The notes below the pieces were generated by a model that did no database searches, was not told where the DNA came from, and saw nothing but the letters and a program-made list of their open reading frames with translations. This document shows positions 1-64,000 of a stretch of 64,000 bases of DNA, piece by piece (the first letter of the stretch is position 1; each line of letters starts with the position of its first letter). The position numbers and the translations under genes were made by a program. Source of the DNA: Sphingomonas daechungensis (lineage in GTDB: Bacteria; Pseudomonadota; Alphaproteobacteria; Sphingomonadales; Sphingomonadaceae); assembly GCF_014489495.1 (NCBI RefSeq), contig NZ_CP060780.1, forward strand, positions 186,001 through 250,000, given 5' to 3'.

Positions 1-1154
1 GCCGAACAGCGCAGCGGGGCCATTCGCACAATCGCGGGACGCATTCGCGACCACTCCGAGAGCATCTTGGCGGCAAACGCGGCAGACGTCGCCGATGCCA
101 CGGCCCTCGTGGACAGGTTGCTGCTCACCCCGAACGCGTCGAAGCGATGGCGCAAGCGGTCGAGGCCATCGCCCATCTGCCGGATCCGGTTGGCGCAGTC
201 ATCGAGCAATGGACGCGCCCCAACGGCTTGGAGATTTCGCGCATTCGCACGCCGATCGGGTAATCGGCATGATCTACGAGAGCAGGCCAAACGTGACCGC
301 CGATGCGGCAGCGATTTGTCTGCGGTCCGGGAATGCCGTCATCCTGCGGTCGGGATCGGAGGCCCTGCGAAGCTCGCTGGCGATCGGGGAAGCGATTGCC
401 GAGGCTCTTTCCGAAGCTGGCTTGCCGACCGGATCCGTCCAGGTCGTACCGACCCCGACCGTTCCGCCGTTGGGTTCATGCTCGAAGGGCTGAACGGTTC
501 GATCGATCTCCTCATCCCTCGTGGCGGCAGGGCGCTTGTCGAGCGTGTACAGAACGAAGCTCGTGTGCCTGTGCTTGGGCACCTGGAAGGCGTTTGCCAC
601 ACCTATGTTCACGTCTCGGCAGATCCGAAAATGGCCGCGGAAATCGTCCGCAACGCCAAGCTGCGGCGGGTCAGTGTTTGCGGCGCCACCGAGACCTTGC
701 TGATCGACAGCGATGTCGCTCCCGACTGCTTCCGAGCATCGCAGAGGCGCTGGGAGGGTGTGAGCTTCGCGGAGATGAAACCGCGCGAGCAATCGTGCCG
801 ATGGCCGCGGCCAGCGACGCGGACTGGCATGCCGAATATCTTGAACCCGTCCTCGCGGTGAAGACGGTTTCAGGTGTCGACGAAGCAGTCGATCACATCC
901 GCCGCTACGGGACCGGTCATACCGAAGCGATCATCGCCGAGGATGCCGAGGCCGCCGAGCATTTCCTCGATCGCGTCGACAGCGCCATCGTCCTTTGGAA
1001 CGCATCGACCCAGTTCGCTGACGGCGGTGAATTCGGGTTCGGTGCGGAAATCGGCATTGCGACGGGGAAGCTTCACGCTCGCGGTCCGGTCGGGCCCGAG
1101 CAGCTGACGACTTTCAAGTATCAGGTCCGCGGAACGGGCCAGATACGCCCCTGA
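1..1154 (+). CDS. proA: Glutamate-5-semialdehyde dehydrogenase (gamma-glutamyl phosphate reductase), 5' end cut off
   Basis: Catalyses the NADPH-dependent reduction of gamma-glutamyl phosphate in proline synthesis. The window opens inside the gene. The protein is spread over all three forward frames: roughly 1-150, then 250-470 ([20 protein letters not shown], the ProA nucleotide-binding signature), then 460-740 ([20 protein letters not shown] and [11 protein letters not shown], the latter spanning the catalytic Cys), then 740-1154 ([20 protein letters not shown]-like end, seen as [20 protein letters not shown]). At least three one-base frame changes are needed to join them; I treat these as sequence errors. 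Nothing follows it in the same direction for about 220 bases, so it probably ends its own operon. Confidence 0.9.
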
Positions 1155-1210
1155 TCGGGATCCCGCCGCGGTGCCTTCTCTGGATCCACAGTTAGGAGTT
1201 AGGTCACAAA

Positions 1211-1222
1211 TTGTATCCCATT
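1211..1222. promoter_or_regulatory. Putative operator, thr operon site 1
   Basis: The element TTGTATCCCATT belongs to the recurring palindrome family (idealised TTGGGATCCCAA) found at several amino-acid promoters in this window. It sits about 55 bases upstream of a possible -35 box (TTGACG, 1266-1271). The binding protein is unknown; FCD-type GntR regulators bind sites of this general shape, but this is only inference. It is one of the weaker copies. Confidence 0.35.
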
Positions 1223-1265
1223 TGTCACTGGACGTTGGAATTCCCCGCGATATCCTCCTTGCGGG

Positions 1266-1305
1266 TTGACGGCGGCGCATCATCCGTGCATTTTTGGGAT
1301 CCAAT
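1266..1305 (+). promoter_or_regulatory. Putative thr operon promoter with overlapping operator (site 2)
   Basis: A -35-like TTGACG (1266-1271) is followed after 17 bases by CATTTT (1289-1294). A close match to the shared palindrome, TTGGGATCCAAT (1294-1305), lies over the -10 end and the expected start point, where a bound repressor would block initiation. The -10 box is poor, so the promoter call is tentative; the palindrome itself is clear. The stretch 1155-1375 holds no gene that I can support. Confidence 0.45.
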
Positions 1306-1375
1306 GCAGAACAGCGTGACCTCAACTGCCGCACTTGCGCTCGACAGCGCAGCGGTTTTGCACGCCCAACGCACG

Positions 1376-1429
1376 ATGATGATGATTACGACGATTATGA
1401 CCACGCGCATGCGGGGCGTGACCGGCTGA
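1376..1429 (+). CDS. thrL: Thr/Ile-rich leader peptide of the threonine operon (attenuator)
   Basis: The frame reads MMMITTIMTTRMRGVTG and stop: 5 Thr, 2 Ile and 5 Met in 17 residues. The same frame is open further upstream, with another in-frame ATG at 1304 giving a 41-residue version, so the start is uncertain; no strong ribosome site precedes either. A GC hairpin plus T tract (1457-1489) lies between this peptide and the aspartokinase gene. This is the arrangement of the enterobacterial thr attenuator: stalling at Thr or Ile codons would let transcription continue. GCGGG at 1411-1415, at the end of the peptide, can pair with CCCGC of the terminator stem (1457-1461) as a short alternative helix. 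Confidence 0.75.
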   Translation: MMMITTIMTTRMRGVTG

Positions 1430-1456
1430 TAACCATCTAAACAAGGTTTCATCCGA

Positions 1457-1489
1457 CCCGCTCCCCGAACCAGGCGAGCGGGTTTTTTT
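1457..1489 (+). terminator. Attenuator terminator of the thr operon
   Basis: Stem CCCGCTC (1457-1463) pairs with GAGCGGG (1476-1482), loop 12 bases, followed by seven T residues (1483-1489). It lies 28 bases after the leader-peptide stop and 36 bases before the aspartokinase start, so it is an intrinsic terminator inside the operon leader. Confidence 0.85.
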
Positions 1490-1524
1490 ATGCCGAATTC
1501 TGACCGATCGAAAGCGAGCAAGAG

Positions 1525-3273
1525 ATGTCCAGGCCAGACGATAAGCCGGAGGTGCAAGCGAAGCGCTTGTGCGTTCTGAAATTTGGAAGCTCTGTCCTCG
1601 AACGTGAGGAGGACTATCCGAAGGTCGTCGCCGAGATCTATCGCCACGTTCGTGACGGGGAAAAGGTCGTCGCGGTGGTGTCGGCCCTCGCCGGCGAAAC
1701 GGATGCGCTCCTGGCCCAGGCGCACCGCGTCGGCGGAAATGCCGCTCCGGACGGGCTGGTTGCCCGGCTTGCGCGGTCGGTGAACTTCAATCCGCGGCAC
1801 TTCTGTCTCTAGCGCTCAGCAAGGCAGGACTGCGGGCCTGCACACTCGACCCGCACGAGATGGCGTTGGTTGCCGAGGGGTCCCCGCTCGACTCCAATCT
1901 CGCCGGCCTGGATTCGGAATCCGTTTGGGCCCGGATCAATGAAAATGACGCGGTCGTCGTCCCCGGTTTCATCGCCGATCACGCCGAGCATGGGGTCGTG
2001 ACTTTGGGCCGGGGCGGAACCGATCTCAGTGCCGTCTTCTTCGCCGACCGTCTCAACGCCCACCGGGTCCGCCTGGTGAAGGACGTGGACGGCGTTTACG
2101 ATCAAGACCCGCCCGGAATGCGCGTGCGGAACGCTTCTCGCAAATGAGCTACGCGGAAGCGGAAGAAGCGAGCAGCGGCCTGATCCAGGTCAAGGCGATC
2201 CATGCCGCGGACGAGAAAGACGTCCTGATCGAAGTCGCGGCCTTGGGGTCACTCGAAGCGACCACGATTGCCCGCTTGCCGGCCGCGAAATCCTGCCCTC
2301 CCGCTCGGAGCGGCTCAAGGTCGCATTGCTCGGCTGCGGGTCGGTTGGAGGCGGCGTGCTCCAGCTTCTGCTTGCGCAGCCGGAGCTGTTCCAGGTCGGC
2401 CCGGTGCTCGTTCGCACTCCCGTCCAGCACAACGAGAATGTCGTTTTCACTCAAAGCCTCGATGACGCGCTGGCGGACGATCCCGACGTTGTGATCGAGC
2501 TGGTCGGCGGTACCGAGCTGGCCGCCGACGCAATCCATTCCGCACTGGCGCGCGGAGCGCAGGTCGTAACCGCGAACAAGGCCGCTTTAGCTCGTCATTG
2601 GGACTCGCTTCATGCCTGTGCGGCGCGGCACGGTGGCGGTCTCCGCTTCTCGGCCGCGGTCGGTGGCGGTGCCCCGATCATCGAAACGCTACGGCGAATC
2701 ACGGGTGGTGTCGTCTCCGTCGAGGGCGTGATGAACGGCACCTGCAACTATCTGCTCAGCCGCCTCGCCGAAGGTTGGACCTTCGAGGACGCGCTCAGGG
2801 CGGCGCAGAGGCTGGGCTTTGCCGAGGCGGATCCAACGGCAGACGTCGATGGTCACGATGCCGCCGACAAGCTCACCGTCCTCGCACGTGAAGCTTTCGG
2901 AATCGCACTTCAGCCCGCGCTGGTGCCCAAAGCGTCATTGAGTGACCTCCAACCTCGCGCAGCGCTGGAAGCCTTGGAACGCGGCGAAGTGCTCAAACAG
3001 GTCGGTCGCGTGCGGCTTTTGCCGGATGGCTCGGTCGAGGCGGAAGTTCAGCTTGCATCATTGCCGCTGGACCATCCGCTGGCAGCTGCGCGCGATGAAG
3101 AAAACCGCTTCCTTGTCACCGATTCCGCAGGCAACGTGCACGATGTCTTCGGCAAGGGTGCAGGTCGGTGGCCCACAGCGACAGCAGTATTCGCGGACGT
3201 GATGGACGCGCAGCGGGCGTTGCTCGGCCGTCGCCCCGTCGTGGGCGAAAAATCCGTGCGGCTAAGGGCATAG
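1525..3273 (+). CDS. thrA: Bifunctional aspartate kinase-homoserine dehydrogenase without ACT domain
   Basis: First and third steps of the aspartate-to-threonine path. Three frame changes (near 1790, 2135 and 2280) are needed; corrected length is about 583 residues. The N-terminal part is an amino-acid-kinase fold (KFGSSVL near residue 20; VTLGRGGTDLSAVFFADRL; LVKDVDGVYDQDP). About residue 255 it passes directly into homoserine dehydrogenase (VALLGCGSVGGGVL, the NAD(P)-binding loop; ELVGGTELAADAI; VEGVMNGTCNYLLSRLAEG; ADVDGHDAADKL). The linker is far too short for the paired ACT domains that carry feedback control in E. coli ThrA (about 820 residues). Control may therefore rest on the upstream leader attenuator. 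thrB follows after 5 bases. Confidence 0.85.
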
Positions 3274-3278
3274 CGCAG

Positions 3279-4235
3279 ATGATCCGCCAAGCCGCCAGCG
3301 CCAGCGCTCCGGCCAGCATCGGCAACGTTGGGGTTGGATTCGACATTCTCGGCCAAGCGTTCGAAGCAGCACATGACGTGGTCACTGCGGTTCGTGACGA
3401 ACGGCCCGGAGTCCACCTCGTCGACGTCAGCGGCCTGGTCAGCTCACTTCCGGACGATACCGCGTCGAATACCGCCCTCGCCGCTGCAGACGCCGTGTTG
3501 AAGTCGGTCGGATCGCCGTGCGGGTTGCGGCTGTCGATCGTCAAGGGCGTGCCTCTTGCTGCTGGAATGGGCGGGTCTGCAGCGTCGGCCGTCGCCGGAG
3601 CAGCCGCTGCCAATGCCGTGCTTGGAGAGCCATACTCGCTCGGCGAACTCCTGCCCTTCGTCCTGGAGGGCGAACGGGTCGCATCGGACCCGCCTCATTG
3701 GGATAACGTCATGGCCAGTCTGCTCGGCGGCTTGGTGCTTGCCGCGCGGGAGGAGCCTGCCCTCATTCAACGGGTGCCAGTGCCCGACGGTGTGACATCG
3801 ATCGTGCTTCACCCGGAGGTCAAGATCGAAACGCGCATGGCGCGATCCATCCTCGGATCTGAGGTACCTTTGAAGGTCGCAGTCGAACATGGTCGCCGGG
3901 TCGCATCGTTCATCCTGGGATGCTCGACCAATGATTTCGATTTGCTGCGCTCCGGTTTCGAGGATGTCCTTGTCGAGCCGCAGCGGCAGCACCTCTTGCC
4001 TTGCTTCAACCAGGTAAAGGCAGCCGCACTCGGTTCTGGAGCCTTGGGCTGCTCATTCTCTGGTTCGGGGCCGTCCGTGTTCGCCTGGGCCGTCGATGCA
4101 GACGCCGATGCGGTTGAGAATGCTTTGTCCATGGCCTTCGCGGATGCCGATGTCCCTGCGCGAGCGTATCGCGCACCCGTGTCTTCCGGCGGAGTGAAAG
4201 TCACTTTCAGTGACGAAGCGCTGGCAGCGGCATGA
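3279..4235 (+). CDS. thrB: Homoserine kinase, GHMP family
   Basis: Phosphorylates homoserine using ATP. The frame is open upstream, but ATG 3279 gives the usual ThrB start (IRQAASASAPASIGNVGVGF) and lies 5 bases after the thrA stop. The protein is 318 residues, normal for ThrB. The GHMP ATP-binding motif is PLAAGMGGSAASAVAG around residue 92-107, and the C-terminal glycine-rich motif is LGCSFSGSGPSVFAW. It is the GHMP type, not the choline-kinase-like ThrB seen in many other alphaproteobacteria. Its stop overlaps the thrC start by 4 bases. Confidence 0.93.
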   Translation: MIRQAASASAPASIGNVGVGFDILGQAFEAAHDVVTAVRDERPGVHLVDVSGLVSSLPDDTASNTALAAADAVLKSVGSPCGLRLSIVKGVPLAAGMGGSAASAVAGAAAANAVLGEPYSLGELLPFVLEGERVASDPPHWDNVMASLLGGLVLAAREEPALIQRVPVPDGVTSIVLHPEVKIETRMARSILGSEVPLKVAVEHGRRVASFILGCSTNDFDLLRSGFEDVLVEPQRQHLLPCFNQVKAAALGSGALGCSFSGSGPSVFAWAVDADADAVENALSMAFADADVPARAYRAPVSSGGVKVTFSDEALAAA

Positions 4236-5548
4236 AGTTCGTCAGCACCCGAGGCCAGTCGCCTGCAGCAACGCTATCGGAAGCCCTTCTGAGCGGTGCC
4301 GCACCTGACGGCGGCCTTTACATGCCCGAGGTGCTTCCGAAAGCCGAACTGGACTTGCTTAATCCTGATGAGCCACTGGCAGAGTTCGCGGCGCGCCTCT
4401 TGCGACCTTTCTTTGCCGGCGACGAACTGGAGCCGCATCTCCGATCGATTTGCGAGCAATCCTTCGATTTCCCGATTAACCTCGTCGTCCCCAATCTGGC
4501 CAAACCGCAGTTCCACGCGCTGGAGCTGTTCAATGGACCGACCGGGGCGTTCAAGGATTTCGGCGCGCGATTCCTGATGAATTGCTTCGAGCGGCTTGCC
4601 GGGCGCGGACCCCTGACGGTTCTCGTCGCAACCTCTGGTGATACCGGCGGCGCAGTTGGGTGCGCTGCCGACGGACGCAAGTCGGTTCGCACTGTTATCC
4701 TGTTTCCGAAAGGGCGCGTCTCCGCTTTCCAGGAGCATCAGCTGACATGCTGGGGCGAAAACGTCACGGCGATCGAAATCGAGGGCGATTTCGACGATTG
4801 CCAACGGCTCGTGAAAGCCGCCTTCTGCAACCCGGCGCTGTGTGCCGAGCATCGATTGACATCCGCCAATTCGATCAATTTCGGAAGGCTGTTGCCCCAG
4901 CTTGCCTATGTCGCGCACGCGGCTTTGGCCAGGTTCAAGGCTACAGGCATGAAGCCCGGTTTCGTGGTTCCCAGCGGCAATCTCGGACACGGCTTCGCGG
5001 TACTCATGGCGAAGGCGATGGGCCTGCCGATCGGTCCGATCGTACTCGCCACCAATGCGAACAAAACGCTCAAGGACTGGCACGACAAGGGGCGCTACCA
5101 GCCTCGCGCCTCGGTCCAGACGCTGGCCAACGCCATGGACGTCGGCAATCCCAGCAACTTTGAGCGCCTGTCCGCGCTGGGTGTACAGCCGAGCGAACTC
5201 AGGGTGGAGCTGGTCACCGACGGTCAAATCCGGACACGGATCAAGGCTGTTTACGAAACGAGCGGTTACGTCGCATGCCCACATACGGCGACGACGTTCG
5301 AAGCCTGGTGGCGCTTGCCGAAAGACGAGCGCTCGGATCGCGACTGGATCGCCTTGGCGACGGCACATCCCTACAAGTTTGCGGACATGGTCGAGCCCCT
5401 GATCGGACGCGAAATCGAACCGACGGCGGCGCTTGCGAGCATTCTCAACCGGCGGACCTACAAGGTTCGAAGCGCGCCCGAGCTGGACGATCTTGCGCAG
5501 GTCCTCGAGGGGTCCGCCCTAATGGGGCAGCGTCACTGCGCCATGTGA
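4232..5548 (+). CDS. thrC: Threonine synthase
   Basis: PLP enzyme converting O-phosphohomoserine to threonine; last gene of the thr operon. 438 residues in one intact frame. The PLP lysine lies in [15 protein letters not shown]; the phosphate-binding loop is [23 protein letters not shown] is a family signature. ATG overlaps the thrB stop (ATGA). The 3' end overlaps the convergent ilvD end by 16 bases, so there is no room for a dedicated terminator between them. Confidence 0.95.
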
Positions 5549-7186
5549 AGCGGAGCCAACGAGCGCTGCATATTTGGCAAATGCCCCGTCGATTCAGGCG
5601 ATACGAGCCAATCGTTCGCGGCACGGGACGATAGGTCGGCAGTAGTTTCGACTACGCGCGAGTTCACGTCGATGACGATGCTGTCGCCGGTCTCGAGCAG
5701 TGCAATCGGACCTCCTCGCGCGGCTTCGGGCGAGATGTGGCCGACCATGAAACCGTAGGTTGCGCCGGAGAAGCGGCCATCGGTGATCAGCGCCACTGAG
5801 TCACCCAACCCTCGGCCCTGGATAGCGGCGGTAACGCCGAGCATCTCCCGCATGCCGGGGCCGCCGACAGGACCCTCACCGCGGATCACAACGACGTCGC
5901 CGGGCTCGATCAGTCCGTGCGTCACAGCGTCGAACGCAGCCTCTTCGCCGTCATAGACTTTTGCTGGTCCTTCGAACCGAAGCTTCCCGTGACCAGCGAG
6001 CTTCACGACGCAGCCCTCCGGCGCGATGTTGCCGTAGCAGATGCCGAACCCGCCTCGCTCCTTGATAGGCGCATCAGCGGTGACGATGACTTCCTGGCCT
6101 GGCGTCTCATCAGCATCGCGGAAATGATCGAATAGCGATTTGCCGGTAACCGTTGGAGCGTCGGAGATCAGTCCGGCTTCCATCAGTCGACGCCCAGTAA
6201 CGCCGTTCCACCCGCGGCGCTCATGTCGGGCGCCATGAAGCGTCCGCCCGGCTTCAAATCGGCGATGACGGGGGTGGAGCGGGAAACCTCATCGAAGATA
6301 TCGATGTTGAACGCGCTCTCGGAAATGCCGGCCTCTCGGGCGATCGCCAGCAGGTGCAGGACAAGGTTGGTCGATCCCGCAGTTGCTGTTCCCGCAACCG
6401 CTGCGTTTCGCAGGCTCTCGGCCGTGATGAAGCTTCTCGCATTGCGCCCTGCGCGCAGTGCCTCGAGCGCCAACCTGCCCGCTTCGACGGCAGCCTCCCT
6501 CTTGTCGGGGTGAACGGCGGGAATATCGTTCAGACCCACCGGCGACAGGCCAAGGAAGCTCATTGCCAATGCCATCGTATTGGCCGTGAACTGACCTCCG
6601 CAAGCGCCGGCGCCCGGACAGGCCGCCTGCTCGACCGTCTGCAACTCCTGATCGCCGATCGCGCCCGCGCTGTGCGCCCCGACTGCTTCGAAAACGTCCT
6701 GGATGGTGATCGCCTTGGGCCCCAGGTGACCAGGCATGATCGAGCCGCCGTAAAGTACGACACTCGGCAAATCGAGGCGAGCCGCTGCCATAGCTGCAGC
6801 CGGAATGGTCTTGTCGCAGCCGACGATGAACACGACGCCGTCTAGCGAGTGGCCCCGAACGGCAAGTTCCGCGGAGTCCGCGATGACTTCGCGGCTCATC
6901 AGGGACGCACGCATGCCACGCGTTCCCATGGCAATACCGTCGGTTACGACGATCGTATTGAACTCGATCGGGGTCCGCCCGCCTCTTCGATCCCGCGAGC
7001 GGCATGCTGGGCCAGATCGCGCAGGTGCATGTTGCACGGCGTTACGGTCGAAAAGCTGTGAACGATCGCGATCAGCGGCTTCGAAAGCGCTCTCGCATTG
7101 AAACCGGCAGCGTGAAGCATTGCTCTCGCCGGGGCACGCGACGGCCCTTCGACGACTTCGCGCGACGGCAAACCCTTGGAACTCAT
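5533..7186 (-). CDS. ilvD: Dihydroxy-acid dehydratase
   Basis: Iron-sulfur enzyme of the Ile/Val pathway acting after IlvC. The frame changes near 6985 and near 6190 are each repaired by one G, giving about 551 residues. Cluster ligands are visible as [20 protein letters not shown] and [18 protein letters not shown] 7186 gives the usual N-terminus ([20 protein letters not shown]). The gene is divergent from ilvC; their 379-base gap holds both promoters and the ilv leader peptide. The C-terminus (after QRSLAPL) is ordinary in length. Confidence 0.92.
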
Positions 7187-7198
7187 GGCTGAACCTGT

Positions 7199-7227
7199 AG
7201 CATTTTGGATACAATTGTCCCTCTCAA
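7199..7227 (-). promoter_or_regulatory. Putative ilvD promoter with operator
   Basis: Read on the minus strand: TTGAGA (7227-7222), 17-base spacer, AATGCT (7204-7199), putting the start about 6-12 bases before the ilvD ATG. The palindrome-family element, TTGGATACAATT on the plus strand (7205-7216), fills the spacer and touches the -10 box, a classic repressor position. Confidence 0.45.
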
Positions 7228-7284
7228 GCACGGTCCGGCGGACAAGAAAAGCAGCAATTCCGCCTCTAACAGGCCAATTTGCTC

Positions 7285-7335
7285 TTGCTAGCCGTGTCGC
7301 GATGCAGCATAACAATGATCAGATTGGATCCCAAA
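7285..7335 (+). promoter_or_regulatory. Putative ilvC-operon promoter and operator
   Basis: TTGCTA (7285-7290), 17 bases, CATAAC (7308-7313). The shared palindrome ATTGGATCCCAAA (7323-7335) would lie just after the transcription start, ahead of the leader peptide. Together with the ilvD site about 110 bases away it makes a pair of operators across the divergent region. Confidence 0.45.
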
Positions 7336-7365
7336 GTGGGGGTCCTGATTGGGGCGGTTCGATCG

Positions 7366-7476
7366 ATGCTTCTGAATTCGAAGCTCATTGCGAACGACTT
7401 TACGGACACGTCGATCGACGTGCGCCTCAACGTGCTTACGATCGTACTTATTACCCTTGATAGGGGAGCGGGCTAG
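7366..7476 (+). CDS. ilvL: Leu/Ile/Val-rich leader peptide of the ilv-leu operon (attenuator)
   Basis: A 36-residue frame whose C-terminal half reads [19 protein letters not shown]: a dense run of Leu, Val and Ile codons with two Thr, then stop at 7474-7476. ATG 7366 is the likely start; ATG 7315 and GTG 7420 are in the same frame. It is followed by an intrinsic terminator (7512-7545) and then ilvC, the standard layout of ilv/leu attenuation. The last codons contain GGGGAGCGGG (7463-7472), which can pair over 10 bases with CCCGCTCCCC (7513-7522) of the terminator stem, so a ribosome reaching the stop codon would cover the antiterminator strand and permit termination. Confidence 0.8.
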
Positions 7477-7511
7477 GGTTCCGAACGGTCCAATCGGATC
7501 AGGAACCAAGA

Positions 7512-7546
7512 CCCCGCTCCCCAACCCGGGAGCGGGGGTTTTCTTT
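7512..7546 (+). terminator. Attenuator terminator of the ilv-leu operon
   Basis: Ten-base-pair stem CCCCGCTCCC (7512-7521) with GGGAGCGGGG (7528-7537), 6-base loop, then TTTTCTTTT. It lies between the leader-peptide stop and ilvC. Its left arm can instead pair with GGGGAGCGGG at 7463-7472, giving mutually exclusive antiterminator and terminator forms. Confidence 0.9.
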
Positions 7547-7565
7547 TGCGGAAAGGAAATCTCGA

Positions 7566-8609
7566 GTGGAACGGGTCTACAGCAACGACGACGCCAGGCC
7601 GGAAGTCCTCAAGGGCTCAAGGATCGCGGTAATCGGCTATGGCAGCCAGGGCCGCGCGCATGCGCGCAACCTTCGCGACAGCGGTTTCGACGTCGTGGTC
7701 GGCGCCCGAGCGGGGGGCGGCGCATCACAACGTGCGACGGCAGATGGCTTTCGCGTAGTGTCTCCTTCCGATGCGGCACGTGAGGCGCAGCTCGTATGCC
7801 TGCTCACCCCAGACATGAGTCATCGCGAAGTCTACGCCCGCGATATCGAGCCGAACCTGTCGCCCGGAGATACCCTGCTGGTCGCTCACGGTTTTTCCGT
7901 GCTGTACGGCGAGGTCAAGCCGCGCGCCGATCTCGACGTGGTGCTGGTTGCGCCGAAAGGCCCCGGCGATCTCGTTCGTCGCGAATTCGAAATTGGGAGA
8001 GGCGTCCCGAGCCTGTTCGCCGTCTACCAGGACGCGACAGGCTCGGCGCGCGACAAGGCGCTGGCCTACACATGGGGTAATGGCGGCACGCGCGCCGGAG
8101 CCATCGAAACCACCTTCAAGGAAGAGACCGAGACCGACCTGTTCGGCGAGCAAGCCGTGCTGTGCGGCGGTGCGACCGAACTGGTGGCGTCAGGTTTCAA
8201 GACCCTCGTCGACGCCGGCTACAAGCCCGAAGTCGCCTATTTCGAATGCCTCCACGAGCTGAAGCTGATTGTGGACCTGATGTACGAGGGCGGTTTCCAG
8301 AAGATGCTGCACTTCGTGTCCGAGACAGCCAAGTACGGCGACTTCGTATCCGGCCCTCGTGTGATCAACGACGAGACCCGCGAGCGGATGAAGGAAGTCC
8401 TGTCCGACATTCAGGACGGAAGCTTCGCTCGCCAGTGGATCGCCGAGAACCAGGCCGGCAAGCCCGAATATCAGCGGATGTGGGACGAAGATCTCGCCCA
8501 GCCGATCGAGCAAGTCGGCGCCGAGCTGCGCAAGAAGATGGCGTGGCTTCGCGGCGAGAAGGAGGCCGATCCGCAGCCCGCTCCGCAAGCGCAACCGCAA
8601 GCGGCATAA
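7566..8609 (+). CDS. ilvC: Ketol-acid reductoisomerase
   Basis: NADPH- and Mg-dependent second step of Val/Ile synthesis. 347 residues, intact, class I (short) form. Starts with GTG 7566 after a good ribosome site (AAGGAA at about 7551). The Rossmann loop is [20 protein letters not shown]; the phosphate-loop region (GARAGGG) suggests NADPH. Metal and substrate residues are in [13 protein letters not shown]-type sequence ([19 protein letters not shown]) and [19 protein letters not shown]. It ends in a low-complexity tail of Gln, Pro and Ala. ilvB begins one base after the stop. Confidence 0.96.
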
Positions 8610-8610
8610 G

Positions 8611-10302
8611 ATGAGCAGCGCCGCCCAAGCCTCGCCATCGCCGCAGCCGCTGCCCGTTTCAGGGGCGCGGCTGGTCGTCGAGGCCCTCGAACGCGAAGGC
8701 GTCAAGCACGTCTTCGGTTACCCGGGCGGCGCCATTATGCCGGTGTACGACGCACTGACCGGTTCGTCCCTCCAGCACATCCTGGTCCGCCACGAGCAGG
8801 CCGCCGCTCTCGCCGCCGATGCCTATGGTCGCGTCACCGGCCGGCCCGGCGTCTGTCTTGCTACGTCCGGTCCGGGGGCGACCAATCTCGTCACCGGCAT
8901 TGCCAACGCCTTCCTGGACAGCGTCCCTATGGTTGCGATCACCGGCCAGGTCGGCTCGCCGCTAATGGGCACCGACGCGTTCCAGGAAGTCGACATCTTC
9001 GGGATCACGCTGCCGATCGTGAAGCACAGCTTCATCATCCGGAACACTGCCGACATCCCGAGGATCTTTGCCGAGGCGTTCCGTATTGCGAGTTCCGGTC
9101 GGCCGGGGCCCGTTCTCATCGACCTTCCGAAAGACGTAGGCGTCCTGACGGCGAATCCGGAACCGTTCGAACTCCCCGACGAGCCTGCAGCTCCACTGGA
9201 CGAAGCCTCGATTGCCCTCGCCAACGCGCTGATCGCTGAGGCGAAGGCACCCGTCATCTACTTCGGCGGGGGCGTCGCAATCGCCCGCGCCGAGCGCGCG
9301 CTCCGTGACCTTGCCCAGCGGATGGGAGTCCCCTCCGTCTCAACGCTGAAGGGCCTCGGCTGCATCCCCTCGGACGAGCCGAATTACCTGGGCATGCTTG
9401 GCATGCACGGGGCGCGCGCCGCTAATATTGCGATCGACAATTGCGATTTGCTGATCTGCGTCGGCGCCAGGTTTGATGACCGCGCGACAGGCAAGCTCGA
9501 TAGCTTCGCCGCCCGCGCGAAAGTCATCCACATCGACGGCGACGCCGCTGAGATCGGCAAGCTGCGCGTTCCGGAGGTTGGGCTGGCCGGCGACGTTTCA
9601 TCGATCCTTGGCCGCCTCACGGCTGTCCCCAAGATTGCGGATTGGGCCCAGCAATGCCGGGCTCAGAGGAAGATGTGGGCCCCGCGCTATGATGCTCCGG
9701 GCCAGGGCATCTACGCTCCTGCACTGCTGAAGGAGCTTTCCGAAGCGGCGGGCGACAAGGCGATCTTCACTTGCGACGTCGGCCAGCACCAAATGTGGGT
9801 TGCCCAGCACTGCCAATTCAGCCGCCCGCAAGCGCACCTGACCAGCGGCGGTCTCGGCACGATGGGCTACGGCGTTCCCGCCGGCATGGGCGCGGTGCTC
9901 GCCGAACCCGACGCGACCGTCATCACCGTGTCCGGCGACGGTTCGTTCATGATGAACGTTCAGGAGCTGGCGACGCTGCGCCGATATCGCCTGCCACTGA
10001 AGATCGTCCTGATCGACAATTCCCAGCTCGGCATGGTTCGCCAGTGGCAGGAGCTGTTCTTCGAAGAGAACTTCTCGGAGATCGACCTCAGCGACAATCC
10101 CGACTTCTCGGAAGTCGCGCATTCGTTCGGGATCGAGGCCTTCACGATCGATCATCGCTCGCAGGTCGGACCGGCGATCCAGCGCCTGCTTCGCACCAGC
10201 GGCCCGATCCTGTTGCACGTCCGGATCGACCCGCGCGAGAACGTCTGGCCCCTGGTCCCGCCCAACAGCTCCAACGTCCAGATGATGGAGAAGGGCTGGT
10301 GA
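8611..10302 (+). CDS. ilvB: Acetolactate synthase, large (catalytic) subunit
   Basis: TPP- and FAD-dependent condensation of pyruvate with pyruvate or 2-oxobutyrate. 563 residues, intact. The TPP catalytic Glu is in VRHEQAAALAADAYGR; the FAD domain follows; the TPP motif GDGSFMMNVQELATLRRYR with its Asn (LIDNSQLGMVRQWQ) is C-terminal. The stop TGA overlaps the GTG start of the small ACT-domain subunit, suggesting coupled synthesis of the holoenzyme. Confidence 0.95.
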   Translation: MSSAAQASPSPQPLPVSGARLVVEALEREGVKHVFGYPGGAIMPVYDALTGSSLQHILVRHEQAAALAADAYGRVTGRPGVCLATSGPGATNLVTGIANAFLDSVPMVAITGQVGSPLMGTDAFQEVDIFGITLPIVKHSFIIRNTADIPRIFAEAFRIASSGRPGPVLIDLPKDVGVLTANPEPFELPDEPAAPLDEASIALANALIAEAKAPVIYFGGGVAIARAERALRDLAQRMGVPSVSTLKGLGCIPSDEPNYLGMLGMHGARAANIAIDNCDLLICVGARFDDRATGKLDSFAARAKVIHIDGDAAEIGKLRVPEVGLAGDVSSILGRLTAVPKIADWAQQCRAQRKMWAPRYDAPGQGIYAPALLKELSEAAGDKAIFTCDVGQHQMWVAQHCQFSRPQAHLTSGGLGTMGYGVPAGMGAVLAEPDATVITVSGDGSFMMNVQELATLRRYRLPLKIVLIDNSQLGMVRQWQELFFEENFSEIDLSDNPDFSEVAHSFGIEAFTIDHRSQVGPAIQRLLRTSGPILLHVRIDPRENVWPLVPPNSSNVQMMEKGW

Positions 10303-10553
10303 CCGAGCGCCTGACCGTCGAATTCACGCCGGCCGAGGGAGCCGTCATCCGCGTTCTCGGCGTGGTCGAGCGGCGCGGATACGTGCTGCGCGGGCTGTCC
10401 ATGAAGGAGAAAGCCGACACGGCGTCACTCGTGATCGACGTCGAGCCCCGTGAGGCGAGCCGACGCGTGCCGGTCTTGGCTCAGCAGCTCGCGCGGCTGG
10501 TCGATGTTCGTTCCGTTTCCCTCGCAGCCCGCGACGCAGGATCGCTCGCATGA
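10299..10553 (+). CDS. ilvM: Acetolactate synthase small subunit, short IlvM-type (single ACT domain)
   Basis: An 84-residue protein starting with GTG 10299, overlapping ilvB by 4 bases and leuA by 4 bases. Residues 3-75 look like one ACT domain: LTVEFTPAEGAVIRVLGVVE, then GYVLRGLSMKE and a VDVRSVSL strand. It lacks the C-terminal half of typical IlvN/IlvH (about 160 residues) and has the length of E. coli IlvM. In E. coli the IlvM-type enzyme is Val-insensitive; whether that holds here cannot be seen. Assignment rests on position and ACT-like pattern. Confidence 0.8.
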   Translation: MTERLTVEFTPAEGAVIRVLGVVERRGYVLRGLSMKEKADTASLVIDVEPREASRRVPVLAQQLARLVDVRSVSLAARDAGSLA

Positions 10554-12130
10554 CCCAGGTTCGCATCTTCGACACGACGCTTCGCGATGGCGAGCAGGCG
10601 CCTGGCTTCTCCATGACGCCCGAAGCCAAGCTGCGCATGGCCAAGGCCCTTGCCGCGCTCAAGGTCGATGTCATCGAGGCAGGCTTTGCGGCCGCATCCC
10701 CCGGCGATGCTCAATCGATCATGGAGATCGCTGGTACGATCGAGGGCCCAGTCATCTGCTCACTGGCCCGGGCCGTACGCGGTGACATTCTGGCGTCGGC
10801 CAGCGCCTTGGCACCTGCTCCACGCAAGCGCCTTCACCTATTCCTCGGCACCAGCCCGATTCACCGCGAAGCCAAGCTTCAGATGACGCGGGACCAGGTG
10901 CTCGAGGCGATCCGTACGTCGATCGCCTTTGGCCGGGACTATTTCGACGACATCGAATTCTCTGCGGAAGACGCAATCCGCACCGAGCGCGAGTTCCTGG
11001 CCGAGGCGCTATCGCTGGCGGCCGCGGAAGGCGCGACAACGCTGAACGTGCCCGATACCGTCGGCTACACGACGCCCGAAGAGACCTACGATCTTTTCCG
11101 CTTCCTCGACGGCGCCGTCGATCGCCCGAAAGGCATGATCTTCTCCACCCATTGCCACGACGACCTCGGGATGGCGGTCGCCAATTCGCTGGCTGCGGTC
11201 CGCGCAGGGGCGCAGCAGGTCGAATGCGCAGTGAACGGCATCGGCGAACGCGCGGGGAATTGCGCACTTGAAGACGTGGTGATGGCGCTGCGCACGCGCG
11301 GCAACCTCTACAACGCGACCACCAACGTCGACACGACCAAGATCATGGCGGCCAGCCGGACGCTCTCGCAGATCACCAACACGCCGCCGCCGCGCAACAA
11401 GTCCATCGTCGGCGCAAATGCCTTCGCTCATGAAAGCGGGATTCACCAGCACGGCGTGCTCCAGAACCGCGAGACGTACGAGATCATGAAGCCGGAGGAC
11501 ATCGGCCTCTCCACGGAAGGCATCGTGCTCGGCAAGCATAGCGGGCGCCACGCACTGGCAGCCCGTGCCAAGGCGCTCGGATACATGCTTGAAGGCGAAC
11601 AGCTCGACGAGACTTTCGCCGCGTTCAAAATCGTTGCCGACGAGGTCGGGACCGTCGACACGGCACGCCTGGTCGCTCTGCTTTCCGAGGCGCAGACGCA
11701 TCGGCCGCAGGACCTGTGGAAGCTGTCCAAGCTCGATATCCGGGCGCCTCTCTCCGTGAGCGCCTGGCCCGTGGTTCGCGTGGAGCTGGAGCATGGCGAA
11801 CGGGGGCGCGTGACCGACATTGCCAGTGCTCCTGGAGCACTCGATGGAGCCTTTGCGGCGGTCAGCCAGATGATCGGCGTCCCCGCGCGCGTCGACAGCC
11901 TGGAGATGCAGTACATCGCGGCCGATCCCGATCAGGATGCGCCCGATGGACAGGGCGCCAGCGTGCTCGTCGAAATGACCATTGAAGTGGACGGAGAGAT
12001 CTTCGCCGGTCGTGCTCGTTCTCGCGACATCCTGCCCTGCTGCGTCTCGGCCTACATCGACGCCGCCAGCAACGCGCAGGCGGTTCGCGACCTGCGGGAA
12101 ATGAACGCCAGGAAGGATCAGGCCGCGTGA
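10550..12130 (+). CDS. leuA: 2-isopropylmalate synthase
   Basis: Acetyl-CoA condensation with 2-oxoisovalerate, first committed leucine step. 526 residues, intact. The TIM-barrel domain begins FDTTLRDGEQAPGFSM; metal ligands lie in FSTHCHDDLGMAVANS; GERAGNCALEDVVMAL and HESGIHQHGVL are family signatures. Residues from about 390 form the C-terminal allosteric domain (LDIRAPLSVSAWPVVRVELE, then GRVTDIASAPGALDGAF), usually the site of Leu feedback. A separate protein at 48148-48567 resembles just this domain. Overlaps both neighbours by 4 bases. Confidence 0.96.
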   Translation: MTQVRIFDTTLRDGEQAPGFSMTPEAKLRMAKALAALKVDVIEAGFAAASPGDAQSIMEIAGTIEGPVICSLARAVRGDILASASALAPAPRKRLHLFLGTSPIHREAKLQMTRDQVLEAIRTSIAFGRDYFDDIEFSAEDAIRTEREFLAEALSLAAAEGATTLNVPDTVGYTTPEETYDLFRFLDGAVDRPKGMIFSTHCHDDLGMAVANSLAAVRAGAQQVECAVNGIGERAGNCALEDVVMALRTRGNLYNATTNVDTTKIMAASRTLSQITNTPPPRNKSIVGANAFAHESGIHQHGVLQNRETYEIMKPEDIGLSTEGIVLGKHSGRHALAARAKALGYMLEGEQLDETFAAFKIVADEVGTVDTARLVALLSEAQTHRPQDLWKLSKLDIRAPLSVSAWPVVRVELEHGERGRVTDIASAPGALDGAFAAVSQMIGVPARVDSLEMQYIAADPDQDAPDGQGASVLVEMTIEVDGEIFAGRARSRDILPCCVSAYIDAASNAQAVRDLREMNARKDQAA

Positions 12131-13224
12131 TTAACATCGTTGTTTTGCCCGGCGACGGAATTGGCCCGGAAGTTACCGCCCAGGCGGTAGCCTGCCTGAC
12201 CGAGCTCTCCGCCGAGCGCGACCTTGGCCTTCGCTTCTCCGAACACGATTTCGGCGGCGTGGCGATCGATCGCCATGGCCTGCCCCTCCCGGAGGCCACA
12301 CTCGAGGCATGCCGCAACGCGGACGCGGTCATCCTTGGCGCGGTCGGCGGCGACAAATGGAACGACGCGGCCGAGCGCCCTGAGGCAGGGCTGCTGAAGC
12401 TCCGCGAAGAGCTGGGCCTGTTCGCCAACCTCCGTCCCGCTCGCGTGCTGGAAGCACTCCAGGACGTCTCGCCCCTGCGCCCGGACATTTCGAAGGGCGC
12501 GGACATCCTCATCGTCCGGGAGCTGACAAGCGGCATCTATTTCGGAGAGCGCAGCTCTGCCCATGACGCAGCGTCGGACGTCTGCTCCTACACTCGCGAA
12601 GAGATCGAGCGGATCGCGCATGTCGCGTTTCGTGCAGCCGAGCATCGGCGGCACAAGGTCACCTCGGTCGACAAAGCGAACGTCCTCGCCACCTCCAAGC
12701 TCTGGCGGGAGACGGTGACCGAAGTCGCCAAGTCCTATCCTGGCGTCGAGCTGGAGCACATGTACGTCGACGCCTGCGCGATGGTGCTGATCACCAATCC
12801 GCGCCGCTTCGACGTCATCCTCACCGAGAACATGTTCGGCGACATCCTTTCCGATGAGCTGTCGGTGATCGGCGGATCGATCGGACTGCTCGGATCGGCC
12901 AGCGTCGGCTCCGGCGGACCCGGGCTGTTCGAGCCAATCCATGGCTCTGCACCGCAGATTGCGGGCCTCAACGTCGCCAATCCCGCCGGAGCCATCGCCA
13001 GCGCCGTGATGATGCTCGAAGAACTCGGATTGGGCGACAGCGGACGACTGCTTGCCTCCGCGCTGGAGACCACATTGCTGGAAGGCTGCCGCACGAGTGA
13101 CCTCGGCGGCGATGCCAGCTGTTCCGAGTTCGGTGAGCAGGTCCGCGAAAACCTGCGCGACTGCCTTTCCCGAAGTGGCGCCTATCGCGAGTTGTTCGCC
13201 ATGAACCGAGGCCTGTGCGCGTGA
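12127..13224 (+). CDS. leuB: 3-isopropylmalate dehydrogenase
   Basis: NAD-dependent oxidative decarboxylation in leucine synthesis. 365 residues, intact, GTG start overlapping the leuA stop. The N-terminus [20 protein letters not shown], the substrate region [12 protein letters not shown] and the C-terminal NAD loop [19 protein letters not shown] identify the isocitrate/isopropylmalate dehydrogenase family; LTSGIYFGE is the LeuB form. Confidence 0.95.
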
Positions 13225-14675
13225 CCGATCGCCCGCGCACCCTCTACGAGAAAATCTGGGACGCGCATGTGATCGAGCGGCGCGAAGACGGCACGTGTCT
13301 GCTCTACATCGACCGGCACCTTGTCCACGAGGTCACCTCTCCTCAGGCGTTCGAGGGACTCAGGCTTGCTGACCGCAAGCTGCGCCGGCCGGACCTCACT
13401 TTGGCGGTGGCGGATCACAACCTGCCGACCACGCCGCGCGTGAAAGGCAATGGCGGACCCCTGCTGATCGAGGATCCGGCGAGTGCCGCCCAGCTTGCGG
13501 CACTCGAAGAGAATGTCGCGGAGTTCGACGTTCCATATATCGATGCCATCGCGGCCGAGCAGGGGATCGTGCACGTCGTTGGGCCCGAGCAAGGCTTCAC
13601 CCTTCCGGGCACCACGATTGTCTGCGGCGACAGTCACACGGCTGCACACGGAGCGCTCGGCGCCCTCGCCTTCGGTATCGGCACCAGCGAGGTCGAGCAC
13701 GTCCTCGCCACGCAGACCCTGCTAATGAAGCCGTCCAAGACGCTGGAAGTCCGGGTCGACGGTGAGCTTGGGTTTGCTGTCACACCCAAGGACCTGATCC
13801 TTGCCATCATCGCCCGGATCGGTGTCGCCGGTGGCGCAGGCCATGTGATCGAATATCGCGGCAGCACCTTTTCGGCGATGAGCGTCGAAGGCCGACTGAC
13901 GGTCGCGAACATGTCGATCGAGGCTGGCGCGCGCTCCGGACTCTTCGCCCCGGACGAGAAAACATTCGCCTACTTGAAGGGCCGGCCCATGGCTCCGCGA
14001 GGCGAGGCATGGGACCGTGCAGTCGCGTGTTGGCAAGAGCTGAAGACCGACGAAGGAGCTAGCTTCGACCGTTCGGTCCAGATCGATGCCAGCCATGTCG
14101 CGCCGACCGTCACGTGGGGAACCACGCCCGAAGACGCACTGCCAATCACGGCCAGCGTTCCGTTTCCCGATGGATTTGCAGGAGCACAAAGGCGCGAGGC
14201 GGCGCGCAGGGCGCTCGATTATATGGGGCTCCATCCGGGCCAGCGGCTCCAGGACATCTCGATCGAGCACATCTTCATTGGCAGCTGCACCAACAGCCGC
14301 ATCGAGGATCTTCGCGCGGCCGCGGCAGTGATCAGCGGACGCAAGGTTCACGACCGCATCAAGCAGGCGCTGATCGTGCCAGGCTCGGGTCTCGTGAAGA
14401 GACAGGCCGAGGCGGAAGGTCTTGACCAGATCTTCACCACGGCCGGCTTCGAGTGGCGCGAGCCCGGCTGCTCGATGTGCCTGGCAATGAATCCTGACAA
14501 GGTGCCATCGGGCGAGCGCTGCGCCTCGACATCCAACCGGAATTTTGTCGGCCGTCAGGGACCGGGAGCACGGACGCACCTCATGTCACCTGCGATGGCT
14601 GCTGCCGCCGCCGTGACCGGAAAGCTCACCGATGTCCGCGACCTCGTCGGCAATGTCGGGGAGCTGGCGGCATGA
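13221..14675 (+). CDS. leuC: 3-isopropylmalate dehydratase, large subunit
   Basis: Aconitase-family isomerase, large subunit. I choose GTG 13221 ([18 protein letters not shown]) because it forms a 4-base overlap with the leuB stop; another in-frame GTG at 13215 adds two residues. 484 residues, intact. [4Fe-4S] ligands are in [13 protein letters not shown] and [13 protein letters not shown]; the histidine-rich [20 protein letters not shown] is the active-site signature. Overlaps leuD by 4 bases. Confidence 0.95.
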
Positions 14676-15211
14676 TCCCGTTCACTCGCGTCGAGGGCCG
14701 CGCCTACGCCCTCCCGCTAAGCAACGTCGATACTGACCTCATCATTCCGGCCGAGCATTTGAAGACGATCCGCCGTTCCGGCCTTGGCGGTCACGCGTTC
14801 GAAGTTCTCCGCGCGACCTCTGGCAACGTCTTTGACGATCCCGCGAACGAACGCGCGCCCATCCTCATCGCGCTGGACAATTTCGGCTGCGGCTCGAGCC
14901 GCGAGCATGCCGCCTGGGCCCTCGCCGACCTGGGGTTCGCGCCGTCATCGCGCCGAGCTTCTCGGATATCTTTGCCGGCAACGCCTTCAAGAACGGCATC
15001 GCTGCGGTGGAATTAGCGCATTCCGCCGTCGAAGCATTGCTTCGATCCGCCCCTCAGCACAGCATTTGCGTCGACTTGGACCGGCAGGAAGTGACTTCGT
15101 CGGCAGGCGATCATTTCACCTTTTCCATGGATCGATTTCGGCGTGAATGCCTGCTCGCCGGACTCGACGAAATTGCCCTGACGCTCACGCACGAGACGGC
15201 GATCCGGGCCT

Positions 15212-15234
<23 letters not shown>
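14672..15234 (+). CDS. leuD: 3-isopropylmalate dehydratase, small subunit (one frameshift)
   Basis: Small 'swivel' subunit completing LeuCD. The first frame (to about 14938) has [16 protein letters not shown] and [22 protein letters not shown]; adding one C restores [20 protein letters not shown] and the C-terminal half to 15234. Corrected length is about 187 residues, slightly short of the usual 200. The loss looks like a CC run read as one C, so I do not call it a pseudogene. Confidence 0.9.
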
Positions 15235-19824
<4,590 letters not shown>

Positions 19825-19830
19825 AGTCTG

Positions 19831-21299
19831 ATGGGTAAGCCGACCGGATTCCTCGAAGTCGAACGCCAGGATCGCAAATATGCGCCAGTTGCCGAGCGCG
19901 TAACGAACTGGCGCGAGTTTACGCAGGAGCCGGGCGCGGAAGCCGTTTCCAAGCAGGCCTCTCGTTGCATGGATTGCGGCATCCCATTCTGCCACTCGGG
20001 CTGCCCGGTGAACAACCTGATCCCGGACTGGAACGACCTCGTCTACAAGGATGACTGGCAGGCGGCGATCGAACGGCTGCACCAGACAAACAACTTCCCG
20101 GAAGTCACCGGCCGCATTTGCCCCGCGCCATGTGAGGCAGCGTGCACGCTCAACATCGACGACGTACCGGTGACGATCAAATCGATCGAGGGCGAGATTG
20201 CCGACCGTGCCTTCCGAGAAGGCTGGATAAAGCCGCAATGCGCGCCTCGCGGAACCGGGAAGCGCATTGCCATCGTCGGCTCCGGCCCTGCGGGGTTAGC
20301 CTGCGCACAGCAGCTGGCGCGCATGGGCCATGCACCGACGGTGTTCGAGAAGTCGGACCGTATCGGCGGTCTGCTTCGCTACGGCATCCCGGATTTCAAG
20401 CTAGACAAGTCCGTCATCGACCGCCGCATGGAGCAGATGGAAGTCGAAGGCGTCATCTTCCGGACGAACATGGAAGTCGGCGTGACCGTGTCGGTCGAGC
20501 GGCTGCTGGACGATTATCACGTCCTCGTCCTCGCTGGCGGCGCCGAGCAGCCGCGCGACCTCCCAGTGCCGGGCCGCGAGCTCGACGGCGTCCATTTCGC
20601 GATGGATTTCCTCAGTCAGCAGAACAAGCGCAACGCCGGCGACGCGGAGGAAAAGGCCGCTGCCGGAGGCACGATCAGTGGGCACGGCAAGCATGTCGTC
20701 GTGATCGGCGGCGGCGATACCGGTTCCGATTGCATCGGTACCTCCTTCCGTCAGGGCGCGGCTTCGGTGACGCAGCTCGAGATCCTGCCCCAGCCCCGCT
20801 CCACGAGAACAAGGCGCTGACCTGGCCCAATTGGCCAATGAAGCTGCGGACGTCTTCGTCGCAAGAAGAGGGCGCCGAGCGCGAGTTTTCCGTAGTGACC
20901 ACCGCCTTCGTCGGTGAAAGCGGACAGGTTCAGGCTCTGCAGTGCGCTCGCACCGAAATGGTTTCAGGTCCGGACGGGCGGATGACGATCCAGCCGGTCG
21001 CCGGCACGGAGTTCGAGATCAAGGCGGACCTCGTCTTGCTGGCGATGGGTTTCTTGGGCCCGCGCAAGGCCGGCGCGGTCGACAGTTCGCAAGTCGAGCT
21101 CACGCCTCAGGGCAATGTGAAGGCGGCGATGACCGACTATCGAACCAGCGGTGATCGCATCTTCGCATGCGGTGACATGCGCCGCGGACAGTCGCTGGTT
21201 GTCTGGGCCATCCGCGAGGGCCGCGATTGCGCTGAAGCGGTCAATGCCTTCCTGACCGCGGAGCAGAAGGCCGAACCGGTACTGGTGCGCTCGGCCTAG
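19831..21299 (+). CDS. gltD: Glutamate synthase, small subunit (one frameshift)
   Basis: FAD/NADPH subunit feeding electrons to GltB. Frame one (19831 to about 20800) carries the N-terminal 4Fe-4S cysteines ([20 protein letters not shown] and [11 protein letters not shown]), the FAD loop [20 protein letters not shown] and the NADPH loop [15 protein letters not shown]. One C added to the CCCC run near 20800 restores the rest ([17 protein letters not shown], the C-terminal FAD signature). Corrected length 489. It begins 6 bases after gltB and its stop overlaps the convergent lrp stop by 4 bases. Confidence 0.93.
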
Positions 21300-21754
21300 A
21301 CCTCCGTCACCGGATAGGCCGTCGTGTACTTCACGCGCTCCATGGCAAAGCGCGACGTCACGTTCTTCAGCGGGACCATCGCGATCAGGCGCTGATAGAA
21401 GGAATCGACCGCTGCCATGTTCGGCACGGTGATGCGCAGCATGTAGTCTACGTCCCCGGCCATGCGGTAGATTTCCATCACTTCCGGCATTTCCGTGACC
21501 GCCGAAGCGAAGCCGTCGAGCCAGTCCTTCGAATGGTCCCCCGTCTCGATCTCAACGAAGACCGTGAGGCCAAGGCCGAGGGCGTCCGGATCGACCAGCG
21601 CCACCCGCTTCGTAATCACGCCAGCGTCCTGCAGCTTTTGAATCCGCCGCCAGCACGGCGTTTGCGACAGGTTCACCTGCTTCGCGATGTCCGCCACCGA
21701 CATGGACGCATCGTCCTGAAGGATGGCGAGGATCTTGCGGTCGGTCGAATCCAT
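21296..21754 (-). CDS. lrp: Lrp/AsnC-family transcriptional regulator
   Basis: 152 residues: an N-terminal helix-turn-helix (DRKILAILQDDASMSVADIA, QVNLSQTPCWRRIQKLQDAG) and a C-terminal ligand-sensing RAM domain (AGDVDYMLRITVPNMAAVDS). It is convergent with gltD and divergent from the cys operon. Members sense amino acids, commonly Leu, and regulate operons such as gltBD in E. coli; position next to gltD and the ilv-leu genes fits such a role, but targets are not shown by the sequence. A good Lrp-type site lies just upstream (21774-21788), suggesting autoregulation. Confidence 0.93.
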   Translation of the reverse strand: MDSTDRKILAILQDDASMSVADIAKQVNLSQTPCWRRIQKLQDAGVITKRVALVDPDALGLGLTVFVEIETGDHSKDWLDGFASAVTEMPEVMEIYRMAGDVDYMLRITVPNMAAVDSFYQRLIAMVPLKNVTSRFAMERVKYTTAYPVTEV

Positions 21755-21773
21755 CTGATGCTTCAGCTAATTG

Positions 21774-21788
21774 TGGAAGATTATTCTA
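21774..21788 (-). promoter_or_regulatory. Lrp-type binding site between lrp and cysH
   Basis: The 15-base stretch TGGAAGATTATTCTA matches the Lrp consensus YAGHAWATTWTDCTR at 13 of 15 positions and lies 20 bases before the lrp start, an autoregulatory position. It could also act on the divergent cysH promoter 155 bases away. Confidence 0.55.
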
Positions 21789-21942
21789 CATTCTTCACGT
21801 TCCTGTGCAATCTCAGTTTTTTCTTCGTACCTTCCGTTGAAGCTTAAGACTCCCTATGTATCTCGGCCTCCGATGCTGTCGGGGAGACATGTGCAAGCGC
21901 ATGGTCAGCGTCGCCAGTGGAATATTTTTCTAAGGTGGCACA

Positions 21943-22707
21943 GTGGCCGACGCGGATTTCCCGAAGATCAGACCGGCTGTCCCGGTGTCTGCGGAGCTCA
22001 AGTCCGCCGCCGCAGCCGACGTGCCAGGACGCCTCCGTGCTGCCTCAGGCCTGATTTCCGGCCGCTTAGTCTTCACGACCAGCTTCGGCATCGAAGACCA
22101 GCTCATCGCGCATCATATCTTTACGCAGCGGTTGCCGATTGACGTCGTCACGCTCGATACGGGCAGGCTCTTCCCGTCGACCTATACGCTTTGGCAGGAG
22201 ACCGAAGAACGGTACGGAGTCCGTATCCGCGCCTTCTACCCGGATGCTCAGGCGGTCGCGGGGATGGTCGCCGATCAGGGCATCAACGGCTTCTATTATT
22301 CGAAGGACGCCCGGCTTTCCTGCTGTGAGGTCCGGAAGGTTGAACCGCTGAAGCGCGCTCTCGCCGGAGCGGCAGGATGGATCACCGGGCTTCGCGCCGA
22401 CCAGTCCGGAAACCGCTCCGCGGTGCGGTTTGCCGATTGGGATGCAGGGCGAGGCCTTCTGAAGGTCGCACCCTTGTTCGACCACCGCCGGGACGACGTC
22501 GCTTCGGAGTGCACGAAGCTAGATGTGCCGATCAATGCACTGCATGCGGAGGGATATCTCTCCATCGGGTGTGCGCCCTGCACTCGCGCACTTCAGCCCG
22601 GCGAACCCGAGCGGGCCGGCCGCTGGTGGTGGGAAACCGACGAAGCTCGCGAATGCGGACTTCATGTTCGGGCTGACGGCAAGCTCGTCCGGAATGTGGC
22701 GGCATGA
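21943..22707 (+). CDS. cysH: Adenylyl-sulfate (APS) reductase, assimilatory
   Basis: Reduces APS to sulfite with thioredoxin. 254 residues, GTG start. The PP-loop-like core has TTSFGIEDQLIAHH and LDTGRLFPSTYTLWQET. The two cysteine pairs of [4Fe-4S] APS reductases are present (RLSCCEVRKVEPL and SIGCAPCTRALQPG), which PAPS reductases of the E. coli type lack; the C-terminal catalytic Cys is likely in ARECGLH. This fits the absence of a working APS kinase in the operon. Its stop overlaps the cysG start (ATGA). Confidence 0.93.
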   Translation: MADADFPKIRPAVPVSAELKSAAAADVPGRLRAASGLISGRLVFTTSFGIEDQLIAHHIFTQRLPIDVVTLDTGRLFPSTYTLWQETEERYGVRIRAFYPDAQAVAGMVADQGINGFYYSKDARLSCCEVRKVEPLKRALAGAAGWITGLRADQSGNRSAVRFADWDAGRGLLKVAPLFDHRRDDVASECTKLDVPINALHAEGYLSIGCAPCTRALQPGEPERAGRWWWETDEARECGLHVRADGKLVRNVAA

Positions 22708-24061
22708 GCGATATCTCGCGCATCGCCCGCTGGCGAATCTGCCCCTCTTCCACAGGCTGCAAGGGCGGAAGGCCGTCGTCATCGGCTCGTCCGAAGGAGC
22801 GAAGTGGAAGGCGGAGCTGCTCAGCGCGGCAGGAGCAGATGTTCACATCAGCGATCATTGGGAAGCTCCGCAACTCGAAGGCGCGGCTATCGCCGTCGCA
22901 GATCTTGCCGATCACGATGAGGCGCTGCGCTTAATCGATGCCGCTCATGCTGCCGGCGCTGTCGTCAACATCATCGATCAGACCGATCTGTGCGACGTCA
23001 CCTTCGGGACGATCGTCAACCGCTCGCCGATTGTAGTCGGGATCTCCACGGACGGCGCAGCCCCGGTTCTCGGCCAGTCCATCCGCTCCCGGATCGAAAG
23101 TGTTCTGCCTCTCGGTCTTTCCAGCTGGGCGAAGGCTGCAAAGGCGTGGCGTCCGCGCCTGAAGCAGCGTTTGAGCAACTTCTCAGACCGTCGGGCATTC
23201 TGGCAGCGCTTCGCCGTCAAGGCCTGGAGCGGACCGGATCTCGCGCCTCTGGACAGCGACTTCGACGCGCTGGTCGCGTCGGCTCCCGGCACGACCGGAC
23301 GCGTGACTCTGGTGGGCGCTGGTCCGGGTGATCCCGAGTTGCTAACCCTTAAGGCCGTCCGGGCTCTGCAAACGGCAACGGTGATCCTCTACGATCATCT
23401 GGTCGGACCGGATGTGCTCGAACTGGCTCGTCGCGAGGCCCGGCGCGTTCCCGTCGGGAAGAGCGGCCACGGCCCTTCGTGCAAGCAGTCCGACATCAAC
23501 GAAATTATGGTCGAGCTCGCGCGGGCCGGCGACACTGTCGTGCGCCTCAAGGGCGGCGACCCAATGATATTCGGTCGCGCCACGGAAGAGATCGACGCCT
23601 GCCGGGCGGCCGGCATTGAGATCTCCGCCATTCCCGGCATTTCAGCGGCGCAGGGCGTCAGCGCTTCTTTGCTGATGTCGCTGACAGAGCGCCGCCACGC
23701 CCGCCGCGTACAGTTCCTGACTGGGCATGGCGCCGACGGCAAACTGCCCTCCGACATCGACTGGATCAGCGTCGCCGATCGCAAGGTGACGACGGTGCTC
23801 TATATGCCGCGCAAGACGCTCGGACAGTTCGTGCGCGATGCGCTTCGCAAGGGCATCGATCCGGAAACACCAGCAATTGCAATCGCTTCCGCGACGCTTC
23901 CCGACGAAGTTCACGTCTCTGCAACAGTTGCCGAGATCGAAAATTTCGTTGCTGAACTGCCCATCGGAGCACCCGTCACGGTAGTCATCGGCTGGGTTGG
24001 CCGCCGTCACGTTGGCGCAACCTCGGCACCCCTGCCCTTTCCGAAAGCCCTCGCATCATGA
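22704..24061 (+). CDS. cysG: Siroheme synthase, multifunctional (one frameshift near the start)
   Basis: Makes siroheme for sulfite reductase. N-terminal precorrin-2 dehydrogenase/ferrochelatase ([20 protein letters not shown] to about residue 200) and C-terminal uroporphyrinogen-III methyltransferase ([40 protein letters not shown]). ATG 22704 overlaps the cysH stop, but the frame must change near 22727 by one C in a CCC run; the rest is open to 24061. Corrected length about 452, typical of CysG. Only dehydrogenase-site residues near the N-terminus are affected by the uncertain base. Confidence 0.92.
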
Positions 24062-24983
24062 ACGCGCCAGTTGAGTTCACCACGCGCTCCCTCAATCACC
24101 TTGAGCAGCTTGAGGCGGAGAGCATCGAGATTTTCCGCGAGGTCGTTGCGGAGTCGGAGCGGCCGGTGCTGCTCTATTCGATCGGCAAGGACAGCGCGGT
24201 GATGCTGCATCTTGCCAAGAAGGCTTTCTTCCCCGGCCCCTGCCCTTTCCGCTCCTTCACGTCGACACGACCTGGAAATTCCGGGACATGTATGGCCTGC
24301 GCGACAAAGTTGCTGCCGAGCCGGGGATCGAGCTCCTGGTTCACCGCAATCCCGAAGCCGAAAAGCTGGGCATCAACCCATTCGATCATGGCCCGCTCCA
24401 CACAGACATGTGGAAGACAGAGGGGCTAAAGCAGGCGCTCGATCAATACGGCTTTGACGCGGCCTTCGGCGGCGCCCGCCGCGACGAGGAAAAGAGCCGC
24501 GCCAAGGAGCGCGTGTTCAGCTTCCGTGACAAGAACCATCGCTGGGATCCGAAGAACCAGCGGCCGGAACTGTGGTCGCTCTACAATGCGAAGAAGGGCG
24601 CAAAGGAATCGATCCGCGTCTTCCCGCTGTCCAATTGGACCGAGCTCGACATCTGGCAGTACATCTACGCCGAGGGGATCGAGATCGTCCCGCTCTATTT
24701 GTCCGCGCCTCGTCCAACGGTTGAGCGCGACGGCACGCTGCTCATGGTCGACGACGAGCGCTTTCCACTTCAGCCGGGCGAAACGCCGGTCGACCGTTCG
24801 GTAAGATTCCGCACGCTTGGTTGCTACCCGCTGACAGGTGCCGTCGAGAGCGAAGCGACCACGCTAGCTGAGGTCATCCAGGAAATGCTCGTCGCGACCA
24901 CGTCGGAGCGGCAGGGCCGCGTCATCGACAAGGACGGCGGCGCCGCCAGCATGGAGAAGAAGAAGCAGGAGGGCTATTTCTGA
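24058..24983 (+). CDS. cysD: Sulfate adenylyltransferase, small subunit (one frameshift)
   Basis: ATP sulfurylase catalytic subunit, PP-loop family. The nucleotide motif is [20 protein letters not shown] around residue 38-57. One C lost from a C run near 24241 shifts the frame; afterwards [33 protein letters not shown] and the basic C-terminus follow to 24983. Corrected length 308. It overlaps cysG by 4 bases and cysN by one, preceded there by AGGAGG. Confidence 0.94.
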
Positions 24984-26623
24984 TGGCCACGCTGCTCAAG
25001 CCTTTGGATGCCGCCGAGACCGCGCGCGAGGAACTCGAACGCTGGATCGATGCGACGCAGAAGAAGTCGTTGCTGCGCTTCATTACCTGCGGATCGGTCG
25101 ACGACGGCAAGTCCACTTTGATCGGTCGCCTCCTGTACGATTCCAAGATGCTCTTCGAAGACCAGCTTTCGACGCTGGCCAGCGACAGCAAGAAGCAGGG
25201 CACGCAGGGCGAAGCGCTAGATTTCGCGTTGCTGGTCGACGGCCTCGCCGCGGAACGCGAACAGGGCATCACGATCGACGTCGCCTACCGCTTCTTCGCG
25301 ACTGAAAGGCGCAAGTTCATCGTCGCCGATACTCCGGGCCACGAGCAGTACACGCGCAACATGGTCACAGGTGCATCCACCGCCGACCTCGCTGTGATCC
25401 TGATCGACGCGCGCAAGGGCGTGCTGACGCAGACTAAGCGGCACAGCTTCCTCGTCCACCTGCTCGGCATCCGGAACGTGGTGCTGGCGGTGAACAAGAT
25501 GGATCTCGTCGGTTACGACCAATCCGCTTTCGATCGGATCGTCGAAGATTATGCCGCCTTCGCAAAGACGGCTGGCATCGGAACCTTCACGGCCATTCCG
25601 GTCTCGGGTCTGAAGGGCGACAACATCACCAGCCGCTCGGCCGAAATCGACTGGTACGATAGCCCATTCTTGCTGGAGCATCTGGAGGCGGTGCCGGCGG
25701 CTGAACGCAAAGCGGGGGATGAACCTTTCCGCATGGCGGTGCAGTGGGTCAGCCGCCCGAGCCAGAACTTCCGCGGTTATACCGGGCGGATCGCCAGCGG
25801 CCAGGTCCGCGTGGGCGATCCGATCTCGGTGCTTCCGGCTGGGAGAAACACCTTCGTCGAGCGGATTGTCACATTTGACGGTGACCTCGATCAGGCGGTC
25901 GCTGGCCAATCCGTGACCCTGACTTTGACCGACGAAATCGACTGCTCACGCGGTGACATCCTGGTCGCGGCCGGCGAAAGATCGGACGCGGTCAGCCGCA
26001 TCTCCGCAAGCCTCATCTGGATGTCCGACGAGAAGCTGGTTCCGCACCGATCCTATTGGCTGAAGGTCGGCACCCAGACGGTCTCCGCAAGCATCGACAC
26101 CGTCCAGTCGATCACCGACGTGAACACGCTGGAGATTTCGGACGGCAACGCACTGGCGCTGAACGACATCGGCAAGGTCGTGATCGACCTCGATCGAGCG
26201 ATTCCAGGTGTTCGTTATGTCGACAACCGTAAGCTCGGCGGCTTCATCCTGATCGACAAGATGACCCACGCCACGGTGGCGGCGGGCCTCGTCGACGACT
26301 TCCCCGCCAACGCGGTCAGGCGTGCCGCCGGTCCAACCAGCACGATCATCTGGGTCACTGGCCCCGACCGCGCGCTGTGGGCCGCGAGGACCGCGGCAGA
26401 GCTGAAGGCGCAGCGCCGGCAGGTTTCGATAATTGACGAGGAGGCCATTGCTGGCTTCCCGGCGGACGATCCCGTTCTCACCGCGCGGGAAGCTGCGAAG
26501 CTGCTCGCCGCCGCTGGCGTGCACGTCCTCGTCACTATCGAAGCGCGGCCCGGCGAGGCTCACCCAGGCCGCGTCGTCGAAGCATCGAACGAAGACAATG
26601 GAGGCGGGGAATGGGTGATCTGA
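24983..26623 (+). CDS. cysN: Sulfate adenylyltransferase, GTPase subunit, with a degenerate APS-kinase tail
   Basis: GTPase partner of CysD. 546 residues, intact. GTPase motifs: GSVDDGKSTLIGRLLYDS (G1), ADTPGHEQYTRNM (G3), NKMDLVG (G4), then EF-Tu-like barrels to about residue 440. The last 100 residues align in position with the APS kinase of CysNC fusions (STIIWVTGPDRALWAARTAA), but the Walker A loop GxSGSGKS is gone and the domain is about half length, so it cannot be a normal kinase. With an APS reductase in the same operon no PAPS is needed, so relaxation of this domain makes sense. Confidence 0.92.
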   Translation: MATLLKPLDAAETAREELERWIDATQKKSLLRFITCGSVDDGKSTLIGRLLYDSKMLFEDQLSTLASDSKKQGTQGEALDFALLVDGLAAEREQGITIDVAYRFFATERRKFIVADTPGHEQYTRNMVTGASTADLAVILIDARKGVLTQTKRHSFLVHLLGIRNVVLAVNKMDLVGYDQSAFDRIVEDYAAFAKTAGIGTFTAIPVSGLKGDNITSRSAEIDWYDSPFLLEHLEAVPAAERKAGDEPFRMAVQWVSRPSQNFRGYTGRIASGQVRVGDPISVLPAGRNTFVERIVTFDGDLDQAVAGQSVTLTLTDEIDCSRGDILVAAGERSDAVSRISASLIWMSDEKLVPHRSYWLKVGTQTVSASIDTVQSITDVNTLEISDGNALALNDIGKVVIDLDRAIPGVRYVDNRKLGGFILIDKMTHATVAAGLVDDFPANAVRRAAGPTSTIIWVTGPDRALWAARTAAELKAQRRQVSIIDEEAIAGFPADDPVLTAREAAKLLAAAGVHVLVTIEARPGEAHPGRVVEASNEDNGGGEWVI

Positions 26624-26651
26624 CCTCCTCACAGGCGACTGGAGCAAAGCC

Positions 26652-28458
26652 ATGACCGTCCAGCTTCCCCTTCACGAGGGCGCGCTGAGCCTTGAGCAAT
26701 GGCAGCTGGTCGAGAACCTTGCCCAGAGCCTGACGCCATCGCAGGCGCGGTGGATCAGCGGATATTTCGCGGGGCTTGATGCCGGGCTTCTCCGCTCCGG
26801 CGACGGCGAGATCGAGCCGCTCGTTGTTCCGCAAGGACGTACGCTGACGATCCTCTATGGAACCGAGACGGGAAATAGCCGCGACCTCGCCAAAGCACTG
26901 GCCGCGAGTGCGACCGAGCGCGGGCTGACGCCCAAGGTGTCCGATCTTTCCGACTACAAAGTCCGTCAGCTGAAGGATGAGCAGGACGTGCTCTTCATCG
27001 TCAGCACCTATGGCGAGGGCGATCCACCGCAGCCGTCGGTGGCCTTCTTCGAGTTCCTCGAAGGGCCTCGCGCTCCGAAGCTGGAAGGCGTCCGCTTCTC
27101 CGTGCTGGCGCTCGGGATTCGACCTACGAGAAATATTGCGAGGCCGGAAAGCGCATCGACAGCCGCTTCGAAGAACTTGGCGCAAGCCGCCTGAGCCCGC
27201 GCGTCGATTGCGACATCGACTTTGACGAACCTGCCGCAGCGTGGAGCAGTTCGGTTGTCGAGCTTCTCGCTGCCGACCTCGCGGTTGCCGCCGCCCCGAC
27301 GATCGGCGCCTCGCCCCGTATCTCGGACCCCGCGCCGGCCAAACACGACAAGCGCAATCCATTCAACGCGACCGTCCTCGAGAACATTCAGATCGTCGGC
27401 CGCCACTCGACCAAGGAGACGCGGCACGTCGAGCTGGACCTCGGCGGATCGGGACTGACTTACCAGCCCGGAGATTCACTCGGCTTCGCGGCGACGAACG
27501 ACCCGCGCGTGGTGGAAGAATTGCTCGAGACGACAGGCCTTTCGCCAGGCACTTCGGTGACGGTGAAGAATGAGCCATTGCCGCTCGCCGATGCGCTCGC
27601 GGGAAGTTCGAAATCACGATCGGCAGCCCCCGCTTCATCGAGCAGTGGGCAAACCTCACGGGCGCCAAGGAGCTCGAGGACCTCACCGGCCCGGAGGCCG
27701 CCGCAGCTCGCGTGAAGTTCCTGTACGAACATCACATCGTCGATATCATCCGCCGCTTTCCGGTCGCGGGTGTCGAGGCTGATAGCCTGCTCGCCGGCCT
27801 GCGCCCGCTGCAGCCGCGGCTTTACTCCCTTGCTTCGAGCCAGGCGCTCGTCGGCAACGAAGCCCACCTGACTGTCGCGCGGGTGCGCTACGAGTTGCAC
27901 GGCACCGCTCGGGGCGGAGTCGCAACGACGCAGATCGCTGACCGGCTCGAAATGGGCTCGACCATTCCTGTCTACGTTCAGGAGAACCCGCACTTCCGAC
28001 TGCCCGCCGACGATGTCCCGATCATCATGGTCGGTCCGGGTACGGGCGTCGCTCCGTTCCGCGCGTTCCTTCAAGAACGCGAGGCGCGAGCCGCCGCCGG
28101 CCGCTCCTGGCTTTTCTTCGGCGAGCGCAACTTCCGCAGCGACTTCCTCTACCAGGTCGAATGGCAGGAGTGGCTGGATGAAGGTGTGCTCAGCCGTCTC
28201 GACGTCGCCTTCTCTCGCGATGCCAGTTCCAAGACCTACGTCCAGCACCGCATGCGCGAGCAGTCGCGCAACCTGTTCGCGTGGCTTGAGGAAGGCGCTC
28301 ATTTCTACGTCTGCGGCGATGGGAAGGCGATGGCGCGCGATGTGCACGAAGCCCTGATCGGCATCGTCGAGCATGAGGGTGGCCGTTCACGGGAAGCTGC
28401 CGAAGATTACATCCGCAACCTGGCCGCCGAGCATCGCTACCAGCGCGACGTCTACTGA
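26652..28458 (+). CDS. cysJ: Assimilatory sulfite reductase, flavoprotein subunit (two frameshifts)
   Basis: Transfers NADPH electrons to CysI. Corrected length about 602. Flavodoxin domain at residues 60-200 (LTILYGTETGNSRDLAKALA; VSTYGEGDPPQPSVAFFEFL; LALGDSTYEKYCEAG after repair at 27115). FAD/NADPH reductase domain follows (RLYSLASSQALVGNEAHLTV; VGPGTGVAPFRAFLQER; YVCGDGKAMARDVHEAL, ending RYQRDVY). A second lost G near 27600 affects the connecting domain. It starts 28 bases after cysN and ends 7 bases before cysI. Confidence 0.94.
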
Positions 28459-28465
28459 GAGTTCA

Positions 28466-30172
28466 ATGACTACCCGAACCATCGACAGAAGCACCGACCT
28501 CTCGCAGGCGCTCGACAAGCTCGGGCCCGATGAGACGCTGAAATACAATAGCGATTATCTGCGCGGCCATATTGCCAGCGACCTGCTCGACCGCATCACC
28601 GGCGGGGTGACCTTCGCGAGCAACAAGCTCATGAAGTTTCACGGCATTTACCAGCAGGACGACCGCGACATCCGCGACGAGCGTAGGCGTCAGAAACTGG
28701 AGCCCGCACTGACCTTCATGGTTCGCGTTCGCCTTCCCGGCGGTGTCTGCACGCCTGAGCAATGGCTGAAGATCGACGAGCTGGCTCAGACCCACGGCGG
28801 GAACACGATCCGGCTGACGACGCGTCAGACATTTCAATTCCACTGGATCGTCAAGGAAGACATCAAGCCGACGATCGAAGGCCTGCACGATGTGCTACTC
28901 GACACGATCGCGGCCTGCGGGGACGATTCACGCGGCGTGATGGCGACAGCCGATCCGGCGGACTCCGATATCCACGCTGAAGTCGCGGAGCTTTCCAAGC
29001 AGCTCAGCGACCACGTCATTCCGAAGACCCGCGCCTATCACGAGATCTGGTACGGCGAAGAGCGCGTTGCCACGAGCGAGAACGAGGAACCGTTCTACGG
29101 CAAGCAATACCTGCCGCGGAAGTTCAAGATCGGCTTCGTCGTCCCGCCCTCGAACGACATCGACGTCTATACGCAAGACCTCGGCTTCATTGCCGTCACG
29201 GGTCCGAACGGCATAGAAGGTTTCAATGTCACCATCGGTGGCGGCATGGGCCGTACCGATAATGAGCCGACGACCTATCCGCGCCTTGCCGATGTCGTCG
29301 GCTTCATTCCAAAGGATCGCCTGCTCGCTTGTGCCGACGCGGTCATGGGGGTTCAGCGCGACTACGGAAACCGCGTAGTCCGCGCCCGCGCTCGCTTCAA
29401 ATACACCATCGACGACAAGGGTCTCGACTTCATCAAGTCAGAGATAGAGCAGCGCATGGGCGCCCCGTTCGAGTCCGCGCGGCCTTTCGATCTGACCACG
29501 AACGGCGACGGCTTCGGATGGCGTCAGACAGACCGAGGCACCTGGAACTACGGCCTGTTCATCGCCAACGGGCGCGTGTCAGACCTGCCCGGCCGCGACA
29601 TCATGACCGGGCTCCGCGAGATCGCAAAAGTGCTCAGTGGCAATCTCCGCCTGACCCCGAACCAGAACCTTATCATTGCGGGCGTCACGCCGGAGGATAA
29701 GCCGCAGATCGAGGCGCTACTGGCCAAGCATGGCCTCGCCGAAAGCGACAAGACAAGCTCGCTGCGGCTGAACTCGATCGCCTGCGTCGCGCTGCCGACC
29801 TGCCCGCTCGCGATGGCGGAGGCGGAGCGTTATCTGCCCGACCTGATCACTAAGATCGAAGCGATCCTTGAGCAGAACGGCCTGGCGCAGGAGCCGATCA
29901 CCATTCGCATGAGCGGATGTCCCAACGGATGCTCGCGCCCCTATGTCTCCGAGATTGCGCTGACCGGACGGGCGCCAGGCAAATACAATCTCTATCTGGG
30001 CGGCGGCTTCCACGGTGAGCGGCTGAACTCGCTCTACGCCGAGAACATTGGCGAGGAACGCATCCTCGAAATCCTGTCCGAGAAGCTCTCGACCTACGCA
30101 AACGAGCGAGCGCCCGGAGAACGCTTCGGCGATTTCGTCACACGCATGATTGACCGCGAGCGGGCCGCATAG
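28466..30172 (+). CDS. cysI: Assimilatory sulfite reductase, hemoprotein subunit
   Basis: Siroheme and [4Fe-4S] subunit reducing sulfite to sulfide. 568 residues, intact, with ATG 28466 chosen because it follows the cysJ stop by 7 bases. LKYNSDYLRGHIASDL at the N-terminus, TTRQTFQFHWIVKEDIKPTI in the substrate site, and the cluster cysteines in VALPTCPLAMAEAERYLP plus SGCPNGCSRPY. Last cys gene; the trp leader follows after one base. Confidence 0.96.
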   Translation: MTTRTIDRSTDLSQALDKLGPDETLKYNSDYLRGHIASDLLDRITGGVTFASNKLMKFHGIYQQDDRDIRDERRRQKLEPALTFMVRVRLPGGVCTPEQWLKIDELAQTHGGNTIRLTTRQTFQFHWIVKEDIKPTIEGLHDVLLDTIAACGDDSRGVMATADPADSDIHAEVAELSKQLSDHVIPKTRAYHEIWYGEERVATSENEEPFYGKQYLPRKFKIGFVVPPSNDIDVYTQDLGFIAVTGPNGIEGFNVTIGGGMGRTDNEPTTYPRLADVVGFIPKDRLLACADAVMGVQRDYGNRVVRARARFKYTIDDKGLDFIKSEIEQRMGAPFESARPFDLTTNGDGFGWRQTDRGTWNYGLFIANGRVSDLPGRDIMTGLREIAKVLSGNLRLTPNQNLIIAGVTPEDKPQIEALLAKHGLAESDKTSSLRLNSIACVALPTCPLAMAEAERYLPDLITKIEAILEQNGLAQEPITIRMSGCPNGCSRPYVSEIALTGRAPGKYNLYLGGGFHGERLNSLYAENIGEERILEILSEKLSTYANERAPGERFGDFVTRMIDRERAA

Positions 30173-30178
30173 CATGCT
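30150..30178 (+). promoter_or_regulatory. Possible trp (aroF-trpEG) promoter inside the end of cysI
   Basis: TTGACC (30150-30155), 17 bases, CATGCT (30173-30178). The predicted start would lie at or just before the second in-frame ATG of the leader peptide (30186). No copy of the shared palindrome is visible here. Read-through from the cys operon is also possible. Confidence 0.35.
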
Positions 30179-30266
30179 GCTCACGATGATTCAGGTTCGC
30201 ACCGCAACGATTTGGTGGTGGCGCTGGTCCCCAGCCATCGATGCGGCGCGCCCAGTGAACGGATAG
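30174..30266 (+). CDS. trpL: Trp leader peptide upstream of aroF-trpEG (attenuator)
   Basis: A 30-residue frame containing TIWWWRWSP: four Trp codons within five residues, three in tandem, then stop TAG at 30264. ATG 30186 would give a 26-residue form. It is followed by a GC hairpin with T tract (30305-30328) and then aroF. Rhizobial trpE leaders have the same IWWW pattern. GCGGCG (30243-30248), downstream of the Trp codons, can pair with CGCCGC (30307-30312) of the terminator as an antiterminator. Confidence 0.88.
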   Translation: MLLTMIQVRTATIWWWRWSPAIDAARPVNG

Positions 30267-30304
30267 CCGGAAGACAGCCTCTTCCCGCCAGATGTCTCCA
30301 AGGA

Positions 30305-30330
30305 CCCGCCGCAACCCGGCGGGTTTTTCT
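30305..30330 (+). terminator. Attenuator terminator upstream of aroF
   Basis: Stem CCCGCCG (30305-30311) with CGGCGGG (30317-30323), 5-base loop, then TTTTTCTTT. It lies between the Trp leader peptide and the aroF start and would stop transcription when tryptophan is plentiful. Confidence 0.88.
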
Positions 30331-30358
30331 TTGCCCTCAACACAACGGAATTCGACAG

Positions 30359-31374
30359 ATGATCATCGTTCTCAAGCGTGAAGCCACCGAGGAAATCGCC
30401 CAGGAAATCCTGGGGCGTATCGAGGAAAAGGGCCTCAAGCCGCTCTACATGCCCGGCAGCGAGCGCGTCGTTCTCGGGCCCTTGGCGACGAGAGGGTTTT
30501 GTCGGAGTTGAACCTCGACGGCCACCCGATGGTGGAATCGCTGAAACCCATCCTCTCGCCCTACAAGCTGGTCAGCCGCGAGATGCACCCTCACGATACG
30601 GTCGTCCGGTTCGGCAACGCAAACATCGGCGGCGTCGGGTTCGCTGTGATCGGCGGTCCCTGCGCGGTGGAGACGGCGGAGCGCCTGCACGACAGTGCGA
30701 GTGCAGTCGCGTCGGCGGGCGCGATTGGCATCCGCGCAGGCGCTTACAAGCCGCGCAGCAGCCCGTATTCCTTTCAAGGACACGGCCCGGAAGGGCTGGC
30801 GACCTTACGCAAGGTCGGCGACGAGCTCGGCCTCCCGGTCGTCACCGAGGTCATGGACACGGCGGATGTGGATGCGGTCGCGGAGAGCGCGGACATGCTC
30901 CAGGTCGGCGCGCGCAACATGCAGAATTTCTCGCTGCTGAAAGCTCTCGGCAAGGTGCGCAAGCCGGTACTCCTGAAGCGCGGTCTTGCCGCAAAGGTTG
31001 AAGATCTGCTGCTCGCCGCCGAATATCTGCTCGCGGCCGGCAACGAACAGGTCATCCTTTGCGAGCGAGGCATTCGCACGTTCGAAACCGTGACGCGCAA
31101 CACCCTCGACCTCAATGCGGTCGCTTACATGAAGCAGAAGACCCACCTGCCGGTCATGGTTGATCCCTCCCACGGCACGGGCGTTCGCGACCTCGTCATT
31201 CCGATGTCCTTGGCGGCCGCGGCCTGCGGTGCCGACGGTCTCCTCGTCGAAGTGCATCAAGACCCGGTCGACGCCTGGTCGGACGGAGCGCAGTCGCTGT
31301 ATCCCCACCAGTTCGAGGCCCTGATGACCGGGCTTCGACCCGTGCTCGCGGCGATTGGCAGGGAGTTGGCGTGA
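30359..31374 (+). CDS. aroF: 3-deoxy-7-phosphoheptulonate (DAHP) synthase (one frameshift)
   Basis: First step of aromatic synthesis, from phosphoenolpyruvate and erythrose 4-phosphate. Short N-terminal ferredoxin-like domain ([20 protein letters not shown]), as in the Bacillus/Thermotoga type I-beta enzymes, then the barrel ([53 protein letters not shown]). One G lost from a GGG run near 30483 separates the two parts; corrected length 338. It is downstream of the trp attenuator, so the entry to the whole aromatic pathway is placed under tryptophan control here. GTGA overlap with trpE. Confidence 0.92.
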
Positions 31375-32918
31375 ACGCAGTGACCGATCTCGCCACCGGC
31401 ACGGCGCGGGCGATTTCTCGTCGCCTGTCCACGCCGGTCGACCTGCTCGCACTCTATGCCCAGTTGAGTGATCACGGCCGACGCCCCGACACGCTGCTGA
31501 TCGAAACCACTGCGGGAAAGAGTGTTATCCTCGACCAAGCCGCGGTGCGGATCGACTGCCGCGGCGGGGAGGTGACGCTCGATGCACTCTCGACAACGGG
31601 CCAGCCGGTCCTCGAACTCGTCGCGCGAAAGCTTGCGAAGAATCTGGCGTCTGAATCGGCGGATCGAGTCACTCTCCGGTATCAGCGCTCGGATGAAGTC
31701 GATGCGGAGCGCCGGCTGCTTGCGCCGTCACCGTTTGACGTCTTACGCGCAATCACGACCGAGATTGCGAACGAGACGCCCGAAGAGGCCATGGCGGTCT
31801 GCCTCGCCGGTGTGATCGCCTTCGATCACGTCGAGCTGTTCGAGGAGCTGCCGCCGTACGCCGAAGACCAGGCCGACTTCCCCGACTTCATCTTCTGGCT
31901 TGCGGAATCGGTGATCGTCAGTGAGCCGAAGCTCACTCCGCGCCTTGTCTGCACATCCTTTGCGACCGGGGATCCGGAACAGCGGAAACGCAGCCACAAC
32001 AGCGCTATCGAGCGTCTCGGCGAATTGTCGTTTCGCGCGTCGGACGTCCACGGATTACATCCGAAGCCTGGCGCGCCGGGCGAGGTTGCCGTCGATCTCG
32101 ACGACCGGACCTTCGCTTCTGCTGTTTCCCAACTCAAGGAGCACATCCTTGCCGGCGACGTGTACCAGATCGTCGCATCGCGCACGTTCAGCGCCGCCTG
32201 TCCCGATCCGCTCTCCGCATTCGCACGCGTCCGGTCCCTCGATCGCAGCCCCTACATGTTCTTCGTATCGGGCGGCGACTTCGCGCTGTTTGGGGCATCT
32301 CCCGAAACCTCGGTCCGGGTGACGCGCGAAAGCGGAAAGCCCCTCGTCGAAGTGAAGCCCATTGCCGGCACTCGACCGCGAGGGACCGACAGCGACCAGG
32401 ATGATCGCATGGAGGCCGACCTGCGCCTCGATGAGAAGGAAGCGGCCGAGCACATGATGCTGGTCGATCTCGCCCGCAACGACGTCGCGCGTATCAGCGA
32501 GCCGGGCACCCGTCACGTGGCCCAACTGATGACGCTCGAGAAATATGCCCGGGTGATGCACCTCGTCAGCTCGGTGAAGGGCGTGCTGACCAAGGGTTAC
32601 GATGCGATCCACGCGCTGCAGGCGTGCCTCAATCCCGGCACGCTTTCGGGAGCGCCGAAACTACGCGCGACGCAGTTGCTCCGCGAGTACGAGCGGACCC
32701 GACGCGGTCCTTATGGCGGGACGATCGGCTGGCTGAACGGTGAAGGGTCGATGGACACCGGCATCGTGATTCGGTCGGCGCTGGTGAAGGACGGGACTGC
32801 CTACGTTCGCGCAGGCGCCGGTGTCGTGCACGATTCAGATCCGATGGCGGAAGCGGAGGAAACAAGACGAAAGGCGTCGGCTGTCCTTTCTGCGATTGCC
32901 GGGGGGCAAATTCGATGA
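31371..32918 (+). CDS. trpE: Anthranilate synthase component I
   Basis: Converts chorismate to anthranilate with TrpG. 515 residues, intact, GTG start overlapping aroF by 4 bases. LLIETTAGKSVIL near the N-terminus matches the Trp-binding LLES region, suggesting feedback inhibition. The catalytic domain has IVASRTFSA, VKPIAGTRPRGTD, HMMLVDLARNDVARI, LNPGTLSGAPKLRATQLL and RAGAGVVHDSDPMAE. The sequence does not carry a fused glutaminase. Confidence 0.95.
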   Translation: MNAVTDLATGTARAISRRLSTPVDLLALYAQLSDHGRRPDTLLIETTAGKSVILDQAAVRIDCRGGEVTLDALSTTGQPVLELVARKLAKNLASESADRVTLRYQRSDEVDAERRLLAPSPFDVLRAITTEIANETPEEAMAVCLAGVIAFDHVELFEELPPYAEDQADFPDFIFWLAESVIVSEPKLTPRLVCTSFATGDPEQRKRSHNSAIERLGELSFRASDVHGLHPKPGAPGEVAVDLDDRTFASAVSQLKEHILAGDVYQIVASRTFSAACPDPLSAFARVRSLDRSPYMFFVSGGDFALFGASPETSVRVTRESGKPLVEVKPIAGTRPRGTDSDQDDRMEADLRLDEKEAAEHMMLVDLARNDVARISEPGTRHVAQLMTLEKYARVMHLVSSVKGVLTKGYDAIHALQACLNPGTLSGAPKLRATQLLREYERTRRGPYGGTIGWLNGEGSMDTGIVIRSALVKDGTAYVRAGAGVVHDSDPMAEAEETRRKASAVLSAIAGGQIR

Positions 32919-33490
32919 GCCGCAACGTCCTGATGGTGGACAACCACGACAGCTTCACCTTCAACATCGTGGAAGCGCTTGAGAGGCTGGGGGCGACCGT
33001 GAGAGCGGTGCGCAACGAAATTGCCGCGGCCGACGCGTTGGACCAGGCACGCGAGACGAGCGCCGTCATCCTGATTTCGCCCGGCCCGGGCCGACCGGAA
33101 GATGCGGGCTGCTGCATCGAATTGATCTCGCTGGCGAAGGGTGAGGTGCCGCTGTTCGGTGTCTGCCTGGGCCAGCAGGCGATCGTTCTGGAAGCAGGCG
33201 GTGAGGTCGTGCGAGCGCCGGACGCGATGCATGGCAAGGCTTCGGCGTTGAACCACGACGGTTCTGGCCCGTTCGAAGGGTTACCCGAAACCATCAAGAT
33301 TGGGCGCTATCACTCGCTTTGCACGCCCAACCCGCCGTCCCGTTTCCGCGTCCATGCCTCGATCGATGGCATGGCGATGGCGATCAGCGACGTGCAGGCC
33401 AAGCAGGTCGGCGTTCAGTTCCACCCGGAGTCGGTGCTGACACCCGTCGGCCAGCGCATCTTCGCAAACGTGCTGAAGGGCTTCGACTAG
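32915..33490 (+). CDS. trpG: Anthranilate synthase component II (glutamine amidotransferase)
   Basis: Class I amidotransferase supplying ammonia to TrpE. 191 residues, intact. VDNHDSFTFNIVEAL at the start, nucleophile Cys in LFGVCLGQQAIV, oxyanion region SPGPGRPEDAG, and the His-Glu pair in VQFHPESVLTP. It could also serve p-aminobenzoate synthesis. Overlaps trpE by 4 bases; its stop overlaps the convergent trpA end. Confidence 0.94.
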   Translation: MSRNVLMVDNHDSFTFNIVEALERLGATVRAVRNEIAAADALDQARETSAVILISPGPGRPEDAGCCIELISLAKGEVPLFGVCLGQQAIVLEAGGEVVRAPDAMHGKASALNHDGSGPFEGLPETIKIGRYHSLCTPNPPSRFRVHASIDGMAMAISDVQAKQVGVQFHPESVLTPVGQRIFANVLKGFD

Positions 33491-34287
33491 GCCGAAACGG
33501 TCGAGCGAGTTGCCGCTTTCATGGTGGCGACGAACTCGCGGACGGCATCGGCACCCTGCTCGACGCCAAGCCGGACGATGGCCGAGCCGCTGATCACCCC
33601 GGCCGCGCCGCTCGCGATGGCCTGGCGCACGTGATCGGGTGTCGAAATCCCGAAGCCGAGCACAGCCGGCGGCGCGCCAACGCTTTGAAGGGTCGTGAAA
33701 AGCCGATCGTGTTCCAGCGCCAGCTCCTGCCGCTCGCCGGTCACACCGGCTCGCGCCACGCAATAGGTGTAGCCCGAACACAGACGGCCGATCCGGGTCA
33801 GTGTTTGACCGGGCGTGTTCGGCGCTGCGATCATGACGAGGCTGACACCGGCCGATCGCGCCTCATCTGCGTAGGGCTCGGCTTCTAGCGACGGCACGTC
33901 CGCGATGAGCAGGCTGTCCACCCCTGCGGCAGTAGCATCCGCGAAGAAGCGCTCTCGCCCGCGGGCCGCAACCAGATTGGCGTACGTCAGAATGCCGACC
34001 GGAATATTCGCATGGCGCGAGCGGAACTCGGTCAGCAGACGGAAGCAATCGTCGACTCGAGTACCTGCCTCCAGCGCCCGCACCGCCGCAGCCTGGATCA
34101 CCGGCCCGTCTGCCACGGGGTCGGAGAACGGGATGCCGACCTCGATCATGTCGGCCCCGCCCTCGACGACGGCATCGAGAAGCCTCGCGCATGTTTCCAG
34201 ATCGGGGTCGCCAAGCATCAGAAACCCGCCGAACGCGGCCTCGCCGTGCCCCCGGAGCCGATCGAACATCGCGTCGTAGCGGCTCAT
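33487..34287 (-). CDS. trpA: Tryptophan synthase alpha chain
   Basis: Cleaves indole-3-glycerol phosphate. 266 residues, intact. Catalytic Glu in [20 protein letters not shown]; second catalytic Asp in [19 protein letters not shown]; phosphate site [20 protein letters not shown]. Last gene of the minus-strand trp set, overlapping trpB by 4 bases and the convergent trpG by 4. Confidence 0.95.
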
Positions 34288-35452
34288 GCCATCGCTCCGA
34301 GCAGTGCCTGCGCCTGGGCCACGTCCTTGTCGCCGCGACCGGAGAGATTGACGACCAGCACCTCGGCCTCCCCCGCCTCCGCCATCTTCAAGGCCTGCGC
34401 GAGCGCGTGACAGGACTCGAACGCCCCAATGATCCCCTCGCTTCGCGCCAGCTTCACGAAAGCGTCGAGCGCCTCCTGGTCAGTGCTTCCGACATAATCG
34501 GCGCGGCCAATGTCGTTGAGGTGCGCGTGCTCCGGTCCGACCGCAGGGTAGTCGAGCCCGGCCGAAACGGACCAGGTATCGGTCACCTGTCCGTCCTCAT
34601 TCTGGAGCACGAGGGTCTCCGCACCGTGCAGGATGCCATGCATGCCACGCTGGATCGTCGCGCCGTGCTCATGGCCGTGGAGGCCCTTCCCTGCCGCCTC
34701 GACGCCGATCAGACGGACCTCATGGTCGGGAATGAAGTCAGCGAACATGCCGATGGCATTCGACCCGCCGCCCACGCAGGCTAGCACGGCATCGGGCAGC
34801 CGCCCTTCCGCCTCCAGCACCTGCGCGCGCGCCTCCTTGCCGATCACACGCTGGAATTCGCGCACCATCGTCGGGAAGGGATGCGGGCCGGCTGCGGTCC
34901 CGAGAAGATAGTGCGTGTCATCGAAGCTCGCGCTCCAATCGCGGAGCGCCTCGTTGATGGCATCCTTGAGCGTCCGCCCGCCGCTTTCCACCGGCACGAC
35001 TCTCGCGCCCATTAGCTCCATCCGAAAGACGTTGAGCTTTTGCCGCTCGACGTCTTCGGCGCCCATGTAGACCACGGTTTCGAAGCCGAAGAGCGCGCCG
35101 ACAATCGCCGTGGCTACTCCGTGTTGGCCAGCGCCGGTTTCGGCGATCAGCCGGTGCTTGCCCATGCGCTTGGCGAGCAGGGCTTGCCCGAGCACCTGAT
35201 TGGTCTTGTGCGCGCCGCCATGAAGCAGGTCCTCGCGCTTCAGGTAAATGCGCGCCTTGCCACCGAGGTTTCGGCACAGAGTGAGCGGGGTAGGCCGCCC
35301 GGCATAATTCGCCAGCAGCTCATTAAGCTCGGACCGAAACGCCGGGTCCTGCTCCGCGTCGAGGAACGCCCCTTCGAGCTGCTCGAGCGCGGGGACGAGG
35401 ATCTCGGGATGAAGCAGCCGCCGAAGCGGCCAAAGCGGCCATCCTGACGCAT
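34284..35452 (-). CDS. trpB: Tryptophan synthase beta chain (one frameshift)
   Basis: PLP enzyme condensing indole and serine. ATG 35452 overlaps the trpF stop (ATGA) and gives [15 protein letters not shown]; one C lost near 35408 then shifts the frame, after which the protein runs intact to 34284. Corrected length 389. PLP lysine in [40 protein letters not shown]; phosphate loop [22 protein letters not shown] at the C-terminus. It is a TrpB1-type sequence. Confidence 0.94.
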
Positions 35453-36814
35453 CAGGCGCGCCTCCGGCAGGCGGGTCGGACAGCTTCGAAAAGATGGGCG
35501 ACCTTGTCCAGGTCCTTGCGGCCGGGAAAGGCTTCCACCCCCGAGCAGACATCGATCCCGTAGCTTCCGAGGGCCTGCGCATCGCGCGCATTTGACGGGC
35601 TGATTCCTCCAGCCACGAATGCATCAGCAAGTTCAGGACGATCGGCGAGCAGGCCCCAATCGAACACGTGCCCGGTGCCGCCCGTGCGCCCATTGACGCT
35701 GGTGTCATAGAGAATGCGGTCTGCGCCAGCCCGCTCGGGCGAAACCTCGTTGCGGACCGCGCTCACCGCCCAGATCTCGCAATCTTCGGGCAGCTTCGCG
35801 CGAAGCCGGTCCAGATCACCTTCTCCCCCGTGCAGCTGTACCGCGGCGAGCCCAAGCTCCTTCGCCGTTCGGCCGACGAATTCATGGCCTTGATCTTGGA
35901 AGACACCGACCGGCCTGGCACCGCGATCCCGAATCTCGTCGACGAGGGACGGAGCGCGGTCGGCGACGTTCCGGGGCTGATGTCAGCGAAGATCAAGCCA
36001 GCGTGCGTGGCCTTTCGCGCGGACATCGCGGCATCATCCTCGTTCGTCAGACCGCAAATCTTGATGTGGCCGTGAACCAGCGCTCGGGCGGCTTCCGCAA
36101 CATTCGCCGAAGCCATCAGCGCGGATCCGACTAAAAAGGCGTCCACGCTCGGGCCAGGCGCTCGACGTCGCGGCGGTCGCGGACGCCGGACTCGCTGATG
36201 ACCAGGGTGCCATCAGGCACGAGGTTCGCGAGCCTCTCCGTAACTGCAAGATCGGTCTTCAGCGTACGCAAGTCGCGGTTGTTGATGCCGACAACTTGCG
36301 CGCCGAGCGCCAGAGCGCGCCGAAGCTCCGTCTCGTCATGCACTTCGACGATCACATCCATGGCTAGTCGGCGCGCTTCCGCCATGACTGCAGCTGCCGC
36401 CGCATCGTCGAGCATGGCGAGGATCACGAGGGCCGCATCGGCGCCGCTAAGCCGTGCTTCTGCGACTTGGCGCGGATCGACGATGAAATCCTTGGCGAGG
36501 ATCGGCCCCTCGAAGCGGCTGCGCACTGTCCGCAGATCCTCAAGCGAACCTTGGAAGAACGGCGTGTCGGTGAGAACGCTGATCGCATCGGCGACCGGCG
36601 TGTAGGCCGCGACCGCCTGTTCCACACTGACGTCGCTGCGATGACCAGAAGGCGACGCCTTCTTCACTTCCATGAGGAAGCGTGCTCCTGGCTGTGAAAG
36701 TGCAGCACGCAGGCTTCGGCGTGTCGGCGCAGGATCGAAGCTCACACCGGCGAGGCGATCCGTGACATCCCGACGCTTACGTTCGGCGATTTCGGCAAGG
36801 ACGCCTTCAGCCAT
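35452..36814 (-). CDS. trpC: Indole-3-glycerol phosphate synthase fused to phosphoribosylanthranilate isomerase
   Basis: Two consecutive trp steps in one apparent polypeptide. ATG 36814 overlaps the trpD stop. The TrpC part has [33 protein letters not shown] and [20 protein letters not shown]. One C added to the CCC run at 36151-36153 leads it without a stop into [20 protein letters not shown], the normal TrpC end, and straight into [16 protein letters not shown], the TrpF start. A second repair near 35975 restores the TrpF barrel ([35 protein letters not shown]). Corrected length about 454, like enterobacterial TrpC(F). Confidence 0.85.
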
Positions 36815-37870
36815 TGCTCGCCTCAACGTAGGCGTTCAGCACTTGCCCGGCCTTGCCGGATACCAGCGCCTCACGGGCCAGTTCGGCGCCGGCTCGAAGA
36901 TCGGCGACCTTGCCTGCGGTGTGAAGAAGTGCGGCGGCGTTGAGGATGACCATGTCCTGCTCCGATCGGGCACCGCTACCGTCCATCAGGGCGCGGAAGC
37001 GGCTTGCATTTTCGGTGACGTCGCCACCGGTCACGGACTGCAACGGCGCGCGCTCCAGCCCCGCATCCTCCGGCGATATGACAATCTCCGTATGCTGATT
37101 GCCCGACAACCGCACCGCACGCGTCTCGCCATGGAGCGCGACCTCGTCCAGTCCCGACCCGTGAACCACGAGGGCCTCTTTCACACCCATGGCCTCGAGA
37201 GTCTGCGAGACGCGCCCGAGCATCCTCGGGTCCGCAACACCGAGCAACTGGACCGGCGGACGCGCGGGATTGATGCAGGGCCCGAGCAGATTCATCACGG
37301 TGCGGACTGAGAGCTGCCGGCGCACCAGGGCGGCATGCTTCATCCCCGGATGATAGGCAGGCGCAAAGAGAAAGCAGAAGCCGGTCCGGTCGAGAATCTC
37401 CCGCGCTCTCAGCGGTCCGACGTCGATTCGGGCGCCGAGCGCTCCCAGCACATCCGCCGAGCCGCAACGCGAACTGACGCTGCGGTTGCCATGCTTGGCG
37501 ATCGGAAGTCCCGCAGCGGCCGCCACGAACGCAACGGCGGTCGAAACGTTGATCGATCCCGACGAGTCGCCACCCGTGCCACAGCAATCGGCGAAGAGGT
37601 AATCGGGTCGCTCGAATGATTGTGCAGCGGCGAACAGGCCCGCGCGGCACCCATCATCTCGGCCGCCGTCTCACCCTTCATTCGAAGGGCAACGAGCATC
37701 CCGGCGATTTCGGCAGGCTCGAGCTTTCCCAGCACGAGGCGTTCGAACAAGTGCTCGCTATCCTCGAGCGCAAGGTCCTCGCCGTCGAGCAGTCGCGGCA
37801 GCGGATTGGGCACGGGGCCGGTGTCGACGACGGGGTGTCGAGCTGGCGCGATGTCGGTGGGTTGAAGCAT
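36807..37870 (-). CDS. trpD: Anthranilate phosphoribosyltransferase (one frameshift)
   Basis: Transfers phosphoribose from PRPP to anthranilate. ATG 37870 is chosen because GAGGA precedes it at good spacing; the open frame upstream belongs to the leader region. The N-terminal part (LERLVLGKLEPAEIAGMLVA) needs one G near 37647 to reach CCGTGGDSSGSINVSTAVAF, the PRPP loop, and then KHGNRSVSSRCGSADVLGAL and the rest to 36807. Corrected length 354. A T-tailed hairpin and a second Trp-rich leader peptide lie upstream. Confidence 0.93.
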
Positions 37871-37892
37871 TCTGATCCTCGCAAATGGCAAT

Positions 37893-37913
37893 AAAAAACC
37901 CGCCGGTGGCGGG
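37893..37913 (-). terminator. Attenuator terminator upstream of trpD
   Basis: On the minus strand, stem CCCGCC (37913-37908), loop ACC, GGCGGG (37904-37899), then six T residues (37898-37893). It lies 42 bases after the leader-peptide stop and 23 bases before the trpD start, so it is an internal leader terminator. Confidence 0.85.
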
Positions 37914-37954
37914 TCGATGGTCGGTTGGAAGTTGGTCGGTTTCCCGGAGTCAGC

Positions 37955-38050
37955 TCACCAGCCGCGCCATCGCGCCGCGAGAATCGTGTCGCACCACCAG
38001 GTCCAGGCCTGATGCTGGTTGTCAGTAAGGGCGCGAACGAAGATCACCGC
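37955..38050 (-). CDS. Second Trp leader peptide, upstream of trpD (attenuator)
   Basis: Starts at GTG 38050 after GAGGAA at suitable spacing; 31 residues. The C-terminal half reads HQAWTWWCDTILAARWRGW and stop: five Trp in 19 residues. The frame is open further upstream, so a longer form is possible. The T-tailed hairpin at 37893-37913 follows, then trpD. The two halves of the split trp pathway thus each have their own Trp leader and terminator. The hisN gene is divergent, with 85 bases between the starts. Confidence 0.78.
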   Translation of the reverse strand, partial: AVIFVRALTDNQHQAWTWWCDTILAARWRGW

Positions 38051-38062
38051 CCATTCCTCGCG

Positions 38063-38082
38063 TTTGGGATCCCGGATGTCAA
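38063..38082 (-). promoter_or_regulatory. Putative operator and -35 box upstream of the second Trp leader
   Basis: TTTGGGATCCC (38063-38073) is a strong copy of the shared palindrome. On the minus strand TTGACA (38082-38077) precedes it, but no convincing -10 box lies 17 bases on, so the exact promoter is unclear. The site is also 63 bases upstream of hisN on the other strand and could affect it. Confidence 0.45.
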
Positions 38083-38135
38083 GCTGATCCACTGGCCGAC
38101 TTGACCCGTTCTGTCGCCTTGCCCATCGCGCGTTC

Positions 38136-38924
38136 ATGGACGTCACGCCCGACCTGATCGCCTTTGCCGAAGAGCTCGCGGCCGTAGCGCGCGTCGAGAC
38201 GCTCGAGCGTTGGGCCTCATCGGTTGCCGCCGACGACAAGGGTAAGGGTCTCTACGACCCGGTGACCGACGCGGACCGCGAAGCGGAACGCGCCATGCGT
38301 GACCTCATTACGTCCCGGTATCCGGATCATGGCATCACTGGCGAAGAATGGCCGGATCAAGCGGCGAGCGGGCCCTACAGCTGGTCACTCGATCCTGTGG
38401 ACGGAACGCGGTCCTTCATCTGCCAATTGCCAAACTGGGTGACGCTCGCCGGGCTGCTGCATAGTGAACAGGCTGTGCTCGGGCTGATCGACGCGCCGTG
38501 CCTGAATGAACTCTATATCGGGCACGGATCAGAGGCTTGGCTGATAACCGGACGCAGTCGGACTCGGGTCCGGACAAGCGATTGTACGGACATCGCCGAT
38601 GCTCGCCTTTCGACCACCGATCCGTTTCTGTTCAACGATGGCTCGGAGGAAGCTTTCGAGGCACTCCGGCGATCGGTGCGAGTTACCCGCTATGGCCACG
38701 ACGGCTACGCCTATGCGCGTCTTGCTGCAGGGTCGCTGGACCTTGTCATCGAGGCCGGCCTGAAGCCCCATGATTACAATGCCCTGATCCCGGTCATTCG
38801 CGGCGCGGGAGGAGTCATCGGCGATTGGGGCGGCGGAGAGGATTTCACCGGCGGGAAGATCATCGCGGCCGCCACGCGAGAGCTTTACGAAGAGGCGGTA
38901 CGCGCGTTCGAAGCCTTTGCGTGA
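38136..38924 (+). CDS. hisN: Histidinol-phosphatase, inositol-monophosphatase family
   Basis: Mg-dependent dephosphorylation of histidinol phosphate, completing the His set (no HisB-N or PHP phosphatase is seen). 262 residues, intact. Metal motifs: DPVTDADREAERAMRD, ITGEEWPD, WSLDPVDGTRSFICQLPNWV and the C-terminal GLKPHDYNALIPVIRGAGGV. The family also includes inositol-1-phosphatase and CysQ; placement beside the his operon favours HisN. It converges on hisIE, whose corrected end overlaps its 3' end. Confidence 0.88.
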   Translation: MDVTPDLIAFAEELAAVARVETLERWASSVAADDKGKGLYDPVTDADREAERAMRDLITSRYPDHGITGEEWPDQAASGPYSWSLDPVDGTRSFICQLPNWVTLAGLLHSEQAVLGLIDAPCLNELYIGHGSEAWLITGRSRTRVRTSDCTDIADARLSTTDPFLFNDGSEEAFEALRRSVRVTRYGHDGYAYARLAAGSLDLVIEAGLKPHDYNALIPVIRGAGGVIGDWGGGEDFTGGKIIAAATRELYEEAVRAFEAFA

Positions 38925-39522
38925 CGATCCGCCAACCGGGCGATCACGTCGTCCCAGCGAAAGCCCTCGCCTCCATCAAGACGCTGACGTGATAAATGAG
39001 GTCGGCTACCTCCTCGACGCAGCCCTCGACATCCCTACTGACCCCGGCAAGAGCGACCTCAACGCCTTCCTCGCCGATCTTCTTTCCGATCCGCTCCGGG
39101 CCGTCGTCGAGGAGCGTCCGAGTATAGCTTCCGGGGTCGTCTGAACTTGCGCGCTCCGCGATGATGGCGGAGAGTTCGGAAAGCCATCCGGAACTGCGAA
39201 TGTCGGCCGCAAAGCAACTTTTCATGCCAAGGTGGCAGGTCGGCCCTTCCGGATCCGCGAGCACCAGCAAAGCGTCTTTGTCGCAGTCGGCAAACACAGC
39301 AGACACGCGCAGCCGGTTTCCGCTCGTCTCGCCCTTCTGCCACAGGCGCTGCTTCGACCGGCTGAAGAAAGTCGCGAACCCCGTTTGCAGAGTGCCAGCA
39401 AGCGCGGCCTCGTCCAGATACCCAAGCATCAGGACTTGGCCCGAACGCGGGTCCTGGACCAATGCGGGCAGCAACCCGCCCATCTTCTCCCAGTCCAGCG
39501 AACCGATATCGGCCTGACTCAG
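38885..39522 (-). CDS. hisI: Phosphoribosyl-AMP cyclohydrolase / phosphoribosyl-ATP pyrophosphatase
   Basis: Steps 2 and 3 of His synthesis in one protein. HisI part: [40 protein letters not shown], zinc cysteines in [16 protein letters not shown]. HisE part from about residue 118: [20 protein letters not shown], then [13 protein letters not shown] and [17 protein letters not shown]. The open frame stops at 38944; one extra G there continues [12 protein letters not shown] to a stop at 38885, closer to a full HisE. The 5' end is unsure: the frame is open to 39522, where one lost A would restore an ATGA overlap with hisF; ATG 39483 is internal to the usual HisI start. Confidence 0.85.
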
Positions 39523-40282
39523 GGCGTACTTCGATCCCGCATGTCGCGAGGAACTCCTTCAACTCGGGAATGGCGATGAGGCGATCGTGGAAGACGGTGG
39601 CGGCAAGCGCACCGCTCGCACCCGCCTCGAATGCGTCACGGAAGTGTTTGGGCGAACCCGCCCCGCCCGACGCGATCACCGGGACCGTCACCGCCTCGAC
39701 GACGTCACGCGTGTGAGCGATGTCATATCCGGTCCGGACGCCGTCATTGCGCATGCAATTGAGCACGAGCTCGCCAGCGCCGCGTTGGGTCGCTTCCTGA
39801 AGCCATTGCAGCGTCCGCCGGCCAGTATCGCGAGTCCGATCCGGGCGGCCCGTATACTGCTGGACGAAATACTCGCCGTCTCGCGCATAGCTATCCACGC
39901 CAAGCACAACGCACTGACTGCCGAACGCATTCGCAAGCTCATCGATCAGTTCAGGGCGTTCGAGGGCCGGCGAGTTGATCGAGATTTTGTCTGCCCCTGC
40001 ATCCAGGCAGGCAACTGCCTCATCGCGGCTGCGCAGGCCGCCCGCCACGGCAAAAGGAATATCGATTACTGCCGCGACACGCTTCACCCAATCGTGCGAC
40101 AGCGAGCGGCCATCCGCGCTGGCGCTGATGTCGTAGAAGACGAGCTCATCCGCGCCCTCCTCGCGATAACGGAGCGCCTGCTCGAGGATGTCGCCGGCGT
40201 CGCGGTGGTCACGGAATTGCACGCCCTTCACGACGCGCCCGTCTTTCACGTCGAGGCAGGGGATGATCCTACGCGCGGGCAA
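39519..40282 (-). CDS. hisF: Imidazole glycerol phosphate synthase, cyclase subunit
   Basis: Forms IGP and AICAR with HisH. Start TTG 40282 ([20 protein letters not shown]) overlaps the hisA stop. The barrel includes [49 protein letters not shown] and [19 protein letters not shown]. The frame runs past the natural end into hisI as written; one base restores a stop at 39519, giving 254 residues, the normal HisF length. So the apparent HisF extension is not a fusion. Confidence 0.92.
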
Positions 40283-40988
40283 GTCCGAGCGCCTCTTCGA
40301 GCGAAATCCGCTGCTCCCAGAGCGCCTTCCCGATGATCGCACCATCCGTTGGCAGCTGCTCAAGGTCATCGAGCGAGGTGATGCCCCCTGACGCCTGCAC
40401 GGCAACGCCGGGAAGGCGGCGGGCGATCTCCTGGTACAGGGCGAAGTTGGGCCCTTGCAGCATTCCGTCACGGCCAATGTCGGTCACGAGCAGGTGTCGG
40501 GCGTTCGGAAATTGCGCCGCCACGTCCCAAAGGCTTCGACCGGTGTCCTCCGTCCAACCGGCGACCGCAACTCTCGGTGAGCCTTCGGTTAATCGGATAT
40601 CCAGCGAGAGGGTGATGCGGTCGGGTCCGAATTCCTTGAGCCACGCGCCCACGGCGTCCGGTTCCCTGACGGCAAGACTGCCGATGACGACGCGCGAGAC
40701 GCCGGCGTCGAACATTCGCACGAGCTGGCCGCGCTCGCGGTAGCCGCCGGCCACCTGCAGCTTGAGCGGCGTTTCGCGGGCGAGTTGCGCAACCAGTTCG
40801 CGCTGGACCGGGTTGCCGGTCTTCGCACCGTCGAGATCGACGACGTGCGCCCAGCTTGCGCCAGCGGCCGCAAAGCCGCGGAGCGCCTCGAACGGTTCGG
40901 TCGAATAGGCGGTAACGTCGTCGAAGCGCCCCTGCTTGAGGCGCACCGCACGACCTCCGATCAGATCCATCGCGGGGTAGATGATCAT
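40269..40988 (-). CDS. hisA: ProFAR isomerase
   Basis: 1-(5-phosphoribosyl)-5-[(5-phosphoribosylamino)methylideneamino] imidazole-4-carboxamide isomerase. 239 residues, intact; ATG 40988 overlaps the hisH stop. [20 protein letters not shown] carries the N-terminal catalytic Asp; [20 protein letters not shown] carries the second; [16 protein letters not shown] is a phosphate loop. Eight-strand barrel, paralogue of HisF. Confidence 0.95.
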
Positions 40989-41563
40989 GCCAGGAACGCC
41001 TGAAGGAAGTTCGACCCCGCTGCGCCCGAGCGCTCGGGATGGAATTGCGCGCCAAGCCAATTGCCCTGGCGCACGACCGCCGGAATCGTACGGCCATATT
41101 CCGCTGTCGCGACGGTCGCCGGGCCCGTGTCACAGGCATAGCCGTGGGCGAAATAGACGTATTCGCCGGTACCGATCCCAATCTCGGCGTCGGCAACTGC
41201 AAGCCGGCTCCAGCCCATGTGCGGCACCGGCGTCCCTGGTGCGGGAGAGAGTGCCCGGACCTCACCCGGAATGATGCCAAGGCATTCCGAGTTTGCTTCG
41301 TCGCTTCGGTCGAACAGCAGCTGCATGCCGAGGCAGATGCCGAGAGCGGGCTGCTTCAGGGATCGCAGGCAGTCGCCCAGCCCGCGCGCCTCGATCCGGG
41401 CCATCGCGTGACCGGCCGCTCCAACTCCCGGAAGGACCACCCGATCAGCCCCAGAGATCTCCACGGAATCGGCAGTCACTACCGGAGTTACGCCGAGCCG
41501 CTCGAAGGCCAGCTTGATCGATCCGATATTCCCATAGGCAAGGTCGACGATGGCCAGCCTCAC
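40985..41563 (-). CDS. hisH: Imidazole glycerol phosphate synthase, glutaminase subunit
   Basis: Class I amidotransferase partner of HisF. I place the start at GTG 41563, overlapping the corrected hisB stop (GTGA), giving RLAIVDLAYGNIGSIKLAFE. 192 residues. Nucleophile Cys in ALGICLGMQLLFDRSDEAN; His-Glu in LGAQFHPERSGAAGSNFLQA. Overlaps hisA by 4 bases. Confidence 0.94.
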   Translation of the reverse strand: MRLAIVDLAYGNIGSIKLAFERLGVTPVVTADSVEISGADRVVLPGVGAAGHAMARIEARGLGDCLRSLKQPALGICLGMQLLFDRSDEANSECLGIIPGEVRALSPAPGTPVPHMGWSRLAVADAEIGIGTGEYVYFAHGYACDTGPATVATAEYGRTIPAVVRQGNWLGAQFHPERSGAAGSNFLQAFLA

Positions 41564-43212
41564 AGCACCCCTTGGTGCTAGGCAGCGCGTCGCCTTCCCG
41601 GCGGATCGCGTCGCGCAAGGCCCGGCCGAACGCCTTGAAGCAAGCCTCCGTCTTATGGTGGTCGTTCTCGCCATCCACCTTCACGTGGATCGCCGCTCCC
41701 ATGCTGTCCGCGAGCGAGCGGAAGACATGGCGGGTCATTTGCGTCGGATATTCACCGATGCTGGTCGCCGCAAACTCGCCTTCGAACCGGCAGTAGGGAC
41801 GTCCGGAGAGATCGATGAGGACCTGCGCTTGCGCCTCGTCCATCGGCAAAGTGAACCCGAAGCGGCGGATGCCGCGCTTGTCGCCCAGCGCTTGCGAAAG
41901 CGCAGTGCCGAGCGCGAGAGCGCAATCTTCGATGCTGTGATGCCCGTCGATTTCGGTGTCGCCATCGCAATCGAGCACGATGCTGAATCCGCCATGCGCG
42001 GCCACCTGGTCGAGCATGTGGTCGTAGAACGGCACGCCCGTGTCGATCTTCCGGGGCGTGGGCCGGTCAAGGTCGACGGCAACGGCGATCTCCGTCTCCT
42101 TCGTGTCGCGAATGACTTCCGCGCGCCGCGGGCTCGATGGCTCGCAAGTAACACCGAAAGCATTCAGGAGGGCTTCGTTCTCGGCGTCAGTGCCGATCGT
42201 AACGCGCACCCCGCCGGGCGCGGCATTCGGTCGGAAGCGCACCCGAATCCCCATCGAGCGCATCCTGGCAGCCAGAGCCGGCGCGTCGTCGACCTCCAGG
42301 AAGAGGAAGTTCCCGCCACTTGGATAGACCCGACGGACGATCGGCGAGCCTTGGAGGCGTTCGGCCAGTCTGCCCCGATCGGTCTTGAGGCGCTCAACCC
42401 GTTCCTGATGAACTGCCCGTCGCGACGGCGACAACGCGAGGACAGCGGCGTCCACCGACAGGCTTGGCATTGGGTAAGGCGGCAAGGATCGCGCGGCGAT
42501 TGCCATCAGGTCAGGCTCGCCGATTGCGCAACCCACTCGCGCGCCAGCGAGACCGTAAGCCTTGGACAAGGTCTTGAGAACGACGAGGTTCGGACACCGG
42601 GCGGCATCCCCGCCAAGCTCGGAGTGGTTGAGAAGTCGAGATAGGCTTCATCCGCGACAACAATGGTGTTGGGCAGCGCGGCCGCCACTTTCAGAATCTG
42701 GTTGGGGTCCACCTCATTCCCGGTGGGATTGTTGGGCGTGCAGATAAAAGCGATCTTGAGGTTTCGCTCCCCGAGACGGCTGCCAGAAACGGGTCCGCCG
42801 CGAAATCAAAGCCAGCCGTCAAAGGCGCCTCGATCAGGCGGGCGCCCTGAAGCCGAACGAAATGGGCGTAAGCGGAGAAACTTGGGGTGCAGATGGCGAC
42901 TGCATCGGTCTGCGGGCGGCAAAAGGCGCGGACCATCATGTCGATGGCATCGTCCGCCCCGCGGGTGATGACGACGTTTCCTGGCTCCACACCGTAGAGC
43001 GCCGCCAGTGCCGCCTTGAGTCTGGTCGGCTGGGGCTCCGGGTATCGATTGACGTTGGTCGCCAACGCTCCGTCGACCAAAGGCGGGAACGGGTTCTCGT
43101 TGGCGTCGAGGCGGATCGCGTCGGGGATTGCCATCGCGTTGTTCGCGGCGATGTCGAATGGCTCCAGCGCAAGCACTTCCGGCCGTGCGAGGCGTTCCGC
43201 AAGGCTGCTCAT
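41560..43212 (-). CDS. hisC: HisC-HisB: histidinol-phosphate aminotransferase joined to imidazoleglycerol-phosphate dehydratase
   Basis: HisC begins at ATG 43212 (overlapping hisD). It has ANENPFPPLVDGALATNVNR, YPEPQPTRLKAALAALYGVE, PLP lysine in TLSKAYGLAGARVGCAIGEP, and NAAPGGVRVTIGTDAENEAL. Single-G losses near 42770 and 42600 interrupt it. From about 42125 the same frame, with no stop and no start codon nearby, becomes HisB: RRAEVIRDTKETEIAVAVDL, VPFYDHMLDQVAAHGGF, DGHHSIEDCALALGTALSQA, GDALPSTKG. One more lost G near 41568 hides the stop at 41560. Corrected total about 551 residues. Either a true fusion or an ATGA-type junction blurred by an undetected indel. Confidence 0.85.
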
Positions 43213-44503
43213 GCCATCAGTTCCAGCCGGGCGTCCGCGGCGAGCGCATGCGCTTCGAGCGACTCCATGCGGGCAAGCAAAGCGGCACGTCGGGACAGGC
43301 TTTCGGCGCCTTCGCGTGTTACGGCTTGCACGCTCATCGCCTTGAGGAAAGTGTAAACGGAAATGCCGCTCCAGGCCCGAGCGGCTCCGTCCGTCGGCAG
43401 GACGTGGCTCGATCCGGCCAGATAATCGCCGAACGTCTCGGCCGCGTGCGGTCCGGCAAAGACGGCGCCCGCACTACGGATTTTCGCGACGAGTGCCTGC
43501 GCAGGCTCCACCGCAAGCGAAAGGTGCTCGGGAGCGTAGAGGTTTGCGACTTCGATGGCCTCGTGGAGATCGGCGACAAGGATGACGCGGCAGCTTCCAA
43601 GCGACGCCTCCACGATCTCACGGCGCGGAAGAGTACGGACGCGCTCGGAGATTTCGGCTTCAACGGCGGTCGCCACAGCGACCGATGGCGTCACTAGCAA
43701 GACCTGGGCGTCTGGATCGTGCTCCGCCTGGCTGAGGAGGTCGGCGGCAACCAGGCGAGGGTCGGAGCTTTCGTCGGCAATGACGAGCAGCTCACTCGGG
43801 CCAGCGGGCAGGTCGATTGCGGGACCGCCTGGCATGCTCATCACCAGACGCTTCGCCTCTGCGACCCACGCATTTCCCGGACCGCAGATCTTGTCGACGG
43901 CGGGAATTGCGCCAGCCCCGAAGGCCAGTGCCGCAATCGCCTGAGCACCGCCGACAGTCCACACCTCGTCGATGCCGGCCAGGTCGGCCGCAAGAGCGAC
44001 CAGATCGTCGAGACCGCCCCGGGGCGCGGTGGCGTAATAGTGACGATTTGGCGGACGCCAGCCGCACGCGCGGGGATCGCCAGCATGAGCAGGGATGAGA
44101 ACAGCGGCGTCTTCCCGCCCGGCACGTACAGGCCAACGCGATCGATCGGCCGCCACGTCTTGGTCACCACCAGTCCCGGCGCGGTTTCCAGCGAGAAGTC
44201 CGAAGGCACGCTCGCCCTGTGGAACTTCCGGATTTGAGCAGCCGCGAACTCGACAGCCTCCACCTGTTGAGGATCCAGTCGGCGCCGAGCCGCGCTCGCC
44301 ATCGTACGAACCTCGACACGCCGAGGTTCCTGTCCGTCGAGTTCGAGCGCGATCTCGGAGAGCGCCTGCCAGCCTCTCGCTCGAACATCATTGACGATAT
44401 TGCGGACTCGCTCCCGAAGCTGCTCGTCGGCCCGCTTCTCGGGCCGAGCGAGCGCGCGGCAACGGTCGGCGTCGCCGAGCCCGTTCCAGTCGATCCGCTT
44501 CAC
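43209..44503 (-). CDS. hisD: Histidinol dehydrogenase (one frameshift)
   Basis: Zn- and NAD-dependent last step of His synthesis. ATG 44503 overlaps the hisG stop. Signatures: VGLYVPGGKTPLFSSLLMLA, VDKICGPGNAWVAEAKRLVM, IDLPAGPSELLVIADESSDP, LYAPEHLSLAVEPAQALVAK, and GSSHVLPTDGAARAWSG. One G lost from a GGGG run near 44020 splits the frame. Corrected length 431, as expected. Confidence 0.95.
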
Positions 44504-45389
44504 AGCATCATCTTTTCGATGGGCACGACGAGGATGGCGGATGCGCCCGCCCCTTCAGCTCCTGCAGGGTCTCCCAGAAGACGTTCTCCTGACAGACTGC
44601 ATGCACCGCGAAATGGCCGGGGCGTCCATGCAGCGGCAGGACAGTCGGCGCTTCGGCTCCGGGCAACAGGGCAGTGATGCGACTGAGCGCCTCCTCCGAG
44701 GCGTTGAGCATGATGTACTTCGATTCCTTGGTCGCGAGTACACCATCGATGCGGCTGAGGAGCTGGTCGGCGATGGCTTTCCGCTCGTCGTCGAGCGGTT
44801 TGCGCGTCCGGATCAGGACGGCCTGGCTCTTGAGGACAGTATCGACCGGCCGAAGACCATTGGCCTCCAAAGTCGCGCCGGTCGAAACGAGGTCGCAAAT
44901 GTAGGTGGCGATCTCGAGACGTGGCGCCAGCTCCACGGCGCCCTTCATCTGAACGACCTCGGCTTCGATCTTTCGATCGTCGAGGAAACGGCGGAGGAGA
45001 CGCGGATAGGACGTCGCGATGCGTTGCCGGGCCAGAGACTCGGGGCCCGAGTAGTTCAGGCGCTCTGGCGCGGCGATGCGGAGGCTGCACTGACCGAAGC
45101 CAAGCTCCGCAAGGACATCGAACCCGCGCTCGTTCGAACCGAGCGCAAATTCTTCAAGGACGTTCTGGCCGACGATTCCCAGCTCGCAGGCGCCATCGCT
45201 GACGAACGTCGGAATGTCGTCGTCACGGACGAACATGAGGTCGGCGGGGAAATTGCCGGCGCGCGCGCTCAGGCTGTTCTTGCCCGCCTCAATGCGAAGA
45301 CCGGACTCGCGAAGAAGATCCCGGCTCAGCTCAGAAAGACGTCCGGACCGCTGCAGCGCGATGTGGATCCGGCTCCGGTCAACCAGCAT
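44500..45389 (-). CDS. hisG: ATP phosphoribosyltransferase, long form (one frameshift at the 3' end)
   Basis: First and feedback-controlled step of His synthesis. Start ATG 45389 (LVDRSRIHIALQRSGRLSEL) overlaps the end of the yerC-like gene by 11 bases. Catalytic part: FVRDDDIPTFVSDGACELGI, ATSYPRLLRRFLDDRKIEAE, ICDLVSTGATLEANGLRPVD. The last 75 residues form the PII-like regulatory domain of HisG-long, so no HisZ is needed. One G lost near 44560 hides the true end (ILVVPIEKMML). Corrected length 296. Confidence 0.94.
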
Positions 45390-45696
45390 CGACACTCTCC
45401 AGCGCATCGATGGCAGACCGATACCCCTGGTGTGGCTCCTGCCGAAGGAATCTCCCGACACGCACGATCGTCGTCGTGCTGACGCCGGTGCCATCGTGGA
45501 TTTCGCGGTAGGACAGCTCCGTTCCATCGAGCAGCCGAGCGACGTGCCAGCGCTCCGCCAGCGCCCGCAGCTCGGACGGGGTGCAGAGGTCGCGAAGGAG
45601 CCGCTGCATGTCTGCGCGGCTTCGCGGCGTCAGGAGCGCGTCGCAAAGCTGATCGGTGAGCGCATCAACGTCGCGGGTGGGACTAAGTGGCGGCAT
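45379..45696 (-). CDS. TrpR-family regulator of the YerC/YecD type, likely his repressor
   Basis: 105 residues, all helical in appearance, with the TrpR-like core TPRSRADMQRLLRDLCTPSE, LRALAERWHVARLLDGTELS and YREIHDGTGVSTTTIVRVGR (helix-turn-helix). First gene of the minus-strand his operon, overlapping hisG. TrpR-family members of this type control histidine genes in some Firmicutes (called HisR); a similar role here is inference from position. A near-repeat TA(C/G)AACGTG occurs twice upstream. Confidence 0.85.
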   Translation of the reverse strand: MPPLSPTRDVDALTDQLCDALLTPRSRADMQRLLRDLCTPSELRALAERWHVARLLDGTELSYREIHDGTGVSTTTIVRVGRFLRQEPHQGYRSAIDALESVDAG

Positions 45697-45711
45697 GGCT
45701 CGTCTTATCGT

Positions 45712-45764
45712 TACAACGTGTTAATACAGTAGAACGTGACTAGCAGCACTCGGCGTTGAGTCAA
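45712..45764 (-). promoter_or_regulatory. Putative promoter/operator region of the his operon
   Basis: Between aroK and the yerC-like gene. On the plus strand TACAACGTG (45712-45720) and TAGAACGTG (45730-45738) form a direct repeat 18 bases apart, about 16 bases upstream of the start. A -35-like TTGACT lies at 45764-45759 on the minus strand, without a convincing -10 box. The repeat may be the operator of the TrpR-like protein. Confidence 0.35.
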
Positions 45765-45789
45765 GCCGTCGATCCAACGCAACGCCAAA

Positions 45790-46305
45790 TTATTGAAGTG
45801 CTTCGAGAACTCTCCTCAAGACCGCCTCGGGAGCAGGCATTCGACCGGTCTCAATTCGGATCTTGGCCAGCTCGTAAAAGGGCCGTCGTTGCTCCCAAAG
45901 CTCGCGGAGTTCATCGACCGTCTTGCCCGATGCAACGGGGCGCCCAGAGGATTTGGACAGCCGATCCATGACCGCTTCGAATGGAACGTCTAGCCAGATG
46001 GTCAGCGCCCTTTGGTCCAGGACTTGGCGGGTCTGGGCATCCATGCAGGCGCCTCCGCCGATCGCAACGACCTGGGGCTCGCGCCCGACAATCCGGGCGA
46101 TCGTCTCCCGTTCGATCCGCCGGAACTCAGGCTCGCCGAAGTCTCGAAAAATGGTGGGAATGGCGCACCCCATTTCCTTCTCGATCTCTCGATCCGTATC
46201 GATGAAGGGAAGCTCAAGCTCCCGAGCGAGCAGGCGGCCGATCTTAGACTTTCCAGCCGCCATGAAGCCGACGAGGACGAGAGGCTTGCTAGGAAAGCGC
46301 GCCAC
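45790..46305 (-). CDS. aroK: Shikimate kinase
   Basis: Phosphorylates shikimate. 171 residues. GTG 46305 (ARFPSKPLVLVGFMAAGKSK) overlaps the corrected aroQ end. Walker A is GFMAAGKSKIG; shikimate-binding Asp in LPFIDTDREIEKEMG; FRDFGEPEFRRIERE; GGGACMDAQTRQVLDQR; lid region RPVASGKTVDELRELWEQR. As written the frame continues backwards into aroQ, but that is due to one lost base. Confidence 0.93.
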   Translation of the reverse strand: MARFPSKPLVLVGFMAAGKSKIGRLLARELELPFIDTDREIEKEMGCAIPTIFRDFGEPEFRRIERETIARIVGREPQVVAIGGGACMDAQTRQVLDQRALTIWLDVPFEAVMDRLSKSSGRPVASGKTVDELRELWEQRRPFYELAKIRIETGRMPAPEAVLRRVLEALQ

Positions 46306-46764
46306 CAGTGCCCAGGATGTAGCGCAGCGCCAGAAGGTAGCCTTCCGTGCCCAGCCCGAGATCACCCCTTTTGCCGCCGCGGTGGTCTTGGTCTCGGCGC
46401 GCCAGCTCTCCTTGCGCGCGTGGACGTTGCTGATGTGGACCTCCACGACGGGTGCCGAGCAAGCCAGCAAGGCGTCCAGGACCGCGACGGAATAGGAGTA
46501 GCCGGCGGGGTTGATCACGATGCCGTTAGAGTGTCGGGCCGCCTGGATCTGATCGATCAGGCTCCCTTCGCTGTTGGTCTGGTGGAATTCCAGCGTCACG
46601 CCCGCGGACTTGCACAGGTCCAGGCACGCGCGCTCGACGTCCGCCAAGGTCGCGGTTCCGTAAACCTCGGGCTCCCGCTCTCCGAGGAGATTGAGGTTCG
46701 GCCCGTTCAAAACGTGGATTGTCGCCGGCTTGCGACTTTTGGATCCCGAACCAGGCTTCGCCAG
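46289..46764 (-). CDS. aroQ: 3-dehydroquinate dehydratase, type II (one frameshift; start uncertain)
   Basis: Third step of the shikimate path. The type II signature IHVLNGPNLNLLGEREPEVY is clear, followed by FHQTNSEGSLIDQIQAARHS, INPAGYSYSVAVLDALLACS and EVHISNVHARKESWRA. One G lost near 46357 shifts the frame; repair gives GLGTEGYLLALRYILG and a stop at 46289. There is no ATG, GTG or TTG at the expected N-terminus; the frame is open to CTG 46764, which has GGGAGGG before it. The start codon may be misread or unusual. Confidence 0.88.
46739..46750. promoter_or_regulatory. Putative operator at the aroQ 5' end
   Basis: TTGGATCCCGAA is a palindrome-family copy. It lies either just upstream of, or inside, the first codons of aroQ depending on which start is used. 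About 95 bases from the lysA-side copy. Confidence 0.35.
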
Positions 46765-46833
46765 GACGCCCTCCCTCTTCTTAAATGCCAGTGAATGTCG
46801 GGTATCCACCGGATTTTGGCAATGCAATCCAAT

Positions 46834-46845
46834 TTGGGATCCCTT
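46834..46845. promoter_or_regulatory. Putative operator between aroQ and lysA
   Basis: TTGGGATCCCTT, a near-perfect copy, lies 33 bases before the lysA start and about 70 bases from aroQ, in the divergent gap. CAATCC just before it extends the AT-rich flank. No clear promoter boxes could be assigned. Confidence 0.5.
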
Positions 46846-46878
46846 GCGCTCAGCGGGAAGCTGTGCGTTGGGGCGGCG

Positions 46879-48131
46879 ATGGATCATTTCGAGATCAGGA
46901 ACGGCGAGCTCTTCTGTGAGGAAGTCCCGCTGGCGGAAATCGCGGTAGCGGTCGGCACTCCCGCCTACGTCTATTCGACCGCCACGATGCTCCGTCATGC
47001 CGAGGTGTTGAAGTCTTCGCTTGGAGGCCTTGGCGATCCCCTCATTGCCTATGCGGTCAAGGCGAACCCGAATCCCGCAGTGCTGGCGACGCTCGCGCAG
47101 GCGGGCCTGGGAGCGGACGTCGTTTCGGGCGGCGAGATCCAGCGCGCACGGGCCGCCGGCATCCCCGCGGACAGGATCGTCTTCTCCGGTGTCGGCAAGA
47201 CCGCGGAGGAGATGCGGCTCGCGCTTGCCGAAGGTGTCTACCAGTTCAACCTCGAATCTATGGCTGAAGCGGAGACCCTGTCGGCGATTGCAACGTCGCT
47301 GGGCGTCACCGCGCCGGTGGCGTTCAGGGTTAATCCGGACGTATCGGCCGGCACCCACGCGAAAATCACGACCGGCATTGCCGAGAGCAAGTTCGGCATC
47401 GCGATCGGCGAAGCGCCCGCAGCCTATGCGCATATCGCGAATCTGCCCGGACTCTCCGCGCAAGGCGTAGCCGTTCACATTGGCAGCCAGCTCACCGACC
47501 TTGCTCCGCTGGAGCGAGCATTCGTCAGGGTCGGCGACCTGCTCAGCGACCTGCGCTCGCAGGGACTTGAGCTTCGCGTCGCCGATCTCGGTGGAGGACT
47601 TGGCGTTCCGTACAACCCCGACCTGCCCGCACCCCAGGCCCTCAGGAATATGGCGAGATGGTGCGGCGCGTCACGCGCGATTGGAAGGAGCGGCTGGTTT
47701 TCGAGCCAGGACGCCTGATCGTCGGAAACGCTGGTGTACTTCTGTCCGGGGTGGTCCGCATCAAGCCGGGCGCCGTCCACCCGTTCGTGATCGTCGATGC
47801 GGCGATGAACGATCTGATCCGGCCCGCGCTTTACGACGCGTGGCATCAGATCGACGGGGTCAGGCCCACCGGCGATCGCTGGATCGCCAACGTTGTCGGG
47901 CCTGTCTGCGAATCCGGCGACACCTTCGCGACCGCCCGAGTCATGGACCGGATGGTCGAAGGAGACCTGCTGGTTTTCAGGACTGCTGGAGCTTACGCGG
48001 CGGCGATGTCGAGCACTTACAACTCGCGCCCACTGACGCCGGAAGTTCTCGTGAACGGCGATCGTTGGTGCGTGGTCAGGCCCCGCGTCGATGTGATCGA
48101 TATTTGTCCGGCCGACCAGCCCCGTGGCTGA
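46879..48131 (+). CDS. lysA: Diaminopimelate decarboxylase (frameshifted near 47640)
   Basis: PLP enzyme making lysine from meso-diaminopimelate. ATG 46879 gives DHFEIRNGELFCEEVPLAEI, the usual start. PLP lysine in IAYAVKANPNPAVLATLAQA; SGGEIQRARAAGI; HIGSQLTDLAPLERAF; DLGGGLGVPYNPDLPAP. Two compensating indels near 47635-47650 separate this from the C-terminal barrel (LVFEPGRLIVGNAGVLL, CESGDTFATARVMDR, AYAAAMSSTYNSRPLTPEVL, NGDRWCVVRPR). Corrected length about 418. Monocistronic as far as visible. Confidence 0.94.
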
Positions 48132-48147
48132 ATGTTCCCTAGGACGG

Positions 48148-48567
48148 CTAAGCGGTATACCCGGAAGACCTGGCGATGGCGTCGAGCCAAGCCTCGAGCG
48201 AGCATCGGACGAGATCCACGCCCGAACTGCTCCCGGAGAAGGTCCTGCCTTTGTGATCGATTTCAACCTCGATCGTGATTGGCAAAGCACCCTCTTCCTC
48301 CGGCGGACCGGACCGCACGTTGTAACTGAGAAGGTGCGGGCTCACGCCCACGATGTGGCTCGCGGCCACGAATGCCGCATCGAACGCGCCGGGGGCGGTC
48401 CCGATATCGGTCACACGACCTCTTTCGGGATGCTCAAGCTCCACGCGCGCAACGGGCCATGCATCCTTCAACACCGGCGACCGAATATCAATTCGCCGCA
48501 GGCGCCACTGCCGGGCATCCAGATCCTGAACCGTCGCGGCCTCTTCAGTGATCGTCGTACTGTCCAT
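48148..48567 (-). CDS. Stand-alone LeuA-type allosteric (dimerisation/regulatory) domain protein
   Basis: 139 residues from ATG 48567 (another in-frame ATG at 48603 adds 12). From residue 20 it matches the C-terminal regulatory domain of the LeuA encoded at 10550-12130: RIDIRSPVLKDAWPVARVEL against LDIRAPLSVSAWPVVRVELE, then GRVTDIGTAPGAFDAAFVAA against GRVTDIASAPGALDGAFAAV, then a shared strand pattern to the end. No catalytic barrel is present and none precedes it, so it is not a truncated leuA in place. It may sense leucine or a related ligand and act on LeuA or another partner. Two palindrome-family operators lie upstream. Convergent with lysA. Confidence 0.8.
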   Translation of the reverse strand: MDSTTITEEAATVQDLDARQWRLRRIDIRSPVLKDAWPVARVELEHPERGRVTDIGTAPGAFDAAFVAASHIVGVSPHLLSYNVRSGPPEEEGALPITIEVEIDHKGRTFSGSSSGVDLVRCSLEAWLDAIARSSGYTA

Positions 48568-48626
48568 AGTTCGCCCACCAGTCGCAGAGCGAAGCAAACG
48601 CATTAGTGGCGCTCGGCTCTCGCGTC

Positions 48627-48638
48627 GGGATACAATAA
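48627..48638. promoter_or_regulatory. Putative operator upstream of the LeuA-domain gene (proximal)
   Basis: CGGGATACAATA resembles the ilvD copy (GGATACAATT) and lies 60 bases before ATG 48567. It is imperfect on its left arm, so it counts as a weak family member. Confidence 0.3.
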
Positions 48639-48686
48639 TTAGCGGCCGAACGCCATTTCGGACGCTATCGGGCGACAGAAGAGATT

Positions 48687-48698
48687 TTGGGACCCCAA
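48687..48698. promoter_or_regulatory. Putative operator upstream of the LeuA-domain gene (distal)
   Basis: TTGGGACCCCAA has both five-base arms of the shared palindrome intact and differs only in the central pair. It lies 120 bases before ATG 48567 and 36 bases from the tRNA fragment. Confidence 0.45.
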
Positions 48699-48733
48699 GG
48701 CTGCAGCATCGTTCGACGCCGATCGGGGAAAAA

Positions 48734-48782
48734 TGGTGGGCGTGGCAAGGATTGAACTTGCGACCCCTGCGATGTCAACACG
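48734..48782 (-). tRNA. tRNA-Val(GAC) 3' half, probable integration-site remnant
   Basis: Read on the minus strand it ends CACGCCC-A-CCA with a perfect T arm (GCAAG, TTCAATC, CTTGC) and an anticodon loop TTGACAT (anticodon GAC, Val), followed by the 3' anticodon strand CGCAG. The 5' half does not fit: no GGGCGTG acceptor strand, no complete D arm, and the 5' anticodon strand pairs poorly. So only about 49 bases of the gene remain. Elements that integrate in tRNA genes leave exactly such a 3' copy at one end and an intact tRNA at the other, here expected beyond the right edge of the window. Confidence 0.7.
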
Positions 48783-48870
48783 AGCCGCCTTAGCTAATCT
48801 GTTGATTTTTCATCGTTCTGCGCAGCAGCAAAAACTGATTTACCCAACCACGAGGGTTTCAACAACGGTT

Positions 48871-48889
48871 CTGGTTCACATTGAACCAG
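48871..48889. repeat. Inverted repeat in the 275-base gap before the kinase gene
   Basis: Perfect 8-base arms CTGGTTCA and TGAACCAG around CAT. The gap 48783-49057 otherwise holds no gene that I can support and is less GC-rich than the flanking biosynthetic DNA. The repeat lies 170 bases before the kinase start; it could be an operator or a recombinase arm site. Confidence 0.5.
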
Positions 48890-49057
48890 CCGAACACTGC
48901 AGGTGCAACGCCCACCTAAGTCCCTGATCGTGCGTTCTTTTCATGAAGAACCGATTGATCTCCAAATAAGATGACTGGCCGAAACTGAAAAGAAGCATTG
49001 ATGCGCTTGATGGACAATCATTAAGCGTTAGCCTGCACCGATAAGGAGGAGCGGCGG

Positions 49058-50457
49058 TTGGACCAGGCAAAAGCGCTGAGCCTAGAGGAACAGCTCCGCG
49101 GTCAGGAACTTGATGGATGGACCATCGAGCGGCTGGTCAATTACGGGAAATCGGCTGCGGTGTTCCTCGGCCGGAAGGCTGGCAACCTAGCGGCTGTAAA
49201 GGTCTTCGATACCGAACTAATCGAACGCTATGGCGATTCGACGCAAATGGAAAGGATCGAGCGGGAGCTCGAACTTCGCGGACAATCTCACGATCATCTC
49301 GTATCAATCTACGGTGGCGGGCACGACGAAACGAGGAACATCTACTTCGTCGTCATGGAATTCTTAGACGGCCCAAATTTGAAAGAGGCGCTAAGCACCG
49401 TCGAAACTGATCAGATCCCTGGGCTTATCTCGCAGCTCGCCTCCGCTGCCAGATTCCTTGAAGAGAAGGACCTGGTCCACAGAGACATAAAGCCCGAAAA
49501 TATCGCCATTTTGGATGCCGGTCATCGACTAGTTTTAATGGACTTCGGCGTCATCCGCCCGATTAAGGGTTCCAACTTGACGGATCCCGAGGGCATTCAG
49601 GCATTCGTTGGCACTCTGCAATACTCCTCGCCCGAGTTCCTTTTGCGAGAAGAAACCCAAGACCTGGAGGGTTATAGAGCCCTTACGTTTTACCAGATTG
49701 GAGCCGTGCTTCACGACCTCATCACCAAAAAGCCGCTCTTTGAGCAATTCGCCAATCCCTACGCGAAGCTGGTCAACGCAGTGCAATTTGAACGTCCGAG
49801 CATTGTGAATCCGGCTGTGTCGCAGCGCCTGATCGACCTGGCGGAACGGTGCCTTTTGAAGAACCCAGTAACACGTTTGAAGGTGGTGCGCTGGGACGAC
49901 TTTTTCGCGACCGAGCCGGCCGCTCGCGTATCGCCCCGAGAGCGCGTTGCTGAACGCATGGTGACTGTGCGCGCTCAGTCAGAGAGCGGGGCCGAAAGCC
50001 GACTCGGCCAGCTCGTTTCGTGGACACAATGCGAAGGAACGTTCTCGGCCAGCTCAAACTGGCTGCGACCGCCGCCAAGACATCAATGCCTGGCCTTCCG
50101 AGAATGCGAAACTGTCGTTGTGAAGGAAACGAGGCCTGCGCTGAGTTCCACTTCGAACCAGACGGTGATGCGGGCTTCCAGCATGGCCTAGCGATACGCG
50201 CATGCGTTGATGTCATAGACCCTTCTGAGAACGTCGTTGCTTGCACCGGCAGTGCCTATCTGCCCAAGCGGCCTGGCGGCCCTCCACCGCCCGAAGAGGA
50301 TAGGTTGTGGTTCCAAGGCGTGCTCGACAACGTATCCCTCCATGCCGCATTCCAAGACTTCTTCTTCGCCGCGGCGGAATGGGGATTGTCGGTCTCCCCA
50401 GGCGTGGAGGAAGGTTTTGCAGAGATATTTCGACCAGAGCTCGGTGGAGAGGAGTAA
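49058..50457 (+). CDS. Serine/threonine protein kinase with unknown C-terminal domain (one frameshift)
   Basis: Hanks-type kinase: glycine loop region NYGKSAAVFLGRKAGNLAAV, ATP lysine in AAVKVFD, catalytic loop LVHRDIKPENIAILD, DFG in LVLMDFGVIRP, and a TLQYSSPEFLL activation segment. Kinase domain covers about residues 20-285. Start TTG 49058 follows AAGGAGGA. One lost base near 50010 shifts the frame; the continuing frame runs to TAA 50455 and adds about 140 residues with no domain I recognise. No membrane segment. The helicase gene begins 2 bases after it, so the two are probably co-translated. Likely a defence or stress module; target unknown. Confidence 0.85.
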
Positions 50458-50459
50458 GG

Positions 50460-51618
50460 ATGGACGAGACCTGGTGGCGAACCCTGAACAGCTCGATCCC
50501 GATCAACAAGATATTGTGTCGCTACCTCTGGAAGGTAGTCATCTGGTGATTGGCCCGCCGGGCAGCGGCAAGACGAACCTGCTCCTGCTACGAGCGTCGT
50601 ATCTGACGAGAGCCGGCCGACCCAACATAGCTGTCATCACGTTCGGACGTGTCCTTCGGGAGTTCCTGGCCACCGGCGCCGGTAATTATCCCTTCGAACC
50701 AAGGCGTCTACAAACATTTCGCACTTGGGCAGTTGATCTACTCAAAGCCAATGGCGACAATGTTGATACGACTGGCAAGTTTCCTGAAATAAGGAGACGA
50801 ATTATGCTGTCTCTTACTGACCTTGCTGGAAGATCTGGTGCAGAATTGCGATTCGATTGCATTCTTGTTGATGAAGCTCAAGATTACACTATCGAAGAAA
50901 TAAAGATAATTAGAAGCTTCTGTGACGAAATATTTGCAGTTGGTGACAACGATCAGAGAATATACGAATCAGACGGCGCTCTCGGATATTTAGGGTCGGT
51001 CTGTAATGTGGCTCCAGAACTAAAATATCATTACAGGAATGGCACGGCAATCTGCATTCTTGCTGATGGGATAATGAATAGAGTTGACGGAGGAATGCTA
51101 GAGACGTGCAATTATGACGAGAGCACCTATCCTTCGACTGTGCGCCGTTTGGGCGGGCTAGCTCTATCCGATCAGATTGCCGCCGCCGTGCCAGAGTTAG
51201 AGACACAGCTCGTCGCGTATCCCAATGAATGGATCGGTGTGCTTGCACCGTTGAAGGTGGATGTCGGTCGTGTGTTCGAAGCGTTGTCAGACACGGCCGT
51301 CGGCGACAAGGTTCAGCTCCAGCGCTATGAAGATGGCTACGACACGCTTGATCGTGAGAAGCCCATCATCGTAACCACAATGCACTCGGCAAAGGGCTGG
51401 AGTTCAGGGCAGCGCATCTTTTCGCGCTCGACACCATAACCAAGCTCGATAACCACCAGCGCGTAGCCTACACTGCAGTCACTCGCGCTAAAACAAGTTT
51501 GGCGCTGTATCATGAAGGTTCTGTGCCAGGATATATTGAGCGCGGCTTAGTGGCTCTAGAAGGTGCGCCCTCTGAGGCGCCGAGCCTCGGTGAGCTGTTC
51601 GGAGGGGCCTCGAAATGA
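50460..51618 (+). CDS. UvrD/Rep-like superfamily 1 helicase (two frameshifts)
   Basis: ATG 50460 follows a strong site (GAGGAG); the frame must change near 50482, or GTG 50474 could be the start. Motifs: Walker A LVIGPPGSGKTNLLLLRASY; Walker B FDCILVDEAQDYTIEEIKII; motif III-like AVGDNDQRIYES; motif V-like TTMHSAKGLEF after one G is added near 51401; motif VI VAYTAVTRAKTSLALYHEG. At about 386 residues it lacks the large inserted subdomains of UvrD, so it is a minimal SF1 ATPase. The stretch 50760-51130 is clearly AT-richer than the rest. Overlaps the next gene by 4 bases. Confidence 0.85.
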
Positions 51619-52724
51619 ACCAGGCGGCACTCTCGCGACCCGACTTCCTCGACTGGCTGGGCAGCACGGCGCAAGGACGGGCGCTGCTCCCGCCGCCGCC
51701 CATGTCGCGATCAAACAAAGACGCGCAAATCCACCTCTACTGGTTCCGACCTGATGAAGAACCGTTGATCGCCGTGCCAGCAGCCGAGATGCGCGACTTC
51801 TTGGCTTTCACCTCCACATACGTGGGCACGCACACTCCTTTCAGCGCCTTCTTCCGAGTGGTTGCGAAGGAAGTCGCGGATCAACTCATGGCGCGAGATG
51901 AAGAGCAACGCGTTCCTGCCGAGGCCCTGATTGGTGCTCTTATAGCCGAAGCGTCACTCAACGGCGGTTCGAACGCTCAGCGATTGTCTGAGATAAGCAT
52001 ACAATTGTGCTTACGATGCTCCTCCGCATCGGTGATCGGTGCGGCGCTAACAGGATACAATCTGGAACTAGCACTCGCAGCACTAGACAGATGGCGTTCA
52101 GTCCGTGACACGCTAAGAGCCGCAACAGAACGCGTGCCAGCTCGTCTGATGAGGGACTTCTGGTCGAATGCTCTGGGCGCACTTTCTCACCCCGATGGCT
52201 TGCATTTTGCTGACGTTGACCCTCGCCTTCTCGAGCTGGTTTCAGCTGCACAGAGTGGCTCTGATAGCGACGCGGCCGGCATCAACTGGTTAAGCGGTTT
52301 GCTGCCGGGAGGGCAGCAGATTTGGCAGATGTTGCGGGCCAGCCGTGAAGACCGCGTTCGGGCTTTGGATCGACTTCGGACAGAACTTACGATGACCGGC
52401 GTGGATCAAGAGCGGCAAGACATGTTCGTAGGCTTTGCTGCTTCGATGGTTGCAGAAGGATCTTTTAATTACCTTCCACTCACGCTGAACCACGCCCAAA
52501 AGTCTCCGATGGCGGTCATTTGGTTTGGTTTCTTCGCTGGGCTCAATCCAAATAGCGACGTGATGACCACAGGCGACTGTCTTGGCCGGCGGCTCTTTCG
52601 ATCACTTGCAAGCCCTCGCAATAGCCTTCGCCCCATCGAGGCAGACATTAACTATGAAGAGTTTCTTCTGCTGAATCAGGAAAATCGCATACCGAAGATC
52701 CGAACTGAAAGCCGCGGGTTATAA
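51615..52724 (+). CDS. Unknown protein, third gene of the kinase-helicase operon
   Basis: 369 residues, intact, start ATG overlapping the helicase stop (ATGA), which argues for a functional link. Mostly helical in appearance, with Leu/Ala-rich stretches (VPAEALIGALIAEASLNGGS; LALAALDRWRSVRDTLRAAT). No signal peptide or membrane span, no motif I recognise. N-terminal Pro-rich spot LLPPPPMSRSN. It may be an effector or scaffold for the helicase. Confidence 0.7.
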   Translation: MNQAALSRPDFLDWLGSTAQGRALLPPPPMSRSNKDAQIHLYWFRPDEEPLIAVPAAEMRDFLAFTSTYVGTHTPFSAFFRVVAKEVADQLMARDEEQRVPAEALIGALIAEASLNGGSNAQRLSEISIQLCLRCSSASVIGAALTGYNLELALAALDRWRSVRDTLRAATERVPARLMRDFWSNALGALSHPDGLHFADVDPRLLELVSAAQSGSDSDAAGINWLSGLLPGGQQIWQMLRASREDRVRALDRLRTELTMTGVDQERQDMFVGFAASMVAEGSFNYLPLTLNHAQKSPMAVIWFGFFAGLNPNSDVMTTGDCLGRRLFRSLASPRNSLRPIEADINYEEFLLLNQENRIPKIRTESRGL

Positions 52725-52780
52725 ACATAGAGCTTCTTCCGGGCGTGTCGGGGAGGTTTCCGATTGCCCGCGAAACGCAA

Positions 52781-53235
52781 ATGACGGCGGAATCGACGAG
52801 CGACGTTCGTCAGCGCGCTGGCCAACTGGACATGGCAAGAAAGCTTTCTGCGCAGCTCCAGAGTGTTCTCCGGGATTTGGATACGCGATTAGGGTCAGAT
52901 CAGCCGCTTTTTGAAGGCGATCATGTTCGATCGAGCACTTCACGATCGACAGCTAAGCGAAGACCGCGCTGAGCACTGGACCGTAATGTGGATGGCAGAA
53001 ACGCTGAACTGCCGCCTGATAGGCGGCATCCGGCTAGAGCCGCAGTGCAAGCTTTTAGGACATCGAAATACCTTGCACGCTCTTGGTATTCCAATTTCGG
53101 TCAGCTCATTCAGAACAATGCCTTAGCGAGAGGTCATTCCGCCACTTGCAGCTCGACCGCTACGCTGCGGGACTTGTCCAGCGCGAGCTCCGGGCCATTG
53201 CAAGGTCTCGCTTGGTGCTCGCGTAACCCCTCCCC
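52781..53235 (+). CDS. Probable small gene disrupted by frameshifts, function unknown
   Basis: Coding-like sequence passes between frames: from ATG 52781 (TAESTSDVRQRAGQLDMARK, LSAQLQSVLRDLDTRL), then from about 52911 (MFDRALHDRQLSEDRAEHWT, VMWMAETLNCRLIGGIRLEP), then from about 53050 (TSKYLARSWYSNFGQLIQNN), then to about 53215 (RHLQLDRYAAGLVQRELRAI). Together about 150 residues. Whether the indels are errors or real decay cannot be told. The sequence may even be continuous with the next gene, since the frame of 53316 is open back to about 53223. Confidence 0.4.
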
Positions 53236-53315
53236 TCACCTTTGCAGAGCGAGATATTGACAACTTCGCTCTGCAGATTTATCTGTGCAGACAAATCTCG
53301 TCTGGAGATTCCCGG

Positions 53316-53927
53316 ATGTCATTACTCATCACCGCTACGAATGTGACAGAGTTGGGCAATGGCATGTGGCTATTCGATATGCCTCCACATCAAGTGAGGC
53401 ACTTCGGCAGACCCAGCAGCGCAACCGGGCCGCGCAGCGTTCTACTTTTGAACGATTGCGAGTTCGATCCAGAGCAGCAGCACCTTCGGTTTAAGATTGA
53501 CGAAGTTACTGCTCTTAACGTTGGGACGACATCACAAGCGGTCGGCATCGACGCGCAGTTGCAAGATGAGGCCTTTCTCCCCTCGAAACCAGCCACACAC
53601 GCAGTTTCTGCGGGCCCCGGAGATCGCAATTTCCTGCAGCTCGTTCGTTCAGAATTATCTGCGGACCTCGCCAGGGCTGCTGAGGAGTTGCTCGCCGGTG
53701 TGCGCGTGAAATCACCGGGAGACCTGAAGCGAGGACAATCTCGAAACTTCAGCGAGACGCCAGACAACTTCTGGTATGTCATCGTTCAGCCACGCATCAA
53801 CGAGCTCTCAATCACGGTCCGCGGACCTGTTGATCACTTCAAGCCGATGAGTGAACTGGTGATCAAGGACGATCGGGGAATACACGGTTCAAGGTGCGCA
53901 GCGAAGCTGACGTTCCGGCTGCGTTGA
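53316..53927 (+). CDS. Unknown protein, last gene of the kinase-helicase operon
   Basis: 203 residues, intact from ATG 53316. Soluble, acidic and basic patches mixed; a C-terminal stretch SETPDNFWYVIVQPRINELS followed by ITVRGPVDHFKPMSELVIKD looks like a compact beta-rich domain. No recognisable motif. The upstream part of the frame is open to about 53223, so a longer protein is possible. It converges on the membrane-protein gene at 53956. Confidence 0.6.
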   Translation: MSLLITATNVTELGNGMWLFDMPPHQVRHFGRPSSATGPRSVLLLNDCEFDPEQQHLRFKIDEVTALNVGTTSQAVGIDAQLQDEAFLPSKPATHAVSAGPGDRNFLQLVRSELSADLARAAEELLAGVRVKSPGDLKRGQSRNFSETPDNFWYVIVQPRINELSITVRGPVDHFKPMSELVIKDDRGIHGSRCAAKLTFRLR

Positions 53928-53955
53928 AGCTGATATTCCACGCCATACGGAAATG

Positions 53956-54618
53956 CTAACCAAGCACGAACGGCCCTCCGCCCAACTCCCGCTCGATTGC
54001 GGGCTTCAGGTGAACCAGGTCAGAAGGTCCAGGCTCTCTTCTCCCGTAAAGCTCTTATCGTCTGGCGCACTGTCGGCAGGAGGTTCTCGGCGAAGGCAAC
54101 GAGTTTAGAGCGATTTATTTCAAGCACGCGACGCGTAACGTTGCGCCCCAGCAAGATCCCTTCTCCTGATCCAACATCTGACGCCGAGCATCGATGTCGA
54201 GCTCGATCGATCTGAGCCCCCTCCATAACGCGATGTCGGTGACTTTCGTTTGTTCTCGCGCGAATGCAAGAACCGCGCGGGCGTCTTCGAGGCGCTCAAG
54301 TGAGTGAATGACTGGCTGCTTCTGATCAGCGACCCGTCGATCGGCATCGAATGGCACGTCTAGACTCGACAAGCTCTGTTCCAACTCGACTAGGGCGTCC
54401 TCGATAAGCTTGAGGTCAGCTTGAAGCTCTGTCGACTTCTTCCAGCGCTCGACGAATATTGCGCCACCCACCGCCAGGACGACACCGAGCAATGCTCCCG
54501 CAAAAGCGAGCCAATCCCCAGCGTCTATTGCGCCTGTGACGGATCTGGCGGCAGTCAGGCTGTAAGCCACGACGGCGCCCAGCACAGCAGCAAGGAGGTA
54601 AGAAGCAAACCGCCGCAT
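53956..54618 (-). CDS. Two-span membrane protein with cytoplasmic helical region (frameshifted)
   Basis: From ATG 54618: hydrophobic spans at about residues 5-27 (YLLAAVLGAVVAYSLTAARS) and 36-57 (LAFAGALLGVVLAVGGAIFV), then a charged helical region (ERWKKSTELQADLKLIEDAL). The first frame stops at 54115; one base near 54155 continues ILLGRNVTRRVLEINRSKLV to 54020, and another near 54040 leads to SDLVHLKPAIERELGGG and a stop at 53956. Corrected length about 220. Function unknown; small membrane proteins are frequent partners in defence islands. Confidence 0.55.
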
Positions 54619-54620
54619 CG

Positions 54621-55685
54621 CTACTGCCAGGTTCGGGTCCCGAAATGCTCACGTCGATGGCAATTTGGACAAATCGCTATGGCATTTTCGACGGTGTCCT
54701 CACCTCCCTCAGAGAGATGCATCTTGTGATGCACCTCTAAATACGGCGACCCGTCTGATTTTCGATCGAACGGCGCGTTCATGCCGCACCCTTCGCACAC
54801 CCCCTGGCTTCGGTATAGAACCTCCGCAACGACGTCCGGGTTGCGGAGGTAGGCTATAGCAGTGGTAGCCACAGTCGGCGGTCGTTTCGGAGCGCTCTTC
54901 AACCGATTCAAACGCGCTTCTCTCGATGTTTGCACAGCGTTTGCGACCTTCTGAGCGAAGGTGCGTCGCAGCTCGCCCTCATCCACTCGATTCGTCGGCG
55001 AGATGACGGAAGACTGGACGAGATCGAACCACTTCGATCCATCAGCTTCACTCACAACCCGCTCGGCCCTGAACTGCCCAGCGAACGTGAACGGTTGTCT
55101 TTCTTCCAACCGGTGAAACACGAAAACTGGAAGATCAGGATTTTTGATTATCGCCGCGTTCTCGATGTAGGTCTCACTGAAAACCGCATTGCGAGATTTG
55201 AGATAATATTTGAGGCGATCGGGTTCTGAGATCCATTTGTTTGGATACTTACCGCCGCTGAACGTTGCCTTCACGAAGACCGCCTGGGGCTTCGGTGGGT
55301 TGCCTATCAGGAGGATCCCTCCACTCCTGTTGTCGTAGAGCTCGGCGAAGATCACGAGTTGGCTGCTAGTGTAACGCTGACCAACAACGAAGTCGTCGAG
55401 CCGTGTTCGCTCCGATGCAAACTTGCCAAACTTAGCCATGAATTCGTCATGTATGTCTTCGAACGTTTTGAGTCCTACCGACTTCAAACCTTTGTAGACC
55501 TCGGTGTCCGCGGTGCCTTGAAACCGATCCATGTAAGCAACAAGGTCACCGATTCGATCGAACCGCGGCAGCCATGAGCGCGTGTTTTGGATGGTTGCCC
55601 TGACTTTACCAGCCACGGCAGCGTTGTTTAGTGCCGGCGTCAGCACATTGACCTCAACAAAAGCACGAGCATCTTCAACGCGCAC
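54621..55685 (-). CDS. HNH endonuclease with a large N-terminal sensor-like region
   Basis: 354 residues, GTG start at 55685, intact. The C-terminal 60 residues are an McrA-like zinc HNH domain: CEGCGMNAPFDRK, YLEVHHKMHLSEGGEDTVEN, AICPNCHRREHFG. Residues 100-240 (GQRYTSSQLVIFAELYDNRS, AVFVKATFSGGKYPNKWIS, DGSKWFDLVQSSV) look like a target-recognition region and recall domains found in modification-dependent nucleases, though I cannot name the family. It stops 3 bases before the membrane-protein gene, so the two may be co-expressed. Confidence 0.8.
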   Translation of the reverse strand: MRVEDARAFVEVNVLTPALNNAAVAGKVRATIQNTRSWLPRFDRIGDLVAYMDRFQGTADTEVYKGLKSVGLKTFEDIHDEFMAKFGKFASERTRLDDFVVGQRYTSSQLVIFAELYDNRSGGILLIGNPPKPQAVFVKATFSGGKYPNKWISEPDRLKYYLKSRNAVFSETYIENAAIIKNPDLPVFVFHRLEERQPFTFAGQFRAERVVSEADGSKWFDLVQSSVISPTNRVDEGELRRTFAQKVANAVQTSREARLNRLKSAPKRPPTVATTAIAYLRNPDVVAEVLYRSQGVCEGCGMNAPFDRKSDGSPYLEVHHKMHLSEGGEDTVENAIAICPNCHRREHFGTRTWQ

Positions 55686-55780
55686 TACTAACGCCCCCCA
55701 TCTGATCCACGAGCGGTCGAGTCATCTCGGTTCGCAACAATGAGCGGGCGGGGACGACAGGGAGGAGGCTCCGATCACAC

Positions 55781-56611
55781 TCAATGGACTGAGCGAGCTT
55801 CATCTTCCGCGCCGAGAAGCGCGAAGATGGGTTGGAACTCACCCATAGCCCTCAAACACATAGAAGCGGCGAAAGGGAAGATCCTTCCAAAGATCACCCA
55901 ACCCATCTGGCTCGATGGGCTTGTGTCGAACACAACATTCCCGCCTCGTTCAACGAGCAAGATCAAGTTGCTCCCTTTGTTGGGATGAACGAGATCGCAC
56001 AGGTAGTCGTAGATGAACTCAACTGCCGGCTCCTCTTCTGCCCACTTTTCAAAACACGTTCCCACGCGCAGAGAGTTCGTCTCGAACTTACGTCGCTCTT
56101 CTTTCGTCGTTTTGGCGCGCTTCCTATCGAGCACCGCCTTCGCTCCCTCTTCGAAGTAGAGCGGCCAATTGAACCGCCCACCGTGGAGAAGAGTGTTTAG
56201 CTTGGACGATAAGGTTCTGGCGTTCTCCACCGAGATTGATCCCGTCTCAGCGGCATCTTGAATGAGGGGCATCATCTCCTTTGCGGTGAACCTCACCGTT
56301 GCGACGAGTTCTGCATACGCTCGCAAGGATTGGAATGCCGCTAGGAGATTGCCGGCGTTAACCTGATCGATGATTGCCCGCGAGAACAGGACCGCCTTGG
56401 TCCAGCTGAGCGTGAAGATGAGACGGCTGTTCTCGCGAATGGCGATCATCTCGTCAGGATGGGAGCTTTTGAACTGGGCCTGTGTCGTTGCGTGGTATTC
56501 GCGCAATAACCCCTCAGCCTGGACGAGCGCCTGCGCAAACGCTTCCATGCTCTTGCGCGCTTCGCCAGTGACAGCATTCAACGCCGCATCACTGAAACTT
56601 CTCGTTGTCAT
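55781..56611 (-). CDS. Unknown protein, helical, DUF5677/HEPN-like in style
   Basis: Start ATG 56611 is chosen for its strong ribosome site (GGAGG, 5 bases upstream) over the upstream-open frame. 276 residues, intact, nearly all helical: FSDAALNAVTGEARKSMEAF, AVLFSRAIIDQVNAGNLLAA, FQSLRAYAELVATVRFTAKE, then FIYDYLCDLVHPNKGSNLIL. The last motif resembles helical proteins with a conserved HPN-type turn; no catalytic motif is certain. Gaps on both sides (95 and about 240 bases) suggest it is transcribed alone. Confidence 0.6.
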   Translation of the reverse strand: MTTRSFSDAALNAVTGEARKSMEAFAQALVQAEGLLREYHATTQAQFKSSHPDEMIAIRENSRLIFTLSWTKAVLFSRAIIDQVNAGNLLAAFQSLRAYAELVATVRFTAKEMMPLIQDAAETGSISVENARTLSSKLNTLLHGGRFNWPLYFEEGAKAVLDRKRAKTTKEERRKFETNSLRVGTCFEKWAEEEPAVEFIYDYLCDLVHPNKGSNLILLVERGGNVVFDTSPSSQMGWVIFGRIFPFAASMCLRAMGEFQPIFALLGAEDEARSVH

Positions 56612-56847
56612 ACCCACCTCCGGACTACGCTTGTTATCAACATGCCGCGGTGGATGGCAGATCGATACGGACCTCGGCTGATAGGCAGCACTAGGGTCAA
56701 GCATCGCGAATAATCCTAGGACTTCTCCTTGACGCAAGCGCTAAGCGATGCGGAGCGGGATCGCTTGGATTAGCTCGATTCCCGTCCTTGGCGCCCTGCT
56801 AAGGTTGTTACATTCGTGCACGAGGTGATGCTCGCCTCAGACGTGGC

Positions 56848-57627
56848 TCAACCGTCGCCAAAACCAAAATGTCGGCGGTGCCATGAAAGCTGCTCTTTAT
56901 GCTTCGGCGTTACCAGACGCAGTCTGGCTGTCTCTGGCTGCAGCAGCTCAAGCACTGTTGAATGAAGGTTGGGCTTGTAAATCGCGCGCCCTTCATTGGT
57001 GAAGCTCACCAAACCCTTGTCGAAAGCTGCGTCCCAATGTGCAGCGAGCAGCAAGCCATTCTCGGCATCAAGTCGTTCGGCATCATGGCGGCATAGTGCC
57101 CAAGGCACGATATGGCTCGCGCGCAGCAGTTCTAGCTGGGCGATACCGGTGACCGCACACTGGGCATCCCAATAAAGCAGCAGCGCACGGCGGAAGATGT
57201 CTTGACCCTTGCGCTGTTTGACCAACCGCTCGGCCTCGGTGTCGCCGAGCCCGCGCACTTCCACTTCGTATTCCGCAAGCGGCAGGGTGGGCAGGCTTGA
57301 AGCCAGCTGCCAAGCGCGAGAAAGCGCGCGGCGCATCTCAATCTGATCGACGAATCCGAAGGCCCCGCGGAACCGCCCCGGTGGCGGCGCGGCTGAAGCG
57401 GCATCCAATCGCTCGGCCACACCAGGATGCTCGACAGCAAGGAACCAGGCAGAGCCGTCGGCACTCACCGCCAATGCAATTTCACCCGGCACGTTCTCCT
57501 CGCTGGCGAAGAACAGCCAGCCGTTTGCGAGCCCCTTTTGACGGCGATAGCCGTGATTCGCGGCCGCTTCGATAAGTTCCGAACGCAGAGCAAATGGTGG
57601 GTCTTGGGCGCGGAGGTTGGTTTCCAT
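56848..57627 (-). CDS. HNH endonuclease
   Basis: 259 residues from ATG 57627 (METNLRAQDPPFALRSELIE). N-terminal half unassigned (FFASEENVPGEIALAVSADG); C-terminal HNH_2-type nuclease: QDIFRRALLLYWDAQCAVTG, LLRASHIVPWALCRHDAERL, DAENGLLLAAHWDAAFDKGL. It lies 20 bases after the corrected end of the DUF262 gene in the same direction, so it probably belongs to the same defence operon. Confidence 0.82.
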   Translation of the reverse strand: METNLRAQDPPFALRSELIEAAANHGYRRQKGLANGWLFFASEENVPGEIALAVSADGSAWFLAVEHPGVAERLDAASAAPPPGRFRGAFGFVDQIEMRRALSRAWQLASSLPTLPLAEYEVEVRGLGDTEAERLVKQRKGQDIFRRALLLYWDAQCAVTGIAQLELLRASHIVPWALCRHDAERLDAENGLLLAAHWDAAFDKGLVSFTNEGRAIYKPNLHSTVLELLQPETARLRLVTPKHKEQLSWHRRHFGFGDG

Positions 57628-57647
57628 GACGACGTCGAGGTCGCCGC

Positions 57648-59646
57648 TCACTCGGCCGCTTCGAGCTGCTCGTCGACGCCGATCGCTCCCCGCTCGCACT
57701 CAAGATTTCGCGACGCACATAGTCCTTGAAAGTCTCGACGGACACGAAGCAGCGGTAGTTTGCAGCGTTCGCCAGGGCGAGCAGTTCGGCACTCTCATCC
57801 AGCAGGAGCGCAACTCGCTCGGTCAGCTCCGCCTGGACCCCATCGGGCCACGCTAGATCAAGCAAAGCGAGCTGCTCGCCGGTGTCGGGATCGACGAGCT
57901 CGAACGACACCTGACCGCGCGACAGTCCCTGTCCCTCCAGCCAATCATTCAGCTCAATCAGTGCTTCTTCTTCCTCGACGCTCGAAACGCCGCCGAGCAC
58001 GTTCCCGGCCGCTGAAGCGGGCACACTCGCCAACGCGGGGTCCATCGCCGCCAACCAGCGCTCGTCACCATTCAGCAACTCTTTGAAAACTCGGTTTGCC
58101 TCGTCAGCGAGCAAGTTCCGGCGCGCGTCGAGGAACCGATCGAAGTTCTCGATCCGCCACAGCTCGGGATCCATCGGCACCCATTGCGAGGCTAACGCAC
58201 CCGGATGACGCTTCTCGATCTCCGGGAAATAGACCTCCGGACGGGTGTCCGAGATCTTCAAGTTCGTGCCCTTGGTTAGGAAGCAGAAATTGGCGAGGGC
58301 GTTGACCTTCGCGCGCCCCACGTTCGCCTTGTAGAGTTGCGCCTTTGGGAAGATGTGATGCACCTCCAGGCCGCTCAATTTGCCGAGAAGCTCCGCCTTG
58401 AGCTCAAGTCCGGATCCCCAATCGCGCGCGCCACGCACCCGTGTCAGCATATAGAGGATGGGATAGAAGCGCGCGCCCACGCTCCAAGAGTCGAAATGCG
58501 ACGGCTCCACGCGAAGGCCGCCGCGCCACAGCCGCAGCACCTCGATCAACTTGTCGAGCCCGCCTTCCGGTCCTTCCAGCGCCTCGAGGTCCACGTCGAT
58601 GAAGCTTTCGACCGACCCCGAGAACCGGCCCCACATCGCGGCCTGGGTATACCAGAACAGCAGTTTGTCGCGCTCCACCGCGTCGAGCTGGCCGCCCGGA
58701 TGTCGAGGTAGCGGCTCATCACGGAGATCGCTCCGCGGCCGAACAGGACCCGGTCATGGTCTAGCCCCAGCCGCCCAGCGATGTAGTTGAGGCTGGTATC
58801 AATGTGCTTGCCCGCGCGCTTCAGCGCATCGCTAACCTCGGCTGCCGGCTTGTCATGCAGATAGAGGAACTTCGCCTCGCCCGTGAGGACGGTGTTCACC
58901 GAGCGCAGCAGCCAGTCGAGCGAAAAGTCGTAGCGATGGGCCTTCCAGCCGTCGAGCAGCAGTTTCATCCGAGCGCGAGCATCGGGCCAGCTTGCGCAGA
59001 TCTTGGCGAGCGCGAGGTCGCCCTTGGACAGCTTGGTCCCGCCGCTATTCACCTTGTTGAAGATGTCCACCACGACGTCGAGCGTCATGTCAGGGCCGGT
59101 GATCTCCTCGATATGCAACCCGATGTCGCGGATGCCGAGCAGGCGGTTAAGCCGGCCGGCATACTCGCCTACCAACGCGGCGTGCTCCGGCCGCGTAGCG
59201 ATTTCCGCGACTAGTTTGCCGAGCCCCTCGTTCCCGTGCGCGAAAAGCTGGCTAACATCGATCCAGAGTGGATCGTCGCGCATCGCGATCGGCTGGTAGA
59301 ACTGGAACTCCTCGTTGGCGATGTGGAAATGCAAGCCTGTGAACGCCTGCTCGTTGCCGTCGAAGAATTTCGGCGCAGCGCCCCGGATGACGCCATACAG
59401 CGATGTCATGCGCTGCTGCCCGTCGAGCAACAGCTTTACGACGCCGGGCGCGAGCTCCTGGTCGCCACGGTGGATCGCCTCCTCGGATTGAGTGGCCCAA
59501 ACCAGGAGCCCGCCGACCGGGTGCCTGCGGTAGAGCGACCCGAACAGTCCGCGCACCTGGTCGCGGCCCCAGACGTAGCCGCGCTGGAACTCGGGCAATG
59601 CCATGTGGCCATTGTCGATGTAATCGAGAATTGTGCTGATCTGCAC
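57648..59646 (-). CDS. DUF262/DUF1524 (GmrSD-type) restriction protein (two frameshifts)
   Basis: Single-chain relative of GmrSD, a type IV enzyme family that cuts modified phage DNA. N-terminal DUF262 (ParB/Srx-like NTPase): ALPEFQRGYVWGRDQVRGLF, then LLLDGQQRMTSLYGVIRG with the DGQQR motif. C-terminal DUF1524 His-Me nuclease: GLEVHHIFPKAQLYKANVGR, NALANFCFLTKGTNLKISDT. One G near 58693 joins the two halves; another near 57690 restores the natural end at 57648. Corrected length 666. It follows the methyltransferase by 57 bases. Confidence 0.88.
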
Positions 59647-59703
59647 GTTGCCTCCCTGTCTTGTCCCTCAGTGCCCATTCGCGCTTGATGATGTCACCGC
59701 CGC

Positions 59704-62700
59704 TTAACGATACCCATCCGTCCGTGGGCGCATGCCCTCGGCAATCAGGTTGTCGTAGGCGGCAAGCACCAGCCGGCGCGTGCGGTATTCGCCGAACTGG
59801 CGCTTTTCATTGTTCTGGAGGACGCGGAAAGTTTCGCTGGGGTAGTCGGCGCCCATTACGTCCTTCGGATCGAGCACGTAGCGCAGCTCTTCGCGGGTGA
59901 GGCCGTAGGCGAGGCCATACCAGGCGTCGAGCTCGGCGCGAAGCTGCGCGCGGCGTGGTTCATCCCAGGAGAACGGCGGGCCCTCACGGCCGAGGTCGCG
60001 GGCGAAGGGGGCCATGCTGTGGCTGGTGTAGGTCAGTTCCAGCACGCGGGTGACGATAAAGGCGAGGTCGGATTCGCTGTAGGCGGACGGCGGAAGAATG
60101 GGAAATTGGTTCAAATAGCCGTAGGTGAGGTGGTTACCCCCAACCTTCTGCCGAGCCACGAAATCGAGGGGCATTGAGGACAGATTGGCTTGAAGCGCCG
60201 CACATTGGCTCGGCTCAACATCAAAAAGGAATAACGGCATCGTGTGCCCCACGCCCGCCCTCGGTAACGCGGCGGCAATTGTTGTTCGCAACACGTGAGC
60301 GCTCGTGACATCACGCCAGCCTAGAAGCCAATCACGCTTCCAACCCTTCGATTGCAGTCGATCGTCAACCTCTCTTTTGGGCACCCAATAACGAGGGCTT
60401 GGGTCAAACTCATCGTCTTCCTTCTCGGCCTGCGTAACGTCCCTGCTCTCGGAGCCTTCGAAGGTCGCCCAGCGATGATCGAACTGGTGGATCATCTTTG
60501 CTTCGTAGAGCGGAACGTAACGCTCGCGCTCGTCCTCATCGGAGGTATCCATCTCCACAGTTAGCGGGGCGCGTGGATCGGCGTGATTGATCTTGATCCA
60601 GTCGGTGCCATCGCGAATCCAATTGTCATGTTCCAATTGCTCGGCGGTTCGGAACAGGCCGCTGTCGCTGGTCATGTTGAAGAGTCCTTGACGGAACTCC
60701 ACGCCCCACGGGTTGGCTTCCGGCCCTGTGCCCTCATGGATCAGCACCGGCACACGGTTGTAGATGCGCGCAGTCAGCTCAGCGTCGTTCCGAGCGCGGA
60801 AAACCGGAGCGGTCCTGGTATTTGGATTGATCGCGGCAATCTCGCTGGGGGCGAGCAGGAAACGGCGGCGAGCGTCCTCCAGTCCCTCAACCTGCCGAAG
60901 AAAGAAAGCAAATTCTGCGCCTTCAGTATTGGACCCCAGCGTGAGCAACGCAAACCGAGTAGAATGATGGACACTCGGGAAAATAAACTCCTCGTTCTCA
61001 AAAGAATGAAGAGAAACAAGACGCTGACAGTCTACCAAATGGCCGAAGAATGGAGCTGTGGTGGCGTCGGTGGCGATGCCGGTGGGCACGATCAAGCCCG
61101 CTCGTCCGCCTTCGCGGGTCAGATTGAGGAAGTGTTCGGCGAACAATCCGTAAGTGTTCACCTTGCCGCGCGCGGTCAGGTCGAAACGACCACTAGCACG
61201 CGCGAACTCATTCATCGCATCGAACGTGCGCTTGTCGCGGGCAAACTCATCGAAAATCTCCGGGTGCTCGGTTTCGAGCGCGGCAATCGCCGCCTTCCGC
61301 GCCGCGCCCTTCATCTCCGCGATCTCGGGCACGCGGCTTTCGAAATATTCCTGCTCGCCTAGCTGGACGACTTCCCACGGCGGATTACCGAGCACGAGAT
61401 CGAACCCGCCGCGCTCGATCACGATGTCAGGGAATGCCAACGGCCAATGCAGCGGCCGAGCAGCTTCGGCGGCATCGATCGCGGCGGCTTCCATCGGCCC
61501 ATAATTGGTCCCACCGGCCAGCTTGCGACGCACGTCCGCCGTAGTCGGCACCATATCACGCCCGCGCACATCGGGCACCTCGGTCTTGGGTAGCAGGAAC
61601 GCAGCGATGTAGAGATCGCAGGCAACCTTGGTGGCGTAGCGCGCCGGATCGTGCCGCCACGCCTCGAATCGGCGCTTTTTCTCCTCGACTTGCCCGACGG
61701 TGTCCTCGGGCATGCGCTTGATGATGGCAAGGTTAGCCGCCAGTTTCTTGGGTGGCATGGCTCCGCCGCCGCTGTGAAAATCGAAGGCGCCCTGGCCCTT
61801 CTTCGCGTCCTTATTGAGCTTGCCATAATATTTGGCCGCTTCCTTGCTGTCTCCGCTGAGCGGCTTGTAGGCTTCGTCTGGGATGCCTTCTTCAAGCGCG
61901 CCGAGATCGAACACCCCAGCAGCGCGTCGCCACAGCGGATGTTGGCGTCGAGAAAGCCGAGCGGCTGGCCGGGGCTGACGCTCTCGATCCACAGCGCGAC
62001 CTTCGCCAGCTCGACCGCCATCGGATTACGGTCGGTGCCGTGGATGCAACGGCTGACCACATCGCGCAGCGCGGCCTGCTTCTCCTCCTTGCCGGCATCG
62101 GGATTGCGCCACAGCGCCACCCGGTCCGCCATCCGACGCGCGGCACCGAGTAGAAAGTGGCCGGAGCCGCAAGCCGGGTCGATCACACGCAGGTCGAGGA
62201 CGGCGGCGGCTCTGTCCTGGCTCGTCTCGGCGTTCGCCTCGGCCTTCTCCAGCACCGGATCGAGCGCTGAACCGAGCAGTGTCTCCACGAGGCTATCGGG
62301 TGTGTAGTAGCTGCCGCTGATCTTGCGCGCGTTGCCCTTGCCGGTGCCGAGCACGAACTCGCCGTTTGGAGCGAGGCTGGGCCGAATCTCGAGCAGGCTT
62401 TCGTAAACGCTACCCAGCTCCTCTGTCTTCATGTCGCGCCAGTTGATGCGATGCAGGCCGCCGTCAACACGGATGAAGCCGAGGTTGAACAGCGCCTCGA
62501 GGAAATGGCGATTGGAGATGCGCGCCTCGTTCAGAGTCGGCGTAGCGCCACGCGCGAACAGCCCACCGAGTGCGGGAGGCCGAGCGCCGCCTCCCCGTGC
62601 TCCAAGGCGGCGAGCGCAATTTTCATGCCTTCCCAAGCGTCGTGGTGATGATCGCGCGCGACCCGGCGGCGCGATCGCTCACGCCAGAAGGTGAACGAGT

Positions 62701-63685
62701 AGTTCCCCGCATAGAGCGCGCGCACTCGTTGCGACACGTTACGTGGATGCAGCAGGTCCCGATCCTCAGCCACCGCCAAGAAGATCAGCCGATACACGGT
62801 GCGCAGCAACTCCTCGAACAGAGCCGTCAGCGAGAGCTCGTTCTCGACAATGCGTCGGCGAATGTCAGGATTGGCTTCGACCAAACCTTGGCCAAGTTGG
62901 CGAAGGGCTTCCTCGACTCCCTCCCGCAGGCGTTCGCGAGCGGCGGTGCCCTGTTTCAGCCCTTCCTCGCGCCACTGTTCGAGCGCGCAGTCTGAGGCCG
63001 CAGCGCCCTCGGCTCCGAACCGCGTGGCGTGCGTAAGCAACCACCAAGTAGTGAAGTCCGCAAACATCTCGTCTCGGAACATTGCTGCGAGATCCGCCTC
63101 GATCCATGCGGGCCGGGTGAGGCTTGCGTTGTCGCGCATCAGCCGCACGCGATCGCCGGCGAAAACGAGACCCCAGTAGAATTCCGGCTTGGCGTTCAGC
63201 CAGTCTTGGAGGAGCACGGTGGGGCTGCGGCGAGCGCGTCCGCCTTCACCGTCTCCAAACTCGGGCTGCGATTTAGCGAAAGCGTCTGCGCCGGGAACAG
63301 GAGCCGCGACCACGACTGGCACGCGCCCACCCTTCGCTTCCCATGCAATGCGAAACCGCCGGCTTCCCTCGTGGTGTTCGTGCGGGCCCGTCAGATCTGT
63401 GAACCCGAAGCATTGGATCAGAAGGTCGCGGGCAAACGCGGCGGTTTGAGTTACTGTGGGGCTTTCGATCCGGTCGAATTCGGACCAGAGCGCATGGCCG
63501 ATGCTGTAATAGCGCGCGATCTCGTCGCGCAGCGTAGTGCCCTTGGGACAGGCGTAATCTGCAGCTCCTTTCGGGCCCATCTCAGCGGCAGCAATTTTGA
63601 CGATCTGCTCAGGAGCAATCAGGCCGCCTTCTACTACGACGGCTTCAAGCGCTAGGGCGCCCGTGCGCGAACCGATGCGGACCAT
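59704..63685 (-). CDS. Large N6-adenine DNA methyltransferase, DISARM DrmMI / type IIG-like (two frameshifts)
   Basis: About 1327 residues after repair near 62575 and 61913. The N-terminal third is unassigned (LFEELLRTVYRLIFLAVAED is typical of the Eco57I/PglX class). The Rossmann methylase has RKISGSYYTPDSLVETLLGS, motif I VIDPACGSGHFLLGAARRMA, GTDRNPMAVELAKVALWIES and motif IV FDLVLGNPPWEVVQLGEQEY. The C-terminal third is probably target recognition. No PD-(D/E)XK nuclease motif was evident. ATG overlaps the stop of the upstream helicase gene by one base. Architecture and neighbour recall the DrmD-DrmMI pair of class 1 DISARM, but drmA, drmB and drmC are not in view. Confidence 0.85.
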
Positions 63686-64000
63686 CAGTTCGCCTCTGGA
63701 ACGAGCACGTAGAGGCCAATGACATCGGCCGGCAGGACTGGCGCGACCTCCGTCGTCGCACCCTCGCCGCGGGTAGCAGACTTCACCCTATCATGGTCCT
63801 CGCCGAGTTTCGCGGCGCGTTCATGCGCGTAGGAGGAGATCGCATCTTGGCATCCCGGTAAACGGTTGAGTGCTTCATTGACCTGCCTGGCGATAACCGG
63901 CGTAGCGACGTCGCCCGCGGCAGCCTGTTCGATCAAAGCCAGTGCCTCGGGACCAGTAGCAAGTGGGATGGTCTCTCCGCGCTCGAAGGCGACGGCGCTC
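63685..64000 (-). CDS. C-terminus of a probable SNF2-family helicase (DrmD-like), cut by the window end
   Basis: 105 residues are visible, open to the right edge. The end reads SSYAHERAAKLGEDHDRVKS and EVAPVLPADVIGLYVLVPEA, which resembles the C-terminal tail of SNF2-type helicases found directly upstream of large adenine methyltransferases, such as DISARM DrmD. The helicase motifs themselves are outside the window, so the family call is by tail similarity from memory and by its one-base overlap with the methyltransferase gene. Confidence 0.55.
   Translation of the reverse strand, partial: SAVAFERGETIPLATGPEALALIEQAAAGDVATPVIARQVNEALNRLPGCQDAISSYAHERAAKLGEDHDRVKSATRGEGATTEVAPVLPADVIGLYVLVPEAN

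Follow-up and report, generated by a model that had tools for sequence, protein, structure and literature searches.

In some enzymes, regulation is exerted via a separate non-catalytic chain, as is the case of IlvN for IlvB. Allosteric domains are usually thought to have been added to enzymes by fusion. For LeuA, the excerpts available from a structural study place the leucine pockets at the interface of the paired regulatory domains, where a loop closes over the bound leucine (PMC11057210). Mixed dimers of the yeast enzymes Leu4 and Leu9 display a leucine sensitivity of their own, according to the accessible part of the corresponding report (PMC7418496). For a stand-alone LeuA regulatory domain or a stand-alone PF08502 protein, no description was found in open-licence papers at the level of titles and abstracts; the original prediction knew of no described role for such an isolated domain in this group.

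Here, we describe a free-standing LeuA regulatory-domain protein, termed SA, which is encoded in a window of 64,000 nucleotides (the whole stretch of DNA that was analysed) from Sphingomonas daechungensis. What is new here is that a known regulatory domain occurs as a separate chain. Overall, the original interpretation is partly supported: SA is a real, selected and LeuA-linked free regulatory domain, with a putative role in trans on LeuA.

The SA locus and its surroundings

48148..48567, minus strand: SA, a LeuA regulatory domain standing alone as a protein of 139 aa (151 aa if started at 48603), identified from the ORF, PF08502, orthologues and the structural model
10550..12130, plus strand: LeuA, the sole HMGL-like match of the genome and proposed partner of SA; residues 387-505 align with SA
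48734..48781, minus strand: 3' fragment (48 nt) of tRNA-Val(GAC), the distal boundary of the integrated island that now parts SA from the intact tRNA

Counted from the first ATG, the SA frame spans 48148-48603 on the minus strand, and counted from the preferred start it spans 48148-48567. The start at 48567 is preferred because the orthologue in G084, another species of the genus, begins alike (MSDATITNE vs MDSTTITEE). Upstream of SA, approximately 165 bp without a supported gene are followed by the tRNA-Val fragment and then by a protein kinase gene on the opposite strand. On the downstream side lysA converges with SA, its frame being broken in this assembly. A promoter scan revealed no sigma-70-like site and a single terminator-like site, which is at the level of shuffled sequence, and a plasmid search with SA gave no matches.

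The window contains an amino-acid gene block of approximately 47 kb (800-48131) with thr, ilv, leu, glt, cys, aro, trp, his, aroKQ and lysA genes. Here, leuA, lysA, aroKQ, hisG and a gene of the Trp-repressor family were named by Pfam and most others by eye from the ORFs. Split frames are present in lysA (46795-48131) and, judged by eye, in ilvD, gltB and gltD (5533-6914, 15212-21299). The latter three are unbroken long ORFs in G007, a further species of the genus, as is ilvD in G084, and the split frames are probably assembly indels.

The island, which is approximately 29 kb in size, is inserted in tRNA-Val(GAC) and extends from window position 48734 to G000:C1:263826 of the host genome (G000), past the end of the window. 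The intact tRNA is located at G000:C1:263752-263826, and its 3' part is copied exactly (48 nt) at 48734-48781. A phage-type integrase is found near the tRNA end of the island, and genes for a protein kinase and a UvrD-like helicase are found near the SA end.

A LeuA regulatory domain without a catalytic barrel

The original prediction held that SA matches the C-terminal regulatory domain of the LeuA encoded in the same window and that it has no catalytic part. Both points are borne out, and SA is confirmed as a complete, free-standing LeuA regulatory domain. In the HMM search against PF08502 that had been proposed as a check, SA reaches 36 bits (E 7.9e-9) and thereby passes the curated cut-off of 24.9 bits; its orthologues in G084 and G007 lie above the cut-off as well (35.9 and 36.1 bits). 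No Pfam family besides PF08502 was found in SA at E 0.001. In a pairwise comparison with the regulatory domain of the window LeuA, 52 of 124 aligned columns are identical (42%, E 2e-29), and all motif pairs that had been quoted, such as DIRSP/DIRAP and AWPVARVELE/AWPVVRVELE, are present in this alignment.

An HMGL-like catalytic barrel is absent from the SA ORF. The original prediction had named a catalytic domain missed on the minus strand just upstream as a finding that would overturn it; this was rejected, since no barrel was found upstream and the search of the whole genome, which is rated 86.6% complete, yielded LeuA as the single HMGL-like match. The host genome contains two PF08502 places, SA and LeuA. 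Furthermore, one HMGL-like match per genome, namely LeuA, was obtained in all six LeuA-containing genomes searched (six of the nine found in the genus), including all three with SA.

Predicted fold and pocket motifs

The SA model (pLDDT 89.4) displays the strand-helix order EEEH-EEEH, with the elements E22-29, E39-46, E50-57, H61-73, E78-86, E97-105, E108-116 and H119-138. The same element order is present in the model of the window LeuA regulatory domain (pLDDT 83.6). The top structural match of the SA model is 3f6h, the LiCMS regulatory domain with isoleucine (Z 14.7, rmsd 2.8, 115 residues), and 3f6g, also the LiCMS regulatory domain, reaches Z 14.4. The LeuA structures 3hps, 3fig, 3hpz and 1sr9 from M. 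tuberculosis match at Z 12.9-13.1 over 115-116 residues; among these, 3fig is leucine-bound (Z 13.0, 116 residues). The VIA-align rows below rank 6 (RAD52 and ribosomal proteins; Z <9, approximately 60 residues) were set aside as a common arrangement and not kinship. Using the sequence only, the best solved chain for SA was 3f6g at a weak E of 0.13.

In the pocket motifs, SA carries APGA where GxGP is canonical (ahead of the first helix) and ALP where DAQ is canonical (in the loop), and its residue 127 is a W where the conserved residue is a Y. GxGP is present in 39 of 41 non-genus rows of the alignment and the DAQ loop in all 38 outgroup rows. APGA is present in 12 of 12 rows of SA and genus LeuA, compared to 0 of 41 other rows, and it recurs in four added LeuA of the same type, which belong to other genera within the family. 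The measured pocket-loop stretch of SA (12 residues) is shorter than that of the genus LeuA (18) and longer than that of the other rows (10). SA fails the canonical pocket-motif test (GxGP, DAQ) and passes the PF08502 cut-off; these motifs are common in PF08502 and stand outside the formal definition of the family. Judged by these features, SA is a divergent PF08502 member. Given its departures from the canonical pocket motifs, leucine binding by SA is less certain than the original prediction had implied. As the motifs of both SA and the genus LeuA are changed and their loop lengths differ by six residues, the effector of either protein is unreadable from sequence.

Distribution and neighbourhoods

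SA is found in three of 71 genus genomes, all within the nine that contain LeuA, and in none of the 62 others. Here, a genome was counted as LeuA-containing if the regulatory-domain match lies in a frame of LeuA length (516-639 aa; in G003 the frame reaches the contig end). When the full-length LeuA was used as the query, it was detected in the same nine of 61 genus genomes examined, and two further genomes gave weak partial matches only. The chance that all three SA genomes fall among the nine is 0.0015, which is a naive value, since the genomes share ancestry and are not independent samples. This co-occurrence is only consistent with SA being a trans-acting LeuA subunit. Six of the nine LeuA-containing genomes are without SA, thus LeuA does without it. 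With LeuA found in nine of 71 genomes, the LeuA route to leucine may be closed to most members of the genus.

Outside the genus, a search of the class with an SA profile, in which no more than 10 first-look candidates were scored in many genomes, gave 33 matches in 385 genomes, and all 33 lie in frames of LeuA length (439-608 aa). In the order, PF08502 was present in 349 of 396 genomes (a sample that excluded G084 and G007), with one match each and two in G000, G333 and G171. Many of 150 genomes of the phylum have two or three PF08502 matches, and the four short PF08502 frames among the matches listed are located at contig ends, or probably so by locus length. Stand-alone regulatory domains are thus rare in the part of the one phylum that was searched.

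Several candidates for further stand-alone genes were rejected. The second PF08502 match in G333, which is located behind the LeuA of that genome and covers 53 profile positions, is unconvincing, as are those in G171, G938 and G941, for which contig ends are inferred. The third PF08502-like match of G084, at C1:1218624 (E 1.5e-4 with the SA profile), was taken as chance; it is opposite an ORF that we take to be RadC-like.

The neighbours of SA differ in all three genomes (lysA; a hexapeptide-repeat transferase; a ParC-like gene, assigned by eye), and the SA gene has thus moved. No gene besides SA itself is shared at these places, all three of which are outside the leu operon.

Furthermore, G084 encodes a second free-standing PF08502 protein (C2:4131-4520, 29.9 bits), which stands outside the SA clade. 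Its neighbours are genes for a RidA-family protein, a DAO-type FAD oxidoreductase, an aldehyde dehydrogenase, an MFS transporter, a DUF885 protein and an FMN-dependent dehydrogenase. The position of this protein within the tree is uncertain (end branch 3.9), and in 298 family genomes no stand-alone relative besides SA was matched. It shows that PF08502 domains either were freed more than once or diverged far after their release.

Selection on SA

The SA orthologues in G084 and G007 and the SA of the window share 74-77% protein identity pairwise. The dN/dS ratios are 0.12 (G000-G084), 0.09 (G000-G007) and 0.19 (G084-G007), which are rough values because the synonymous distances are near saturation. 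In these pairs, 39-52% of the third codon positions are identical, in comparison to 83-88% of the second positions. A neutral simulation matched to the third-position divergence (1000 runs per pair) resulted in a mean protein identity of 0.14-0.23 with a maximum of 0.41, versus the observed 0.76-0.79, and in 2.4-3.9 stops on average, versus none in SA. A decayed leuA duplicate without selection on its frame, which had been put forward as a possible refutation, was rejected on the basis of these ratios (0.09-0.19), the simulation and the intact reading frames.

Between G000 and G084, SA is 76% identical versus 97% for the LeuA regulatory domain; SA is constrained yet evolves faster than its counterpart in LeuA. 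In G007, judged by eye, the in-frame start is GTG and a well-placed upstream ATG is out of frame, so that the start of this copy may be truncated or impaired.

Origin of SA

In a tree of 58 rows, the three SA form a group (100/100), which is joined with the nine genus LeuA at 99/99. After addition of the four further LeuA of the same type from other family genera, a group of 16 members is obtained (100/99). The genomes of these four have one PF08502 match each and hence no SA. The common grouping together with the shared APGA shows that SA descends from this LeuA type, and SA is best explained as a paralogue of the regulatory domain of its own-clade LeuA that has turned into a separate protein.

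The stem of SA is long (1.64 and 1.18 changes per column in the two trees). An AU test with the genus LeuA as one group apart from SA gave p 0.237. The two trees resolve the order of the three SA differently, which leaves both vertical descent and transfer as possible routes. Among the named LeuA retrieved, those of Robiginitomaculum (56-57%) and Maricaulis (52%) are the nearest. Of the LeuA aligned from the family, the four of the same type align to the window LeuA at 71-74%, that of G277 at 50% and eight others at 25-42%.

Taken together, the dN/dS ratios, the co-occurrence, the trees and the lone HMGL-like match support a stand-alone regulatory domain that is selected and tied to LeuA.

Operator-like sites

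A palindrome-like motif around TTTGGGATCCCAAA is present in pairs before the thr and the ilv-leu genes, both in this genome and in G084. In G007, the ilv genes are preceded by a strong site (20.9 bits) and a weak one (7.8 bits). Nine such sites served to train a weight matrix, and the eight best matches of this matrix in the window form four pairs:

1209..1306 (sites at 1209 and 1293): operator site pair before the thr genes, training sites
7203..7335 (sites at 7203 and 7322): operator site pair before the ilv-leu genes, training sites
46737..46846 (sites at 46737 and 46833): operator-like pair between the divergent aroQ and lysA, 14.2 and 12.4 bits, untrained
48624..48637: operator-like site upstream of SA, 11.9 bits, weight matrix
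48686..48699: operator-like site upstream of SA, 11.7 bits, weight matrix

Five untrained matches exceed 11 bits, four of them in the aroQ/lysA and SA pairs, where 1.5 are expected per window. The sites of SA are weaker than the copies at thr and ilv (19.1-20.4 bits), and no site exceeding 6 bits was detected ahead of the SA genes of G084 and G007. SA had been described as lying behind two copies of a shared operator. The motif is indeed real and two copies are located upstream of SA; none were found at the SA genes of G084 and G007, thus co-regulation of SA with the amino-acid genes is suggested for this genome only.

Two proteins of the window are candidate regulators of the shared operator: a Trp-repressor-family protein (45379-45696; PF01371, 74 bits), which overlaps the start of hisG, and an Lrp/AsnC-type protein (21296-21754). 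ORFs resembling leader peptides are located at 1304-1429 (Thr/Ile/Met-rich, thr genes), 7420-7476 (Leu/Val/Ile-rich, ilv-leu genes) and 30174-30266 (WWWRW, aro/trp genes), and these look like attenuators.

Possible roles of SA

We tentatively favor SA being a trans-acting partner of LeuA via pairing of regulatory domains, although we hold this at somewhat below an even chance. Here, SA would pair with, or compete for, the regulatory domain of a LeuA chain, and the mixed SA-LeuA regulatory unit would alter the strength of the LeuA shut-off by leucine or another effector. The shared operator would couple the production of SA in this genome to that of the thr, ilv-leu and aro/lys genes. The complete domain, the selection, the co-occurrence with LeuA, the single HMGL-like match per genome, the shared clade with APGA and the operator-like pair all speak for this partnership, and the yeast Leu4-Leu9 pair (PMC7418496) sets a precedent for a change of leucine sensitivity through mixed pairing. 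Furthermore, the LiCMS regulatory domain 3f6h was solved isolated, thus such a domain can exist alone. On the other side, the optional and divergent nature of SA, its location apart from the leu operon among differing neighbours, the operator not being found upstream in G084 and G007, and the changed pocket motifs argue against a partnership with LeuA. Its long stem and its lower conservation in comparison to the LeuA regulatory domain suggest that SA may no longer pair with LeuA. That a second feedback domain, separately encoded and separately regulated, tunes LeuA in trans in a genus mostly without LeuA is conceivable, and we advance it with slightly greater reserve.

The known isolated regulatory domain was crystallised with its effector, as stated in the entry titles of 3f6g and 3f6h. 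SA might likewise be a self-sufficient homodimeric sensor or buffer of leucine, of another branched-chain acid or of an alpha-keto acid, acting on a partner other than LeuA. The location of SA outside the leu operon and in differing neighbourhoods would fit, and the protein at G084 C2:4131-4520 with its catabolic-looking neighbourhood indicates that domains of this kind can exist apart from LeuA. However, within the genus SA is present only in LeuA-containing genomes, no other gene is common to its three neighbourhoods and its pocket motifs are altered, which leaves such a sensor unlikely, if still worth considering. Pairing with LeuA could also be purely inhibitory. SA would then act as a dominant-negative or capping subunit, which pairs with the LeuA regulatory domains and blocks the enzyme dimer at any leucine level. 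This would agree with the meeting of the regulatory domains at the LeuA dimer interface, as depicted in the excerpts of PMC11057210, with work cited in the available part of a review (PMC10464499), where removal of the regulatory domain disrupts substrate binding, and with the single HMGL-like match per genome in the six genomes searched. Nevertheless, induction alongside the leucine genes via the operators would be self-defeating and the conservation of the pairing surface of SA is putative, which renders a capping role improbable.

The presence of SA in merely three of 71 genomes and the G007 copy, which by eye is without a good in-frame start, would be expected of the remnant of a leuA duplicate that is being lost. 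This is strongly disfavored, as dN/dS is well below 1 in all three pairs, the identity is far above the neutral expectation, stops are absent and the predicted fold is intact. The broken frames of lysA and other window genes, together with the completeness rating of 86.6% for the host genome, might even point to a piece of LeuA cut off by assembly errors. Such an artefact is refuted by the orthologues: G084 and G007, both rated 99% complete, carry the same stand-alone ORF elsewhere, and a second HMGL match is present in none of the three SA genomes.

SA appears to have taken the course opposite to fusion, an allosteric domain freed from its enzyme and kept by selection alongside the parent LeuA. 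If SA acts on LeuA, it would represent a simple system to study how feedback control becomes detached and distributed over several chains, as well as a possible tool to tune leucine output. An allosteric domain would then have turned into an exchangeable regulatory subunit.

Comparison with known systems

The LeuA regulatory domain (PF08502) resembles SA in fold and family, and the LeuA of the same genome shares the clade-specific motifs. In contrast, SA is free-standing without the HMGL barrel, its pocket loop comprises 12 residues and W127 replaces Y. The regulatory domain of Leptospira citramalate synthase (3f6g, 3f6h) is presumably a laboratory construct, whereas SA is a natural gene. Like SA, this domain stands without the enzyme; it is the best structural match and has its effector bound according to the entry titles. 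SA shares 20% identity with it.

HisZ and IlvN contain domains other than that of SA and are regular components of their enzymes; SA, in contrast, is optional. Here, SA is proposed to work similarly to HisZ, which, as summarised in the available part of PMC9734150, regulates HisGS as a non-catalytic chain. A likeness is further proposed to Leu4-Leu9 of yeast, for which the accessible part of PMC7418496 reports that a paralogue shifts the leucine sensitivity by mixed pairing; both yeast partners are full enzymes, whereas SA is the domain alone.
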